From Ignavibacteria bacterium RIFCSPLOWO2_12_FULL_56_21 (GTDB lineage: Bacteria; Bacteroidota; Ignavibacteria; UBA10030): 48,033 nucleotides of DNA. Of this stretch, positions 1 to 48,033 are shown one piece after another. The stretch's first letter is position 1; each line of letters opens with the position of its first letter. The notes below the pieces were generated by a model. That model was not told where the DNA came from. It ran no database searches and saw nothing but the letters and a program-made list of their open reading frames with translations. The DNA is taken from NCBI GenBank assembly GCA_001802945.1, contig MHAK01000107.1, positions 1 through 48,033 of the forward strand, given 5' to 3'. A program made the position numbers and the translations under genes.

Positions 1-206
1 TTCGACATTCCCGGCTCGTCAGCGATGTCGTCCGCAATGCGGGCGAATGCATAGATGGCGGCGATGTGGGGACGAGCTGTGCGAGGAAGAAGGAGGGAAG
101 CTACCGGGAAATTTTCATAGTGCCCTACCGCAAGCCGCTGACACCAATCGTACGCGTCAGCAGTTGACCAGTCGGTCCGCTCAGGAGCAAGTATCGACCG
201 ATGCAC
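1..206 (-). CDS. hpnC: Squalene/phytoene synthase family protein (HpnC-like), N-terminal part
   Basis: Reading the minus strand from about 206 down to the window edge gives an open frame with the hallmark N-terminus of trans-isoprenyl diphosphate synthases. It contains HYENFPVASLLLPR, then HIAAIYAFARIADDIADE, the second being the first aspartate-rich substrate-binding motif. HYENFPV followed by the YAFAR-ADDIADE block is typical of HpnC, which makes squalene for hopanoids together with HpnD/HpnE. A GTG at 206-204 is the best start I can see, but the frame stays open upstream, so the start is uncertain. The rest of the gene lies outside the window. It is co-directional with the cyclase gene ending at 281 and may be in the same transcript. 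Squalene versus phytoene specificity cannot be told from this fragment. Confidence 0.8.
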   Translation of the reverse strand, partial: MHRSILAPERTDWSTADAYDWCQRLAVGHYENFPVASLLLPRTARPHIAAIYAFARIADDIADEPGMS

Positions 207-232
207 GCTTCTCTGAGCACAATGGTTGAACC

Positions 233-277
233 GTTTGGACTGTTTGGTACGTTTGGAATGTTTGGAACGTTTCCATA
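233..277. repeat. Period-9 tandem repeat, GTTTGGAAN units
   Basis: Five consecutive 9-base units start with GTTTGG (the last is GTTTCC), at 233, 242, 251, 260 and 269. They fill the gap between the cyclase stop codon (281) and the hpnC-like start. The period is exactly nine with variable last three bases, the same style as the other degenerate short-period repeats in this window. Confidence 0.85.
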
Positions 278-280
278 GCG

Positions 281-2257
281 CTAGTTTTCTTCCACCATCA
301 CCTCATACACCGGCAATGGCTCACTTATCCCTTTCGGTTGTATGGGCTCCAAAGGACGAGTTTTCACATGGTCTTTCACAAGCTCCCATGTCCGTTGTGT
401 GATCATGATCCCTTCCACCGGTGCATTTGATTCCAATCTCTGAGCGAGGTTGACATCGGCACCGAGGACCGTATACGACAATCGGCGCGCAGAACCCATA
501 TTTCCAACAACCACCGGACCAGTGTTGATGCCGACGCGGATTTTGAGCGGGAACAATCCTTTCTTCTCCCATTCCACCTTCAATTGCCTGCACTTCTTCT
601 GCATCTCGATCCCCGCTTTCACACAACGCAGCGCATGGTCCTCCTGCGGTTCCGGGTCGCCGAAGAATACCATTAATCCATCCCCGATGAACTTGTCCAC
701 CGTCCCCTCATACTTGAAGACAATGTCCACCATCGCTTCGAAATATTCGTTCAACATTTTCTGGATGGTGTCCGGCGACATCGTGGACGAGTACGACGTG
801 AACGACTTGATGTCAGTGAACATGATCGTCAGTTCTTTCTTCTGACCGCCGACAGTGATGAGTTCCGGATTGGTCATGATGCGGCGAACGACGGACGGGG
901 GAAAATAGGCCTCGAACGAGCGGCGCAGCGACTCCTTTGCACGTTGTTCGTTGATGTACCGGTAGGCGGAAATGCCGACGAACCCGAAAACCATCATCGA
1001 CATCGGTCGAATGATGCTGACAATCGTATGTCCCGCCAGAAAGAGTCCGGCCGCACTGAAGAAATATGCAACCATCAGCAGAACGGCTGCTGTCCACATC
1101 CAGCGAGATGACCCAACCGAACCAATGATGGCCATGAACAAGGCCAGGACAAGCTCCACAGCCAGCATGCGGCCGGTTCCCCATTCTTCCATGAACGATC
1201 TGGTGAGGATCGTGTGGACCACATTTGCGTGCAATCCGCTCAGCGGGAAATTGTTATCGGTCGGGACGGGGGCAATGTCGGAGGAACCGGTGGAAATCTG
1301 CGAGACGACGGCAATGGCCCCTTGCGTATGGAATTCGTCCGCGAGCATCGCCAGGTCTTCGCTGGAACCGGCGGAGAGATACACGTCGGCAAAGTCGATG
1401 TGCCTCATCCTGTTCCAGTCGCCGACAAAGTTCACCACCATTTCCCCGGCGTTGTTGATCGGAATGACGATATCGCGTGCATCGCGCCCCGGGCGACGGG
1501 TGCCCAGGAGTGTGACGCTTTCCCCCGGCCGAACAACAATGCGGTCGGGTGTTACGCCGAGGTAGTCGCACACTGCGCGAAAGGGCATACTTGGATAGTA
1601 TGCATCCCCCGTGCGCACGACGAGGGGGGCGCGCCGGAACACGCCGTCGCGGTCGAACCGGAGACTTAAGTACCCGAGCCCGCGAGAGGCGATGGAAAGT
1701 TCGGGGAGCGTGATGATGGGATTAATGCCGCGGAGCAGAGAAGAAGGGTCGCCTTCGACGCGAAGGTGCCATGAAGTGGAATCCAAGTAACGCCGTCGCT
1801 CGGCCGGAATCTCCCTCTGAGGAGCGGTCGGGTCGACAGTCTCGAGCACAAAGGCCGAGCCAAAGTAGACATTGGCTGCATCGGCGACGCCGCGGATGAA
1901 AGCTTCATCGTCAGCTCGGTCCGAGGATTTTTCGGGAAAAATATAGTCCCAAATTTGCGCCGATGTTCCCATGACACCAAGGGCGCGTGCAACCTCACCG
2001 AATTGGTAACGCGACGGATAGTAACTGCCGAGTTTACTGATGCTGCGGTCGTTTAAGTCGACGTGGATGACGGTGCTGTCGTAGGCCGGCTGAAAGAACG
2101 CGCTGGACGACCGGAACACAAACAGGCGGTCGACTGCCTGCGCGTTCCATGGTTCCAGAACGTTCGGGAAGAGGATTTCGAGAAGGTGGGACGTAAGCCA
2201 CGCCGCCCCGACGATCAGCGCGGTGGTGCGCACCGCGCGAGACTTAACGGTGGTCAA
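281..2257 (-). CDS. CHASE2-domain class III adenylate/guanylate cyclase
   Basis: Predicted membrane-bound nucleotide cyclase. Near the N-terminus is one hydrophobic helix (about residues 12-30). A large extracytoplasmic CHASE2 sensor follows (about 40-350), then three closely spaced membrane helices (about 363-434) and a C-terminal class III cyclase domain (about 475-655). Both metal-binding aspartates are present, in MFTDIKSF (about D482) and FIGDGL (about D526). The Lys of DKFIGD and the Thr of SYTVLG fit ATP rather than GTP as substrate, by analogy with bacterial adenylate cyclases. The frame is open to a GTG at 2350, but that would overlap the DUF4384 gene by over 100 bases. The TTG at 2257 overlaps it by 14 and keeps the first helix, so I use it; a GTG at 2233 is also possible. 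It is the third gene of the caspase-DUF4384-cyclase run. Confidence 0.93.
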   Translation of the reverse strand: MTTVKSRAVRTTALIVGAAWLTSHLLEILFPNVLEPWNAQAVDRLFVFRSSSAFFQPAYDSTVIHVDLNDRSISKLGSYYPSRYQFGEVARALGVMGTSAQIWDYIFPEKSSDRADDEAFIRGVADAANVYFGSAFVLETVDPTAPQREIPAERRRYLDSTSWHLRVEGDPSSLLRGINPIITLPELSIASRGLGYLSLRFDRDGVFRRAPLVVRTGDAYYPSMPFRAVCDYLGVTPDRIVVRPGESVTLLGTRRPGRDARDIVIPINNAGEMVVNFVGDWNRMRHIDFADVYLSAGSSEDLAMLADEFHTQGAIAVVSQISTGSSDIAPVPTDNNFPLSGLHANVVHTILTRSFMEEWGTGRMLAVELVLALFMAIIGSVGSSRWMWTAAVLLMVAYFFSAAGLFLAGHTIVSIIRPMSMMVFGFVGISAYRYINEQRAKESLRRSFEAYFPPSVVRRIMTNPELITVGGQKKELTIMFTDIKSFTSYSSTMSPDTIQKMLNEYFEAMVDIVFKYEGTVDKFIGDGLMVFFGDPEPQEDHALRCVKAGIEMQKKCRQLKVEWEKKGLFPLKIRVGINTGPVVVGNMGSARRLSYTVLGADVNLAQRLESNAPVEGIMITQRTWELVKDHVKTRPLEPIQPKGISEPLPVYEVMVEEN

Positions 2258-2906
2258 TCGTAACGGTCTTGGCGTAGAAATTGGATGCGGAGATCTGCGT
2301 TGCGATGTCGGCGACATCGGGCCGTTTCGCCGCCTCTGCCTCTCCCACACCCCGAATGTTGCCTCCGATCGTCACCGGTTTTTCTGCAAGGGTTTGCGCC
2401 GAACGGAATCGCCGCCGCGCGTCGCGGATCTCGTTCACAATGCTCTGTGCGATCTCGGGCCGTTTTGCCTTATCGGCGGCTTTATACGTGGTTAGCAATG
2501 TTTCGAGCTGTGTCAACCGCTCCGATGCTGCCAGGAGGTAGAACGTCTCCTTGCCGGTGGTTTTGTCGAATTTGATCCAATCCCTTCCGGGGGGGATGTA
2601 GTAATTCTTGTCGGCAGCGTAATCGGTCGTGAATTGTTTGAACGAATAGGGGAAGAACATTGTGATTTCGCCCGCCGGTCCTGCGTGAACGACATACACA
2701 AAGCAGGACTTGCCCAAGTCGACAAGCATTTTCACTTCGTCCCCTGAGTTCAGAATCGTATCGCGGGTGATCGGCACGAAGGCCTTTTTCGGTCCAGCGA
2801 GTGCGCCGAAGGCCCATTTGAAAGAAACATTCTCGGCGGAGCCCTGGGCGAAAGCCGGCGACAGCGCGAACATCATCACTAGCGCGAACATAGTGGGGCG
2901 TTTCAT
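2244..2906 (-). CDS. Secreted DUF4384 domain protein
   Basis: A 220-residue protein with a clear signal peptide (MKRPTMFALVMMFALSPAFA, cleavage near residue 21). The DUF4384 core spans about residues 50-130: GDEVKMLVDLGKSCFVYVV followed by GEITMFFPYSF, the usual pattern in this beta-rich domain of unknown biochemical role. The C-terminal third is basic and helical. The ATG at 2906 is chosen because AGGAG lies five bases upstream and the signal peptide begins there. As I know the family, DUF4384 domains are often found with caspase-like proteins, and here the gene lies directly downstream of one and overlaps the start of a cyclase gene. Its location is periplasm or cell surface. A role in sensing or adaptor function for the cluster is inference. 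Confidence 0.85.
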   Translation of the reverse strand: MKRPTMFALVMMFALSPAFAQGSAENVSFKWAFGALAGPKKAFVPITRDTILNSGDEVKMLVDLGKSCFVYVVHAGPAGEITMFFPYSFKQFTTDYAADKNYYIPPGRDWIKFDKTTGKETFYLLAASERLTQLETLLTTYKAADKAKRPEIAQSIVNEIRDARRRFRSAQTLAEKPVTIGGNIRGVGEAEAAKRPDVADIATQISASNFYAKTVTIDHR

Positions 2907-2980
2907 GAAGACTCCTGATACGATATGGAAAATGACTCGTTCAGATCGTGAAGCGAAACCGATGGAAAGCCCGGTTGGGA

Positions 2981-3059
2981 TCGCCAAGACGCAAAGGGCG
3001 CCAAGAACGCCAAGATGTTTGCTTTCCTGGCGACCTTGGTTCTCTTGGCCCCTTGGTGA
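2981..3059. repeat. Family GCCAAG hairpin repeat, copy 1
   Basis: The left arm has units GCCAAGACG, GCCAAGAAC and GCCAAGATG, with one degenerate CAAAGGGC unit. After a short A/T-rich loop the right arm carries the inverse, CCTTGGTTC, CTTGGCCC and CTTGGTGAT. It lies between the caspase-like gene and the DUF4384 gene. Related copies are at 10086-10172, 21426-21515 and 36687-36808. It folds as an imperfect long hairpin in RNA. Confidence 0.85.
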
Positions 3060-3107
3060 TGTTCTTTTACCCGAGACTTCAACTTCGGTCTTATTTTTTT
3101 CACGACC

Positions 3108-5498
3108 TCAATGCGGAATCAGTGCCACGGTCAGGTCTTTGTCATACGTCGTCTGACTCCGGGTGGGATTCTGCGCTCCCCGGGTCTTTCGCTTGACCTG
3201 CTCCTCCGTGTACTGCATCGCTTCGTTGATCGTGATCGTAAAGTCATTGTTGTAATCAGCCTTGCCCCGAAGGCCTTCCAGCAGGAATTGCGTGAATACT
3301 CCGTGGCCGAACTCCGGAAATTCCTGTGAAACCTCGCCGGCGGCGCTGGCAGTGAAGACGACCGTTCCGTCTTTTGTCCGCGACAGGTCCGCAAGATATT
3401 GATTCACGAGGTTCTGCTCCGTCACACCCACGCCCCGTGTTGCGAAATTCGCGCTGATACCGCCGGAATGGCATGCGTCGGAGAAGACGACGATCTTTTT
3501 CGCGGTGATGTAGCGCCCCAGAACGTCCTCGATCTGCCACATGGGAAATCCGGTCGTGCCCAACCGCGACGGATCGCTGTCGTAGGTCAGGAGATAGAGA
3601 TTCTGCGGCCGGGCGGGTTCGGGCGCACCATGGCCGGCGAAATAGATAATCACAAGGTCGATGTCGATGGCCTGGCTCAGGAAATTGATCAGTCCGTCAC
3701 GCACATTCTGGAGCGTTGCGTCTTTGTTGAGCAGGACGCGCATGTGGTCGTTGTCGTACCCGCCCCCTTCGGTCGTCCTGAGGAAATTTGCGAACGCTTC
3801 AGCGTCTTTGTCCGCATATTTCAGGCTCGGGATCCCTGGGTCGCCATACTGCGATACGCCGATGACCACCGCCCAGCGCTGTGGTCCCGTGGTGGCCGCC
3901 CGCTTCTTCTGCTGTTGAACCGGCGCTTGCGTGACGGTCGGCGTATACTTGCGCGACACACCAATCGTCTTCGCGATACGTTCTCCGTTCTTGCCGTTCA
4001 CCACGAGCTGGATCTGGTTGTAGCCGACGACCAGCGGGATCTCTTCCGTAATCACATCTCCGGCTATTTTGTTCTTCGGACGCTGACCCCTCACGATCTC
4101 CACAAGATTGATCGTCACTGAATAGGTCGACACGTCAAACCAGGGACGGAACGAGAGTGCTGTCGAAACGCCTTCCACTTCTGTCGTGATCTGAGGCCCG
4201 AGGACCTCAAGCGCATCGTTGGCCGACAACCGTTCGATTGCGAGGACCGCCGCACCGGACAAACCTTTGGCGTCGGTGGCCGTAAAGGCAAATCGATTGA
4301 CGCCCACGGTGTCGAGACGAAGTTTTATGGAGAATCCGCGGACGAGCGCTCCTTCGGGCAGTCCGATCGCATCGGACGGAGCGGCGTTGACGAGCTGTAC
4401 GGGTGTACCCCCGACGGTAACTTCTTTCAGAGATTTGTTGTCCCAAACGATGCCGCGCACGGTGATCTCCGTTGCAAACATCCGGCGCGGTACGTTCACG
4501 GCGAGCGGCGTCGGTTCTTTAATGACGACGGTTGGCGGATCGATATCAGGAGGTTCCTTTCGTACTGTCCATCGCAGGACGGATCCCGTGCTGGTTGCAG
4601 CGAGCAGCATGCCGTTCGTGGCAAAAGCGGCCTGCGTCCACGGCGTGCCCGTCATTGTTTGAACGATCTTCATCGCTGGAACGTCGAGCAGGGCCAGAGA
4701 ACTGTCCGTTCCCGTGGACGCGAGCCATGTCGCCGCCTGCTCAAAGGCGAGTGACGTCACTGACCCGCGGTATGCCTGGATCTTCGACTCAAGGGCTCCC
4801 GTCGCAGCATTCCAGATGATCAACTGGCCGTCGAACGTTCCCGCGACAAAATGTTTGCTGTCGGGAGAAAAGGCAGCGACGGTGATGCGAGACGCGTTGT
4901 CCTTCAGGAGGAGTCCGGGTGTGAGCCCGGGGAGGGAAGTGAATTGCACTGTGCCCGCGGACGTGGCGACTGCGAAGATCTTTCCGTCGGGCTGCAGTGC
5001 GATCGCCGTCGGCTCCAGAGGCGAAACAGAGACTGATCCGACCGAGTTGCCGGAATTCAGGTCGGTGATTCTGATTGATTTGTCCGCTCCAACCGTGAAC
5101 ACAAGATTCTCTTCCTGAACGGCCAGCGCTGCAATGCCGCCGCGATGCGGAGAAAAGGGAATTCCCGGCGCAAGGCCTGCAATTCTCCAACTGATGACGT
5201 TCCCATCCGCCGACCCCGTGATGAGGGTCTGACCGGAACGGGTGAACGCAAGCGCTGTGATACGAACTTGCTGGGGTGGAAGTTGAACCGGAGCTTCAAG
5301 TGTCGCGGCGTTGACCAAGCGGACCGATCGGTCGGCGGCGGCGATGGCCAGCAGATTTGCCGCCGCATTGAATTCGAGGCGGACAATGGCCGACGGTACG
5401 ATGGAAACCGTTTGGTGCTGCTCAAGGTAGACCTCCTGGGCTTGAAGCGCCGAAGAGGTCAGGAGCAGAATTCCGGCACAGCGAACAAGAATTTTCAT
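3108..5498 (-). CDS. Secreted WD40-repeat protein with C-terminal caspase-like (C14) peptidase domain
   Basis: A 796-residue protein starting with a signal peptide (MKILVRCAGILLLTSSALQAQ). About residues 30-315 are WD40-type propeller repeats, for example VRLVNAATLEAPV, ITGSADGNVISWR and VAGTFDGQLIIWN. A linker with beta-sandwich character follows (about 330-530). The caspase/metacaspase domain spans about residue 541 to the end: RWAVVIGVSQYG, the catalytic His in IIYFAGHGAPEP (about H623) and the catalytic Cys in VVFSDACHSGG (about C676). Both catalytic residues are intact. The frame extends 31 codons further upstream without a signal sequence, so the ATG at 5498 is preferred. It is the first gene of a run with a DUF4384 protein and a CHASE2 cyclase. 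Substrate unknown. The signal peptide places the peptidase outside the cytoplasm. Confidence 0.93.
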   Translation of the reverse strand: MKILVRCAGILLLTSSALQAQEVYLEQHQTVSIVPSAIVRLEFNAAANLLAIAAADRSVRLVNAATLEAPVQLPPQQVRITALAFTRSGQTLITGSADGNVISWRIAGLAPGIPFSPHRGGIAALAVQEENLVFTVGADKSIRITDLNSGNSVGSVSVSPLEPTAIALQPDGKIFAVATSAGTVQFTSLPGLTPGLLLKDNASRITVAAFSPDSKHFVAGTFDGQLIIWNAATGALESKIQAYRGSVTSLAFEQAATWLASTGTDSSLALLDVPAMKIVQTMTGTPWTQAAFATNGMLLAATSTGSVLRWTVRKEPPDIDPPTVVIKEPTPLAVNVPRRMFATEITVRGIVWDNKSLKEVTVGGTPVQLVNAAPSDAIGLPEGALVRGFSIKLRLDTVGVNRFAFTATDAKGLSGAAVLAIERLSANDALEVLGPQITTEVEGVSTALSFRPWFDVSTYSVTINLVEIVRGQRPKNKIAGDVITEEIPLVVGYNQIQLVVNGKNGERIAKTIGVSRKYTPTVTQAPVQQQKKRAATTGPQRWAVVIGVSQYGDPGIPSLKYADKDAEAFANFLRTTEGGGYDNDHMRVLLNKDATLQNVRDGLINFLSQAIDIDLVIIYFAGHGAPEPARPQNLYLLTYDSDPSRLGTTGFPMWQIEDVLGRYITAKKIVVFSDACHSGGISANFATRGVGVTEQNLVNQYLADLSRTKDGTVVFTASAAGEVSQEFPEFGHGVFTQFLLEGLRGKADYNNDFTITINEAMQYTEEQVKRKTRGAQNPTRSQTTYDKDLTVALIPH

Positions 5499-5650
5499 GG
5501 CGTTTGTTATCGACGACTTCCCTGTAAAAGGAGAAGCCGGTAGGTGTAGGGTACGTGCGTCAAGACGACGAAGGCGTGCGACTCGTGTCACACGCCCTAT
5601 ATACTCTCGCCCAAATGTTCGGAGTTTTTCGACCGATAGTCAAGAAACCC

Positions 5651-5682
5651 CTTGCACGCGTGGCACAGAAACGCTACATTTT
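5651..5682 (+). promoter_or_regulatory. FCB-type promoter for the ACT-domain gene
   Basis: CTTG at 5651-5654 and TACATTTT at 5675-5682 are separated by exactly 20 bases, close to the Bacteroidota consensus TTTG-N19-21-TAnnTTTG. The start codon is about 40 bases downstream. The string ACGCTACATTT is also present in the promoter at 33184-33215. Confidence 0.6.
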
Positions 5683-5721
5683 TCCATCAAATTCGGCCTT
5701 GTTCCATTCTGGTAAGACCTC

Positions 5722-6123
5722 GTGCCCGACGGCCTCAAGAAACTCAAGCTTCACCTGCTCGAAGAAAAATTCACTGTCAGCAAGCTCCCCGTGTTTTCGG
5801 AGCTTCCGCACATCATTGCGAGCGGCGAGCTTTGCTTTTCCATGAGGACGGACGAAGAATTGACGGTCATAACGCCAGACTTCATGGCGCCGAACAATGT
5901 TCAGCAGGAACCGGGCTGGCGTTGTATCCGCATCGACGGCCAGATCCCTTTTCAAGCAGTCGGCGTGCTCCTGTCGCTGATCAAACCGCTGGCAGATACC
6001 GGCATCCCTATCTTTGCCGTTTCAACGTTCAACACGGACTACGTCTTTCTGCCCGACCAGACCATCATCCACGCAGTACAAGCACTTCAACATGCGGGAC
6101 ATGAGTTTGTGCATAAGGAATGA
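5722..6123 (+). CDS. ACT domain-containing protein
   Basis: A 133-residue cytoplasmic protein beginning with GTG (MPDGLKKLKLHLLEEKFTV). It looks like a tandem of two small alpha/beta ACT-like folds. The first half ends around ELTVITPDFMAPNN. The second half has the typical ACT core GWRCIRIDGQIPFQAVGVLL, then LADTGIPIFAVSTFNTDYVF and an end rich in helix (HAVQALQHAGHEF). This second half matches the small ACT-fold proteins of the CASTOR/DUF2241 kind, which are presumed amino-acid sensors. It stands alone between the divergent caspase run and the convergent histidine operon. The ligand is unknown. Regulation by the promoter at 5651-5682 is inferred from position. Confidence 0.8.
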   Translation: MPDGLKKLKLHLLEEKFTVSKLPVFSELPHIIASGELCFSMRTDEELTVITPDFMAPNNVQQEPGWRCIRIDGQIPFQAVGVLLSLIKPLADTGIPIFAVSTFNTDYVFLPDQTIIHAVQALQHAGHEFVHKE

Positions 6124-6154
6124 TCCGGGAGAGTTCGGAGAGAATTAGTACAGC

Positions 6155-6200
6155 CAGTGCTCAGTGCCCAGCACTGAGTTCTGAGCACTTAAGAGTTTTT
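6155..6200. terminator. Hairpin between ACT gene and hisIE (possible terminator)
   Basis: AGTGCTCA (6156-6163) pairs with TGAGCACT (6182-6189), and an inner GTGC/GCAC can pair too. On the plus strand a T5 run follows at 6196-6200. The two operons converge here. The CTCAGTGC/GCACTGAG content also looks like a short-period repeat, so the terminator role is not certain. Confidence 0.5.
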
Positions 6201-6248
6201 CCCCGAACTGAACACTCCATAATACCATTATATCCCATCCCCCTTCTC

Positions 6249-6872
6249 TCATCCACGATCTTTCATCCTCCCCTCAAGCTCTCTCTCGACATCCTTCCAT
6301 CCAAGTCCGCGTTCAGCAAGTAGCACCGTAAGATGATAGACCAGATCCGCGGTCTCCCGCCGCAATGAATCATTGTCCCCCTGAAGCGCCGCGATCACTG
6401 TCTCGACTCCCTCTTCTCCCACTTTTTGCGCGATCCTCGGCGTTCCTTCGTCAAATAACTTTGTCGTGTACGAACCTTGCGGCCGCTCGATCCGACGCTT
6501 TCGAACGATGTCTTCCAGCAGGTGCATCACCGGCAATGATGGTGACGTCTCCACGCCGAAACAACTGCGCGATCCGGTATGGCAGGTTGGACCCGCTGGA
6601 ATTGCCCGGATGAGCAGACTATCGTTGTCACAGTCCGCTGTAACGTGAACGACTTGTAGTTCATGACCCGAGGTTTCCCCTTTTTGCCATAGCCGCTTCT
6701 TCGTCCGGCTCCAAAACGTCGCCTTTCGGTCGTGTAAAGTTTTCTCAACCGCTTCCCGGTTCATGAAACCAACCATCAGGACTTCTCCCGTCGTGTCGTC
6801 CTGAACGACGGCGGGAAGAATGCCGTCAAGCTTAGAGAAATCGAGCGCTCCAACGTTGAAAGGGTCGTTCAC
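6249..6872 (-). CDS. hisIE: Bifunctional phosphoribosyl-AMP cyclohydrolase / phosphoribosyl-ATP pyrophosphatase
   Basis: A 207-residue fusion catalysing steps 2 and 3 of histidine synthesis. The N-terminal HisI domain (about 1-110) has VLMVGFMNREA, LWQKGETSGH, the metal site DCDNDSLL and CHTGSRSCF. The C-terminal HisE domain (about 120-207) has LLEDIVRKRR, the catalytic patch KVGEEGVETVIAAL and DLVYHLTVLLAERG. The frame is open far upstream into hisF. I start at the GTG at 6872, which overlaps the hisF stop as GTGA and gives the normal length. It is the last gene of the his operon; a hairpin lies at 6155-6189. No missing residues noted. Confidence 0.96.
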   Translation of the reverse strand: MNDPFNVGALDFSKLDGILPAVVQDDTTGEVLMVGFMNREAVEKTLHDRKATFWSRTKKRLWQKGETSGHELQVVHVTADCDNDSLLIRAIPAGPTCHTGSRSCFGVETSPSLPVMHLLEDIVRKRRIERPQGSYTTKLFDEGTPRIAQKVGEEGVETVIAALQGDNDSLRRETADLVYHLTVLLAERGLGWKDVERELEGRMKDRG

Positions 6873-7624
6873 AACCGCACCGGCAATGAATGAGATGAAA
6901 GATACTGTTTGAGTTGTGGAATGGAAAACGTTCCGAAATGGAAAACGCTTGCCGCCAGGACTGCGTCGGCTCCACCAAGCGTGAATGCGTCTTTGATGTG
7001 CTCCATGGTGCCTGCACCACCCGAGGCAATAAGTGGCACGCTCACACGGCGCGATGTCGCTGAGAGTAATTCCAGATCGTAGCCTTCGGTCGTCCCGTCT
7101 CGGTCCATCGAAGTGAGCAAGATCTCCCCGGCTCCCCGCTCTGATACTTCGACCGACCATACGATCGCGTCACGACCAGTCGCTGCGGTCCCGCTTCGCG
7201 TTCGAACGGTCCAACCTGCGCTCGACTTCCGGACATCGAGGGCAGCGACAATGCACTGTGCACCGACGCGGGCGGAGGCTTTGTCCAACAGATTCGGATC
7301 ATGCAGGATGGCGGAATTGAGCGCGACCTTGTCCGCCCCGGCATCGAGTGCGCGAAGGATATCGTCGACAGTCGCTATTCCGCCGCCGACCGTGAACGGG
7401 ATGCGAATGCGTTCGGCAATACGTTCGACGAGATCGAAGAAAGTCTTTCGGTTCTCCAATGTCGCACTGATATCCAGGAACACAAGCTCATCGGCACCGG
7501 CATCGGAATATGATGCAGCAAGCTCGACGGGGTCCCCGGCGTCACGCAGGTCTGCGAATTGCGTTCCCTTGACGGTCCGTCCATTCGTCACGTCGAGGCA
7601 CGGTATGATGCGTTTCGTGAGCAC
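6869..7624 (-). CDS. hisF: Imidazole glycerol phosphate synthase cyclase subunit
   Basis: A 251-residue (beta/alpha)8 barrel that closes the imidazole ring using ammonia delivered by HisH. The catalytic aspartates sit at the family positions, D11 in IIPCLDV and D130 in VAALDVR. The phosphate-binding loops FTVGGGI and IASGGAG are present, as is TSMDRDGTTEGYD. The GTG at 7624 is chosen; it comes one base after the hisA stop codon and places the two aspartates at the canonical numbers, whereas the longer frame would read into hisA. The 3' end overlaps hisIE by four bases. HisH is encoded two genes upstream in the same operon. Confidence 0.97.
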   Translation of the reverse strand: MLTKRIIPCLDVTNGRTVKGTQFADLRDAGDPVELAASYSDAGADELVFLDISATLENRKTFFDLVERIAERIRIPFTVGGGIATVDDILRALDAGADKVALNSAILHDPNLLDKASARVGAQCIVAALDVRKSSAGWTVRTRSGTAATGRDAIVWSVEVSERGAGEILLTSMDRDGTTEGYDLELLSATSRRVSVPLIASGGAGTMEHIKDAFTLGGADAVLAASVFHFGTFSIPQLKQYLSSHSLPVRL

Positions 7625-7625
7625 G

Positions 7626-8363
7626 TCACGCAGGTCCACCGGGTCGCAGCGTTCGTCGCCTGATCGCGGCCCGATCGATGGTTCCTTCATACAAGGCGCG
7701 TCCAAGGATCACACCGTTGAGGCCCGTGTCCTCAAGTGCCCGCAAATCTTCGACGGTCGTAATACCTCCGGAAGCAACGAGGTCGAGGGAGGGGAAGGCG
7801 GCACGCAACGACGTATACCAGGCGGTGTTCGGACCTTTTAACATGCCGTCACGGCTGATGTCAGTGCAGATGAAGGTACGCGCGCCGGCGCTCGAAAACC
7901 GCCGAATGAATTGGAGCGGCGTCGTTTGCGTCCCCTCAAGCCATCCTCCGGCAGCGAGCATGCCGGCCTGCATGTCGACAGCGAGCACGACCGTCGCTTC
8001 GCCCCACCTCTTCAGCCATGCATCTACGTCCTTCGGTTTGCGCAGAGCGATGCTCCCAAGAACGATGCGCCAAACGCCGAGTTGAAGAAGATGCTCGAAA
8101 TTCTCGGCGGATCTGATACCGCCGCCCACCTCGACGCGAATACCGGGCACGCGACAGATGGCTGCAATGACGTCGTGGTTCACCGGATGTCCCGCTTTTG
8201 CGCCGTCGAGGTCAACGACATGCAGCGTCGTCAACCCGTCCGCGGCAAACTGTTGCGCAGTCGCGGCAGGGTCTTCGGAAAAGACAGTCGCTTCATCATA
8301 GCGTCCCTGTCGCAGCCGAACGCAGCGGCCGCCCAGGAGGTCGATGGCAGGCATGATCAGCAT
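7626..8363 (-). CDS. hisA: 1-(5-phosphoribosyl)-5-[(5-phosphoribosylamino)methylideneamino]imidazole-4-carboxamide isomerase
   Basis: A 245-residue TIM barrel for the Amadori isomerisation in histidine synthesis. The proton-transfer aspartates are D8 in MPAIDLLGG and D130 in VVLAVDMQAG, as expected. Phosphate-gripping loops VEVGGGIRS and VASGGIT are intact. The ATG at 8363 overlaps the hisH stop by a few bases; a second ATG at 8354 starts three residues later and is also possible. The C-terminal extension is a little basic (RRTLRPGGPA). Only one barrel is present, so HisA and HisF are separate enzymes here. Confidence 0.96.
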   Translation of the reverse strand: MLIMPAIDLLGGRCVRLRQGRYDEATVFSEDPAATAQQFAADGLTTLHVVDLDGAKAGHPVNHDVIAAICRVPGIRVEVGGGIRSAENFEHLLQLGVWRIVLGSIALRKPKDVDAWLKRWGEATVVLAVDMQAGMLAAGGWLEGTQTTPLQFIRRFSSAGARTFICTDISRDGMLKGPNTAWYTSLRAAFPSLDLVASGGITTVEDLRALEDTGLNGVILGRALYEGTIDRAAIRRRTLRPGGPA

Positions 8364-8941
8364 AGGTCAACAAAGTTTTTGATGAGTCGAAAGCCGTCAT
8401 CCCCCGATTTTTCGGGATGGAACTGAACCCCCCAGCGGTTCCCCGAGCGGACGACGGAAGAAAATTCTTCGACATACGAAGTGCGACCCAGCGTAAAATC
8501 GCCGAGCGAGGCACGATACGAATGAACGAAATAAAAATATGCCCCAGACCGGATTCCGCTCAGCAACGGATCGGACGAATCATGCTCGACGCTGTTCCAA
8601 CCGATGTGCGGCACTTTTCCGCTGTTGAAGATCGCGATCGTTCCCGGAAGGACACCGAGACAGTCGGTGGAACGCTCTGTTGAGCGATCGAACAGTAATT
8701 GCATGCCGAGACAGATGCCCAGGAACGGTTGAACGGAGCTCCGGAGCCAGGGAATCAGGCCGGTGCGGTAGAGGGCTTCCATGGCGCTTCGCGCTTCACC
8801 GACGCCGGGAAGTATAAGCTTGTCGGTCATACTCAAGACCTCAGGGTCCGAAGATATGTGCACTCGAACATCAAGTCCCTTGAGAGCGTTCACGACGCTG
8901 CGGATGTTCCCGGCGCCGTAGTCGATGATGCCGACAGTCAC
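8357..8941 (-). CDS. hisH: Imidazole glycerol phosphate synthase glutamine amidotransferase subunit
   Basis: A 194-residue class I glutamine amidotransferase that feeds ammonia to HisF. The nucleophile is C77 in FLGICLGMQLLFD, and the His/Glu pair is in GVQFHPEKSG (H175, E177). The N-terminus IIDYGAGNIRSV is typical. The start is the GTG at 8941, which overlaps the hisB stop codon as GTGA; the frame is open 30 codons further but that would read into hisB. The cysteine-histidine-glutamate triad is complete. Confidence 0.97.
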   Translation of the reverse strand: MTVGIIDYGAGNIRSVVNALKGLDVRVHISSDPEVLSMTDKLILPGVGEARSAMEALYRTGLIPWLRSSVQPFLGICLGMQLLFDRSTERSTDCLGVLPGTIAIFNSGKVPHIGWNSVEHDSSDPLLSGIRSGAYFYFVHSYRASLGDFTLGRTSYVEEFSSVVRSGNRWGVQFHPEKSGDDGFRLIKNFVDLC

Positions 8942-10035
8942 AATATGCCTTTCGTGGTCGGCAGCACGTCCAGAAGTCCCGCTTCCCTTCGAATGGCTTG
9001 ACGCAGCGCCCGCGCCACTCCTTTGAAGCACGCCTCTATCTTGTGGTGGTCGTTACGGCCGGTGACACTGATGTGCAGGTTTGCACGAAGTCCGTCTGCA
9101 AACGCGCGGAAGAAGTCTTCGACCAATTCCGTCGGCAGTTCTCCGACGCGGTCCCGCTCAAATTCCGCCGTGAAGGCGAGGAACGATCTTCCCCCCAGGT
9201 CGAGCGCCACTTGCGCCTGTGCCTCGTCCATCGGGAGCACAAATCCGTACCGGTCGATGCCTCGTTTGTCACCCAGCGCTTGTCTGATCGTTTCGCCGAG
9301 CGCGATGCCGGTGTCCTCAACAGTGTGGTGCTCATCCACGTGCACATCGCCGGCGACGCGAATGACGGCATCCATGGATGAATGCTTCACGATCTGCTCC
9401 AGCATGTGGTCGAAGAAGCCGATGCCCGTGGCGATGTCGTGGCTGCCGGTGCCATCGAGCGAGAGCTCGATACGGATCTCGGTTTCGTTCGTCTTTCTCC
9501 GGAGCGTCGTGAACCGCTCGCGGTCGACAATATACGTGCAGGCGTCGAGAAATGACTGTGCGGCGTGGTTTGCGCCGGTCGGGGCGGTATCGGACGCGGC
9601 CAACCTTATGGTACGAACGCCTAAGTTCTTGCCGAATTCGACGTCACTCTCGCGGTCGCCGATCATGTACGAGGCCGTTAAGTTGATGATGTTGGTTTTC
9701 AGGAACTCGTCAACCAGGCCGGTCTTCGGTTTGCGGCACCTGCAGTCGTTCTCTGGTCCGTGCGGACAGATAAACACGTCGAGGAATCGAATGCCTTCGC
9801 CGGACAGAAGTTTCATCAATTTGCGCTGCACCAGCATGTAGGCCGTCATGGAGTAATACTGGGTCCCCAGATTGTCCTGGTTGGAGACCATGACAAATCC
9901 ATATCCGCGGCCCTGCAGCAGTCGGAGTCCCTGAATGATGCCGGGACTGAACTCGAGCTTTTCCAGGGAGTCGACTTGATGATCGCCGGGCTCGGCGATC
10001 AGGGTGCCATCACGGTCAAGAAAGACGACTTTCAC
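8938..10035 (-). CDS. hisB: Bifunctional histidinol-phosphatase / imidazoleglycerol-phosphate dehydratase
   Basis: A 365-residue fusion of the Escherichia coli type. The N-terminal HAD phosphatase (about 1-165) has the nucleophile motif FLDRDGT (D7, D9) and a zinc-binding cluster ICPHGPENDCRCRKPK (C90, H92, C98, C100). The C-terminal dehydratase (about 175-365) carries the manganese-binding motifs FFDHMLEQ, DEHHTVEDTGIALG and GRNDHHKIEACFKG. It performs steps 6 and 8 of the pathway. A gap of about 205 bases with a GCCAAG-family hairpin separates it from hisC upstream, the only long break in the operon. Confidence 0.97.
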   Translation of the reverse strand: MKVVFLDRDGTLIAEPGDHQVDSLEKLEFSPGIIQGLRLLQGRGYGFVMVSNQDNLGTQYYSMTAYMLVQRKLMKLLSGEGIRFLDVFICPHGPENDCRCRKPKTGLVDEFLKTNIINLTASYMIGDRESDVEFGKNLGVRTIRLAASDTAPTGANHAAQSFLDACTYIVDRERFTTLRRKTNETEIRIELSLDGTGSHDIATGIGFFDHMLEQIVKHSSMDAVIRVAGDVHVDEHHTVEDTGIALGETIRQALGDKRGIDRYGFVLPMDEAQAQVALDLGGRSFLAFTAEFERDRVGELPTELVEDFFRAFADGLRANLHISVTGRNDHHKIEACFKGVARALRQAIRREAGLLDVLPTTKGIL

Positions 10036-10085
10036 AGGGAGTTCTCTCTAATCGAAACTTGTCGCGATACATTGTTATAAGATGA

Positions 10086-10172
10086 ACGCCAAGATGCCAA
10101 GGGTGCCAAGCACGCTAAGGAATCTTACTATCGAATTGACTTTTCACTTGGCCATCTTGGCGTCCTTGGCGG
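10086..10172. repeat. Family GCCAAG hairpin repeat, copy 2, inside the his operon
   Basis: The left arm has GCCAAG units at eight- to nine-base spacing (GCCAAGAT, GCCAAGGGT, GCCAAGCAC, then GCTAAGG). The right arm, from about 10147, has the inverse CTTGGCCAT, CTTGGCGTC and CTTGGCGGT. It sits in the hisC-hisB gap. A further degenerate half-unit (ACCAAGGCGTCAAG) lies at about 10210. Confidence 0.88.
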
Positions 10173-10240
10173 TATTCTTTATTCTCCGTGGCTGAGCATC
10201 GAGACGACCACCAAGGCGTCAAGAAAGCCAATCGAACGAT

Positions 10241-11293
10241 TCATTGAATCTCGATCTCTCGAATCGCACTCAACAGAGCATCGTTCTCTTCTGGAGTCCC
10301 GACAGTTATGCGGAGGCAGCCGTTGAGCTTCGGTTCATTGCTGCGATCGCGCACCACAATGCCTTGCGCGAGAAGATGTCGATACACCAGCTTCGGGTCT
10401 GCACAACGGATGAGAAAGAAATTTGCGTCGGTCGGAAGGACCTCACGTACGCATCGCACCGAACGGAGTTCACGCATCACGCGCTCGCGCTCAGACCGAA
10501 TACGGGCGACAAAGGAGTCCCGGACACCTTGCAGTGAAAGAGCCTCGAGCGTAGCGTGCTCTGTAAGCGCATTGATATTGTACGGCGACTTTACCTTCAT
10601 GAGATATTCGACGACTGAAGGGTCGGCGACACAGTATCCAAGCCTGATCGCGGCAAGTCCCCAGGCCTTCGACAAAGTCCTCAGCACAATGAGGTTGGGT
10701 GTGGCAGACACCGATCGAGTCAGCGACGGAGTGTCGGCAAAATCGATATACGCTTCATCTACGACAACCATTCCTGGAGCAACGGAACAAAGCCAAAGGA
10801 TATCTTCAGCCCTCAGGATGTTTCCTGTTGGATTGTTCGGTGAACAACAAAAAATGAGTTTCGTATCCGAATGGAGCTCCTTGACTGTCGCTGAGCGATC
10901 AATGTTGAAGTCATCTGTAAGAAGCGCCGAATCGACCGATGCATCCTGAATGGAAGCGGAAACACGGTACATGCCGTAGGTCGGTTCGAGGAGGAGCACG
11001 CGGTCGGTATCGGGACGGCAAAAAATGCGGAGCAGCAGATCGATGACCTCGTCGGAACCGACACCGATGAAAACACTCTTGAGATCTACGCCATTGACCT
11101 CTCCGAGCCGACTGCGCAACTGCAGCTGGCGGGGATCGGGATAGCGATTCAATGCCGTCGAATTCGTCGAAAGTACGCTTCCGAGAGAATTCTCGTTTGC
11201 ATCGAGCAAGATTCCTGCGCTGTGGTCGTGTCGAGCGCTCTTGTAGGGTGCCAGGGCGCGAATGTTCGGCCGGATGAGCTTTTCGAGATTCAT
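10241..11293 (-). CDS. hisC: Histidinol-phosphate aminotransferase
   Basis: A 350-residue fold-type I PLP aminotransferase. The PLP lysine is K209 in RTLSKAWGLAAIRLGY. FCCSPNNPTGN and the acidic VVVDEAYIDFA that contacts the pyridine ring are present, as is the N-terminal NENSLG substrate loop. It transfers the amino group from glutamate to imidazole acetol phosphate, step 7 of the pathway. Its ATG overlaps the hisD stop as ATGA. The normal family length and position in the his operon make the assignment firm, rather than another class I aminotransferase. Confidence 0.96.
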   Translation of the reverse strand: MNLEKLIRPNIRALAPYKSARHDHSAGILLDANENSLGSVLSTNSTALNRYPDPRQLQLRSRLGEVNGVDLKSVFIGVGSDEVIDLLLRIFCRPDTDRVLLLEPTYGMYRVSASIQDASVDSALLTDDFNIDRSATVKELHSDTKLIFCCSPNNPTGNILRAEDILWLCSVAPGMVVVDEAYIDFADTPSLTRSVSATPNLIVLRTLSKAWGLAAIRLGYCVADPSVVEYLMKVKSPYNINALTEHATLEALSLQGVRDSFVARIRSERERVMRELRSVRCVREVLPTDANFFLIRCADPKLVYRHLLAQGIVVRDRSNEPKLNGCLRITVGTPEENDALLSAIREIEIQ

Positions 11294-12576
11294 GAAAACC
11301 GGACCTCTACTGCAGCAGCGTGAGCAGAAAGCCCTTCTGCCGTGCTCAGTGTTGTCAGCGTTGTTCGGAGTCGTTCCAATCCGTCACGAGTAATGGATTG
11401 GAAAGAAATGGTCTTCTGGAACGATTCCACGGTAACGCCGCCCGAGGAAATGGCCGCACCTCCTGTGGGAAGTGTATGGTTTGTCCCCGAAGCGTAATCC
11501 CCGGCCGTGACCGGAGCCCAGGATCCCAGAAATACAGAACCGGCATTGAGGATCTCCGGAACAAGCTTGACTGGGTCAGATGTATCGACGATCATGTGCT
11601 CCGGAGCGTATGCATTGGCGAAAGCAATGGCTTCCGACAGCGTCGGCACGATAAGCATATAGCTCCATTTCATGCATCCCTCTATTATAGAACGCCGGGA
11701 CGCATTGACGATCATCTCTTTCAGGGAATCGGAAACCCGTTTGGCGAGGGAATCGTCTGTTGTCACCAAAACGACCTGTGATCGGGGGTCGTGTTCGGCC
11801 TGAGAAAGCAGGTCTGCGGCAATGCGCTGAGGACTCGCAGCCCCGTCCGCGATTATGAGCAGTTCAGAAGGTCCTGCAAGCAGATCGATAGCTGTTCCGT
11901 CGGGGTCGAAAGAGACAAACCGTTTTGCCGCGGTCACAAAGGCGTTTCCCGGGCCGAAGATCTTGTTCACTTTCGGCAGGCTCTCCGTACCGTATGCCAT
12001 GGCTGCGATCGCCTGGGCGCCGCCAATGCGATAAACCTCTGTGATACCAAGGAGCTTCGCGACGGCAAGAACGGCGGCGTTCACTGTGCCGTCTCTCTGC
12101 GGCGGACAACAAAGGACGATCTTTGAACATCCCGCAAGAACTGCGGGGATCCCCAGCATCAGGGCAGTAGATGGAAGCGAAGCGGATCCGGCCGGGACAT
12201 ACAATCCGACGCGGAACATGGGACGAATTTCTCTCCAGCAACGAACGCCTGGAGTCGTTTCCACGGAAGTTGAGGTAAGTCCCTGAGTTCTGTGAAATGC
12301 GCGGATGTTTTCGGCGGCAATGGTGATCGCAGTACGAAGTACGGGATCGATTGAAGCCGCGGCGGCGGCGATCTCCTCCGGAGAAACCCGAAACTCAGCC
12401 GGAGCGACTTTATCGAATTGCTTTGCGAAGCGCCGTACGGCGGAATCGCCGCGCGTTTTGACCTCCCGGCAAATTCGAGCGACGGTCTTGTCGACCTTGG
12501 GGTCTTGACTGGCGGGTCGCATCAAAAGCCGACGCCGGTCCTTGGAACGCAATCTTGAATTGTAGTATATCTTCAT
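11290..12576 (-). CDS. hisD: Histidinol dehydrogenase
   Basis: A 428-residue zinc enzyme that oxidises histidinol to histidine in two NAD-dependent steps. Recognisable blocks are [44 protein letters not shown], the zinc ligands in LLSQAEHDP, the catalytic pair in APEHMIVDT, and [13 protein letters not shown]. The open frame runs 79 codons further upstream, but that stretch is arginine-rich shadow of hisG. The ATG at 12576 overlaps the hisG stop as ATGA and gives the family length. Confidence 0.97.
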
Positions 12577-13448
12577 CGGATGATCGTCTCGATCGGTACG
12601 ACAATGATGTCGGACGCTCCCGCTTGCTTGAGTCGTTCCATGACGTCCCAGAAGACGTCTTCGGCGACGACGGAGTGGACGGCGACCATGCCGCGTTCGG
12701 CGAGTGGAACGACGGTCGGGCTTTTGAGGCTCGGGATGATTCGCTGCAATTGGGGAACGGCGTCGGCCGGAGCGTTCATCATAAGGTAGCGTTTTCCCTG
12801 CGCCTCCAGGCATCCCCGCAGGCGGATGAGCAGCCGATCGATCAGCGTCCCCTTTTTCTTGTCGCGCAGGCTCTTTGGGTTGGCAACCAGAACAGCCTGC
12901 GAATTCATGACCGCGATAATGGGACGCAGTCCGTTCATGCGGGCCGTGGAGCCGGTGGAGACAATGTCGCAGATCGCGTCGGCCACGTCGAGCGTTGGTG
13001 CGAGTTCAACGGAGCCGCTCAACTCAACGATATCTGCATTCACCTTGTTCTCGGCCAAATACGACCGCAGTGTGAAGGGATACGTTGTGCCGATGCGCTT
13101 GCCCGAGAGATCGCGCACTTTCTTGATGGACGACCGTTGCGGAACGCTGATCATGAGCCGGCACATGCCGAAGCCGAGGGGAAGGAGGATCTTTCGGTTC
13201 GCCGTCCTTTCGCGCAGGATGTTTTCTCCGACGATCCCGAGATCGGCCACTCCGTCGAGGACGTATTCGGGGATGTCGTCGTCGCGGACGGCAAGCAGGT
13301 CGAGGTTGAAGTTCGAACAGGGCGAATACAGCGATTGCTTGGAGAATTCAAATGTGAGTCCGCACAACCGGAGGATCCTGACGGTATCTTCCGTGAGCCG
13401 TCCGGAGCGCTGGAGTGCGAGCTTCAGTCTGCCATTCGTTGCGAGCAT
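12573..13448 (-). CDS. hisG: ATP phosphoribosyltransferase, long form
   Basis: A 291-residue first enzyme of histidine biosynthesis. The catalytic part (about 1-210) shows LKLALQRSGRLTEDT, YVLDGVADLGIVGEN and the PRPP-binding DIVSTGSTARMNGL. A C-terminal ACT-like regulatory domain of about 75 residues follows (to about 291, ending [12 protein letters not shown]). That makes it the HisG_L long form, which does not need HisZ, and no hisZ is present. The family is feedback inhibited by histidine through that domain. An operator-like palindrome at 13454-13475 lies six bases before the ATG, between it and the upstream yerC-like gene. Confidence 0.96.
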   Translation of the reverse strand: MLATNGRLKLALQRSGRLTEDTVRILRLCGLTFEFSKQSLYSPCSNFNLDLLAVRDDDIPEYVLDGVADLGIVGENILRERTANRKILLPLGFGMCRLMISVPQRSSIKKVRDLSGKRIGTTYPFTLRSYLAENKVNADIVELSGSVELAPTLDVADAICDIVSTGSTARMNGLRPIIAVMNSQAVLVANPKSLRDKKKGTLIDRLLIRLRGCLEAQGKRYLMMNAPADAVPQLQRIIPSLKSPTVVPLAERGMVAVHSVVAEDVFWDVMERLKQAGASDIIVVPIETIIR

Positions 13449-13453
13449 GGGAG

Positions 13454-13475
13454 CACTTTACTTAGATAAAGAGTG
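13454..13475. promoter_or_regulatory. Putative TrpR-family operator before hisG
   Basis: CACTTTACTTAG followed by ATAAAGAGTG is an imperfect palindrome matching the one at 13827-13848 (shared core TTTACTTAGrTAAAG). It lies six bases upstream of the hisG ATG, in the leader or core promoter. A repressor bound here would block hisG-hisIE transcription. A second, different promoter for hisG is not obvious. Confidence 0.65.
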
Positions 13476-13478
13476 AGG

Positions 13479-13512
13479 ACGTAAGAACGTAAGTACGGAA
13501 GAATGTAAGAAT
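13479..13512. repeat. Period-8 tandem repeat, ACGTAAGA units
   Basis: Four 8-base units in a row: ACGTAAGA, ACGTAAGT, ACGGAAGA and ATGTAAGA, in the yerC-hisG gap immediately next to the operator-like palindrome. The period is eight, different from the nine- and ten-base families elsewhere in the window. Confidence 0.8.
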
Positions 13513-13525
13513 GTGGTCATTGGGA

Positions 13526-13828
13526 TCAGGGAGTGCTGCGAGGAGATCTGGCGAATTTTTGGAGCATCATCGCATAGCCTCCTTTGCCCTGCTTCAACCA
13601 GCGTCCGACGCGGGCGATGGTGCGGGAGGAGAGGCCGGTGACGCGGGCGATCTCGGCATAAGAAGAGCCGCCGGCAAGCATGCGCGCCGCTTTCCAGCGC
13701 TCTGAAAACTCCGCGATCTCATTTTCGGTAAGCAGATCGCGGAAAAATCTGCGGCAGTCGTCAATCGAGCCAAGCTCGAGAACTGCCGCGTAGAGATTGT
13801 CGATATCTCGGGGTGCGGGCTTGCGCAT
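13526..13828 (-). CDS. yerC: TrpR-like YerC/YecD-family transcriptional regulator of the his operon
   Basis: A 100-residue protein of the TrpR superfamily. The family signature runs LTENEIAEFSERWKAARML, followed by the helix-turn-helix SYAEIARVTGLSSRTIARV (about residues 55-74). It is the first gene of the histidine cluster. YerC/YecD proteins are predicted by comparative genomics to regulate histidine genes in Firmicutes (often called HisR), and a TrpR-fold protein would use the amino acid as corepressor. Two palindromes, one over its own promoter and one before hisG, are the likely sites. The ATG at 13828 is the only sensible start and leaves a very short leader. Histidine as ligand is inference from context. 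Confidence 0.88.
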   Translation of the reverse strand: MRKPAPRDIDNLYAAVLELGSIDDCRRFFRDLLTENEIAEFSERWKAARMLAGGSSYAEIARVTGLSSRTIARVGRWLKQGKGGYAMMLQKFARSPRSTP

Positions 13829-13848
13829 ACTTTACTTAGGTAAAGTAT
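13827..13848. promoter_or_regulatory. Putative autoregulatory operator at the yerC promoter
   Basis: A nearly perfect 22-base palindrome: ATACTTTAC, four central bases, GTAAAGTAT. It lies from the -10 element of the yerC promoter to the first bases of the yerC start codon, so a bound repressor would occlude the promoter. It shares its core with the site at 13454-13475. I saw no third copy in the window. Confidence 0.75.
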
Positions 13849-13873
13849 ACGGTTCTTCGTGTTGAATGTCAAG
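13842..13873 (-). promoter_or_regulatory. Promoter for yerC and the his operon
   Basis: On the minus strand TTGACA (13872-13867) and TATACT (13849-13844) are separated by 17 bases, a near-consensus sigma-70 promoter. The same geometry reads as CTTG-N20-TATACTTT, matching the other promoter candidates in this window. The predicted transcript start is only about nine bases from the ATG. Confidence 0.75.
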
Positions 13874-13907
13874 AGGAATGACGGCCTTCCTTCTCACGCG
13901 CGGAATC

Positions 13908-13939
13908 CTTGTGAAATCGGGGTGTTTTGTCTATGTTGA
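13908..13939 (+). promoter_or_regulatory. Candidate promoter for the dehydratase gene
   Basis: CTTG at 13908-13911 and TATGTTGA at 13932-13939 are separated by 20 bases, the spacing seen at the other FCB-type promoters here. The ATG follows six bases after the -7 element, so the mRNA would be leaderless or nearly so. Confidence 0.5.
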
Positions 13940-13945
13940 GCGGCC

Positions 13946-14893
13946 ATGATCACCTACGATGATATCCGTCTTGCCGTGGACCGGGTTCGTCCCGTCGTCC
14001 ACCGCACGCCCCTTCTCCATTCCGAGGCCCTCGACCAACAGGCCGGCAACACCCTGTTCCTGAAGTCCGAAAATCAGCAGCGCGTCGGCGCCTTTAAGAT
14101 CCGGGGAGCCTACAACAAGATCGCGTCCCTCACGCCCGAACAGCGGAAAAAGGGAGTTGTCGCACATTCCAGCGGAAATCACGCCCAGGGAACGGCGCTT
14201 GCGGCCAGGATCCTGGGAACGAAGGCCGTTATCGTTATGCCAAAATCCTCTCCCGCCGTCAAACTCGGAGCGACCAAAGGCTACGGAGCAGAGGTGGTCT
14301 TGTGCGAAGATTCCTCCGACGATCGCGAACGGGTGGCCGCGGAGATCATTCGGTCCACCGGGGCGACGGCGGTACCACCGTTCGACGACGACCTCATTAT
14401 CGCCGGACAAGGAACTACAGCGGTTGAGATAGTGGAGGACCTGAAAGACATCGATGTTCTCGTGGTTCCCATTGGAGGCGGCGGGTTGATCGCCGGATGC
14501 GCATTGGCAGCAAAACATCTGCTCCCGAAAATCCGCGTCATTGGCGTGGAAACCGCTCCGGCCAACGACGCCCAGCAATCGCTCCGGTCGGGAAAGATCG
14601 TCAAGATCGCTCCTCCGAAGACAATCGCCGACGGCATGCGCACGCAGGCGATCGGTGTCCGCAACTTCGAGATCATGCAGAAGTGTGTCGACGATATCGT
14701 AACAGTGACGGACGAAGAGGTTATCGCCACCATGCGCTTTCTCCTTCAGCGCCTGAAGACACTTGCCGAGCCGACAGGGGCTGTCGCTCCGGCAGCCGTG
14801 TTCCATCAAAAGATCGGGACGACGGGCAAACGCGTATGTGCCATTATTAGTGGCGGCAACGTGGAGGCAGCCTTTCTGAAAACAATCTTGTGA
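13946..14893 (+). CDS. Threonine/serine dehydratase (serine racemase-like)
   Basis: A 315-residue fold-type II PLP enzyme without the C-terminal regulatory ACT domains of biosynthetic IlvA. The PLP lysine is K51 in RVGAFKIRGAYNK. The substrate loop SSGNHAQG and the glycine-rich phosphate loop GGGGLIAGC are present. It therefore resembles catabolic threonine dehydratase (TdcB) or serine racemase, which cannot be separated by sequence inspection. It converts L-threonine or L-serine to 2-oxoacid and ammonia, or racemises serine. It is transcribed divergently from the his operon regulator. The next gene, a DinB-like protein, begins 26 bases downstream. Confidence 0.9.
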   Translation: MITYDDIRLAVDRVRPVVHRTPLLHSEALDQQAGNTLFLKSENQQRVGAFKIRGAYNKIASLTPEQRKKGVVAHSSGNHAQGTALAARILGTKAVIVMPKSSPAVKLGATKGYGAEVVLCEDSSDDRERVAAEIIRSTGATAVPPFDDDLIIAGQGTTAVEIVEDLKDIDVLVVPIGGGGLIAGCALAAKHLLPKIRVIGVETAPANDAQQSLRSGKIVKIAPPKTIADGMRTQAIGVRNFEIMQKCVDDIVTVTDEEVIATMRFLLQRLKTLAEPTGAVAPAAVFHQKIGTTGKRVCAIISGGNVEAAFLKTIL

Positions 14894-14918
14894 TGGACCA
14901 TTTCTCCACTGACCTACC

Positions 14919-15407
14919 ATGACTCTCCCCCTCTATCTTTCCTACTTCGACGAAATGCTCCGTCCCACGGAGCCGCTCTTCCTGCTTGTCCCCGCGGACA
15001 AAATCGACTGGGTGCCTGTCGAAGGTGCATTCACGTGCGGACAAATGATTGCGCACATGGCCGGAGCGCTCGGAATTTATGCGGACGGAATCGTTTCGGG
15101 GGAATGGGGATTTCAATCGATGAAAGAACGCATGCTGATGAACCGTCGTGCTCCATCGTTGACCGTGGAAGAAGCAATTCGCGAATTCCGGAATAACAGG
15201 GAAAAGTTTTTCGCAAAAGTTGGTGCGTTGACAGAAGACCAATGGATGAATGGAGAAATCGTCGCTCCACAATTCGGCAGTCCGAGAAAACGGTGGCGCG
15301 TCGGTATGCTCGCCGTCGAACATCATCTGGATCACAAAGCGGAACTCTTCATGTACCTAAAACTTCTCGGCGTCCGTGTTCATACCGGAACACTATACCG
15401 GGGCTGA
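14919..15407 (+). CDS. DinB/YfiT-like metal-binding four-helix protein
   Basis: A 162-residue cytoplasmic protein of the DinB superfamily. The three metal-ligand histidines are suggested by CGQMIAHMAG near residue 45 and HHLDHKAELFMYLKLLG near residue 130. The N-terminal helix contains FDEMLRPTEPLFLLVP. These proteins bind zinc or nickel and some act as thiol-dependent transferases, but most have no known reaction. It follows the dehydratase closely and is probably co-transcribed with it. A repeat of the CACGAAG family begins about 80 bases downstream. Confidence 0.82.
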   Translation: MTLPLYLSYFDEMLRPTEPLFLLVPADKIDWVPVEGAFTCGQMIAHMAGALGIYADGIVSGEWGFQSMKERMLMNRRAPSLTVEEAIREFRNNREKFFAKVGALTEDQWMNGEIVAPQFGSPRKRWRVGMLAVEHHLDHKAELFMYLKLLGVRVHTGTLYRG

Positions 15408-15490
15408 TGTGCGCAATAACCTTGCCGTGCCGGGATTTCTTTCGTAACTTGTGCGACAATTCGATTGTCAGGCTTCATAAAAAGATTCTC

Positions 15491-15593
15491 CACGAAGGAT
15501 CACGAAGAGTTGCGAAGGGCCACTAAACTATAATCTTATGAGTTTGGTCACTTCGTGTTCCTTCGTACTCCTTTGTGTCCCTTCGTGGGAAAT
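15491..15593. repeat. Family CACGAAG hairpin repeat, copy 1 (period 10)
   Basis: The left arm has CACGAAGGAT, CACGAAGAGT and a degenerate TGCGAAGGG unit. The right arm is CTTCGTGTTC, CTTCGTACTC, CTTTGTGTCC and CTTCGTGGG in exact ten-base steps. It lies in the gap between the DinB-like gene and etfB. A second copy is at 43207-43307. Confidence 0.88.
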
Positions 15594-15654
15594 TTTCTAA
15601 AACCAGCCTAACTGAATCCGAGTCTTCTCCACACCCGTCGCCCTCAATTCGACC

Positions 15655-16401
15655 ATGAAGCTTATAGCCTGCGTTAACCACGTCCCGGACACCGCGACGA
15701 AAGTGAACGTCGCTTCCGACGGAAAGTCGATTGACCGAACTGGCGTCAATTTCATCATCAATCCATACGATGAATTCGCCGTCGAGGAATGCCTCCGCCA
15801 AAAAGAAAAGAACGGCGGAGAGATCATTGCCGTATCGCTCGGCACTGATGTCCACAAGGAAACACTGAGAAAATGCCTGGCCATGGGTGTCGACAAGGCC
15901 GTGCTGCTGAAGGACGACGGTGCCAGGGACACATTTGGCGTTGCCAAAGCGCTTGCCGAGTACCTTCGCGAACAGGCCGCAGACGTCATTTTCTTCGGCA
16001 AACAATCCGTTGACGGCGACGACGCTGCGGTCGGCCCGATGGTGGCGGAGCTTCTCGGCATTCCTTCCGTGACCGTCGTCGTGAAAGTCGCAATCGCAGG
16101 AACGAAAGTCACAGCGGAACGGGAGATCGAAGGGGGACACGAGATCGTCGAAACATCGCTCCCCTGCGTCATCACGGCTCAGAAAGGATTGAACGACCCC
16201 AGGTATCCGTCGCTCAAGGGCATCATGGGCGCAAAGAATAAGCCGATCGAAGAGCGTCCTGCCTCGCCCGATGCTTCCAGGTCGACTGTGGCGGCTATGC
16301 GGAAACCAAAGGCCAAAGCAGGGGGAAAAATCGTCGGCACAGATGCATCAGCAGCGCAGGAACTGGTGCGATTGCTCCACGAAGAAGCAAAGGTCATTTG
16401 A
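15655..16401 (+). CDS. etfB: Electron transfer flavoprotein beta subunit
   Basis: A 248-residue ETF domain protein (adenine-nucleotide alpha-hydrolase-like fold). It begins KLIACVNHVPDT, continues FIINPYDEFAVEE, and has FFGKQSVDGDDAAVGPMVAE, the AMP-binding segment. The signature VITAQKGLNDPRYPSLKGIM lies near residue 190. The C-terminus has a lysine-rich patch (AMRKPKAKAGGK). It forms a heterodimer with the EtfA encoded just downstream and passes electrons from acyl-CoA or other dehydrogenases to a quinone oxidoreductase. No electron-bifurcating partner dehydrogenase is in the window, so its donor is unknown. Confidence 0.95.
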   Translation: MKLIACVNHVPDTATKVNVASDGKSIDRTGVNFIINPYDEFAVEECLRQKEKNGGEIIAVSLGTDVHKETLRKCLAMGVDKAVLLKDDGARDTFGVAKALAEYLREQAADVIFFGKQSVDGDDAAVGPMVAELLGIPSVTVVVKVAIAGTKVTAEREIEGGHEIVETSLPCVITAQKGLNDPRYPSLKGIMGAKNKPIEERPASPDASRSTVAAMRKPKAKAGGKIVGTDASAAQELVRLLHEEAKVI

Positions 16402-16420
16402 CGCGAAACAGGTCCAACGA

Positions 16421-17395
16421 ATGAAGATCCTTGTTGTAGCAGAACAACGCGACGGAAAGGTCAAGAAAGCCGGCTGGGAAGCTGTTCGGGCAGGCCGGAC
16501 ACTTGCGGACGCAACGAGGGGTGAGGTCATAGCCCTCGTCATCGGCAACGCGATCAAGGAAGCCGCGGCCGGGGCCGGTAACTACGGAGCCCACCGTGCG
16601 CTGGCGGTTGAACATCCACGATTGTCTGCGTATTCAACGACGGCGTATACAAAGATTGTCGCCGAAGCGGCGAAACAGTCGGGTGCAACGGTTGTCCTCA
16701 TTCCGGCAACTTCCCAGGGAAAAGACTACGCGCCAAGGGTAGCAGTGCGTCTCGAAGCGGGTCTTGCCGCAGATTGCACGTCGTTGTCCGTCGACAATGG
16801 AACGATTGTCGCAACCCGACCCATCTATGCAGGGAAAGCCGTGACGGACGTTCGCATCACATCGCCTATGCAGGTTTTCACGCTCAGGCCGAATGTTTTC
16901 ACCGCCGGCGAACCGTCGGCTACCGCCGCCACAGTCGATGTGTTCAATGTCACGCTGTCGGAAGAAGATTTTCGTTCAGTTGTGACGGATGTGAAACAAT
17001 CGTCCGGTAAACTGGACGTGGCGGAAGCGGATATCATCGTATCAGGCGGGCGTGGGCTGAAGGGTCCGGAACATTTCGTCATGATCGAAGAACTCGCAGA
17101 AGTGCTTGGCGCAGCGGTCGGCGCATCCCGGGCAGTTGTCGACGCGGGATGGCGGCCGCATGATGAGCAGGTCGGACAGACGGGCAAAACCGTGTCGCCG
17201 TCGCTGTATATCGCCGTCGCGATCTCGGGAGCGATCCAGCACCTTGCGGGAATGTCCTCGTCAAAGTATATTGTGGCCATCAACAAAGACAAGGACGCAC
17301 CGATCTTCCAGGTCGCGGACTACGGTATTGTGGGCGATGCCTTTGAGGTCGTACCTGCTGTGACGGCTGCGGCGAAACAGTTGTTGGGAAAATAA
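16421..17395 (+). CDS. etfA: Electron transfer flavoprotein alpha subunit
   Basis: A 324-residue partner of EtfB. The N-terminal half is ETF-like ([20 protein letters not shown]). The C-terminal FAD domain has the conserved [32 protein letters not shown] and [12 protein letters not shown], then [19 protein letters not shown]. The frame stays open 50 codons upstream into etfB. The ATG at 16421 is used because it gives the family N-terminus and leaves a 19-base gap to etfB. Confidence 0.95.
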
Positions 17396-17409
17396 CAGGC
17401 GCCAGGGAC

Positions 17410-18003
17410 ATGAGCGTGGAGAAGGTACAGGTCGATATTCTTGGGCTGTCCACAAGTCCGTCGAGCGGCGGAGCGTACGCGCTGATCTTGAAGGAAATGA
17501 ACGGCCCGCGACGCCTGCCGATCATCATCGGTGCGTTCGAGGCGCAATCCATCGCGTTGGAAATGGAAGGCATCAAGCCGCCGCGTCCGCTGACGCACGA
17601 CCTGATGAAGTCCATCATCGATACGCTGGGTGGGTCGCTCAACGATGTGACGATCAACGAATTAAAAGACGGGACATTCTACGCGCGTCTAAGCGTCGAC
17701 ACGCAGGAAATCGATTCCCGTCCAAGCGACGCGATTGCACTCGCCGTACGGTACGGCGTGCCGATCTTCGTCACCGACCGGGTTATGGATGAAGCGTCAT
17801 TCGTCCCGGAAAGTGACGAGGCGGAAAGCACTGAAAGTCCGGAGACCGCTGAACAGCCGAAGCAGGGTGAAAAGCCGAAGCAACAGTTGACGAAGCTCCA
17901 GCAATTGGAGCAACAACTGGGCGAGGCCATCACGAAGGAAGAGTACGAGAAGGCTGCGCGTATCCGCGACGAGATCAAGAAACTCCAGGCCCGCAATTCC
18001 TGA
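17410..18003 (+). CDS. Bifunctional nuclease (BFN/DUF151) family protein with UVR-type tail
   Basis: A 197-residue protein. The BFN domain covers about residues 1-130: RRLPIIIGAFEAQSIALEME, HDLMKSIIDTLGG, FYARLS and IDSRPSDAIALAVRYGVPIF. The tail (about 135-197) has a low-complexity Glu/Pro/Gln linker and then a UvrB/UvrC-type coiled coil, EEYEKAARIRDEIKKLQARN. The combination is seen in other members of the family, though the UVR function there is unclear. BFN proteins have reported DNase/RNase activity in plants, while bacterial homologues such as TM0160 are poorly studied. It is 14 bases downstream of etfA and likely in the same operon. Confidence 0.87.
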   Translation: MSVEKVQVDILGLSTSPSSGGAYALILKEMNGPRRLPIIIGAFEAQSIALEMEGIKPPRPLTHDLMKSIIDTLGGSLNDVTINELKDGTFYARLSVDTQEIDSRPSDAIALAVRYGVPIFVTDRVMDEASFVPESDEAESTESPETAEQPKQGEKPKQQLTKLQQLEQQLGEAITKEEYEKAARIRDEIKKLQARNS

Positions 18004-18051
18004 CCGGCCGGCTGACGGTCGCACTGTCATCCATCACACTCTGACCCTCCC

Positions 18052-18849
18052 ATGCACATTCGACGGTCTGTGACCTGTGCCGCGCTGCTCGCGCTGTTCG
18101 TCCTTCCGGCGAAAGCACGACAAGCCGATGAAGGAAAACCTCAGGATCAACTCGTGTCGCTCTTGGCGGAAGGGGAAGAGTACGCGACAAAGATGTTTGA
18201 CAATCGGAGGGCGCTGGAAAAGTTCGAAGAGGCGGTCAGGCTTGTGCCCAACAATTACGAGGTGCTCTGGCACTTGAGCCGCACGTATGTCGACATCGGC
18301 GAGCATTTGCCGACAAAGACGGACGCTGAGAAACAGGAACAGCTTGCGTGGTACGAAAAGTCCCTGGAATACGCGGAGCGAGCGGTCGTCGTCAACCCGT
18401 CGGGATCCATGGGATTGACCCGCAGGGCGATCGCCAACGGACGCATTGCGCTGTTCAGAGGTGTCTGGGAATCGTTGGACCTGGTCAAGAAGGTCAAGGA
18501 AGACGCCGAGAAGGCGGTCGCGATCGACCCGACAAATAACGCGGCCTACTATATGCTCGGGAGGACCCATGCAAAGGTCAGCGAACGCCCGAGCATCGTC
18601 CGGTGGCCGCTGGGATTAGGATGGGCGAGCTACGAAGAGGCTGTGAAGTATTACGAGAAAGCCATCGCCCTGCGTCCGGACTTCATCATGTACCGTCTCG
18701 ATGCGGCCCGAGCCTATGTGGAACTTGAAGATTTTGCTCAGGCGCGGCAGCACCTCAACGCCATCGCAAGCCTCACGAAACAAGATGAAGACGACGACCA
18801 GTATCGAAAAGAGGCGCAAGATCTCGTAACACAGCTCGCGACCGACTAG
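18052..18849 (+). CDS. Secreted tetratricopeptide-repeat protein
   Basis: A 265-residue protein with a signal peptide (about residues 1-22, LLALFVLPAKARQ). TPR motifs run across the mature part, for example NNRRALEKFEEAVRL-type helix pairs, WYEKSLEYAERAVVVNPSG and SYEEAVKYYEKAIALRPDF. The arrangement resembles regulator-of-microtubule-dynamics (RMD1) style TPR proteins, but in bacteria their function is unknown. It probably acts as a periplasmic scaffold. It is the last gene of the plus-strand run; a terminator follows. Confidence 0.8.
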   Translation: MHIRRSVTCAALLALFVLPAKARQADEGKPQDQLVSLLAEGEEYATKMFDNRRALEKFEEAVRLVPNNYEVLWHLSRTYVDIGEHLPTKTDAEKQEQLAWYEKSLEYAERAVVVNPSGSMGLTRRAIANGRIALFRGVWESLDLVKKVKEDAEKAVAIDPTNNAAYYMLGRTHAKVSERPSIVRWPLGLGWASYEEAVKYYEKAIALRPDFIMYRLDAARAYVELEDFAQARQHLNAIASLTKQDEDDDQYRKEAQDLVTQLATD

Positions 18850-18884
18850 CGTGCCGTGTTCAGACGCTTATCGTCCTAAACGAC

Positions 18885-18917
18885 GCAAACCCCGCGAGAA
18901 GCGGGGTTTTGCATTTT
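18885..18917. terminator. Bidirectional rho-independent terminator
   Basis: The stem is built from AACCCCGC and GCGGGGTT around a short GAGAA loop, with GCAAA and TTTTGC extending it. T-rich sequence lies on the plus side and A-rich on the other. It separates the convergent TPR gene (18849) and MFS gene (18951). Confidence 0.85.
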
Positions 18918-18950
18918 CAGAGGTTGGAGAGGCTCTTCGGGGAGCCCGTA

Positions 18951-20159
18951 TTACATGAGCGGCGCTTCATCGACCGTGTTCACTCGAACAACTTCCGCCG
19001 CTGTCCGTGCGCGACGCTGATACGTAAGCGCAAAAACAAGCGCCGTCAGAATGTACCCCCCCGCCGCGAAATAGGGTAGCGTATCGTGGATCTCGTACAG
19101 CGGTCCGGCGATCACCGGACCAACAACCATCGACGCCGCCATGAGAGAAGAGAGAATCCCCATCTTTTCCCCTTTGGTTTTCGGTTCGGCGGCTCCAGCC
19201 ACCTGGCTGGTGAGGATCACGCGCAGGACGGACTGTCCGGTCGAAATGAACAGTGCGGAAATGACAAAGGTGGTCATCGTCTTTGCGGTGAACAACAGAA
19301 AACCGATGAGGAGCGACGACAGCATCATGACCTCGAGCACCGGCTCGGTGAAACGTCGCAGCCAGAGATGCTTGAGCAACCCCACCTGATTGATCGCGAC
19401 GATGAGCCCCATGGCAGTGAATGTGAGCCCCGTGGTGAAGGAATCAAAACCGAAGTTTTTTCCAACAAAAAGGGCGAAGACCGATTGCGAAGTCACAAAT
19501 GCAAGCGCGAACATAATCCACGAAATATACAATGGCCGAAGCGCGGTATCGCGGACAGCATTCATCAGCGGACGCAGCGGATTGAATCGCAGACGATCGT
19601 CTGTGTTCCGGTGCTTTAACGTCTCAGGAAGGTAGAAGTACGCCACACAAGCATTAACGGTTGCCAAACCTCCGGCGAACCAGAACGGGAATGCATGCGA
19701 CACAGTGCTCAGCAGTCCGCCGATAAGCGGACCGAGCATAAATCCAATGCCGAATGCGGCGCCGATGATGCCGAGGTTGGTGGTGCGCTCCTTGTCATTC
19801 TCGGAAATATCGACCAGATAACTCTGTGCGATCGAGAAATTGCCGGCGGCGGCTCCGTCGATGATGCGGCCGAGAAAGAGCATCGGGATCGTGGTCGCTC
19901 CCGCAAAGACGAACCATCCTACTGCCGTGCTCGCAATACTTGTGATCAGGAGTGGCCGGCGTCCAATGCGGTCTGACAACGCGCCGAGAAAAGGAGAGCT
20001 AAGGAAGGAAAAACAGGAAAACGATGCGAACATCAGCGTTATGGTAGTGGCGCTTGCGCCGAATTCCCCTACATAGAACGGCAGGATCGGGATGACGATC
20101 CCGAATCCGATGACGTCGACGAGGACAGTGAAAATGATGATAATCTTTTCTTTGCGCAC
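18951..20159 (-). CDS. MFS transporter, TetA/Bmr-like drug efflux family
   Basis: A 402-residue, 12-helix major facilitator. The N-terminal half has the helix-2/3 motif GALSDRIGRRPLLI and then GRIIDGAAAGNFSIAQSYLVDI, close to the tetracycline/drug antiporter group. A second SSLMAASMVVGPVIAGPLY element is in the C-terminal half. Substrate cannot be assigned. The frame is open further upstream, but it would overlap anmK; the GTG at 20159, five bases after the anmK stop, is used. Co-transcription with anmK suggests no obvious functional link, perhaps wall recycling plus export. Confidence 0.88.
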   Translation of the reverse strand: MRKEKIIIIFTVLVDVIGFGIVIPILPFYVGEFGASATTITLMFASFSCFSFLSSPFLGALSDRIGRRPLLITSIASTAVGWFVFAGATTIPMLFLGRIIDGAAAGNFSIAQSYLVDISENDKERTTNLGIIGAAFGIGFMLGPLIGGLLSTVSHAFPFWFAGGLATVNACVAYFYLPETLKHRNTDDRLRFNPLRPLMNAVRDTALRPLYISWIMFALAFVTSQSVFALFVGKNFGFDSFTTGLTFTAMGLIVAINQVGLLKHLWLRRFTEPVLEVMMLSSLLIGFLLFTAKTMTTFVISALFISTGQSVLRVILTSQVAGAAEPKTKGEKMGILSSLMAASMVVGPVIAGPLYEIHDTLPYFAAGGYILTALVFALTYQRRARTAAEVVRVNTVDEAPLM

Positions 20160-20163
20160 CGGG

Positions 20164-21354
20164 TCAAGGTACGCAAATCTTGCCGAGAAGGACAGAACGC
20201 GTTGCGCCGGTGACGCGTGGGACGTTCGACGTTCGTCCGAGTACAGTCTCGCGTGCAAGGATGGCGAAGAGTACCGCCTCCTTTGCGTCGGATGAAAAGC
20301 CTGGATGCTTCATCGTCCGGACCGGGACGGGACCAAAGTGCGCTTGAAGCCGTCGAACGAGGTGTAGATTGTGCGCACCGCCGCCGCTGACGAGGACAGC
20401 GTCGATTGGGAAGGATCGTCGGAAGTAGCGGACATACTGATTGTACACCGAAAGCGCCGTGCATTCAGTCGCCGTTGCAAGGAGATCGTCGGGGGCTGCA
20501 GATCCGGCCCGGCGCAGTAACTCTTCCACGAACATCGACCCAAATTGTTCGCGTCCCGTCGTTTTGGGAAGTGACTGCCGGAAATACGGATGCGACATCA
20601 TCCATGCGAGCAATTCCGGCACAACCTTCCCCGCGGCGGCATGGAGTCCGTTGCGGTCGAACGGCTCGCGATACAAGAGATTCGATAGTGCATCGATGAC
20701 CATGTTGGCCGGACCTGTGTCGAGTCCACGAACATCGTCGACCGTGCACCGCTTCGGCAGGACTGTAAAGTTCGCAATGCCGCCGAGATTAAGGAGCATG
20801 CGGGATTCGGATTTTGACCGGAACAACAGGTAGTCTAGATACGGAACAAGAGGAGCCCCCTGGCCGTCGGCGGCAAGGTCGGCGGGCCGGAAATCGCCTA
20901 CGGTCGTTATACCTGTTCGCTGGGCGATCACTGAAGGATCGCCGATCTGCAGTGTTGAGCGAACTTTCATGCCGAAGAATGGCTCGGGATTCGGGATGTG
21001 GTGAACGGTCTGTCCGTGCGACCCGATGAGGTCGATGCGGGACAAGGGAACGCGCGCCTTCTTTGCGACGGCGACAACGGCGTCGGCAAAGCACACGCCG
21101 ATCAATGCATTCAGAGTACACACTACGTCGACCGAGCCCGTTCCCGGCAGGGAATTCGCCAGGATGAATTTTCGCATCTCGCCAGGATACGGGCGATTCA
21201 CGAAAGCAAGCTGTCGCACGTCCAAGGTGCTTCGCTTTTCCGTGATTTTCACCAAACAGGCCGCAATACCGTCGGCAGAAGTGCCGGAAATCAGCCCGGC
21301 CACGACCCGGGGGGCCGGCCCAGACCATGATCGACGATGTGTGGGAGTGGTCAT
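20164..21354 (-). CDS. anmK: Anhydro-N-acetylmuramic acid kinase
   Basis: A 396-residue kinase of cell-wall recycling that phosphorylates 1,6-anhydroMurNAc with simultaneous ring opening to MurNAc-6-phosphate. Typical motifs are GLISGTSADGIAACLV (ATP loop), DLIGSHGQTVHH, GDFRPADLAADGQGAPLVP, NLGGIANFTVLP, GLDTGPANMVID, and VSGGGAHN near the C-terminus. Length is normal. I chose the first ATG in the frame, and no better Shine-Dalgarno is visible. A GCCAAG-family hairpin lies just upstream at 21426-21515, followed by the divergent nfo gene. Confidence 0.95.
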   Translation of the reverse strand: MTTPTHRRSWSGPAPRVVAGLISGTSADGIAACLVKITEKRSTLDVRQLAFVNRPYPGEMRKFILANSLPGTGSVDVVCTLNALIGVCFADAVVAVAKKARVPLSRIDLIGSHGQTVHHIPNPEPFFGMKVRSTLQIGDPSVIAQRTGITTVGDFRPADLAADGQGAPLVPYLDYLLFRSKSESRMLLNLGGIANFTVLPKRCTVDDVRGLDTGPANMVIDALSNLLYREPFDRNGLHAAAGKVVPELLAWMMSHPYFRQSLPKTTGREQFGSMFVEELLRRAGSAAPDDLLATATECTALSVYNQYVRYFRRSFPIDAVLVSGGGAHNLHLVRRLQAHFGPVPVRTMKHPGFSSDAKEAVLFAILARETVLGRTSNVPRVTGATRSVLLGKICVP

Positions 21355-21425
21355 GATTCAGTACATTTCCTGTGGACAGTGAACGGCAAGGTGTTCAACG
21401 ATGAAGTGCAGCGTATAGAGATGAA

Positions 21426-21515
21426 CCGCCAAGACGCCAAGGACGGGCTAGATCCTGTACGCCAAGATCGCCAAGGTGAGTATATATTCACACTCTTTCT
21501 TGGCGTCCTTGGCGG
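21426..21515. repeat. Family GCCAAG hairpin repeat, copy 3
   Basis: The left arm has GCCAAGAC, GCCAAGGAC, and after a break GCCAAGATC and GCCAAGGTG. The right arm is CTTGGCGTC and CTTGGCGGT. It fills the divergent gap between anmK and nfo. The nfo frame reads through the right arm, which explains an apparent longer ORF there. Confidence 0.87.
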
Positions 21516-21541
21516 TGATCTTTGCTCTGTCCCTTGAAAGT

Positions 21542-22414
21542 ATGAAAGACTCGAACGACGGCACAGTTCTGCTGGGCGCACATATGTCGATCGCCGGCGG
21601 CGTGCATACGGCAATTGAGCGGGCAGTTCGAATCGGCTGCACTGCGCTGCAGATGTTTGTCAAAAACAATAATCAATGGAAGGGGAAGGCGCTGTCGGAT
21701 GAGGATGTGGCAACCTACAAAGACGCGTTATCGAAAGCAAGGATCGGTCCGGTTGTCGTCCACGACACCTACCTCATCAATCTGTGCGCGTCTGACCGTT
21801 CCATCCTTAGGAAATCACGAGACGCACTTACGGATGAACTACAACGGTGCGAGAAGCTCGGCGTCGACTATCTCAACTTTCATCCCGGCGCGCACATGGG
21901 CCGGGGTGAGAAAGAAGGGATTGAACGCATCGCAGAATCGCTCAACATGATCCACACACGCACGAAGGGATTTCGCGTCAAAAGTGTGATCGAGTCCACG
22001 GCCGGTCAAGGCACAGCACTGGGATACAAGTTCGAGCAGTTGAAAGATATGATCGACCTTGTGGACGAGCAAGAACGGATGGCCGTTTGCATCGACACGT
22101 GTCATATCTTTGCCGCCGGATATGACATAGTCTCGGAAGAAGGATATCATCGGACGTTCAGAGAATTTGATGACATTATCGGCCTCGACCGGCTCGTTGC
22201 CTTTCATGTCAACGATTCGAAACGAGAGCTTGGTTCGCGGGTGGACCGCCACGAGCATGTCGGCAAAGGAAAGATCGGCCTCGAGGGATTTCGACTGATC
22301 ATGAATGATGAAAGGTTCGTGAACATTCCAAAGATCCTCGAAACCCCGAAAAGCGATGACATGCATGAAGACGTTGAGAACATGGCCGTCTTGAAAGGAC
22401 TGATCGGAACGTAA
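21542..22414 (+). CDS. nfo: Endonuclease IV (AP endonuclease)
   Basis: A 290-residue TIM-barrel zinc nuclease that cleaves DNA at abasic sites. The trinuclear metal-site motifs are intact: HPGAH, ESTAGQGT, CIDTCHIFAAGYD, FHVNDSK and DRHEHVGKG, plus GAHMSIAGGVH at the N-terminus. The frame is open further upstream, but those 22 codons lie in the GCCAAG repeat. The ATG at 21542 matches the family N-terminus. It is followed by the AmrS-like gene after four bases, so these are co-transcribed. Confidence 0.95.
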   Translation: MKDSNDGTVLLGAHMSIAGGVHTAIERAVRIGCTALQMFVKNNNQWKGKALSDEDVATYKDALSKARIGPVVVHDTYLINLCASDRSILRKSRDALTDELQRCEKLGVDYLNFHPGAHMGRGEKEGIERIAESLNMIHTRTKGFRVKSVIESTAGQGTALGYKFEQLKDMIDLVDEQERMAVCIDTCHIFAAGYDIVSEEGYHRTFREFDDIIGLDRLVAFHVNDSKRELGSRVDRHEHVGKGKIGLEGFRLIMNDERFVNIPKILETPKSDDMHEDVENMAVLKGLIGT

Positions 22415-22418
22415 CGCC

Positions 22419-23483
22419 ATGGCTGAACCCGAAACAACCGTCACTCTCAAGGAAATCCTGGCGCAGCACACCGTCGCGGGAGAACTGTGCAGTCCAATGG
22501 ACAAAGGCTGGGTGCGGTGCTACGCTTGCGGACACCGATGCAAGATCGGACCTGGGAAAGAAGGGATCTGCAAGGTTCGGTTCAACGACGGAGGAACGCT
22601 CAAAGTGCCGTGGGGATACGTGGCCGGAGTTCAGGTCGACCCTGTGGAGAAGAAGCCGTTCTTCCATGCGTATCCCGGCTCCAAGGCGTTGTCGTTCGGC
22701 ATGCTCGGGTGCGACTATCACTGTCCGTACTGTCAGAACTGGGTCACCTCTCAAGCCTTGCGCGATCCCGTCGCTGTCTCCCAGCCGGACGAAGTGACTC
22801 CCGAGCAGATCGTCGACATGGCGATCCGCACGGGAAGTAGCATCGTGACGAGCACGTATAATGAACCGCTCATCACGAGCGAATGGGGAGTCGCGGTATT
22901 CAAAGCCGCTAAACAACGCGGTCTTGTTACTTCGTATGTTTCCAACGGAAACGCAACACCCGAAGTGCTCGACTATGTTCAGCCGTGGCTTGACCTGTAC
23001 AAAGTGGACTTGAAGGGATTTTCCCAGAAGGAATACTCGCGTCTGGGCGGAAGTCTCGAGAATGTACTAACGACGATCAACGAGGTCCACCGTCGTGGAC
23101 TGTGGATCGAGATCGTTACACTGACGATCCCCGGATTCAACGATTCCGACCAGGAATTGACGTCGATCGCCGAATTCATCGCGTCGGTCTCTGTCGACAT
23201 TCCTTGGCATGTGACGGCATTCCATCAGGACTACAAGATGCTGGAGCCGGATCCGACGCCGGTGAAAACACTTCTTCGCGCAGCCGGCATTGGACAGAAG
23301 GCCGGCTTGCGATACATTTATGCGGGCAACATTCCAGGTCGTGTGGGAAATTGGGAAGATACACGTTGTCCGGGTTGTTCAACCACCGTTATTGAACGTC
23401 AGGGATACCGCATCGTGAAGAATCTTGTGACCGGAGGGGCATGCCCAAAGTGCGGCACGGTCATTCCTGGACGTTGGAGGTAA
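22419..23483 (+). CDS. amrS: AmmeMemoRadiSam system radical SAM enzyme (AmrS-type)
   Basis: A 354-residue radical SAM protein. The 4Fe-4S motif is GCDYHCPYCQNW (C98, C102, C105). Before it lies a cysteine-rich N-terminal segment (C34, C37, C41, C51). At the C-terminus are two Cys pairs, DTRCPGCST and GGACPKCGTVIPG, probably binding zinc. This architecture is that of the radical SAM member of the AmmeMemoRadiSam system (with AMMECR1 and Memo homologues), whose function is not established. Neither partner is in the window. It lies between nfo and a tiny membrane-protein gene. Confidence 0.88.
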   Translation: MAEPETTVTLKEILAQHTVAGELCSPMDKGWVRCYACGHRCKIGPGKEGICKVRFNDGGTLKVPWGYVAGVQVDPVEKKPFFHAYPGSKALSFGMLGCDYHCPYCQNWVTSQALRDPVAVSQPDEVTPEQIVDMAIRTGSSIVTSTYNEPLITSEWGVAVFKAAKQRGLVTSYVSNGNATPEVLDYVQPWLDLYKVDLKGFSQKEYSRLGGSLENVLTTINEVHRRGLWIEIVTLTIPGFNDSDQELTSIAEFIASVSVDIPWHVTAFHQDYKMLEPDPTPVKTLLRAAGIGQKAGLRYIYAGNIPGRVGNWEDTRCPGCSTTVIERQGYRIVKNLVTGGACPKCGTVIPGRWR

Positions 23484-23520
23484 ACGTGTCACCTGACAAC
23501 TTCTTTGACTATCTTTCGCC

Positions 23521-23679
23521 ATGCGATCGCCGATCTTGATGGCGACTCTGGGCGCCGTGCTCGCCATATTCGTGGCCCGCGGCATGGGAGCCGGTAATCT
23601 CGCAGCTTTTGGAGCAATGCTTGGAGGCATGCTCTTGGGGTTCTTTGCGCACTGGTTCCTGACCCGAGGAAAGTCCTGA
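23521..23679 (+). CDS. Small membrane protein, 52 residues
   Basis: The ATG at 23521 starts MRSPILMATLGAVLAIFVA, continues with a Gly/Ala-rich helix FGAMLGGMLLGFFAHW and ends FLTRGKS. There are two hydrophobic helices with a short basic tail. The stop codon is immediately followed by the ATG of the next gene (TGAATG at 23677-23682), which supports a real coding region. I do not recognise a family. It probably lies in the cytoplasmic membrane and is co-transcribed with the AmrS-like gene and the SRPBCC gene. Confidence 0.6.
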   Translation: MRSPILMATLGAVLAIFVARGMGAGNLAAFGAMLGGMLLGFFAHWFLTRGKS

Positions 23680-24078
23680 ATGTTCAGCCTGAAAATCTCT
23701 GTGACACTCCCCGCGGACCCCGACTCCGTCTTTCGCGCGCTGACAAATGCCAAGGCCATTCGAGCTTGGTCGGGTCAGAGCGGAAAGGTCTCTGCGACGA
23801 TCGGCGGCAAGTTCGAATACTTCGACGGCTGGGTGACAGGCCGTGTGCTTGCGTATGCGCCGGGAAAAAAACTTGTCCATACCTGGCTTCCGTCGGATTG
23901 GCCCAAGGATGCCCAGGCTACCATCGTTCAGGTTGATCTTGCCAGGTCAGACAATGGGACAAAGGTCACTCTGAGACACAAGGGTTTTTCTTCAAAGCGA
24001 GAATGTGAGAAGCACAAACAGGGCTGGCAGGAGTTTGTGTTCGGGCCCATCAAAGACCATTTCGATTCTCATCAGTAG
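23680..24078 (+). CDS. SRPBCC/AHSA1-like START-fold protein
   Basis: A 132-residue protein with the SRPBCC fold. It opens SLKISVTLPADPDSVFRALT, then AIRAWSGQSGKVS, GGKFEYFDGWVTGRVL, and the terminal helix GWQEFVFGPIKDHFD. This is the pattern of the AHA1 C-terminal-like family (activator of Hsp90 homologue 1-like), which binds hydrophobic ligands. No substrate can be given. It starts directly at the stop codon of the 52-residue gene, so translation is probably coupled. Confidence 0.85.
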   Translation: MFSLKISVTLPADPDSVFRALTNAKAIRAWSGQSGKVSATIGGKFEYFDGWVTGRVLAYAPGKKLVHTWLPSDWPKDAQATIVQVDLARSDNGTKVTLRHKGFSSKRECEKHKQGWQEFVFGPIKDHFDSHQ

Positions 24079-24104
24079 TTCCTTCCACTTTCTTTTCTCG
24101 TCTC

Positions 24105-24875
24105 ATGCAGAATTTTCGTTTGAACCCGGTCCTGACCGTGTGTATGGCTTTGGCATGCAGCCTGAGCTTGAACGGCTGCCCGCCATCGACCTCCACAAAG
24201 GAGGAAGTACCACCCTCAAAACCCGAGATGACGCTCACAATCGCTTCTCTCAATCTTACGTCCCTCAACAAGAGGATCGAAAAGAGCGACATCGTAGCCT
24301 TGTGGCGCATTTTGAAGAAAGAACAGGTGGAAGTTCTGGCGGTGCAGAACATGTCACGCTATCCGGGCGTCGCCACTCGAGTTGACCCCCTCAATGAGCT
24401 GGCGGCACAGGCCGACTGGCGTCATGCGTTCGGAGAGATGATGGACAATTCCGGCAGAAAGATCGGCAACGCGGTGCTGGCGACCTATCCCATTCGGTCG
24501 AATGCACATATTCCGTTCACGTCTGTTAAATCTGCAAATTTTGAGGGGGCACTCGAGACCGTTATCGATGGAGGTGTTCGGGACATCATGGTCGTCAGCG
24601 CGCAGTTTCCGCCCAAAGCCCCCGAGTCCGACCTCGCAAAATGCCTTTCGGCGATCACATCGGCAAACAAAGACACAAAGATGCCTCTGATCGTAGCCGG
24701 CAACGTGTTTGCTTCGGCTTCGGGAATGCAAGAAGTATCAGCCGGATCCAAGAATCCGACGACCCGAATTCACTACAGCGGCGGCGAGGAAATGAAACCG
24801 GTCGGCGCCTCGTCTGTGGCAACGCCGCTCGGGACCGTTCTCATCGCGAAATTCGCACTGTATCGTACACACTAA
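24105..24875 (+). CDS. Lipoprotein with degenerate endonuclease/exonuclease/phosphatase fold
   Basis: A 256-residue protein with a lipoprotein signal ending SLSLNGC (C25). The mature part follows the endonuclease/exonuclease/phosphatase (EEP) order: LTIASLNLTSL, LAVQNMSRYP, NAVLATYPIRS, IMVVSAQFPP, then LIVAGNVFAS. At the usual catalytic positions I read N for E (VQN), Q for H (SAQ), and N for D (AGN) compared with QE, H and GD in active members. It is therefore probably a pseudoenzyme anchored in a membrane. The assignment rests on my reading of the motifs, so it should be treated as tentative. It precedes the amidase gene by nine bases. Confidence 0.62.
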   Translation: MQNFRLNPVLTVCMALACSLSLNGCPPSTSTKEEVPPSKPEMTLTIASLNLTSLNKRIEKSDIVALWRILKKEQVEVLAVQNMSRYPGVATRVDPLNELAAQADWRHAFGEMMDNSGRKIGNAVLATYPIRSNAHIPFTSVKSANFEGALETVIDGGVRDIMVVSAQFPPKAPESDLAKCLSAITSANKDTKMPLIVAGNVFASASGMQEVSAGSKNPTTRIHYSGGEEMKPVGASSVATPLGTVLIAKFALYRTH

Positions 24876-24884
24876 CGACACGTC

Positions 24885-26546
24885 ATGCGCATCAACATCG
24901 CCCGCGTCATTTTGATCCAATTCCTGTGTCTCATTTGCTTTTTTGTGGGCCTCTATGTGGGTGGACAACGGTCTGCCGTGGACATTGAAAACGCAGAACG
25001 TATGATTGGCTTGCAGTTTACGTCGGCCGAAAGAGACTCCATGAAAGATAATCTCAAGGAATACCTTGAGAGCTATCAGAAGATCCGTTCGGTTTCAGTG
25101 AACAACGCTGTCGCGCCGGCCCTGATGTACAAACCCTTCCCCGAGGGGTATGCGGCACCGTCCGGTCCGGGACGCGTGAAACGGGGCTCAGTCAAGCGTC
25201 CTACTCGTCCGGCCAACCTTGATGATCTCGCGTTTTTGTCGGTCGGCGAGCTGTCGGAATTGGTCCGCTCGCGGTCAGTTTCTTCCATCGAATTGACCAC
25301 CATGTACTTGGGCAGACTGAAGAAATTCGGTCCGACATTGGAGTGCGTCATTACGCTGACGGAATCGTTGGCGATCGCACAGGCGCAGCGGGCCGATGCG
25401 GAAATAGCGCGCGGAAAGTATCGCGGCCCTTTGCATGGCATACCGTACGGAGCAAAGGACCTGTTGGCCCAGAAAAACTATCCCACGACATGGGGCTCAG
25501 TCCCTTATAAAGACCGGGTCATTCATGAGGATGCAACGGTAATTCGAAAGCTCGAAACGGCCGGAGCCGTTCTTGTGGCGAAATTAACGATGGGAGAATT
25601 GGCGTGGGGAGATGTCTGGTTCGGAGGGATGACCCGGAATCCGTGGAATATGAATGAAGGATCGAGCGGTTCGTCCGCGGGTTCCGCCTCGGCGACCGCC
25701 GCAGGACTCGTCGGGTTCGCGATCGGCACCGAAACGTGGGGGTCGATTGTTTCTCCCTCGACGCGATGCGGAACGACCGGGCTTCGACCGACCTTCGGGC
25801 GCGTCAGCCGCTCAGGAGCCATGGCGTTGTCATGGTCGATGGACAAGATCGGTCCCATCTGCAGGTCGGTGGAAGATTGCGCCCTGGTTTTCGATGCTAT
25901 CTATGGCCCCGACCCGGGCGATCCATCCACGATGAACTCCATTCCGTTCGTCTACGACGCTTCGACTCCTCTCCGGTCCGTCAAGATCGGGTATTACAAA
26001 AGTGCCTTCGACAGCGTCAAGTCCAACAAGCATCTCTCCGATTCCGTCCTGACCGTCTTGCGTTCCCTCGGTGCCGAACTCGTTCCAGTCGAATTTCCCG
26101 TGAACATTCCGGTCGACGATCTGTCATTTGTATTGTCCGCCGAAGCGGGAGCCGCATTCGATGAACTTACGCGCACCGATCGTGATGATCTGATGGTTCG
26201 GCAGATCAAGAACGCTTGGCCGAACGTGTTTCGGTCGTCGCGTTTCATTCCTGCAGTCGAATATCTGCAGGCGAACCGTGTGCGGTCCCTCGTCCTGCGT
26301 GCAACTGACAGTCTCTTCTCCCATGTCGACGTCGTCGTCACGCCGAGTTTCGGGGGCAACCAGCTGTTGCTCACAAACCTGACGGGCCATCCCTGCGTTG
26401 TCGCACCCATGGGATTTACGGACAAAGGAACGCCCGCAAGCATATCGTTCATCGGCAAATTATTCCATGAAGGCACGGTCCTGGCCGTTGCGAAACGGTA
26501 TCAGGACGCGTCCGGACATCATCTTCGCCATCCATCGCTTCAGTAG
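24885..26546 (+). CDS. Membrane-anchored amidase-signature family enzyme
   Basis: A 553-residue protein. An N-terminal membrane anchor (RVILIQFLCLICFFVGLYV, residues 7-25) and a charged linker precede the amidase-signature domain (about 115-545). The Ser-cisSer-Lys triad is intact: K191 in IPYGAKDLL, Ser in NEGSSGSSAGS (about S263-264) and Ser287 in GTETWGSIVSPS. The usual GTDTGGSIR is changed to GTETWGSIV. The substrate amide is unknown; GatA is excluded by the anchor and lack of gatB/gatC. It follows the degenerate EEP lipoprotein closely, so both act outside the cytoplasm or at the membrane. Confidence 0.85.
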   Translation: MRINIARVILIQFLCLICFFVGLYVGGQRSAVDIENAERMIGLQFTSAERDSMKDNLKEYLESYQKIRSVSVNNAVAPALMYKPFPEGYAAPSGPGRVKRGSVKRPTRPANLDDLAFLSVGELSELVRSRSVSSIELTTMYLGRLKKFGPTLECVITLTESLAIAQAQRADAEIARGKYRGPLHGIPYGAKDLLAQKNYPTTWGSVPYKDRVIHEDATVIRKLETAGAVLVAKLTMGELAWGDVWFGGMTRNPWNMNEGSSGSSAGSASATAAGLVGFAIGTETWGSIVSPSTRCGTTGLRPTFGRVSRSGAMALSWSMDKIGPICRSVEDCALVFDAIYGPDPGDPSTMNSIPFVYDASTPLRSVKIGYYKSAFDSVKSNKHLSDSVLTVLRSLGAELVPVEFPVNIPVDDLSFVLSAEAGAAFDELTRTDRDDLMVRQIKNAWPNVFRSSRFIPAVEYLQANRVRSLVLRATDSLFSHVDVVVTPSFGGNQLLLTNLTGHPCVVAPMGFTDKGTPASISFIGKLFHEGTVLAVAKRYQDASGHHLRHPSLQ

Positions 26547-26564
26547 ACCTCCCCCGGAGCACCC

Positions 26565-27734
26565 ATGTTCCGCAAGCCTGAGCCTCCGAATCCGTTGCGA
26601 GAAGCGTTCACGCGACATTTACGGAATGCGGACGATTACGCCCGCAAAAAAGAGTACGAAAAAGCGTTGTACGAGATCGAGCAGGCGCTGAAGCTCGACC
26701 CGAAGAACAACAACGCCCGCCAATTTCAAGAACGGGTCAGAATGCAATGGAAGCAGGTGCAGAAGGACCAGAAGTTGCAGGAAGCGGCGGTCGAGTTGTC
26801 GTTCGAGCAACGCATGGAGGTCATTCCCAAGTTTCTGGCCACTGCCGACCGGATGATCTCGCAGCATGATTACAAAGCGGCGCTCGATGCGATCGCCGAG
26901 ATCTACAAGGTCGACTCCACCAATTATTACGCGCAGGCGTATTCCGACCGCATCGATCAATTGATGTCGGAAGAAATGGCAAAGGCATCACAAGTCTTTC
27001 AGCCGGCTCAAGCGGCGACGGGAGCGGAGGAAGAAACGAAGGAATCCGGAAGTCTCGGGTTCTATCGAGAACTGCTGAAAGACTATTGGTTCGACGGGAA
27101 GCTCACCGACGACGAATTGCGCCATCTTGCCGAGGTCCGCGGCCTTTTCGCCATCGCAGATGAGGACCATGAACGGATTTCGAAAGATGTAAAATTCGAC
27201 GCATATGTTGAAGCTTTGCGTCTCGCATGGGCAGATGGATTTCTCTCGGAGACAGAGCGCAAAGTCCTTGAGATCATGCGAAACCGATACAACATTTCGC
27301 TACAAGAGAATGCACGGGCGGAGGCAAAAGTACAGGAGCTTCGGAAGAGCCATCCCCAGCGAGATCTCGTTCTGATCGTCGACGCCAGCCAGGAACACGC
27401 CGTCGGTCTTGCAAAGGTCCTAAAAACCAGAGGATTTAACACCATGGTGGCTAGGAGACCGGAGGAAGCGTACAAAATCCTTCAGTCCAGTGTGCCGGTG
27501 GCTATCGTTGCGGATGTTCGATTCGGTCCCGGCGACGGGGACGGTTTCGAGCTCTACCGCAGAGTACGCCAGTTTCCACCCTTAGTGCATGCTCCGTTCT
27601 TCTTCGCCCTCGGAATGACGGATAATGACATCCTCCACGCGGCGTTACGTGTCGGTGTCGACCATGTCCTCCAAAAACCCGTGGATCCGGAATTTATTGT
27701 CGCAGCAATTGAAGGAAAACGACAGAAGGTGTAA
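26565..27734 (+). CDS. TPR protein with C-terminal receiver-like domain
   Basis: A 389-residue soluble protein. TPR-like repeats fill about residues 10-150 (KEYEKALYEIEQALKLDP, DYKAALDAIAEIYKVD). A middle helical domain with FYRELLKDYWFDGKLTDDE and ALRLAWADGFLSETE (about 170-255) resembles TerB-like acidic domains. Residues about 262-385 are receiver-like: LVLIVDASQE, VAIVADVRFGPGDGDGFEL, then FFFALGM and LQKPVDPEF. The phosphoacceptor Asp and the conserved Lys remain, but the first acidic pair is DA rather than DD and the Ser/Thr is replaced. No histidine kinase is nearby. It could be an adaptor in motility or envelope signalling; that is inference. Confidence 0.78.
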   Translation: MFRKPEPPNPLREAFTRHLRNADDYARKKEYEKALYEIEQALKLDPKNNNARQFQERVRMQWKQVQKDQKLQEAAVELSFEQRMEVIPKFLATADRMISQHDYKAALDAIAEIYKVDSTNYYAQAYSDRIDQLMSEEMAKASQVFQPAQAATGAEEETKESGSLGFYRELLKDYWFDGKLTDDELRHLAEVRGLFAIADEDHERISKDVKFDAYVEALRLAWADGFLSETERKVLEIMRNRYNISLQENARAEAKVQELRKSHPQRDLVLIVDASQEHAVGLAKVLKTRGFNTMVARRPEEAYKILQSSVPVAIVADVRFGPGDGDGFELYRRVRQFPPLVHAPFFFALGMTDNDILHAALRVGVDHVLQKPVDPEFIVAAIEGKRQKV

Positions 27735-27759
27735 TGAGACGGGAGCGTGTAGTGCTACG

Positions 27760-28497
27760 TTAGGACACGTCGCGGCGCGAGAGATCGAAGAGCATGAGAG
27801 CAAGTGCGAGGCATGCGCCCGCTGGTCCGAGAACGACAGCGGTGTCTGCCCGTTGGGCGAACATACTGTTGAGCGGCAGCAGCCATGGATAGTACTCGCC
27901 CCAGCGAGCAGAGGTGGCGAACACCGCAAAAAATGTTGCGCCGATACCGACGCCGAGGGGAAGGGGAAATCCGCGGAACCGGGCGCTCAACCAGAAGTGA
28001 ATGACGACGATAAGGAGACTCGCAACAAAACTTCCCCATGCATACCCCGCCCACGTGGCCCAAGGTATCCCGCCGGAGAAATTCATCACAGGTTTGAGAA
28101 CGGGGAGCAGCAACCCTGCCCCGAGGACGCTGACCATCAACACACAGTAAGCCCCTGCCACAAGAAGCATCGACGTAAGCGTTTTCGCCAGATAGATCTT
28201 CCAGCGCTCTACGGGAAGCGCGAACATCTGTTTCCAACCTGACGCCGCATGCTCGGTACCGTTCACGAGCGCCGTCTCAAGGACGATAAACAGCGGCAGC
28301 ATGAAGATACTCCAGAGAGAAAACGTTCCCTGGAGGAACGATGGCCAGGTGGACTGTTCGCTCGCGCGTCCGCGGTCAAGCAAGATGAAGAACTGCAGCG
28401 ACACCGGGATCAGAGGGGCGAGCAACACCATCCACACGGCAAGAGTGCGCCGAAGTTTCCAGACCTCAGCCTGCAGCGATCTTACGAACACGATCAT
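27760..28497 (-). CDS. ABC-2 type transporter permease
   Basis: A 245-residue six-helix permease of the ABC2_membrane_4/lantibiotic-immunity style. It begins FVRSLQAEVWKLRRTLAVW, and a conserved region SGWKQMFALPVERWKIYLAK is in the first cytoplasmic loop. It partners with the ATPase encoded just upstream, their genes overlapping as ATGA. The substrate is unknown; such exporters often confer resistance to antimicrobial peptides. It converges with the TPR/receiver gene with 25 bases between the stop codons; I see no strong terminator there. Confidence 0.85.
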   Translation of the reverse strand: MIVFVRSLQAEVWKLRRTLAVWMVLLAPLIPVSLQFFILLDRGRASEQSTWPSFLQGTFSLWSIFMLPLFIVLETALVNGTEHAASGWKQMFALPVERWKIYLAKTLTSMLLVAGAYCVLMVSVLGAGLLLPVLKPVMNFSGGIPWATWAGYAWGSFVASLLIVVIHFWLSARFRGFPLPLGVGIGATFFAVFATSARWGEYYPWLLPLNSMFAQRADTAVVLGPAGACLALALMLFDLSRRDVS

Positions 28498-29432
28498 CGG
28501 TCCTCCGTAACGCGATCGGGCGAACCTGTGAGAGAAAGAAAGATCTCCTCCAACGATCGCCGGCTAACGCTCACATGCGAAACATCGAGTCCCGCCTCAA
28601 TGAGGGAACGGTTCACGCGGATTGCGTCGTCCCGATGTTCAACACGAACGGAAAGCTGCCCATCACCCAATCGGGCAGTCGGAAAACCGATTTCCTGAAG
28701 GAACCGCTCGGCAACCTCCATCGGCTGGGCTTCGACGGTCACGTGCACTCCTTCCACAGCGTGCAATTCGTCAATCGTTCCCTGAAAAAGAAGTCGGCCG
28801 TTGTGAAGAATCCCAATGTGCGAAGCGATGTACTCAACTTCGGACAGGAGATGACTGGAAAGGAAGACTGTCACGCCCGACTTTCCGGGAAGAGCCCTCA
28901 GAAACGATCGCATGTCGTTCATTCCCGCCGGATCAAGACCGTTCGTCGGCTCATCGAGAATGAGTAACTCGGGTTCACCAAGGAGCGCCTGGGCAAGTCC
29001 GAGCCGCTGGCGCATGCCGAGTGAATATGTTCGGACAGTGCGGTCGGCGTCTCGCGAAAGATCGACGAGCTCGAGCGATCTGTCGACAGCAACGCGCGAA
29101 ACATTGAGATAGAGCGCCTGAACGGCGAGGTTTTCCCTGCCTGTCAGGTGACCGTACAACGAAGGGGATTCGACGAGCGCACCGACCTTTCGCAATGGAC
29201 GGGGATCGCCGAAGTGAAGAGTTGTGCCGAGTAGTTCAATCGTTCCGGCGGTGGGCCGGAGGAGGCCGAGCAGCATGCGGATGCTTGTCGTCTTGCCCGC
29301 GCCGTTCGGTCCGAGAAAGCCGTAAATAGCTCCGTGGGGGACATTGAGATCAAGCTGATCGACGGCCCGAAGGCCGCTGAACGTGCGCGTCAGACCGGCG
29401 GTGACAATCGCCCGAGAACTCATGCAAGACAT
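28494..29432 (-). CDS. ABC transporter ATP-binding protein
   Basis: A 312-residue exporter ATPase of the BcrA/CcmA kind. Walker A is GPNGAGKTTS, the signature is YSLGMRQRLGLAQAL, Walker B is LLILDEPTNGLDP, and the switch His is in FLSSHLLSEVEY. The last 80 residues form the small C-terminal domain of this family (VTVEAQPMEV, SRRSLEEIFLSLTG). Two start codons are close together (29432 and 29423). It works with the permease gene downstream. The 10-base palindrome CATGTACATG at 29438-29447 sits directly upstream. Confidence 0.93.
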   Translation of the reverse strand: MSCMSSRAIVTAGLTRTFSGLRAVDQLDLNVPHGAIYGFLGPNGAGKTTSIRMLLGLLRPTAGTIELLGTTLHFGDPRPLRKVGALVESPSLYGHLTGRENLAVQALYLNVSRVAVDRSLELVDLSRDADRTVRTYSLGMRQRLGLAQALLGEPELLILDEPTNGLDPAGMNDMRSFLRALPGKSGVTVFLSSHLLSEVEYIASHIGILHNGRLLFQGTIDELHAVEGVHVTVEAQPMEVAERFLQEIGFPTARLGDGQLSVRVEHRDDAIRVNRSLIEAGLDVSHVSVSRRSLEEIFLSLTGSPDRVTEDR

Positions 29433-29437
29433 TCGAA

Positions 29438-29447
29438 CATGTACATG
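29438..29447. promoter_or_regulatory. Short palindrome upstream of the ABC exporter genes
   Basis: CATGTACATG is a perfect 10-base palindrome 6-15 bases before the ATPase start. It could be a regulator site, but no regulator gene is near and a palindrome this short can occur by chance. Confidence 0.25.
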
Positions 29448-29494
29448 ACAGTACGATTACGGAGATCCCGGGCGGGAGGTTTCAACGCACATTG

Positions 29495-30109
29495 TCAGCG
29501 AAGAAGGCTCGCCAGGGCGCCGATACCGAGGAGAGTGATGACAGTGCCGGCAATACGATTGATGAGAAGGAGTCCCGATGTGTCCAGGGCAGAGCGGAAG
29601 AAATGTGCAGCAGCCGAGAGGCAGCCGAACCACAGCATTGAGCCGAGGAATACACCACCCACGAGAAGCGCAGCCGTGACGGTCGTTGAAGCTTCTTCGA
29701 TCGTTCCGACCCCTGCGAACACTGCCGCAAAAGCAAAAAAGGTCAACGGATTCATGAGAGTCAGGACAAACGTCGACACGAAATTGCCGGCATGATCGTT
29801 GAGTGAGAGTCTAGGAGGGGAACCCGGTATGAGAGTGCGGAACATGCGGATACCGAGAACGATGAGGATCACACCTCCAATGAGACGGATGAGATGGACC
29901 TGGTGAGCGATGAAATCGGAAACGAGCGTAACGCCAAACACCGCAACTGTTCCATAAATGGCATCAGCGCTTGCGGCGCCGAACATGGTTGACAGTGCGC
30001 TCCGGCGTCCTTCGGTCAACGTGCGCCGAATGCACAGGATGCCGATCGGGCCGACTGGCACGGCAAGACTGAAACCAATGGCGATACCTTTGATGAGCGC
30101 GATCAGCAT
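29495..30109 (-). CDS. LysE/RhtB family amino-acid exporter
   Basis: A 204-residue membrane protein with six hydrophobic helices. It begins GIAIGFSLAVPVGPIGILCI, the conserved LysE start (FxxxxxPGPxxLL-like), and contains TLMNPLTFFAFAAVFAG, a strong family motif. LysE/RhtB proteins export amino acids or their analogues by proton antiport. The substrate cannot be decided. It is downstream of the Cdd1-like gene with 22 bases between them. The start is the first ATG in frame. Confidence 0.88.
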   Translation of the reverse strand: MLIALIKGIAIGFSLAVPVGPIGILCIRRTLTEGRRSALSTMFGAASADAIYGTVAVFGVTLVSDFIAHQVHLIRLIGGVILIVLGIRMFRTLIPGSPPRLSLNDHAGNFVSTFVLTLMNPLTFFAFAAVFAGVGTIEEASTTVTAALLVGGVFLGSMLWFGCLSAAAHFFRSALDTSGLLLINRIAGTVITLLGIGALASLLR

Positions 30110-30131
30110 GGACGGATCATGCGAACGTCAA

Positions 30132-30506
30132 TCATGCTCGCGACAATCGAACGCGTGAGCTTCTTGATGCGGCCCCGGTCGTTCGTGCACCGAGCTCCGA
30201 TATCAACGCAAGCTTTGCTTTGCGCGCGACGCTCGGAGTGTCCTTCCAATTCCACCATAAGAGTAGTCGCGCCTCAGCCTTCTTCGTTTCGGCGTAATAC
30301 ACTGCGCACCGGAAGACGTACAAAAGACAGCGGTCCATAAGAAGACCTTGTCGGCGGCACAATAGTCGGTACAAACGTTCGGGGTCTTTTCCCCGAAGGT
30401 CTTGCACCCGTCGTATCCCCAGCTCGACCAGGTCTCGGGCGATGCTTGGCCCGATGCCGGGGATCGTCTGCAACTCTCGCAGTACAGTTTTGTCGGGGGA
30501 CTTCAT
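30132..30506 (-). CDS. Helix-hairpin-helix protein of the Cdd1 (pathogenicity locus) family
   Basis: A 124-residue protein. ELQTIPGIGPSIARDLVELG is a helix-hairpin-helix DNA-binding element. DLRGKDPERLYRLLCR then leads to DRCLLYVFRCAVYYAE, the family's characteristic block with two cysteines. These proteins are small, of unknown reaction, and probably bind DNA. The frame extends much further upstream, but an AAGGAAAT Shine-Dalgarno stands before the ATG at 30506. The remaining upstream part overlaps the tag gene. It is co-transcribed with tag and lysE-like genes. Confidence 0.82.
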   Translation of the reverse strand: MKSPDKTVLRELQTIPGIGPSIARDLVELGIRRVQDLRGKDPERLYRLLCRRQGLLMDRCLLYVFRCAVYYAETKKAEARLLLWWNWKDTPSVARKAKLALISELGARTTGAASRSSRVRLSRA

Positions 30507-30541
30507 ATTTCCTTCCCTTGCCGGATTTGTGAAACTGTTCT

Positions 30542-31159
30542 TCAACGTGTTTGTCGCGGTTTCCGACGGAAGCAGTCCGCTGTATGGTCGTCGACGAGTC
30601 CGGCGGATTGCAGGAAGGCATAGCAGATCGTCGAGCCGACAAAGGAGAATCCGCGGGTCCGCAGGTCTGCACTCAAAGCATCTGACTCCGCCGACCTCAT
30701 GGGAACATCCGGTCGAGTTCGCGGATTTCTTCGGATCGGCCTCCCGTTCACAAAGCTCCAAACGTACGTGTCGAATGAGCCGAATTCTTTGCGTACCCTG
30801 AGGAATGCCCTGGCGTTCGTGATTGCGGATGCGATCTTTGCCCGATTTCGGACGATGCCCGGGTCCTTCAACAGTCGTTGTATCTCTCTGGTGCTGAATC
30901 CGGCGACCGTTTTCGGCACAAAATTCCGGAATGCCTTCCGGTAGGCTCCTCGCTTATGCAAAATGGTCCGCCAACTCAACCCCGCCTGCGCCCCTTCCAA
31001 CACAAGCAGCTCGAACAATCGTCGATCGTCGTGCAGCGGCGTTCCCCACTCTTTGTCGTGGTACCGTATCATCACCGGATCGTCGCCGCACCATGCACAA
31101 CGTTTCCCGGGAAATCGGTGAGATTGCACTTTCGATTGCCGGGCGCCCTTCCGGTTCAT
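30542..31159 (-). CDS. tag: DNA-3-methyladenine glycosylase I
   Basis: A 205-residue base-excision repair glycosylase. It has the conserved RCAWCGDDPVMIRYHDKEWG at the N-terminus, LFELLVLEGAQAGLSWRTIL, and near the C-terminus GFSFVGSTICYAFLQSAGLVDDHTADCFR. The two Cys of the first block and the His and Cys of the last supply the zinc-snap ligands. The ATG at 31159 is preferred over a TTG four codons upstream. It removes 3-methyladenine from alkylated DNA. The downstream gene encodes a DNA-binding HhH protein, which may be a coincidence. Confidence 0.95.
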   Translation of the reverse strand: MNRKGARQSKVQSHRFPGKRCAWCGDDPVMIRYHDKEWGTPLHDDRRLFELLVLEGAQAGLSWRTILHKRGAYRKAFRNFVPKTVAGFSTREIQRLLKDPGIVRNRAKIASAITNARAFLRVRKEFGSFDTYVWSFVNGRPIRRNPRTRPDVPMRSAESDALSADLRTRGFSFVGSTICYAFLQSAGLVDDHTADCFRRKPRQTR

Positions 31160-31234
31160 TCTTCCAATCAATGGGAGGCGAGTACGCTTGAGTCGAGGAT
31201 GAACGGATTCGACGTCAACGGGGCCGTATCCGGC

Positions 31235-31657
31235 CTACGCTTCCGGCGGAAGCGTTGCGCGTTGATGAACGTTGCGGAGCATTCCGGCGCTCAGGATTGC
31301 GCTTGTCACCTGAATGATGACCAGGAACGAGAGGATCGCAAGGTGGACAATGTGCCAGGCCGGAGACATGACTCGAGCGGCGGCACTTTCCGCCGCCGTG
31401 CGCAGGAACACGACATTGGCATACACACCGGCCGGCATGAAGGACAGGAGCAGTACTGAGCCAATTCGTACGTTCCCGGACCGGACAAGATATCCTGCGG
31501 TTAACGGTGCAAGAAGAAAAGAGACCAACAACGGTATATTGTCGCGCCATGCTTCAGGGTCGCCGGAAAGACCCTGGACATACGGCGCGGCAGTCAGGAG
31601 CGCAGTATGTACCAGCATGAGTCGAAGAACGAGGGTCGTTGTCTCTGCAGTTATCAT
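31235..31657 (-). CDS. Four-helix membrane protein of unknown function
   Basis: A 140-residue protein with four hydrophobic segments (about 5-25, 42-60, 65-85, 100-128), for example LLVSFLLAPLTAGYLV, VLLLSFMPAGVYANVVFL and HLAILSFLVIIQVTSAIL. I do not recognise a family. Its ATG overlaps the stop of the NlpC/P60 gene as ATGA, so translation is coupled. It probably lies in the inner membrane. Nothing in it points to a transported substrate or an enzyme. Confidence 0.65.
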   Translation of the reverse strand: MITAETTTLVLRLMLVHTALLTAAPYVQGLSGDPEAWRDNIPLLVSFLLAPLTAGYLVRSGNVRIGSVLLLSFMPAGVYANVVFLRTAAESAAARVMSPAWHIVHLAILSFLVIIQVTSAILSAGMLRNVHQRATLPPEA

Positions 31658-32817
31658 TTTTCCGGCACAGTCTGTTCCGGAATGACGCGCCGCGCACGAA
31701 CAAAGCGCTTCAGTTCGTGCTCATCATACAATGATGACGCCGGATCGAAGCTGCTCACCCGAACGCGTCCCGATGAATGGATGAACATGCGGTCCTTCAG
31801 ATAGATTGCCACGTGAACGATCCGCTCAGGCCGATCCTCCGATGCGGACCGTCCAAAGAACAGAAGATCTCCCTTTTGTAAGTTCTCAAAGTCCTTTCCG
31901 GCGTCGACATCATGACCCATCAGTACCTGCTGGCTGGCGTCACGAGTGAGCTCCAGACCGTTGAGCCGAAACACGGTCTTGGTAAAACCCGAACAATCCA
32001 TGCCCTTCGAAGATGTTCCCCCCCAGAGGTACGGAACGCCCATGAACATCTTTGCGGTCCGCTCAACATTGTCCCCGGTCAGGTGGCGGGTTTGACGCCA
32101 CGTGTCGTAATCCTGAAGTGATTGCGTCCGCAAAAACCCGCTTCTGCCATCTGCCAGCTCCACTTCGCGCCAGGAACCCCGGGCTCTACCGGACTTCAAA
32201 ATATTCCCGATGACGACGTCGCACACCGGCATGGCAGTGTTCGACGGTTTTTCGCGGATGACGTCGAAGTATGAAGTGACCACGACCTTGCGTGCCGCGG
32301 CCCATGCATCGACACCCGCTCGGTCGGCAGCCTGGAATGCGCCGCCATTGAGCCAGCCAAGGTATTCGTCATGAGATTGAACGTAGTAATACCCTGGACC
32401 CTTCTTCAGCACTTTGACCACCAACCCCATCGTCACTTGCGTCGCAAGTTCCTCCGATTCGCCCGGACGCGTGCGCACGTTGGCCGCGCTGAGAACGACG
32501 ATACCGAAGGTCTTCTCACCAAGTGAAGGATGGGGAAGCACCACGATGCTGTCGGTCACTGATGTCGTTGCATACTGACGGGCTGTCGCGATCACGGAAT
32601 CCCGTGCGCCGACTTTGTCAACTTCACCCCGAACGACAAATGAAGAATCGGTTTGCGTCCAGGAAATGTCGAATACGGCGACTCGGCGATCGGGACAGAA
32701 GTGTTGTTTGAGGGATTGGAGTGCGGTGCCGAAATGAGGTCCAAGGGAATCCGCCGGCTGGGCTACCATTGCGGCCGGACCGATCAACAGAAGGAGGAAG
32801 AAGCGCGAATACGTCAT
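31654..32817 (-). CDS. Secreted NlpC/P60 peptidase with SH3-like domains
   Basis: A 387-residue protein with a signal peptide (about 1-20). A bacterial SH3-like region (about 100-160, VVLSAANVRTRPGESEEL, YYYVQSHDEYLGWL) and a second one (about 175-240) follow. The C-terminal NlpC/P60 catalytic domain (about 250-380) has C275 in SSKGMDCSGFT, H335 in IVHVAIYL and H347 in RMFIHSSG. This resembles the YkfC type that cleaves gamma-D-glutamyl-diamino acid bonds in wall peptides. The frame extends 21 codons upstream, but an AGGAG seven bases before the ATG at 32817 decides the start. Confidence 0.88.
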   Translation of the reverse strand: MTYSRFFLLLLIGPAAMVAQPADSLGPHFGTALQSLKQHFCPDRRVAVFDISWTQTDSSFVVRGEVDKVGARDSVIATARQYATTSVTDSIVVLPHPSLGEKTFGIVVLSAANVRTRPGESEELATQVTMGLVVKVLKKGPGYYYVQSHDEYLGWLNGGAFQAADRAGVDAWAAARKVVVTSYFDVIREKPSNTAMPVCDVVIGNILKSGRARGSWREVELADGRSGFLRTQSLQDYDTWRQTRHLTGDNVERTAKMFMGVPYLWGGTSSKGMDCSGFTKTVFRLNGLELTRDASQQVLMGHDVDAGKDFENLQKGDLLFFGRSASEDRPERIVHVAIYLKDRMFIHSSGRVRVSSFDPASSLYDEHELKRFVRARRVIPEQTVPEK

Positions 32818-32889
32818 GAAGAAACTCCTCATCATCGTTCGATGACCGCAATATACGTATTGTTGAATCTCAATTCTCACGCGCGGAAG

Positions 32890-33138
32890 CTACGGAAATG
32901 TGTCCATCGGCAGGTTTCCTAAAAACGACCATACCTGAATGTTGGTGACCAGGCCAAGGTGATCGGGACCCGATTCGCCGGTCGTTGTGTCCGAACAACC
33001 GCCGACGAGAAAGGCGAATGCAGCGAAAAGGAGCGGGCAAACAAAGCTGTACACGGGCTTGTGTGGAAGCAGCATGATCCCGACGCCGGTTGCGAACGAG
33101 CAGACAGAAAATATACACACGGCAAAAGGGAGTTTCAA
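32890..33138 (-). CDS. Possible small membrane protein, 82 residues
   Basis: A frame starting at TTG 33138 (MKLPFAVCIFSVCSF) has two hydrophobic stretches (about 4-22 and 30-48) and then a soluble tail (GPDHLGLVTNIQVW). Third codon positions are GC-rich, as in real genes here. There is no good Shine-Dalgarno, and the initiator is TTG. I do not recognise a family. The region is otherwise empty between the NlpC/P60 gene and the divergent lipoprotein promoter. Confidence 0.35.
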   Translation of the reverse strand: MKLPFAVCIFSVCSFATGVGIMLLPHKPVYSFVCPLLFAAFAFLVGGCSDTTTGESGPDHLGLVTNIQVWSFLGNLPMDTFP

Positions 33139-33183
33139 CGAGCTGGCACGACGTTGACCCTCGGAAACTTTGTGAGCCGTGTC

Positions 33184-33215
33184 TTTGCATCGAACGGTCG
33201 AAAACGCTACATTTG
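33184..33215 (+). promoter_or_regulatory. FCB-type promoter for the IPT/cytochrome-like lipoprotein gene
   Basis: TTTG at 33184-33187 and TACATTTG at 33208-33215 are separated by exactly 20 bases. This matches the Bacteroidota consensus TTTG-N19-21-TAnnTTTG at every defined position. The ATG is at 33250. Confidence 0.75.
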
Positions 33216-33249
33216 TTGGAAATAAGAAAACATCTAAGGGATTTTGGAA

Positions 33250-33906
33250 ATGTCCTGTCGCAATGTGATAGCTATTCTTGCAAGTTTCGCGATGCTCGGC
33301 TCCTGCAAAGATGCGGGTGTGCCTCCTACGCTTCCTCCGGTCATCAGCGATATTGCTCCTGATTCTGCCGCTGTCGGCGATACGGTGACGATCATCGGCA
33401 AGAATTTTGGCTCTGCCCGCGGGTCCAGCACTGTTCGCATCGGATCTGTGAGTTTTTCGTCGTTCATTTCATGGTCTTCAACGCAGATCAGCGCGCGCGT
33501 GCCGGCAGGGGCGCTCAGCAGCAGTGTTGTTGTGACGGTCGACGGAGCGTCAAGCAATGCATTCGCGTACACCATCAAAGGAACCGTCGCAGGCCTCGTT
33601 TCATTCGCCACCGATGTCCAGCCCATATTGAACGCTAACTGTGCCACCTCAGGTTGCCATGCGCCGCCGTCTCCCGCGAGCGGGTTTGATCAGACGACTT
33701 GGGCGGGTGTGCGTGCGGGAGGACAATACTACTTCACAAATGCTGCAAAACCTGGCGACTCGACAAACAGCGGCTACAGAATAGTCCTGCGGGATCTGCC
33801 CGTAGATCCTCGACCCGTCCGTATGCCGTTAGGCAGCCAACCTCTTCCCAACGGCCAGATCGTGACCATTCTGACCTGGGTTCAGCAAGGCGCGCTGGAT
33901 AACTGA
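33250..33906 (+). CDS. IPT/TIG-domain lipoprotein with c-type-cytochrome-like C-terminus
   Basis: A 218-residue protein with a lipobox signal, AMLGSCKDAG (C19). An IPT/TIG domain occupies about 27-108: PPVISDIAPDSAAVGDTVTI, VRIGSVSFSSFISWSSTQI, and VVVTVDGASSNAFAYTI. The last part (about 118-218) opens DVQPILNANCATSGCHAPP, where C131 and C136-H137 form a C-x4-CH variant of the haem motif. Then come GFDQTTWAGVRAGG and MPLGSQPLPNGQIVTILTWV, as in single-haem cytochrome-like proteins of this group. Haem binding is likely but unproven. The frame allows a start two codons earlier at TTG, but the ATG fits the signal. Confidence 0.82.
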   Translation: MSCRNVIAILASFAMLGSCKDAGVPPTLPPVISDIAPDSAAVGDTVTIIGKNFGSARGSSTVRIGSVSFSSFISWSSTQISARVPAGALSSSVVVTVDGASSNAFAYTIKGTVAGLVSFATDVQPILNANCATSGCHAPPSPASGFDQTTWAGVRAGGQYYFTNAAKPGDSTNSGYRIVLRDLPVDPRPVRMPLGSQPLPNGQIVTILTWVQQGALDN

Positions 33907-33930
33907 CAGAACATATCGTCGCAAAAACGA

Positions 33931-33966
33931 GAATGGCTCCGGGTACGCCGGAGCCATTCGTTTTTT
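33931..33966. terminator. Bidirectional rho-independent terminator
   Basis: A 12-base perfect stem (GAATGGCTCCGG with CCGGAGCCATTC) with a five-base loop sits at 33931-33959. TTTTTT follows on the plus strand, and a T5 tract follows on the minus strand. It serves both the plus-strand lipoprotein gene and the minus-strand CHRD gene. Confidence 0.93.
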
Positions 33967-33983
33967 CCGTCCAAACAACGAAT

Positions 33984-35693
33984 CTATTTCAACAAGAGCA
34001 TCCTTCGGGTCTGGACGAGCTTCCCGTCGGCGCTGAGGGAATAAAAATACACCCCGGAGGGAAGAGCGCGCGCTTCGTACGTCGCTCGATGATCGCCGGC
34101 GTCCAGGGACCTGTCGACCAGAGTTGCGACCGGTTGTCCCAGCAGATTGTAGACTTGAAGGACAACACGCGCCGTTCTGGGCAGCGAGAAGTCGATCTGT
34201 GTGCTCGGATTGAACGGATTGGGGAAATTCTGCTTGAGGGCAAATGACTCCGGAACAGGTTGTGAAGCCGCTTCGACCGCTGTCGTAATGCCTGTTCCCG
34301 GTTTGAAATTGCCGCGAATTTCTCCGAGCGGGAATGTTCCGGAATGAATGTTCACATACACATTCCCCCGGATGACCTGGATGAAGTTCGAACCTGGATC
34401 CCATCTTCCACTTGACGTACTATCGACGAAGGTGATCGGATGAATCACGCCCCCGCCCGGGGAAAGATGGAAATGGGACGACGAGCGAGCGCCCGTCATT
34501 CCGGTGTAGGTCACGTGGTAGTCGACGGAATCCTCGTTCAACACTAACCAACCGGTCCCCTTTCCACCGGAAATCGTGCTTGCCTGTGCCCCGTCGAGCG
34601 TAGCCAGGAACGCTCCGTCTTGATGCGCCATGTTGGCGCGGATCTCACCGCTGGAATTCGCTGTCGTATGCACGTTGAAATACAGCCGGTTGCGGACGAA
34701 ATCGGCGAGATCGAGATCGGAAGGAGTGGCCCAGATTCCTGATGCGTGATTGTTCGTCAGCGTGACACCGTGAACTACGGAACCTGTGCGCGAAGTATGG
34801 AAATGACTTCCGGAATTGGGCCCGGTCAATTTTGCGATCGTTACGTCGTAATGTATTGACAGGTCAGGTCGCAGCACGGCCCACACCGTGCCGGTGCCGG
34901 TCGCAGCGGTTGATGCCTGTGCCCCGGTGAGATTTCCGACGGCGGGCAATTCTCCCACGAGATTCAGTTCGGATCGGATGTCTCCGCTGCCGAAGGTTGT
35001 GGAGTGAATGTTCACGTATATCTGTCCCCGCAGAAGCTTTGCGACACTGCTGTCCGGAGGTGAAACCCACGTACCGTCGGCAGTGCTGTCTGTGAACGCC
35101 AGCGTGTGGACCACCGTGGTTTGCGGAAGTGCATGGAAATGCGCGCCCGTTCTGGCACCGGCAAGACCCGCGTACGTCATACGATAGCGAATGTTGCCAG
35201 AGCCGGACGAATCATCGAAGGTCACCCAGCCGGACCCAAGGCCGGTGGATGCTGTTCCCGCTTTCGTTCCGTTCAGAACGATCGGAAATCCATGTTGATG
35301 AGGTTCGGGATACCCCCGAATCTCTCCACCGCCGTTCGCGCTCGTGTGTACGTTCACGTACATTTCATTATTGAAAAGGTGATTGACCATGGTGTCGGGA
35401 ATCGCCCACGAGCCGACAGCCGTTTTTCCGCTGAAGTTGATCGTGTGAACGACCCCTGTTGTCGGCGTATAGTGGAAGTGGGCAAAAGTAATGGTTCCCT
35501 GAAGATTGTTGACCGTAATGTTGTATTGGAGTGTCGTCCTGTCGGAAGACAAGATGAGGAATCCGGAACCTCGACCCGGTGACGTTCCACCGGTATCGAC
35601 GCTGTCCAGACTCACTCGGAAAAAGAGTTCCTGAGCATGCGCAGCAAACACGCATATACTCAAACCGAGCAATGCTGTGACAAGTCGGCGCAT
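33984..35693 (-). CDS. CHRD-repeat protein with type IX secretion sorting domain
   Basis: A 569-residue exported protein with a signal peptide. Four CHRD domains follow, each about 115 residues, carrying an HFH motif (AHFHYT, AHFHAL, SHFHTS, SHFHLS) and ending in NVHT/NIHS and GEIRG or DIRS. The last ~85 residues are a T9SS C-terminal sorting domain: FALKQNFPNPFNPSTQIDFS, LQVYNLLGQPVATLVD, YEARALPSGVYFYSL. It is therefore expected on the cell surface or secreted. CHRD is a chordin-derived domain of unknown bacterial role, and the repeated histidines could bind metal. The ATG at 35693 is chosen because GGAGG lies just upstream; a start five codons earlier lacks it. Confidence 0.9.
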   Translation of the reverse strand: MRRLVTALLGLSICVFAAHAQELFFRVSLDSVDTGGTSPGRGSGFLILSSDRTTLQYNITVNNLQGTITFAHFHYTPTTGVVHTINFSGKTAVGSWAIPDTMVNHLFNNEMYVNVHTSANGGGEIRGYPEPHQHGFPIVLNGTKAGTASTGLGSGWVTFDDSSGSGNIRYRMTYAGLAGARTGAHFHALPQTTVVHTLAFTDSTADGTWVSPPDSSVAKLLRGQIYVNIHSTTFGSGDIRSELNLVGELPAVGNLTGAQASTAATGTGTVWAVLRPDLSIHYDVTIAKLTGPNSGSHFHTSRTGSVVHGVTLTNNHASGIWATPSDLDLADFVRNRLYFNVHTTANSSGEIRANMAHQDGAFLATLDGAQASTISGGKGTGWLVLNEDSVDYHVTYTGMTGARSSSHFHLSPGGGVIHPITFVDSTSSGRWDPGSNFIQVIRGNVYVNIHSGTFPLGEIRGNFKPGTGITTAVEAASQPVPESFALKQNFPNPFNPSTQIDFSLPRTARVVLQVYNLLGQPVATLVDRSLDAGDHRATYEARALPSGVYFYSLSADGKLVQTRRMLLLK

Positions 35694-35887
35694 AAGACCT
35701 CCATGCATTGTGAATGAAAGTTGAAGTTGGACTATTGGTAGCTCTGGGAGAACCCGAATCCATATGGGATGAAGAGATTCTCAAGAACGAGAATCCTTAG
35801 GAAGGTTCTGATTTTGGGATTGAAAATCAAGACCGCCGCCGGCTATGAGACCGCCGTCACACGAGAGAGGTTCGAGGAGGAAAACAA

Positions 35888-35922
35888 AGACAGCCTTTGG
35901 TTGACCCAAAGACTGTCTCATT
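35888..35922 (-). terminator. Hairpin downstream of the bacilliredoxin gene
   Basis: AGACAG and CTTTGG pair with CCAAAG and CTGTCT with one mismatch (35888-35918). On the minus strand it is followed by TTGTTTTCC, suitable for termination of the redox operon ending at 35942. Confidence 0.65.
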
Positions 35923-35941
35923 GTGAAACGTTGGTGACGCT

Positions 35942-36373
35942 TTACGCGGTCTGAGGTTCTTTGCAGTGCCGCTGAAACGCGGAAACCAGAGCTTCCGTCA
36001 CTTGATCAACCGAATGCCCCTCGATCTGATTTCGGTGGATCATTTCCGCAAGCTTTCCGTCCCGCATTAGGGCAAATGATGGGGACGACGGCGGGATGTC
36101 CGCTCCGAAGTATTGCCGGGCGCGTGCAGTCGCTTCGCGATCGGTGCTTGCGAAGACCGTCACGAGTGCATCCGGCTTCACGCTATGCTGCAGCGCCTTG
36201 GCGAGAGCCGGCCGGGCCGTACCGCCTGCGCAGCCGCACGTGCTGTTGATGACGACAAGCATTGTGCCCTTATGTTTCGGGAGCATCTCATCGACCTCTT
36301 CGGGCGTTCGAAGCTCCCGGGCACCAAGCCTGGTCACTTCCTCGCGCATCTGCTTCACGAGAATATCGTACAT
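35942..36373 (-). CDS. BrxA/BrxB family bacilliredoxin
   Basis: A 143-residue thioredoxin-fold protein with the CGC active-site motif (NSTCGCAGG, C46 and C48), typical of the BrxA/BrxB (YphP/YqiW) family. They reduce mixed disulfides of bacillithiol with protein thiols. Further support is RPALAKALQHSVKPD, VFASTDREATARAR and PSSPSFALMRDGKL. An AAGGAGG Shine-Dalgarno stands just before the ATG at 36373. The presence of bacillithiol in the organism would need the bshABC genes, which are not in the window. It follows an unknown 90-residue gene by 23 bases. Confidence 0.92.
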   Translation of the reverse strand: MYDILVKQMREEVTRLGARELRTPEEVDEMLPKHKGTMLVVINSTCGCAGGTARPALAKALQHSVKPDALVTVFASTDREATARARQYFGADIPPSSPSFALMRDGKLAEMIHRNQIEGHSVDQVTEALVSAFQRHCKEPQTA

Positions 36374-36396
36374 GTACTTCCTCCTTGAGTGGAAAT

Positions 36397-36669
36397 CTAT
36401 TGCGTCCGCATATGGGGCGGACGAAATCCCCGGTATGTATCGTACTGTGAATCGTACCACAACAGGTTGAAATCTTTGTCCCTCAACGTGCCGCCGGAGG
36501 GATAGAGATAGAACACCGCAACCCGTCCGGTTGGTTTCGAGCTCGGTTTTCCCCGCTCGTCGGCATAGAATTCAAGAACGTAATAGCCATTGCGGAAAGC
36601 CGCCGTTTCCAGCTGGGCTCGCAGATTGTCGTTCGTGAAGAGCTTGAGGTCGGGGGCCGCCGAATTCAT
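36397..36669 (-). CDS. Conserved-looking protein of unknown function, 90 residues
   Basis: Starts MNSAAPDLKLFTNDNLRAQL and has beta-rich segments YYVLEFYADERG and GRVAVFYLYPSGGTLRDKD, ending FRPPHMRTQ. No signal peptide or helix for a membrane is visible, and I do not recognise the family. It is 23 bases upstream of the bacilliredoxin gene and downstream of the GroES-like gene. The ATG at 36669 is chosen because the eight extra upstream codons read into a region near the repeat at 36687. Confidence 0.65.
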   Translation of the reverse strand: MNSAAPDLKLFTNDNLRAQLETAAFRNGYYVLEFYADERGKPSSKPTGRVAVFYLYPSGGTLRDKDFNLLWYDSQYDTYRGFRPPHMRTQ

Positions 36670-36686
36670 ACTAAGCTGGATCAATA

Positions 36687-36808
36687 ACGCCAAGTCGCCA
36701 AGACGGCCAAGGGCGCCAAAAGTTCATTGATAATTCCTTCCTCAACACTGTTCTTCCTTGGCGACCTTGGCGGAACATGTCATAACTGCGACTTGGCACC
36801 TTGGCGTT
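36687..36808. repeat. Family GCCAAG hairpin repeat, copy 4
   Basis: The left arm (36689-36719) has GCCAAGTC, GCCAAGACG, GCCAAGGGC and GCCAAA. The right side has CTTGGCGACC, CTTGGCGG and a further CTTGGCACC, CTTGGCG. It lies between the GroES-like and the 90-residue genes, within a probable operon. Confidence 0.85.
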
Positions 36809-36827
36809 TCGGAATGTGCCAAGACCC

Positions 36828-37208
36828 TCAGATCCCATCCAGCACATTCGGCCGAATAAGCATAAGAATATTGCTGTGTGAGACGATAAGATATCGTTGG
36901 TTCTCGTATTCGACCTCGATCGCGGAGTCGCGCAGAAAAAGCGCATAGTCTCCCTCTTCCGCCTGCAAAGGGAGATACTTCACCGGTTCTTTTGGCGTTG
37001 TGGACCAGGATTCCTGGTCGATGAAATGGGGATTGGGGACGGCGTATCCGGGTCCCACCTGCATAACCATTCCGCTCTGGATCTTCTCCTTTTCCCGGAC
37101 ACCGGGCGGGAGGTACAGCCCATGCGCAGATTTTTCTGCATCGCGGTCGGGCGAGATAAGCACTTTGTCGCCCACAAGGATGATCTTACGGCGTGTTTTC
37201 AGTTCCAT
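36828..37208 (-). CDS. GroES-like co-chaperone protein
   Basis: A 126-residue protein with the Cpn10 order: LVGDKVLISPDRDAEKSAHG, LYLPPGVREKEKIQSG, VMQVGPGY, then LPLQAEEGDYALFLRDSAIE and LIVSHSNILMLIRPN. It is longer than canonical GroES (about 97) through a 20-residue insertion (NPHFIDQESWSTTPKEPVKY), and the mobile loop is altered. No groEL neighbour exists, so it may be a diverged paralogue. It is first of a three-gene run with the unknown gene and bacilliredoxin. The start at 37208 fits the Cpn10 N-terminus. Confidence 0.8.
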   Translation of the reverse strand: MELKTRRKIILVGDKVLISPDRDAEKSAHGLYLPPGVREKEKIQSGMVMQVGPGYAVPNPHFIDQESWSTTPKEPVKYLPLQAEEGDYALFLRDSAIEVEYENQRYLIVSHSNILMLIRPNVLDGI

Positions 37209-37211
37209 TAT

Positions 37212-37242
37212 TAAATATAGTAAACCTTTTGGGTCCCTGCAA
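37212..37242 (-). promoter_or_regulatory. FCB-type promoter for the GroES-like gene
   Basis: On the minus strand TTG (37242-37240) and TATATTTA (37219-37212) are separated by 20 bases. The ATG follows only three bases after the -7 element, so the mRNA would be leaderless. Its -33 element is half of the CAATTG palindrome shared with the divergent promoter. Confidence 0.6.
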
Positions 37243-37273
37243 TTGCGTCCCCCGGGGAGACGAAGTATATTGC
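37243..37273 (+). promoter_or_regulatory. FCB-type promoter for the C45-like hydrolase gene
   Basis: TTG at 37243-37245 and TATATTGC at 37266-37273 are separated by 20 bases. The -33 element abuts the -33 element of the minus-strand promoter (CAATTG). The gene starts at 37319 with an AAGGAG site. Confidence 0.55.
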
Positions 37274-37318
37274 GCGCGAACGTAGTGAACCACTCCGCCA
37301 AAATGTGAAGGAGTTGCT

Positions 37319-38710
37319 ATGAGAACATTGCAAGTGTTCATGTCGATTGCGATCGTCATCATGAGTGCGCGTGCCGACGATCCTCGATTGAAGAAAGCGG
37401 GCCGCGAAGATCGCAACGGCTGGATCTCCGTTCATCTCGAAGGTACACCCGCAGAGATCGGCTTCCAGCACGGATATCTTCTTGCGCCGGAGATCGATGA
37501 CGTCCTTCGCATGTACGCATATTACATCAACGGCTCGGTGAAAAAAGACTGGTCGTTCTTCCGCGAGGCGGCAGAGCGGCTCTTCTGGCCGAAGCTCGAA
37601 AAGGAATATCAGGACGAGATCCTGGGGATCGTCGAAGGACTAAAAGCGCGCGGCTATGCATATGACAACATCGACATCACCGCGCTCAATGGCAACATCG
37701 AACTCGTCTCGTACTACCTGCCGTATCTTGCCAACAAGATCAAGGCGGATTCAATGAACAACCGTGCTCCTGGATATTGCAGCGCCTTCATCGCGACGGG
37801 CAGCTACACGGAGGATGGAAAGATCGTTATCGCGCACAACAACTGGAGCGAATATGTCGTTGGCCAGCGGTGGAACGTTATCGCCGACATCGTTCCGGTG
37901 AAGGGACATCGTATCCTCATGGATTGCATGCCGGGGTTCATCCACAGCGGCGACGACTTCGCCATCAACGATGCGGGTCTCCTGTATACGGAAACGACAA
38001 TCACCCAATTCAAGGGGTTCGATGAAACGGGCCTTCCCGAGTTCATGCGTGCGCGAAAGGCGGCTCAGTATGGGGAATCCATCGACGATTTCATTCGGAT
38101 CATGAAGACCGGAAACAACGGAGCCTATGCGAACGACTGGCTGGTGGGGGACACGAAGACCAACGAGATCGCACGCGTTGAACTGGGTCTAAAGAACACG
38201 AGAGTATGGCGGACGACCGACGGCATGTATGTTGGCAGCAACTTTGCGAGCGATGAGGCGCTCATTAAAGAAGAGACCACATTCGACCCGAAGAATTCCA
38301 CATCATCGCCGAATGCCCGAAAACTCCGCTGGGAACAGATCGTAGGTCGGCACAAAGGGAAGGTGAACGCAGAGTTGGCCAAGGAATTCGAAGGGGACCA
38401 TTTCGACGCTCTTGCGGGCAAAGAACAGATGAACCGATGCGTCATTTGCGGCCACAATGACCGCGACCCTATCGGCACGGCCGAATTCAGCTGGCCCCCG
38501 TTCTTCCCGGCTGGAGCCGTGCAAGGGAAGATGACGACAACCTCTCTTGCCAAAGAGATGAAGCTCTGGGCCCGCATGGGTCATCCTTGCGGCGAGGATT
38601 TTCTTGCAAAGCCGTTCTTCGAGCTGCATCCGGAATTCGCATGGCAGGGGAAATTCCTGCGGGACATGAAAGGGCAGCCGTGGACGATGTTTGAGGCGAA
38701 GGGGAAATGA
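37319..38710 (+). CDS. Secreted C45-type (phospholipase B/acyltransferase-like) Ntn hydrolase
   Basis: A 463-residue protein with a short signal-like N-terminus. The conserved N-terminal region EGTPAEIGFQHGYLLAPEI and FWPKLEKEYQDEILGIVEGL leads to GYCSAFIATGSYTEDGKIV, where C153 is the expected N-terminal nucleophile after self-cleavage. VIAHNNWSEYVVGQRWNVI follows. AKEMKLWARMGHPCGEDF is near the C-terminus. The order matches the peptidase C45/acyl-CoA:6-aminopenicillanic-acid transferase and phospholipase-B-like group. The natural substrate is unknown. An AAGGAG Shine-Dalgarno precedes the ATG by five bases, and a hairpin terminator follows. Confidence 0.83.
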   Translation: MRTLQVFMSIAIVIMSARADDPRLKKAGREDRNGWISVHLEGTPAEIGFQHGYLLAPEIDDVLRMYAYYINGSVKKDWSFFREAAERLFWPKLEKEYQDEILGIVEGLKARGYAYDNIDITALNGNIELVSYYLPYLANKIKADSMNNRAPGYCSAFIATGSYTEDGKIVIAHNNWSEYVVGQRWNVIADIVPVKGHRILMDCMPGFIHSGDDFAINDAGLLYTETTITQFKGFDETGLPEFMRARKAAQYGESIDDFIRIMKTGNNGAYANDWLVGDTKTNEIARVELGLKNTRVWRTTDGMYVGSNFASDEALIKEETTFDPKNSTSSPNARKLRWEQIVGRHKGKVNAELAKEFEGDHFDALAGKEQMNRCVICGHNDRDPIGTAEFSWPPFFPAGAVQGKMTTTSLAKEMKLWARMGHPCGEDFLAKPFFELHPEFAWQGKFLRDMKGQPWTMFEAKGK

Positions 38711-38721
38711 CGTATAATAGG

Positions 38722-38752
38722 AAGTGCCCGACCCCCTAGAGATCGGGCACTT
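38722..38752 (+). terminator. Hairpin terminator after the C45-like gene
   Basis: AAGTGCCCGA pairs with TCGGGCACTT around an 11-base loop, twelve bases after the stop codon. The following tract (TCTCTG) is only weakly T-rich, so it may be an attenuated or bidirectional element. Confidence 0.7.
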
Positions 38753-38815
38753 CTCTGTAAAAGGTTTTCTTCTATGGGCGACGAACCGAGCTTCGGCCAA
38801 ACATGGCCGCTCGCA

Positions 38816-38983
38816 TCAAGACCCTGACTCGCTTTCCTTCTTTTCTTCAGTTGGCGGCTTGGGTGTTTCCTCTGTTGCCGGCGGCTGCTCGGGGCCGAAC
38901 TTCTTCAACCGCTTTTCTTCCTGTTTTTTCTTTTTGGCGATGTCTCGTTGACGCTTTTCGTACGCGTAGTTGATCTTTGCCAT
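38816..38983 (-). CDS. Small Lys/Glu-rich protein, 55 residues
   Basis: The minus-strand frame starts MAKINYAYEKRQRDIAKKKK and continues QEEKRLKKFGPEQPPATEE to KESESGS. An AAGGAG Shine-Dalgarno lies about ten bases before the ATG. Small proteins of the MAKINY-EKRQ type occur as hypothetical proteins in various bacteria, so I believe this is a real gene. It is extremely charged, likely partly disordered, and may bind nucleic acid or ribosomes; that is inference. No gene is close enough to call an operon. Confidence 0.62.
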   Translation of the reverse strand: MAKINYAYEKRQRDIAKKKKQEEKRLKKFGPEQPPATEETPKPPTEEKKESESGS

Positions 38984-39043
38984 CGTCGACACTCTCCTTG
39001 TTATAACTGCGTGGGAATAGCTCCAAAGCGTTTAATGTAAGAC

Positions 39044-39414
39044 CGCCGAACGGCGGAACACCCTGACATTTGGATAACTCGGTACGCTCAGGTCAGCACG
39101 TAGGTACGCAACACCTTTCGCTTCGAGCGTTTTATCTTTCCAATCTACCCTCCTCGATATTGCAATCTTTGGTGGGAGCGGCCCGCCAAAAGGTGAAGCA
39201 CGGCGGGCAAGCGGGAGTTGTTGAAATTTCCCGGCGAGCGATGCTCAGCGAGCCGAGGGAAATTTCAATCCCGCACGTTTTCTGTGCGGGAAACCCAACC
39301 CACGTAACCTAAAGTTGCACCGTACGGACCCTGCCAAACAACGGCGGGGTTCTCAATTCGGCATCGAACTTAGCTTCGGTCGCTTCCGCGACCTCGCTAA
39401 GTTCGGCCGAATTG
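39044..39414. repeat. Intergenic region with a series of hairpins near tRNA-Pro
   Basis: The 435 bases between the 55-residue gene and tRNA-Pro hold no convincing gene, but five dyads. They are CCGCC/GGCGG at about 39045-39058; GCCCGCC/GGCGGGC (39181-39208); a 12-base stem TTGAAATTTCCC/GGGAAATTTCAA (39221-39268); CCCGCAC/GTGCGGG (39270-39290); and a long one with CAATTCGGC and CGAACTTAGC pairing GCTAAGTTCG and GCCGAATTG (39354-39414). The last encloses a GGTCGC/GCGACC inner hairpin and may terminate or process the tRNA transcript. No run of Ts follows. Confidence 0.7.
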
Positions 39415-39418
39415 GAAG

Positions 39419-39492
39419 TCGGGACGGCGGGATTTGAACCCGCGACCCCTTGCACCCCAAGCAAGTGCGCTACCAGGCTGCGCTACGTCCCG
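39419..39492 (-). tRNA. tRNA-Pro (anticodon GGG)
   Basis: A 74-base tRNA on the minus strand. The acceptor stem is CGGGACG/CGTCCCG with discriminator A at 39419. The D arm is GCGCAGCCTGGTAGCGC, the anticodon stem-loop is CTTGC TTGGGGT GCAAG (anticodon GGG at positions 34-36), and the T arm contains GGGTTCGAATCCC. The first base pair C1-G72 is typical of tRNA-Pro. CCA is not encoded and must be added after transcription. Confidence 0.96.
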
Positions 39493-39498
39493 CATACA

Positions 39499-39530
39499 CA
39501 AATCTACGCAATATTCCCTCTCATTTCAAT
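39499..39530 (-). promoter_or_regulatory. FCB-type promoter for tRNA-Pro
   Basis: Reading the minus strand, ATTG (39530-39527) and TAGATTTG (39506-39499) are separated by 20 bases, a near-exact TTTG-N20-TAnnTTTG. The tRNA begins six bases further on. The -33 element lies in the 3' end of the deacetylase-like gene. Confidence 0.7.
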
Positions 39531-40327
39531 TGAACGACCGCAGACAGCGGCTCGAACCGATACTTGCGCCCGATCAGCGTTTTCAAGAGCGAGTCCAGTC
39601 GCTCGTGCAATGGGTCCGGTCTCTTTGGATCGACGCCTATGTGCATGAGAAGCAGAAAGCCGTTCAACCCGGTCGGCGAACTGGATTCGTACCTGAGTAT
39701 TCGAGCAACAATGCTGTCCGAGGTTACGTACTTCGCTTGCATGTCGGGAGTCGTATAGTCTGCGTTTGAAGAGGTTCCCGGTGTGAAGTTCACGAGCGTC
39801 ACTCCCTCCGACAACGCCCACGAGGCGATCACATCGTTGTACCATTCATACGGCGGCATGAATATCGGCGTCCGCTCGATGCCATGCACCGCCATCGCCG
39901 TGTAATTGTCGTCAAGATCCTTCTGGAATTGCTTGCGCGTGACCAGCAACGAATCCCTGTCTTCCCAGGTGCAATACAGGAGATGCTTGTCGGAGTGCGG
40001 ACCGAGGTCGTGACCGTCTTTGTGCAGGCCGGCGATGATTCCGGAAAAAGCGGGATTGCGGTAAAATTCTCCAGTGAGAAAGAAAGAAGCCTTGATGCGG
40101 TGGCGGGAGAGAACGCGGCGGATGGTTTCGGCGCCGTTGGCGAATTCATGCCCGGTGAAGACGAGATGGATTCGTCGGACGGTTGTGTCGGTGCGGATCA
40201 AGGCGCCGTGGTCGAGGATACCGTTTAACCGCTGAGCCTCAGTGCGTGCGGTCAAGAGAGCCAGGCACAATAAGATCGTCGAGATGAATGAGCGGTGTTG
40301 GCCCGCAACCTGTTTGGTCTTCATCAT
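39521..40327 (-). CDS. Secreted polysaccharide-deacetylase-like (NodB) protein
   Basis: A 268-residue protein with a signal sequence (about 12-31, STILLCLALLTARTEA). NodB-like motifs are present but altered. Motif 1, normally TFDDG, is LVFTGHEFANGA, so both aspartates are replaced at that place (H/E). Motif 2 is intact as DLGPHSDKHLLY. Motif 3 is IFMPPYEWYND. It may therefore bind metal differently, or be a divergent subgroup seen in Bacteroidota that uses the GHE triplet. Deacetylase activity is not certain. A TATATTTG at 40363-40370 on the minus strand could be its -7 element. Confidence 0.8.
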   Translation of the reverse strand: MMKTKQVAGQHRSFISTILLCLALLTARTEAQRLNGILDHGALIRTDTTVRRIHLVFTGHEFANGAETIRRVLSRHRIKASFFLTGEFYRNPAFSGIIAGLHKDGHDLGPHSDKHLLYCTWEDRDSLLVTRKQFQKDLDDNYTAMAVHGIERTPIFMPPYEWYNDVIASWALSEGVTLVNFTPGTSSNADYTTPDMQAKYVTSDSIVARILRYESSSPTGLNGFLLLMHIGVDPKRPDPLHERLDSLLKTLIGRKYRFEPLSAVVQLK

Positions 40328-40610
40328 GTCGATTCAGCGCAATGTACGGGATTTTCGAGAAGCAAATATATAGGTGGATGAACGATGGCCTTCCACGATC
40401 ATAGATTTGGAAAGTGCAAAGTTGTTCCGCGAAAAGCTGAATTGGGTGGCGTGTGAAGGTCATCGTTTCGGCAAATAGGCGGCTACCAGCATTCGAGCAC
40501 GAGGATCAAGCTGGTGGAGCGATATCTCAAGCTTGAATATGAGTCCCCGTATCCATAGTTTCTCCAACGTCTGAAAATCATCCCACACACAAAGGTCAGA
40601 ACCGACATAC

Positions 40611-41699
40611 ATGCCAAGGTTTCCGTGTTCGTATGATCAGGGGATGGAATTTATCACGTCGTGCATCCGTTCCTTCGCACTTTACGTGCTCCCCCGCTGG
40701 ATTCAATCTACTGCAATCCCCGTCGTGCTTACCTTGTTAACTGCGATTCTGGTAACAATGGGCTGTAAGGTGAATTCCTTCGAGCCTGACGAAGTATTCG
40801 GCGGGGAAATCTTTTGGCAGCAATCGGATGTTCCCAACTCCGGCTACATTGGCTCACTTGTTGGACACCCTAGCGGAATGCTATTTGCGGGAACGCAAAG
40901 CGCAGGTGTCTACCGATCGACGGACGATGGCCTCACTTGGTCTCCGTCCGGCATTGGCATCACCGCGTCGTTCATCCGATCCATGGCGGTAACACCATCT
41001 GGAGTAATTCTTGCCGGAACCGATACTGCAGGTGTTTTTCGATCAACGGACGCCGGCAGTTCGTGGAAGAACTCGGAAGGTCTTGCCGAGGGTCTCATTC
41101 TTTCCTTTGTTGTCGACCGACAGAATCGTCTCTTTGCAACAAAAGCGTTCGTGGGCGTGTTCAAATCGATGGACGACGGGGCGACATGGGCGGTCGTTGA
41201 TAGTCAGTATCCAATTTCGACCTTTCACAAACTTGCGGTTGACTCCCTCGGGGTTCTTTGGGCAACCAGTGACCCGGGAGACCTGTATCGCTCGTCGGAC
41301 AGTGGAACGAGTTGGGCCGTCGTTACGGTTGGCGACGTTTACGTCACCGCGATCTTCGCCGGTCGCAACGGTGAGGTCTACGCAGGATCTGGACTCGGGA
41401 AGATCTTTCGTTCAAAGGATAACGGGGGAAGTTGGTTGGGCGTTTCGATCGCGTCAACATCCGTGACGTGCTCTGAAGAAAATTCCTTGGGACATTTGTT
41501 CGTTGGAACTGGAGGGGATGGTGTCTACCGGTCAACAAACAACGGAGATTCGTGGGCGGTCCTTGGTCGAGGTGTCTCCGGCAAAAGCGACAGGCTCGGA
41601 GCTCTGCATATTTCATCGATCATGAACACGTCTACGGGATATCTTCTTGTCGGTGACTACGAACGCATTCTACGGAGTATTCAACCCACGATTCCATAA
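40611..41699 (+). CDS. Exported Asp-box (BNR/sialidase-type) propeller protein
   Basis: A 362-residue protein with an N-terminal hydrophobic stretch (IPVVLTLLTAILVTMGCK) that may be a lipoprotein signal. Six Asp-box repeats follow at about 40-residue spacing: YRSTDDGLTW, FRSTDAGSSW, FKSMDDGATW, YRSSDSGTSW, FRSKDNGGSW and YRSTNNGDSW. Together with G-VYAG/LFAGT strands they suggest a six-bladed beta-propeller like photosystem-assembly YCF48 or sortilin-type proteins. Enzyme activity is not implied by these boxes. The start is uncertain: ATG 40611 gives an unusually long signal, and ATG 40644 is a plausible alternative. Confidence 0.72.
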   Translation: MPRFPCSYDQGMEFITSCIRSFALYVLPRWIQSTAIPVVLTLLTAILVTMGCKVNSFEPDEVFGGEIFWQQSDVPNSGYIGSLVGHPSGMLFAGTQSAGVYRSTDDGLTWSPSGIGITASFIRSMAVTPSGVILAGTDTAGVFRSTDAGSSWKNSEGLAEGLILSFVVDRQNRLFATKAFVGVFKSMDDGATWAVVDSQYPISTFHKLAVDSLGVLWATSDPGDLYRSSDSGTSWAVVTVGDVYVTAIFAGRNGEVYAGSGLGKIFRSKDNGGSWLGVSIASTSVTCSEENSLGHLFVGTGGDGVYRSTNNGDSWAVLGRGVSGKSDRLGALHISSIMNTSTGYLLVGDYERILRSIQPTIP

Positions 41700-41858
41700 T
41701 TGTTCTACGTGCGCTGTGCCAGCTCGGGCAAAGATACGGTGCCGCTGGCCGAAACATCGATCCAGTATCCCCCAAATTAACCTGATTCACCTCTCTGTTT
41801 TCATTGGTGCCGTATATGTCCTCTTCGACAGGGAGAAAGTGCTGTAGCCTCTGCTAAT

Positions 41859-43076
41859 CTACTTCACGCCGGGAATTGTTCGTCCCCCCGCTTGCCTCAA
41901 CGTGATCACGGTGATCTCCGAGCGCGAACCGAGACGGATCGGCGGTCCCCAGTAGCCGGTCCCTTTGCTCACGTAGACCCACATGTTTCCGTGTTTGTGC
42001 AGGCCCTTCAGATATGGCTGACCGAGTGCGGCGGCGAGATTCCATGGAAAAAACTGTCCGCCGTGCGTGTGGCCGGAGATCATGGCGTCCACCCCGGCCT
42101 CGACTGCCTTGTCGAGACTTCGCGGCTGATGTGCAAGCAGGATCTTGACGAGACCATCCGGCGATCCCTGAACGGATTTCACAGGATCGGACGAGTGCGA
42201 TTTCACAAATCCACCGGCGCCGATGTCGGTCACGCCTGCGAGGACGATCTTGAACCCATCCTTCTCGATAACACGATGCTCATTCATGAGCGTATCGAAT
42301 CCGAGCCGGCGCGCTTCTTCCACCCATGCTTCGGCCCCGGAATAGTATTCATGATTTCCTGTGATGAAGAATTTCCCAAATGGGGCCGTGAGGTCCTGAA
42401 CCGGCTGAACTTCTTTCCTCAATCTCGCCACGGACCCGTCGACGAGGTCTCCCGTAAATGCGATCAGGTCACCCCGGAGTTCGTTCGCCATTTCCACGAC
42501 CGTTTCAACGAACGGACGTGCGACTGTCAATCCGGCATGAATGTCCGTGAGTTGAATGATTCGAAAACCGTCGAAGGCTTCCGGCAGGCGGGCAATGGGC
42601 ATCGCAACCTCGACGATGCCCGGCCTGCGGCGTGCTTCGAAAATGCCGTAGCCGGTCAGTCCGCTTGCAACACCGACGATCGAGAGATGCACTCCGCGGA
42701 TCAACAGCCTTCGCCGCTCCGGGTCGATGGCTTCCTGGGCTGTTCCGGTTCCGGCAAACAGATCACGGACCTTTTCGAAGGCCATGATCCCGAATAATCC
42801 CATGTCCTTGAGAAGCGTGAAAGTGAACAGGAACGAGAAGAACCCGAGCCCGACATAGGCGACCCACGACAACAGTCCTGTCCAATCCGCTTCGATACGG
42901 TTGAACGTGAGGAACATTGTCGCTGCTGGAACCAGGTACAAGGCGACGAGAAGGGCCCATGCGATGGAGTTCCAAGGTGCGGGAAGCTGCATGGGCATGA
43001 TCAAACGAACTCCCACGTAGCCATAGCCGGCCAGGAGAACCAGGAAGAAAATGAAGAAGAAGATGAAGAAGTTCAT
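41859..43076 (-). CDS. Membrane-anchored metallophosphoesterase (YkuE-like)
   Basis: A 405-residue protein. Four membrane helices fill about residues 1-105 (FFIFFFIFFLVLLAGYGYV, WALLVALYLVPAATMFL). A hydrophobic segment VHLSIVGVASGLTGYGIF follows at about 130-147. The calcineurin-like phosphoesterase domain (about 160-395) has all metal motifs: QLTDIHAGL, IAFTGDLVDG, FITGNHEYYSG, LLAHQPRS and ISGHTHGGQFFP. It may hydrolyse lipids such as UDP-diacylglucosamine or phospholipid head groups, by similarity to the YkuE and LpxH branch, but the substrate is not known. The ATG at 43076 is used instead of an upstream TTG. Confidence 0.88.
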   Translation of the reverse strand: MNFFIFFFIFFLVLLAGYGYVGVRLIMPMQLPAPWNSIAWALLVALYLVPAATMFLTFNRIEADWTGLLSWVAYVGLGFFSFLFTFTLLKDMGLFGIMAFEKVRDLFAGTGTAQEAIDPERRRLLIRGVHLSIVGVASGLTGYGIFEARRRPGIVEVAMPIARLPEAFDGFRIIQLTDIHAGLTVARPFVETVVEMANELRGDLIAFTGDLVDGSVARLRKEVQPVQDLTAPFGKFFITGNHEYYSGAEAWVEEARRLGFDTLMNEHRVIEKDGFKIVLAGVTDIGAGGFVKSHSSDPVKSVQGSPDGLVKILLAHQPRSLDKAVEAGVDAMISGHTHGGQFFPWNLAAALGQPYLKGLHKHGNMWVYVSKGTGYWGPPIRLGSRSEITVITLRQAGGRTIPGVK

Positions 43077-43206
43077 GTAGCAGTAGACGAACAACGGGAC
43101 GAGAAATTGGGCGGATATATAGCAGAAAAGAGCGAAAAATGACAGACTAAGAACCAGATTCTGGTGCTTGACGTTGATTGCAGAGGAATTCCTCTAAGAG
43201 ATATTG

Positions 43207-43307
43207 TCCACAAAGGGTCCACGAAGAAACACTAAGAAAAAAGCCTAAACGGATAAGAAGGTGATTACAGAATCTCCTTCGTGGCACTTCGTGTACCTTC
43301 GTGGACC
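43207..43307. repeat. Family CACGAAG hairpin repeat, copy 2, overlapping the asd 3' end
   Basis: The left arm (43207-43234) has CCACAAAGGGT, CCACGAAGAAA and CACTAAG. The right arm is CTTCGTGGCA, CTTCGTGTAC and CTTCGTGGAC in exact ten-base steps (43277-43306). The right arm lies inside the asd frame and encodes its last residues. Confidence 0.88.
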
Positions 43308-44335
43308 ATCTTTTGAGCCTTTGACGGGCTCTTCAAGAGCAGCTCCGCGATCTGCACAGCATTCGTTGCCGCCCCTTTGCGTAGATTGTCCGAAACGATC
43401 CAAAGCGAAAGCCCACTCCCCACCGTCGGATCGCGGCGTATCCTTCCTACAAACACCTCATCGCGGCCTTCAGCGTCTATCGCCATCGGATACCGGCGTT
43501 CTTTAGGTTCGTCCACAACGACAACACCCGGCGTGTTCTTCAATAGACGTCGCGCCTCCTGCTCGTCGAACGCTTCTTCGAATTCTACCGTCACCGCCTC
43601 ACTGTGGCCTCCCCTTACTGGAACACGCACACACGTTGCGTTCACGCGGATCGCATCATCCCCGAATATCTTCTTCGTCTCGTCCATCATCTTATGCTCT
43701 TCACGCGTGAAACCGTCTTCCATAAAATCATCGACTTGCGGCAGACAATTGTATGCGATGGGATGAGGGAATTTCCCTCCGCTGACGGTTTTCCCCGATA
43801 CCTCATCCTCTAATTGCCGCAATCCGCGGGCCCCGGCCCCCGTGACCGACTGATATGTGGCAACTACGATCCGACGGATGCGGTATCGGTCGTGCAACCG
43901 CTTGAGGGCCACGACCATCTGGATCGTGGAGCAATTTGGGTTCGCAATGATACCGTTCGAACGAAAGGCCTCATCGGGATTCACTTCCGGAACGACCAAC
44001 GGCACGTCCGGATCCATCCTGAATGCACTGCTGTTGTCGATGACTGTGATCCCGGCGCGCGCCGCAACGGGCGCAAAGGTCCGACTGACAGATGCCCCTG
44101 CAGAGAAGAGCGCCACAGCCGCTCCGCATCCCGCAAGTGCGGCTTCGGTCAAGGTCCGGACCTGCAGTTTCTTCCCTTGAAATGTCAGTTCTGTCCCGCC
44201 TGAACGCTCCGATGCAAATGCAAGAAGTCTTCTGACCGGAAAGGGCCTCTCTTCGAGTACTCGCAGCATCATTCGTCCCACAAGTCCCGTGGCGCCGACG
44301 ACGGCAACATCGACCGGATGTACATATCCGCTCAT
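43265..44335 (-). CDS. asd: Aspartate-semialdehyde dehydrogenase
   Basis: A 356-residue NADPH enzyme of the aspartate pathway, making the semialdehyde for lysine, threonine and methionine. The nucleotide loop is VAVVGATGLVGRMM. The active-site Cys is C135 in ANPNCSTIQMV, and the His is H244 in VPVRGGHSEAV. FPHPIAYNCLPQVDDF and WIVSDNLRKGAATNAVQIAE are typical. The last ~13 residues (VHEGTRSATKEIL) are translation of the CACGAAG repeat and are absent from normal ends, so the repeat has replaced or extended the original 3' end. The ATG overlaps the lysC stop as ATGA. Confidence 0.96.
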   Translation of the reverse strand: MSGYVHPVDVAVVGATGLVGRMMLRVLEERPFPVRRLLAFASERSGGTELTFQGKKLQVRTLTEAALAGCGAAVALFSAGASVSRTFAPVAARAGITVIDNSSAFRMDPDVPLVVPEVNPDEAFRSNGIIANPNCSTIQMVVALKRLHDRYRIRRIVVATYQSVTGAGARGLRQLEDEVSGKTVSGGKFPHPIAYNCLPQVDDFMEDGFTREEHKMMDETKKIFGDDAIRVNATCVRVPVRGGHSEAVTVEFEEAFDEQEARRLLKNTPGVVVVDEPKERRYPMAIDAEGRDEVFVGRIRRDPTVGSGLSLWIVSDNLRKGAATNAVQIAELLLKSPSKAQKMVHEGTRSATKEIL

Positions 44336-45702
44336 GCCGCCTCCTTGTCCGCTTTTCGCTCGAAGAACGCCGCATGCAAACGCCGCACGACGGGAGCGAT
44401 CTGCCTTTCGTCAAGAACGAATCCGAGGTTTATCTCCGAAGCCCCCTGGGAGATCATGTTCACGGTCACCTCTCCCGCCGCGCCAAGAATACGTGCCGCA
44501 ATTCCGGGAGTGTTCCTGAGCCCTTCACCCACCACGCAGACAATGGCTTTGTTCCGCTCAACTGTCACCGAGGCGAACGAACGGAGCTCGGCAGTGATGG
44601 CCTTCAGTCGTCCGATGTCGTTGATCGCCGCGGTGATACTTACATCGGACGACGCGACGGCATGAACGACCGTCCGGTGATGTTCGAATACGTCAAAAAC
44701 GCGCTCCAGGAAGCCGTGCGCGAGGAACATGCGGGTTGACACTATTGTAAGAAGCGTGATTCCTTCCTTGTAGGCGACCGATTTGACGGCTCCCGGAATG
44801 TCGGTCGCCGACGCCGTGATGACGGTACCGGCAACATCCGGACGGCGGGAATTCTTCACGATCACCGGAATGTTGGAGCTTACTGCGGGCAGGATCGTCT
44901 CGGGATGAAGGACACGAGCGCCGAAATAGGCAAGCTCAGCCGCTTCACGGAATGACATCGCTTCGATGTTCCTCGCTTCGCGCACAATGCTCGGATCGGC
45001 CGTCAGAATGCCGTCCACGTCTGTCCAGATCTGGATCTCCCGCGCCTTCAGCAATGCGCCGATGAGTGCGGCGGAAAGATCTGAACCTCCCCTGCCGAGC
45101 GTGGTCGTTACACCGGTGCGAGTAGCTGCCATGAATCCCTGTGTCACGACAACTCTGCCCTTGTCGAGCGCTGGAACCAGTACGCGTTTCAACGCTGTAC
45201 GCGTCCGCCGAGCATCGGGCAGAGCGGCCGTGTGCTGTCCGTCGGTGATCATGAACGACCGCGCATCAATCAGGGTGCTCTCGAGCTTCATGCGGCGAAA
45301 ATATTCGTGGATGATGAGCGACGACAATCGCTCTCCGAATGAGGCGATGGCATCGAGGGAGCGTGGACTCGCCTCGCCAAGCACGGCGACGCCATCGACA
45401 AGCCGTCGGAGGTCATCCACAAGCGTGCGGATCGAGGCAACGACGGGTGCCGCCGTCGGTCCAAGGAGTTCTTTTGCGACGCCGTCATGACGTTCTTCAA
45501 GTTTAGTGACGGCCCGGCCGCCGGCCGCTGTCTTTCCTTCCGCTGCGAGGGCTGCGATCCGAAGTAGTTCATTCGTCACACCCGCCATCGCGCTGACGAC
45601 TACGACGGGCGAACGATGCACGTCTTTGCGGACGATGTCGGTGACTCTCCGAATGGACGGGGCGTCCTCAACCGAAGTACCGCCGAATTTCATTACTATC
45701 AT
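44332..45702 (-). CDS. lysC: Aspartate kinase
   Basis: A 456-residue aspartokinase. The kinase domain (about 1-290) begins IVMKFGGTSVEDA and has FGERLSSL, TLGRGGSDLSAALIG, IWTDVDGILTADP and EAAELAYFGARVLHPETI. The last third has tandem ACT domains (about 305-440, KSVAYKEGITLLTI, AIVCVVGEGLRNTPGIAARI, MISQGASEINLGFVL), the binding site for feedback inhibition by lysine or threonine. No homoserine dehydrogenase domain is fused. The ATG at 45702 is preferred over a TTG upstream because AAGGA lies correctly spaced before it. It is third in the metB-metX-lysC-asd run. Confidence 0.95.
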   Translation of the reverse strand: MIVMKFGGTSVEDAPSIRRVTDIVRKDVHRSPVVVVSAMAGVTNELLRIAALAAEGKTAAGGRAVTKLEERHDGVAKELLGPTAAPVVASIRTLVDDLRRLVDGVAVLGEASPRSLDAIASFGERLSSLIIHEYFRRMKLESTLIDARSFMITDGQHTAALPDARRTRTALKRVLVPALDKGRVVVTQGFMAATRTGVTTTLGRGGSDLSAALIGALLKAREIQIWTDVDGILTADPSIVREARNIEAMSFREAAELAYFGARVLHPETILPAVSSNIPVIVKNSRRPDVAGTVITASATDIPGAVKSVAYKEGITLLTIVSTRMFLAHGFLERVFDVFEHHRTVVHAVASSDVSITAAINDIGRLKAITAELRSFASVTVERNKAIVCVVGEGLRNTPGIAARILGAAGEVTVNMISQGASEINLGFVLDERQIAPVVRRLHAAFFERKADKEAA

Positions 45703-45731
45703 CTCATGGTCCTTAGTGGACAATTCTTTTT

Positions 45732-46835
45732 CTAGTGCTCTAAGTGTCTCTTCACTAGCTCATTCAGCTGCCCGAATTCGATCAGGAACGCATCATGTCC
45801 GTGAACAGAATCTATTTCTGCATATCGGGCTCCCGGGATGAGTGCGGCAAGCTCTTTCTGTTCGTGCGTCGGGTATCGGATATCGGAGGAAACGCCGATG
45901 CAAAGTGTTGATGCCGTGACAGTCCTAAGCGCTTCTTCGGAGCTGCGGCGCCCGAATCCGACGTCATGCAGGTCCATGGCGCGGCTGAGGGTGAGATACG
46001 TGTTGGCGTCGAAGCGGCCGACGAGCTTGTTTCCCTGATGACGCAAGTAGCTTTCCACCTGGAACAAGTTCTTCGGGTCGTACCGGTCGTCGGTCTGCCG
46101 TTCACGGCCGAACTTCTCTCGGAATTCTTCGGGACTTCGGTACGAAACCATTCCCACCATACGTGCAAGGCTTAAGCCCACCGACGGTTGTTCCGCATAA
46201 TGCCCTTGATTCCATGAGGGATCTCCGGTGATCGCCGCACGGGCGATCCCGTTAAGGGCGATGCACCATGCGGACTGTTTCGCCGAGGCCGATATGGGTA
46301 TGATTCGCTCGCAGAATTGCGGGAACATGATGCCCCATTCGACAACCTGCATGCCGCCGAGCGAACTTCCGCTCACGGCCGCGAGCCGGCGGACTCCCAA
46401 TCGATCGAGCAATGCTTTCTGAACACGAACGATATCGCGCACCGTGATTTGCGGAAAATCCGGACCAAACGGCTGCCCGGTCGACGGATCGGTGGAAACG
46501 GGACCGGTCGTCCCGTAACAACTCCCCAGGATGTTTGGTGAAACGACAAAGTACTTGTCCGTATCGAAGGCTTTTCCGGGACCTATCAATCCATCCCACC
46601 AGCCGGGATTCTGACCGTCGGATCCGTGAAGACGAGCCGCATGCGCGTTCGCAGTCAACGCATGACAAATAAGAATCGCATTCGTCCCGTCATCGTTGAG
46701 TGTGCCGTAAGTTTCGTAGGCGGCGGAAACCGGCGCGAGTGAATTCCCCGATTCCAGTTGAAACGGCTCATGTGCCGGAAAGAGCGTGGTGTTCAGCGTC
46801 CTCGCGTGAACGTCATATTCAGCCAGCTGCGACAT
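45732..46835 (-). CDS. metX: Homoserine O-acetyltransferase
   Basis: A 367-residue alpha/beta hydrolase that acylates homoserine in methionine synthesis. AAYETYGTLNDDGTNAILIC, GPGKAFDTDKYFVVSPNILG and the nucleophile elbow SGSSLGGMQVVEW are present, and DSVHGHDAFLIE supplies the catalytic His. Whether it uses acetyl- or succinyl-CoA cannot be told with certainty from inspection, since specificity depends on a few residues. It starts at ATG 46835 with GGAGG seven bases before; this overlaps the metB stop region by 17 bases. It works directly with the downstream-acting PLP enzyme encoded before it. Confidence 0.93.
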   Translation of the reverse strand: MSQLAEYDVHARTLNTTLFPAHEPFQLESGNSLAPVSAAYETYGTLNDDGTNAILICHALTANAHAARLHGSDGQNPGWWDGLIGPGKAFDTDKYFVVSPNILGSCYGTTGPVSTDPSTGQPFGPDFPQITVRDIVRVQKALLDRLGVRRLAAVSGSSLGGMQVVEWGIMFPQFCERIIPISASAKQSAWCIALNGIARAAITGDPSWNQGHYAEQPSVGLSLARMVGMVSYRSPEEFREKFGRERQTDDRYDPKNLFQVESYLRHQGNKLVGRFDANTYLTLSRAMDLHDVGFGRRSSEEALRTVTASTLCIGVSSDIRYPTHEQKELAALIPGARYAEIDSVHGHDAFLIEFGQLNELVKRHLEH

Positions 46836-48021
46836 GCTCTGCCTCCACAGCCGCTCTTCCATTCTTCCCGGAAGCCGCGCCAGGGAACGTAAGCGCTTGC
46901 TCCAGGTCCTCGATGAGGTCTTCTACGGCTTCGATGCCGACAGAGAGACGGATGATCCGCTCGCTGATTCCGGCCGCATCGCGAAGCTCCGGCTTCATCG
47001 ACGCATGGGTCATTGTCACGGGATGATCGATGAGCGATTCGATACCACCGAGAGATTCCGCAAGAGCAAAAAGCCTGACAGAGCCAAGGAGGTGATTCAC
47101 TTCCTTCATTCCTCCCTTGAGTTCGAACGACACCATGCCGCCGAATCCCAGCTGTTGGCGCTTTGCAAGCTCGTGATGCGGATGGCTCGCGAGCCCCGGA
47201 TAGTAAACCCGGGCCACACGGGGATGGCCCTCCAGGTATTCCGCGATCCTGCGTGCATTCCGCTCATGTTCACGCAATCGAACGCTGAGCGTCTTGATGC
47301 CGCGCAGCACGAGCCAGCAGTCGAAGGGAGAGGCGGATTGTCCGAGGGCATTGCAGAGCCATTGGATCCTCTCCGCGAGCTCTTTCGTCCTGGCGACTGC
47401 GGCACCGCCGACGACGTCGCTGTGGCCGTTGAGATACTTCGTGGTGGAGTGGACAATGACATCGGCGTCGAGGTCGAACGGACGTTGCTGGATTGGAGAG
47501 AGGAAGGTGTTGTCGACGATGGCGATCGCTCCAGCAGCATGGGCGATGTCCGCAATGGCGCGAATGTCGACGACATTGAGCAAAGGGTTGCTGGGCGTTT
47601 CGATCCAGACTCCCTTTGTAGTGTGACGAACGGCGGCCGCGACATTGTCAAGATTTTGCATGTCAACATACGTCACATCGACACCGTGGAGTTCCTGGAA
47701 TGTTCTCAGGAGCCGCTCAGTCCCGCCGTAACAATCGTGCGTACAAATGACATGGTCGCCGGTCTTGAACAAATGGAGCGCCGTTGTTATGGCGGACATT
47801 CCGGTTGCGGTTGCGACGGCTCCTGCGCCCCCTTCGAGAGCAGCGATGTTCTCTTCGAGCGCTTTCCTTGTCGGGTTGGACGTGCGGGAGTAATCGTAAC
47901 CCTTGGTCTTACCCACGTCTTCAAACCGGAATGTGGACGTCGCGTAGATGGGCGTGATGACGCTATTGTACGCCGTGTCCTTGTCGACGCCGCAGTGAAT
48001 GGCTTTTGTCTGCAACCGCAT
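46819..48021 (-). CDS. metB: Trans-sulfuration PLP enzyme (cystathionine gamma-synthase or O-acylhomoserine sulfhydrylase)
   Basis: A 400-residue Cys/Met metabolism PLP enzyme. The PLP lysine is in HSTTKYLNGHSDVVGG. TPIYATSTFRFEDVG, YDYSRTSNPTRKALE, GMSAITTAL and AESLGGIESLIDHPVTMTH are all typical. It makes cystathionine or homocysteine from O-acylhomoserine, the product of MetX encoded next. A cystathionine gamma-lyase cannot be excluded by sequence alone, but the operon favours a biosynthetic role. A GGAGG lies just before the ATG at the edge of the window. The C-terminus has a short extra tail (AAVEAEHVAAG). Confidence 0.92.
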   Translation of the reverse strand: MRLQTKAIHCGVDKDTAYNSVITPIYATSTFRFEDVGKTKGYDYSRTSNPTRKALEENIAALEGGAGAVATATGMSAITTALHLFKTGDHVICTHDCYGGTERLLRTFQELHGVDVTYVDMQNLDNVAAAVRHTTKGVWIETPSNPLLNVVDIRAIADIAHAAGAIAIVDNTFLSPIQQRPFDLDADVIVHSTTKYLNGHSDVVGGAAVARTKELAERIQWLCNALGQSASPFDCWLVLRGIKTLSVRLREHERNARRIAEYLEGHPRVARVYYPGLASHPHHELAKRQQLGFGGMVSFELKGGMKEVNHLLGSVRLFALAESLGGIESLIDHPVTMTHASMKPELRDAAGISERIIRLSVGIEAVEDLIEDLEQALTFPGAASGKNGRAAVEAEHVAAG

Positions 48022-48033
48022 GACGACCTCCGA

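What the first reader, a model, noticed from the sequence alone, without database searches (positions are those of the whole stretch)
281..5498. Exported caspase-WD40, exported DUF4384 and CHASE2 cyclase in one run
Three co-directional genes encode a signal-peptide-bearing caspase with intact His/Cys and a WD40 propeller, a secreted DUF4384 protein, and a cyclase whose CHASE2 sensor faces the same compartment. DUF4384 and caspases are known to co-occur; adding a cyclase with an outward sensor suggests a periplasmic proteolysis-to-cAMP signalling module. The joint function is inference. The parts themselves are seen in the sequence.
Basis: partly seen in the sequence, partly recalled or inferred. 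Interest (0 to 1): 0.72.

Follow-up and report, generated by a model that had tools for sequence, protein, structure and literature searches.

The report
Exported caspase, envelope partner, receptor cyclase
Three neighbouring genes, for an exported caspase-type protease, an exported partner protein and a membrane enzyme that makes a cyclic-nucleotide signal, stay together in the same order across distant bacteria, which suggests that they relay events outside the inner membrane into the cell; this has not been tested at the bench here.

Summary
Window 281-5498 (minus) encodes an exported WD40-Ig-caspase with intact His/Cys, an exported DUF4384 protein and a CHASE2 class III cyclase. In 61 related genomes close orthologues of DUF4384 protein and cyclase occur in the same 27, adjacent each time; the caspase is directly upstream in 26; 34 genomes have none of the three. 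The DUF4384 stop overlaps the cyclase start by exactly 14 nt in 24 of 27. All 33 loci from a named collection (24 of them the same contigs by length) have the pair. In the phylum of a Desulfobacteraceae member, 8 of 9 tailed DUF4384 genes precede a cyclase and 6 of 9 follow a caspase, five of them of another architecture, caspase-FGE. Against: four pairs lack the caspase; G005 has a lone second caspase. Linkage is firm; direction (proteolysis to cAMP) is inference. Best model: DUF4384 acts on CHASE2; caspase cleavage in flexible basic loops changes cyclase output. No description found in the papers searched. New variant of a known kind; interest 0.72.

The parts
3108..5498 (-). Exported WD40-Ig-Ig-caspase (796 aa), gene 1
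   Evidence: model m3ac116aa19ea mean pLDDT 80.4, pTM 0.51; WD40 part matches 5yzv, TMt 0.91
4560..5429 (-). WD40 beta-propeller, residues about 24-313
3129..3881 (-). Caspase (Peptidase_C14) domain, residues about 540-790; His623 at 3630-3632, Cys676 at 3471-3473
   Evidence: both residues invariant 26 of 26
3885..3947 (-). Low-confidence basic linker (residues 518-538) before the caspase domain; candidate processing site
   Evidence: pLDDT under 50; Lys/Arg in a variable stretch; cleavage is inference
3372..3455 (-). Low-confidence loop (residues 682-709) after the catalytic Cys, with Arg688 and Lys709 invariant in 26 of 26; candidate cleavage loop
   Evidence: cleavage is inference
2966..3065 (-). 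Hairpin-forming, repeat-like spacer between caspase and DUF4384 genes; not part of the conserved module
   Evidence: z -3.84 for 2905-3110; five partial matches elsewhere in the genome
2244..2906 (-). Exported DUF4384 protein (220 aa), gene 2
   Evidence: model pLDDT 84.5; only DUF4384 hit of this genome
2520..2750 (-). Pfam DUF4384 domain
2247..2387 (-). Conserved C-terminal tail (residues 174-220) of the cyclase-linked DUF4384 proteins; Arg185 at 2352-2354 in a low-pLDDT loop
   Evidence: Arg185 invariant 27 of 27; an Arg at the matching place, read by eye, in 13 of 13 distant tails
2244..2257 (-). 14-nt overlap of DUF4384 stop and cyclase TTG start
   Evidence: exactly 14 nt in 24 of 27 orthologous loci; a start codon at that place in 8 of 12 distant loci
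281..2257 (-). CHASE2 transmembrane class III nucleotide cyclase (658 aa), gene 3
1133..2176 (-). CHASE2 domain (periplasmic by inferred topology)
329..844 (-). Cyclase catalytic domain; Asp482, Lys522, Asp526, Thr596, Asn603, Arg607 invariant in 23 of 23

Best explanation
An envelope-spanning signalling unit. The exported DUF4384 protein, whose translation is coupled to the cyclase, is the periplasmic partner of the CHASE2 domain and sets the activity of the inner-membrane cyclase. The exported caspase, expected to cleave after Arg/Lys, is activated in the periplasm (by processing in the linker 518-538 and/or the loop around Arg688) and cleaves the DUF4384 partner, most simply in its flexible loop at Arg185. 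That relieves or triggers CHASE2 and changes cytoplasmic cyclic nucleotide, read by cNMP-binding regulators. The WD40, TPR, Ig or FGE-like part of the caspase is the variable recognition arm. Shown: gene order, fixed overlap of genes 2 and 3, catalytic residues, hydrophobic N-termini, presence of other caspase architectures at the same place. Inferred: localisation, physical contact, cleavage, direction and nucleotide. About 0.85 that the three work in one pathway; about 0.5 that caspase activity regulates the cyclase; about 0.2 that Arg185 is the site.
For: The same 27 of 61 genomes carry close orthologues of genes 2 and 3, adjacent in 27 of 27; gene 1 directly upstream in 26; 34 genomes have none of the three (they have other CHASE2 cyclases, and some have other caspases); presence varies within genera g9 and g10, all genes together. 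33 of 33 collection loci have genes 2-3, 28 with the WD40-caspase and 2 with another caspase directly upstream; 24 of the 33 are the same contigs by length as in the 61, 9 are new (5 with WD40-caspase, 2 other caspase, 1 none, 1 cut). Phylum of G439: cyclase 8 of 9, caspase 6 of 9 tailed loci; 12 tail-less DUF4384 control loci: cyclase near in 1, caspase near in 4. 14-nt overlap in 24 of 27. DUF4384-caspase fusions L106:6692-8350 and L142:2660-5332. Another caspase/CHASE2-cyclase neighbourhood (L096, L098) whose cyclases lie in a different supported clade. A caspase-CHASE2 fusion in Trichodesmium is in print (PMC3501461, passages). A CyaD1 lacking CHASE2 makes cAMP constitutively (PMC5498481, figure legend), so CHASE2 can act as a brake. 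Six cNMP-binding hits in this genome. Non-animal C14 proteases characterised so far prefer Arg/Lys at P1, and cleavage was needed for activity of one orthocaspase (PMC5756287, passages).
Against: No biochemical data. Caspase absent beside genes 2-3 in G017/L131, L146, L199 and L203, so the pair can stand without it. G005 has a second caspase-WD40 without DUF4384 or cyclase beside it (L082). Ig-caspases related to those of L096 lie in L106, L107 and L108 with no cyclase found near them. One tailed DUF4384 (L205) has no cyclase. Caspases also sit by 4 of 12 tail-less DUF4384 controls, so the caspase link is not peculiar to the tail; in L215 the order of cyclase and DUF4384 is reversed. Three cyclases lack the Lys/Thr pair. 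Arg185 could be structural. The 201-bp gap with a hairpin may uncouple gene 1 in this genome. Several distant loci are MAG contigs that may be misbinned.
Confidence: 0.5

Rival explanations
1. DUF4384 plus CHASE2-cyclase is the real two-component sensor; the caspase is a downstream or parallel envelope protease that shares its operon (for example removing damaged envelope proteins) and does not act on the cyclase.
For: Genes 2-3 are tightly coupled (14-nt overlap in 24 of 27), genes 1-2 are not (gap up to 317 nt); caspase missing in G017/L131, L146, L199, L203; a lone second caspase-WD40 in G005.
Against: 26 of 27 keep the caspase; other caspase architectures recur at the same place; another caspase/CHASE2-cyclase neighbourhood in a different cyclase clade; DUF4384-caspase fusions.
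Confidence: 0.3
2. The signal runs the other way: the cyclase senses envelope state and, through a cNMP-binding regulator, controls expression of the caspase, which is the output.
For: Autogenous control of sensor operons is common (recalled); six cNMP-binding hits exist in the genome.
Against: No regulator gene in the conserved core. No promoter evidence: the one consensus match found in 1-6300 is on the other strand and below the shuffled mean; I did not scan for CRP sites.
Confidence: 0.15
3. A defence or cell-suicide module akin to Pycsar or caspase conflict systems.
For: PADLOC PycC profiles hit the cyclase domain (best 1.2e-26) and a caspase profile hits gene 1 (5.4e-17); NCBIfam caspase_w_EACC1 113.3 bits.
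Against: The EACC1-type score is below its cut-off of 140; the cyclase has a CHASE2 receptor part and hydrophobic helices; neighbours are his, hpn and tig/clpPX genes; caspase and DUF4384 look exported. The PycC hits cover the shared cyclase domain only.
Confidence: 0.05

Closest known systems
CHASE2 adenylate cyclase clusters with FecR, TPR and phosphodiesterase genes in Campylobacterota (PMC9239204, passage read)
   Same: CHASE2 receptor cyclase kept beside an envelope protein; taken there as one signalling pathway
   Different: Partner is a FecR-domain protein, with no caspase or DUF4384 named in the passage; here the partner is a DUF4384 protein and a protease is added
LapD-LapG (PMC3032553, outline with short abstract; PMC3032545, start of abstract)
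   Same: Periplasmic cysteine protease coupled to a cyclic-nucleotide transmembrane protein
   Different: LapD is a c-di-GMP receptor that signals inside-out; here a cyclase would make the signal and the protease is a caspase (C14)
Orthocaspases with WD40, DUF4384 or CHASE2 accessory domains (PMC3501461, passages and section 13; PMC7475262, passages)
   Same: C14 domain with His/Cys, WD40 and DUF4384 links; one caspase-CHASE2 fusion
   Different: The Trichodesmium fusion is read there as a cytoplasmic caspase; the caspase here looks exported. The word 'cyclase' does not occur in the main text of PMC3501461; its supplementary operon table was not read
Pycsar cyclase (PycC)
   Same: Class III cyclase domain
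   Different: No CHASE2 receptor or caspase partner that I recall; here CHASE2 and hydrophobic helices, and no effector gene among the neighbours seen

Membership tests
Peptidase C14 / orthocaspase | p20 fold with His-Cys dyad | tested here: met
   Pfam 2.6e-21; His623 and Cys676 invariant 26 of 26
Peptidase C14 / orthocaspase | Basic P1 preference through an acidic pocket | not testable with these tools
   Asp674, two before Cys676, is invariant 26 of 26; its pocket role is recalled; activity needs an assay
Peptidase C14 / orthocaspase | No p10 domain | tested here: inconclusive
   Pfam C14 match covers model 2-232 of 233; p10 was not scored apart
NCBIfam caspase, EACC1-associated type (NF047832) | Score at or above cut-off 140 | tested here: not met
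   113.3 bits
CHASE2 class III cyclase | CHASE2 between membrane segments plus catalytic cyclase residues | tested here: met
   the first membrane segment of the window's own protein is under my hydropathy threshold, those of 22 of 23 are over it
FecR-CHASE2 cyclase cluster | FecR-domain partner gene next to the cyclase | tested here: not met
   Upstream neighbours by Pfam are the DUF4384 protein and the caspase; the gene downstream is cut by the contig end and reads as HpnC-like, and in relatives squalene/phytoene synthases or other genes follow
Pycsar defence system | Cyclase with a dedicated effector gene | tested here: not met
   No effector-like gene among the five proteins scanned; downstream side seen only in relatives
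DUF4384 (PF14326) | Score over 27 bits | tested here: met
   47.9 bits

The most novel reading that the evidence does not exclude
A widespread, undescribed kind of bacterial transmembrane signalling: a protease-gated receptor cyclase, in which exchangeable exported caspases report events outside the inner membrane by cleaving a dedicated DUF4384 messenger that switches a CHASE2 cyclase, a bacterial counterpart in logic to protease-activated receptors.
Probability: 0.35. Interest if true: 0.87.

Novelty: new variant of a known kind. Interest (0 to 1): 0.72.

Why it matters
What prokaryotic caspases do is largely open (my reading of the papers cited), and the environmental factors that CHASE2 domains recognise were called unknown (PMC5192318, passage). 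A conserved operon that ties an exported caspase to a CHASE2 cyclase through one small exported protein gives a candidate substrate, a candidate CHASE2 partner and a readout (cyclic nucleotide) in one testable system of three genes. It would move bacterial caspases from presumed cell death towards envelope signalling.

Tried and rejected
Defence reading: PADLOC PycC and caspase hits cover shared domains; neighbours are housekeeping genes. Hopanoid link: squalene/phytoene-synthase genes follow the cyclase in many family f1 loci and HpnC-like sequence follows here, but the five f5 loci show none in the stretch fetched, so they are not core. An exported TPR protein (cluster c4) lies upstream in many loci but not here. 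Fold of DUF4384: Foldseek and VIA-align gave only weak, mostly Ig-like matches (best Z 6.9), among them an Ig-like domain of EcPycC at Z 6.2; I draw nothing from it. Viral contigs: no relative. Own phylum: 10 of 395 genomes match the DUF4384 profile, own genome included, so the module is lineage-limited there. PDB sequence search with the DUF4384 profile: nothing better than E 0.24. The inverted-repeat finder found no pair in the spacer though folding did. Group test of the cyclase tree: the label counts that treekit printed (4 changes, shuffled mean 3.9, 500 of 500 shuffles as low) say nothing, because I left the 20 unlinked rows in no group; I rely on the drawn clades only, in which the rows L159, L157 and L146 are long and unsure.

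Rows and sequences left out: the 15 weak rows (below the 9 full-length ones) served only as controls, in 12 fetched loci; L208 among them is only 4.5 kb. Cyclase alignment A2 holds 23 of 27 orthologues (the four cut by contig ends were left out). Caspase alignment A3 holds 25 of the 26 cassette caspases (G025, cut, left out) plus the second copy of G005.

Full report
What is there. The window is the whole contig C107 of an unnamed 3.36 Mb genome. On the minus strand, in order of transcription, lie a caspase gene (5498-3108), a DUF4384 gene (2906-2244) and a cyclase gene (2257-281). The first protein has a hydrophobic signal-like N-terminus, a WD40 propeller, Ig-like domains (read from the model's strands) and a caspase domain. 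The second is a small protein with a signal-like N-terminus, the DUF4384 domain and a conserved C-terminal tail. The third has CHASE2, a hydrophobic cluster and a class III cyclase domain; the hydrophobic stretch before CHASE2 is just under my threshold in the window's own protein and over it in the other 22 of 23.

Is it conserved? I searched the same 61 genomes with each protein. Close orthologues (E below 1e-150 for cyclase and caspase) of the cyclase occur in the same 27 genomes as the DUF4384 protein; those of the caspase-WD40 in 26 of these. One search shows the genes next to each other, same strand and order, in 26 of 27 (some cut by contig ends); G017 lacks the caspase and has a trigger-factor gene in that direction. 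The other 34 genomes have none of the three close orthologues, though they have other CHASE2 proteins and some have other caspases. Within genera g9 and g10 some species have all and some none, so the module seems to come and go as a unit. The DUF4384 stop and the cyclase TTG (23) or GTG (1) start overlap by exactly 14 nt in 24 of 27 loci; the other three use an ATG further downstream. A start codon at that place exists in 8 of 12 distant loci, at 11 and 17 nt in two more, and in neither L142 nor L201. The start codon itself is inferred from this conservation.

Beyond the family. A scan of the species-genome collection with patterns from the DUF4384 alignment gave 33 loci. All 33 have the cyclase directly downstream (some cut); 28 have the WD40-caspase upstream. 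L138 (Desulfobacteraceae MAG) has an exported-looking TPR-Ig-caspase, 32% identical to the window's in the caspase domain. L142 (acidobacterial MAG) has two exported-looking caspases, one fused to DUF4384 and one to an FGE-sulfatase domain. L131 (= G017) and L146 have no caspase; L145 starts 367 nt before the match. The patterns come from the tail of the cassette's own DUF4384 protein, so the search favours such proteins; that each one found sits next to a cyclase is the informative part. In 395 genomes of the phylum of G439 (the genome of L138) 20 matched, and nine full-length, tailed loci were found in 8 of them: cyclase downstream in 8, caspase directly upstream in 6. Five of these caspases are caspase-FGE proteins, 21% identical to the window's in the caspase domain where compared (L200). 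Twelve loci with DUF4384 lacking the tail served as controls: a cyclase in 1 (in reversed order) and a caspase in 4. So the cyclase link goes with the tail; the caspase link is wider. Caspases are not rare in some of these genomes (10 hits in G439, 3 in G440 of which 2 are in the cluster, 15 in G441, 1 in G442). In its own phylum the profile matched 10 of 395 genomes; one, G267, holds a divergent version: WD40-caspase (frame interrupted), DUF4384-like gene, CHASE2-cyclase with a start codon at 17 nt overlap.

A second link. In genus g10, L096 and L098 hold a surface-type protein or large ORF, a small membrane protein, an Ig-caspase with signal-like N-terminus, a CHASE2-cyclase, an M48 peptidase with SH3 and a caspase-PEGA protein. 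Their cyclases fall in a different, well supported part of the tree, among cyclases without caspase neighbours; most simply, caspase and CHASE2-cyclase came together twice, though one origin with many losses is not excluded. Their caspase domain is 41% identical to the window's. Against a strict link, related Ig-caspases in L106, L107 and L108 have no cyclase in the stretch seen, and in G022 the parts are about 15 kb apart. In 61 genomes 29 of 62 caspase hits lie within 3 kb of CHASE2 against 0.585 pairs within 5 kb expected; 25 of the 27 CHASE2 hits involved are the orthologous cassette.

How it may work. Caspase, DUF4384 protein and CHASE2 would meet in the periplasm. The C14 proteases outside animals that have been characterised cut after Arg or Lys, and one orthocaspase needs cleavage to be active (PMC5756287, passages). 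The caspase model has two low-confidence stretches: the basic linker 518-538 before the caspase domain and the loop 682-709 after the catalytic Cys, which holds Arg688 and Lys709, invariant in 26 of 26. The DUF4384 model has a low-confidence loop at 179-187 with Arg185 invariant in 27 of 27 and an Arg at the matching place in 13 of 13 distant tails read by eye. Removing CHASE2 makes another cyclase constitutive (PMC5498481, figure legend). The simplest chain is: caspase activation, cleavage of DUF4384, release of the CHASE2 brake, cyclic nucleotide, cNMP-binding regulators (six hits). Every arrow is inference. The terminal TIDH residues of the tail may owe part of their conservation to the overlapping cyclase start: the orphan L205, which has no cyclase, lacks them.

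What is known. CHASE2 cyclases cluster with FecR, TPR and phosphodiesterase genes in Campylobacterota (PMC9239204, passage); a CHASE2 histidine kinase has a FecR/LysM partner (PMC5192318, passages); cyanobacterial orthocaspases carry DUF4384 or WD40 (PMC7475262, passages); Trichodesmium has a caspase-CHASE2 fusion (PMC3501461, passages). The operon section of PMC3501461 (section 13 read) names no cyclase; its supplementary table was not read. Searches for caspase, orthocaspase or metacaspase with CHASE2, DUF4384, periplasm or cyclase terms, and for CHASE2 with FecR or adenylate cyclase gave no paper, among the listings and passages that I saw, that describes this operon; the library lacks most subscription journals and not every listed paper was opened.

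Limits. Localisation rests on hydropathy. The genomes are mostly MAGs and related to each other. In the window's genome a 201-bp spacer with a hairpin lies between genes 1 and 2. The class IIIb reading of Lys522/Thr596 is recalled, and three distant cyclases differ there.

Noticed in passing
L096:1-9289 and L098:1-14739: A different caspase/CHASE2-cyclase neighbourhood with a small membrane protein, SH3/M48 peptidase and caspase-PEGA protein; in G022 its pieces lie about 15 kb apart with a large Ig/FG-GAP protein between (L099).
   Followed up: partly
L198, L200, L201, L202, L204: Caspase-FGE-sulfatase proteins with signal-like N-termini directly upstream of DUF4384 and CHASE2-cyclase in five genomes of the phylum of G439; role of the FGE-like domain unknown.
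   Followed up: partly
L138, L145, L199 cyclases: Residues at the substrate-specifying places are Glu/Gly or Glu/Ser in place of Lys/Thr, so the product may not be cAMP.
   Followed up: no
L146:5392-8645: DUF4384-cyclase pair without caspase, with a subtilase (Peptidase_S8 4e-39) in divergent orientation beside it.
   Followed up: no
L205:8028-8852: Orphan tailed DUF4384 gene without cyclase or caspase found near it; it lacks the TIDH end that overlaps the cyclase start elsewhere.
   Followed up: no
L082:5686-8181: A second caspase-WD40 gene in G005, 48% identical to the window's, without DUF4384 or cyclase beside it.
   Followed up: no
window 1-170 (-): Start of a squalene/phytoene-synthase-like (HpnC) gene, read by eye, cut by the contig end; such synthases follow the module in many family f1 loci.
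   Followed up: partly
window 2966-3065: Hairpin-forming spacer between caspase and DUF4384 genes; five partial matches elsewhere in the genome.
   Followed up: partly
L159:5450-7474: WD40-caspase frame interrupted in G267; sequencing error or pseudogene not distinguished.
   Followed up: no
L158: CHASE2-cyclase with SH3/M48-like, LPP20-like and WD40/CsgG-like neighbours and an Ig-caspase about 8 kb away in G003.
   Followed up: no
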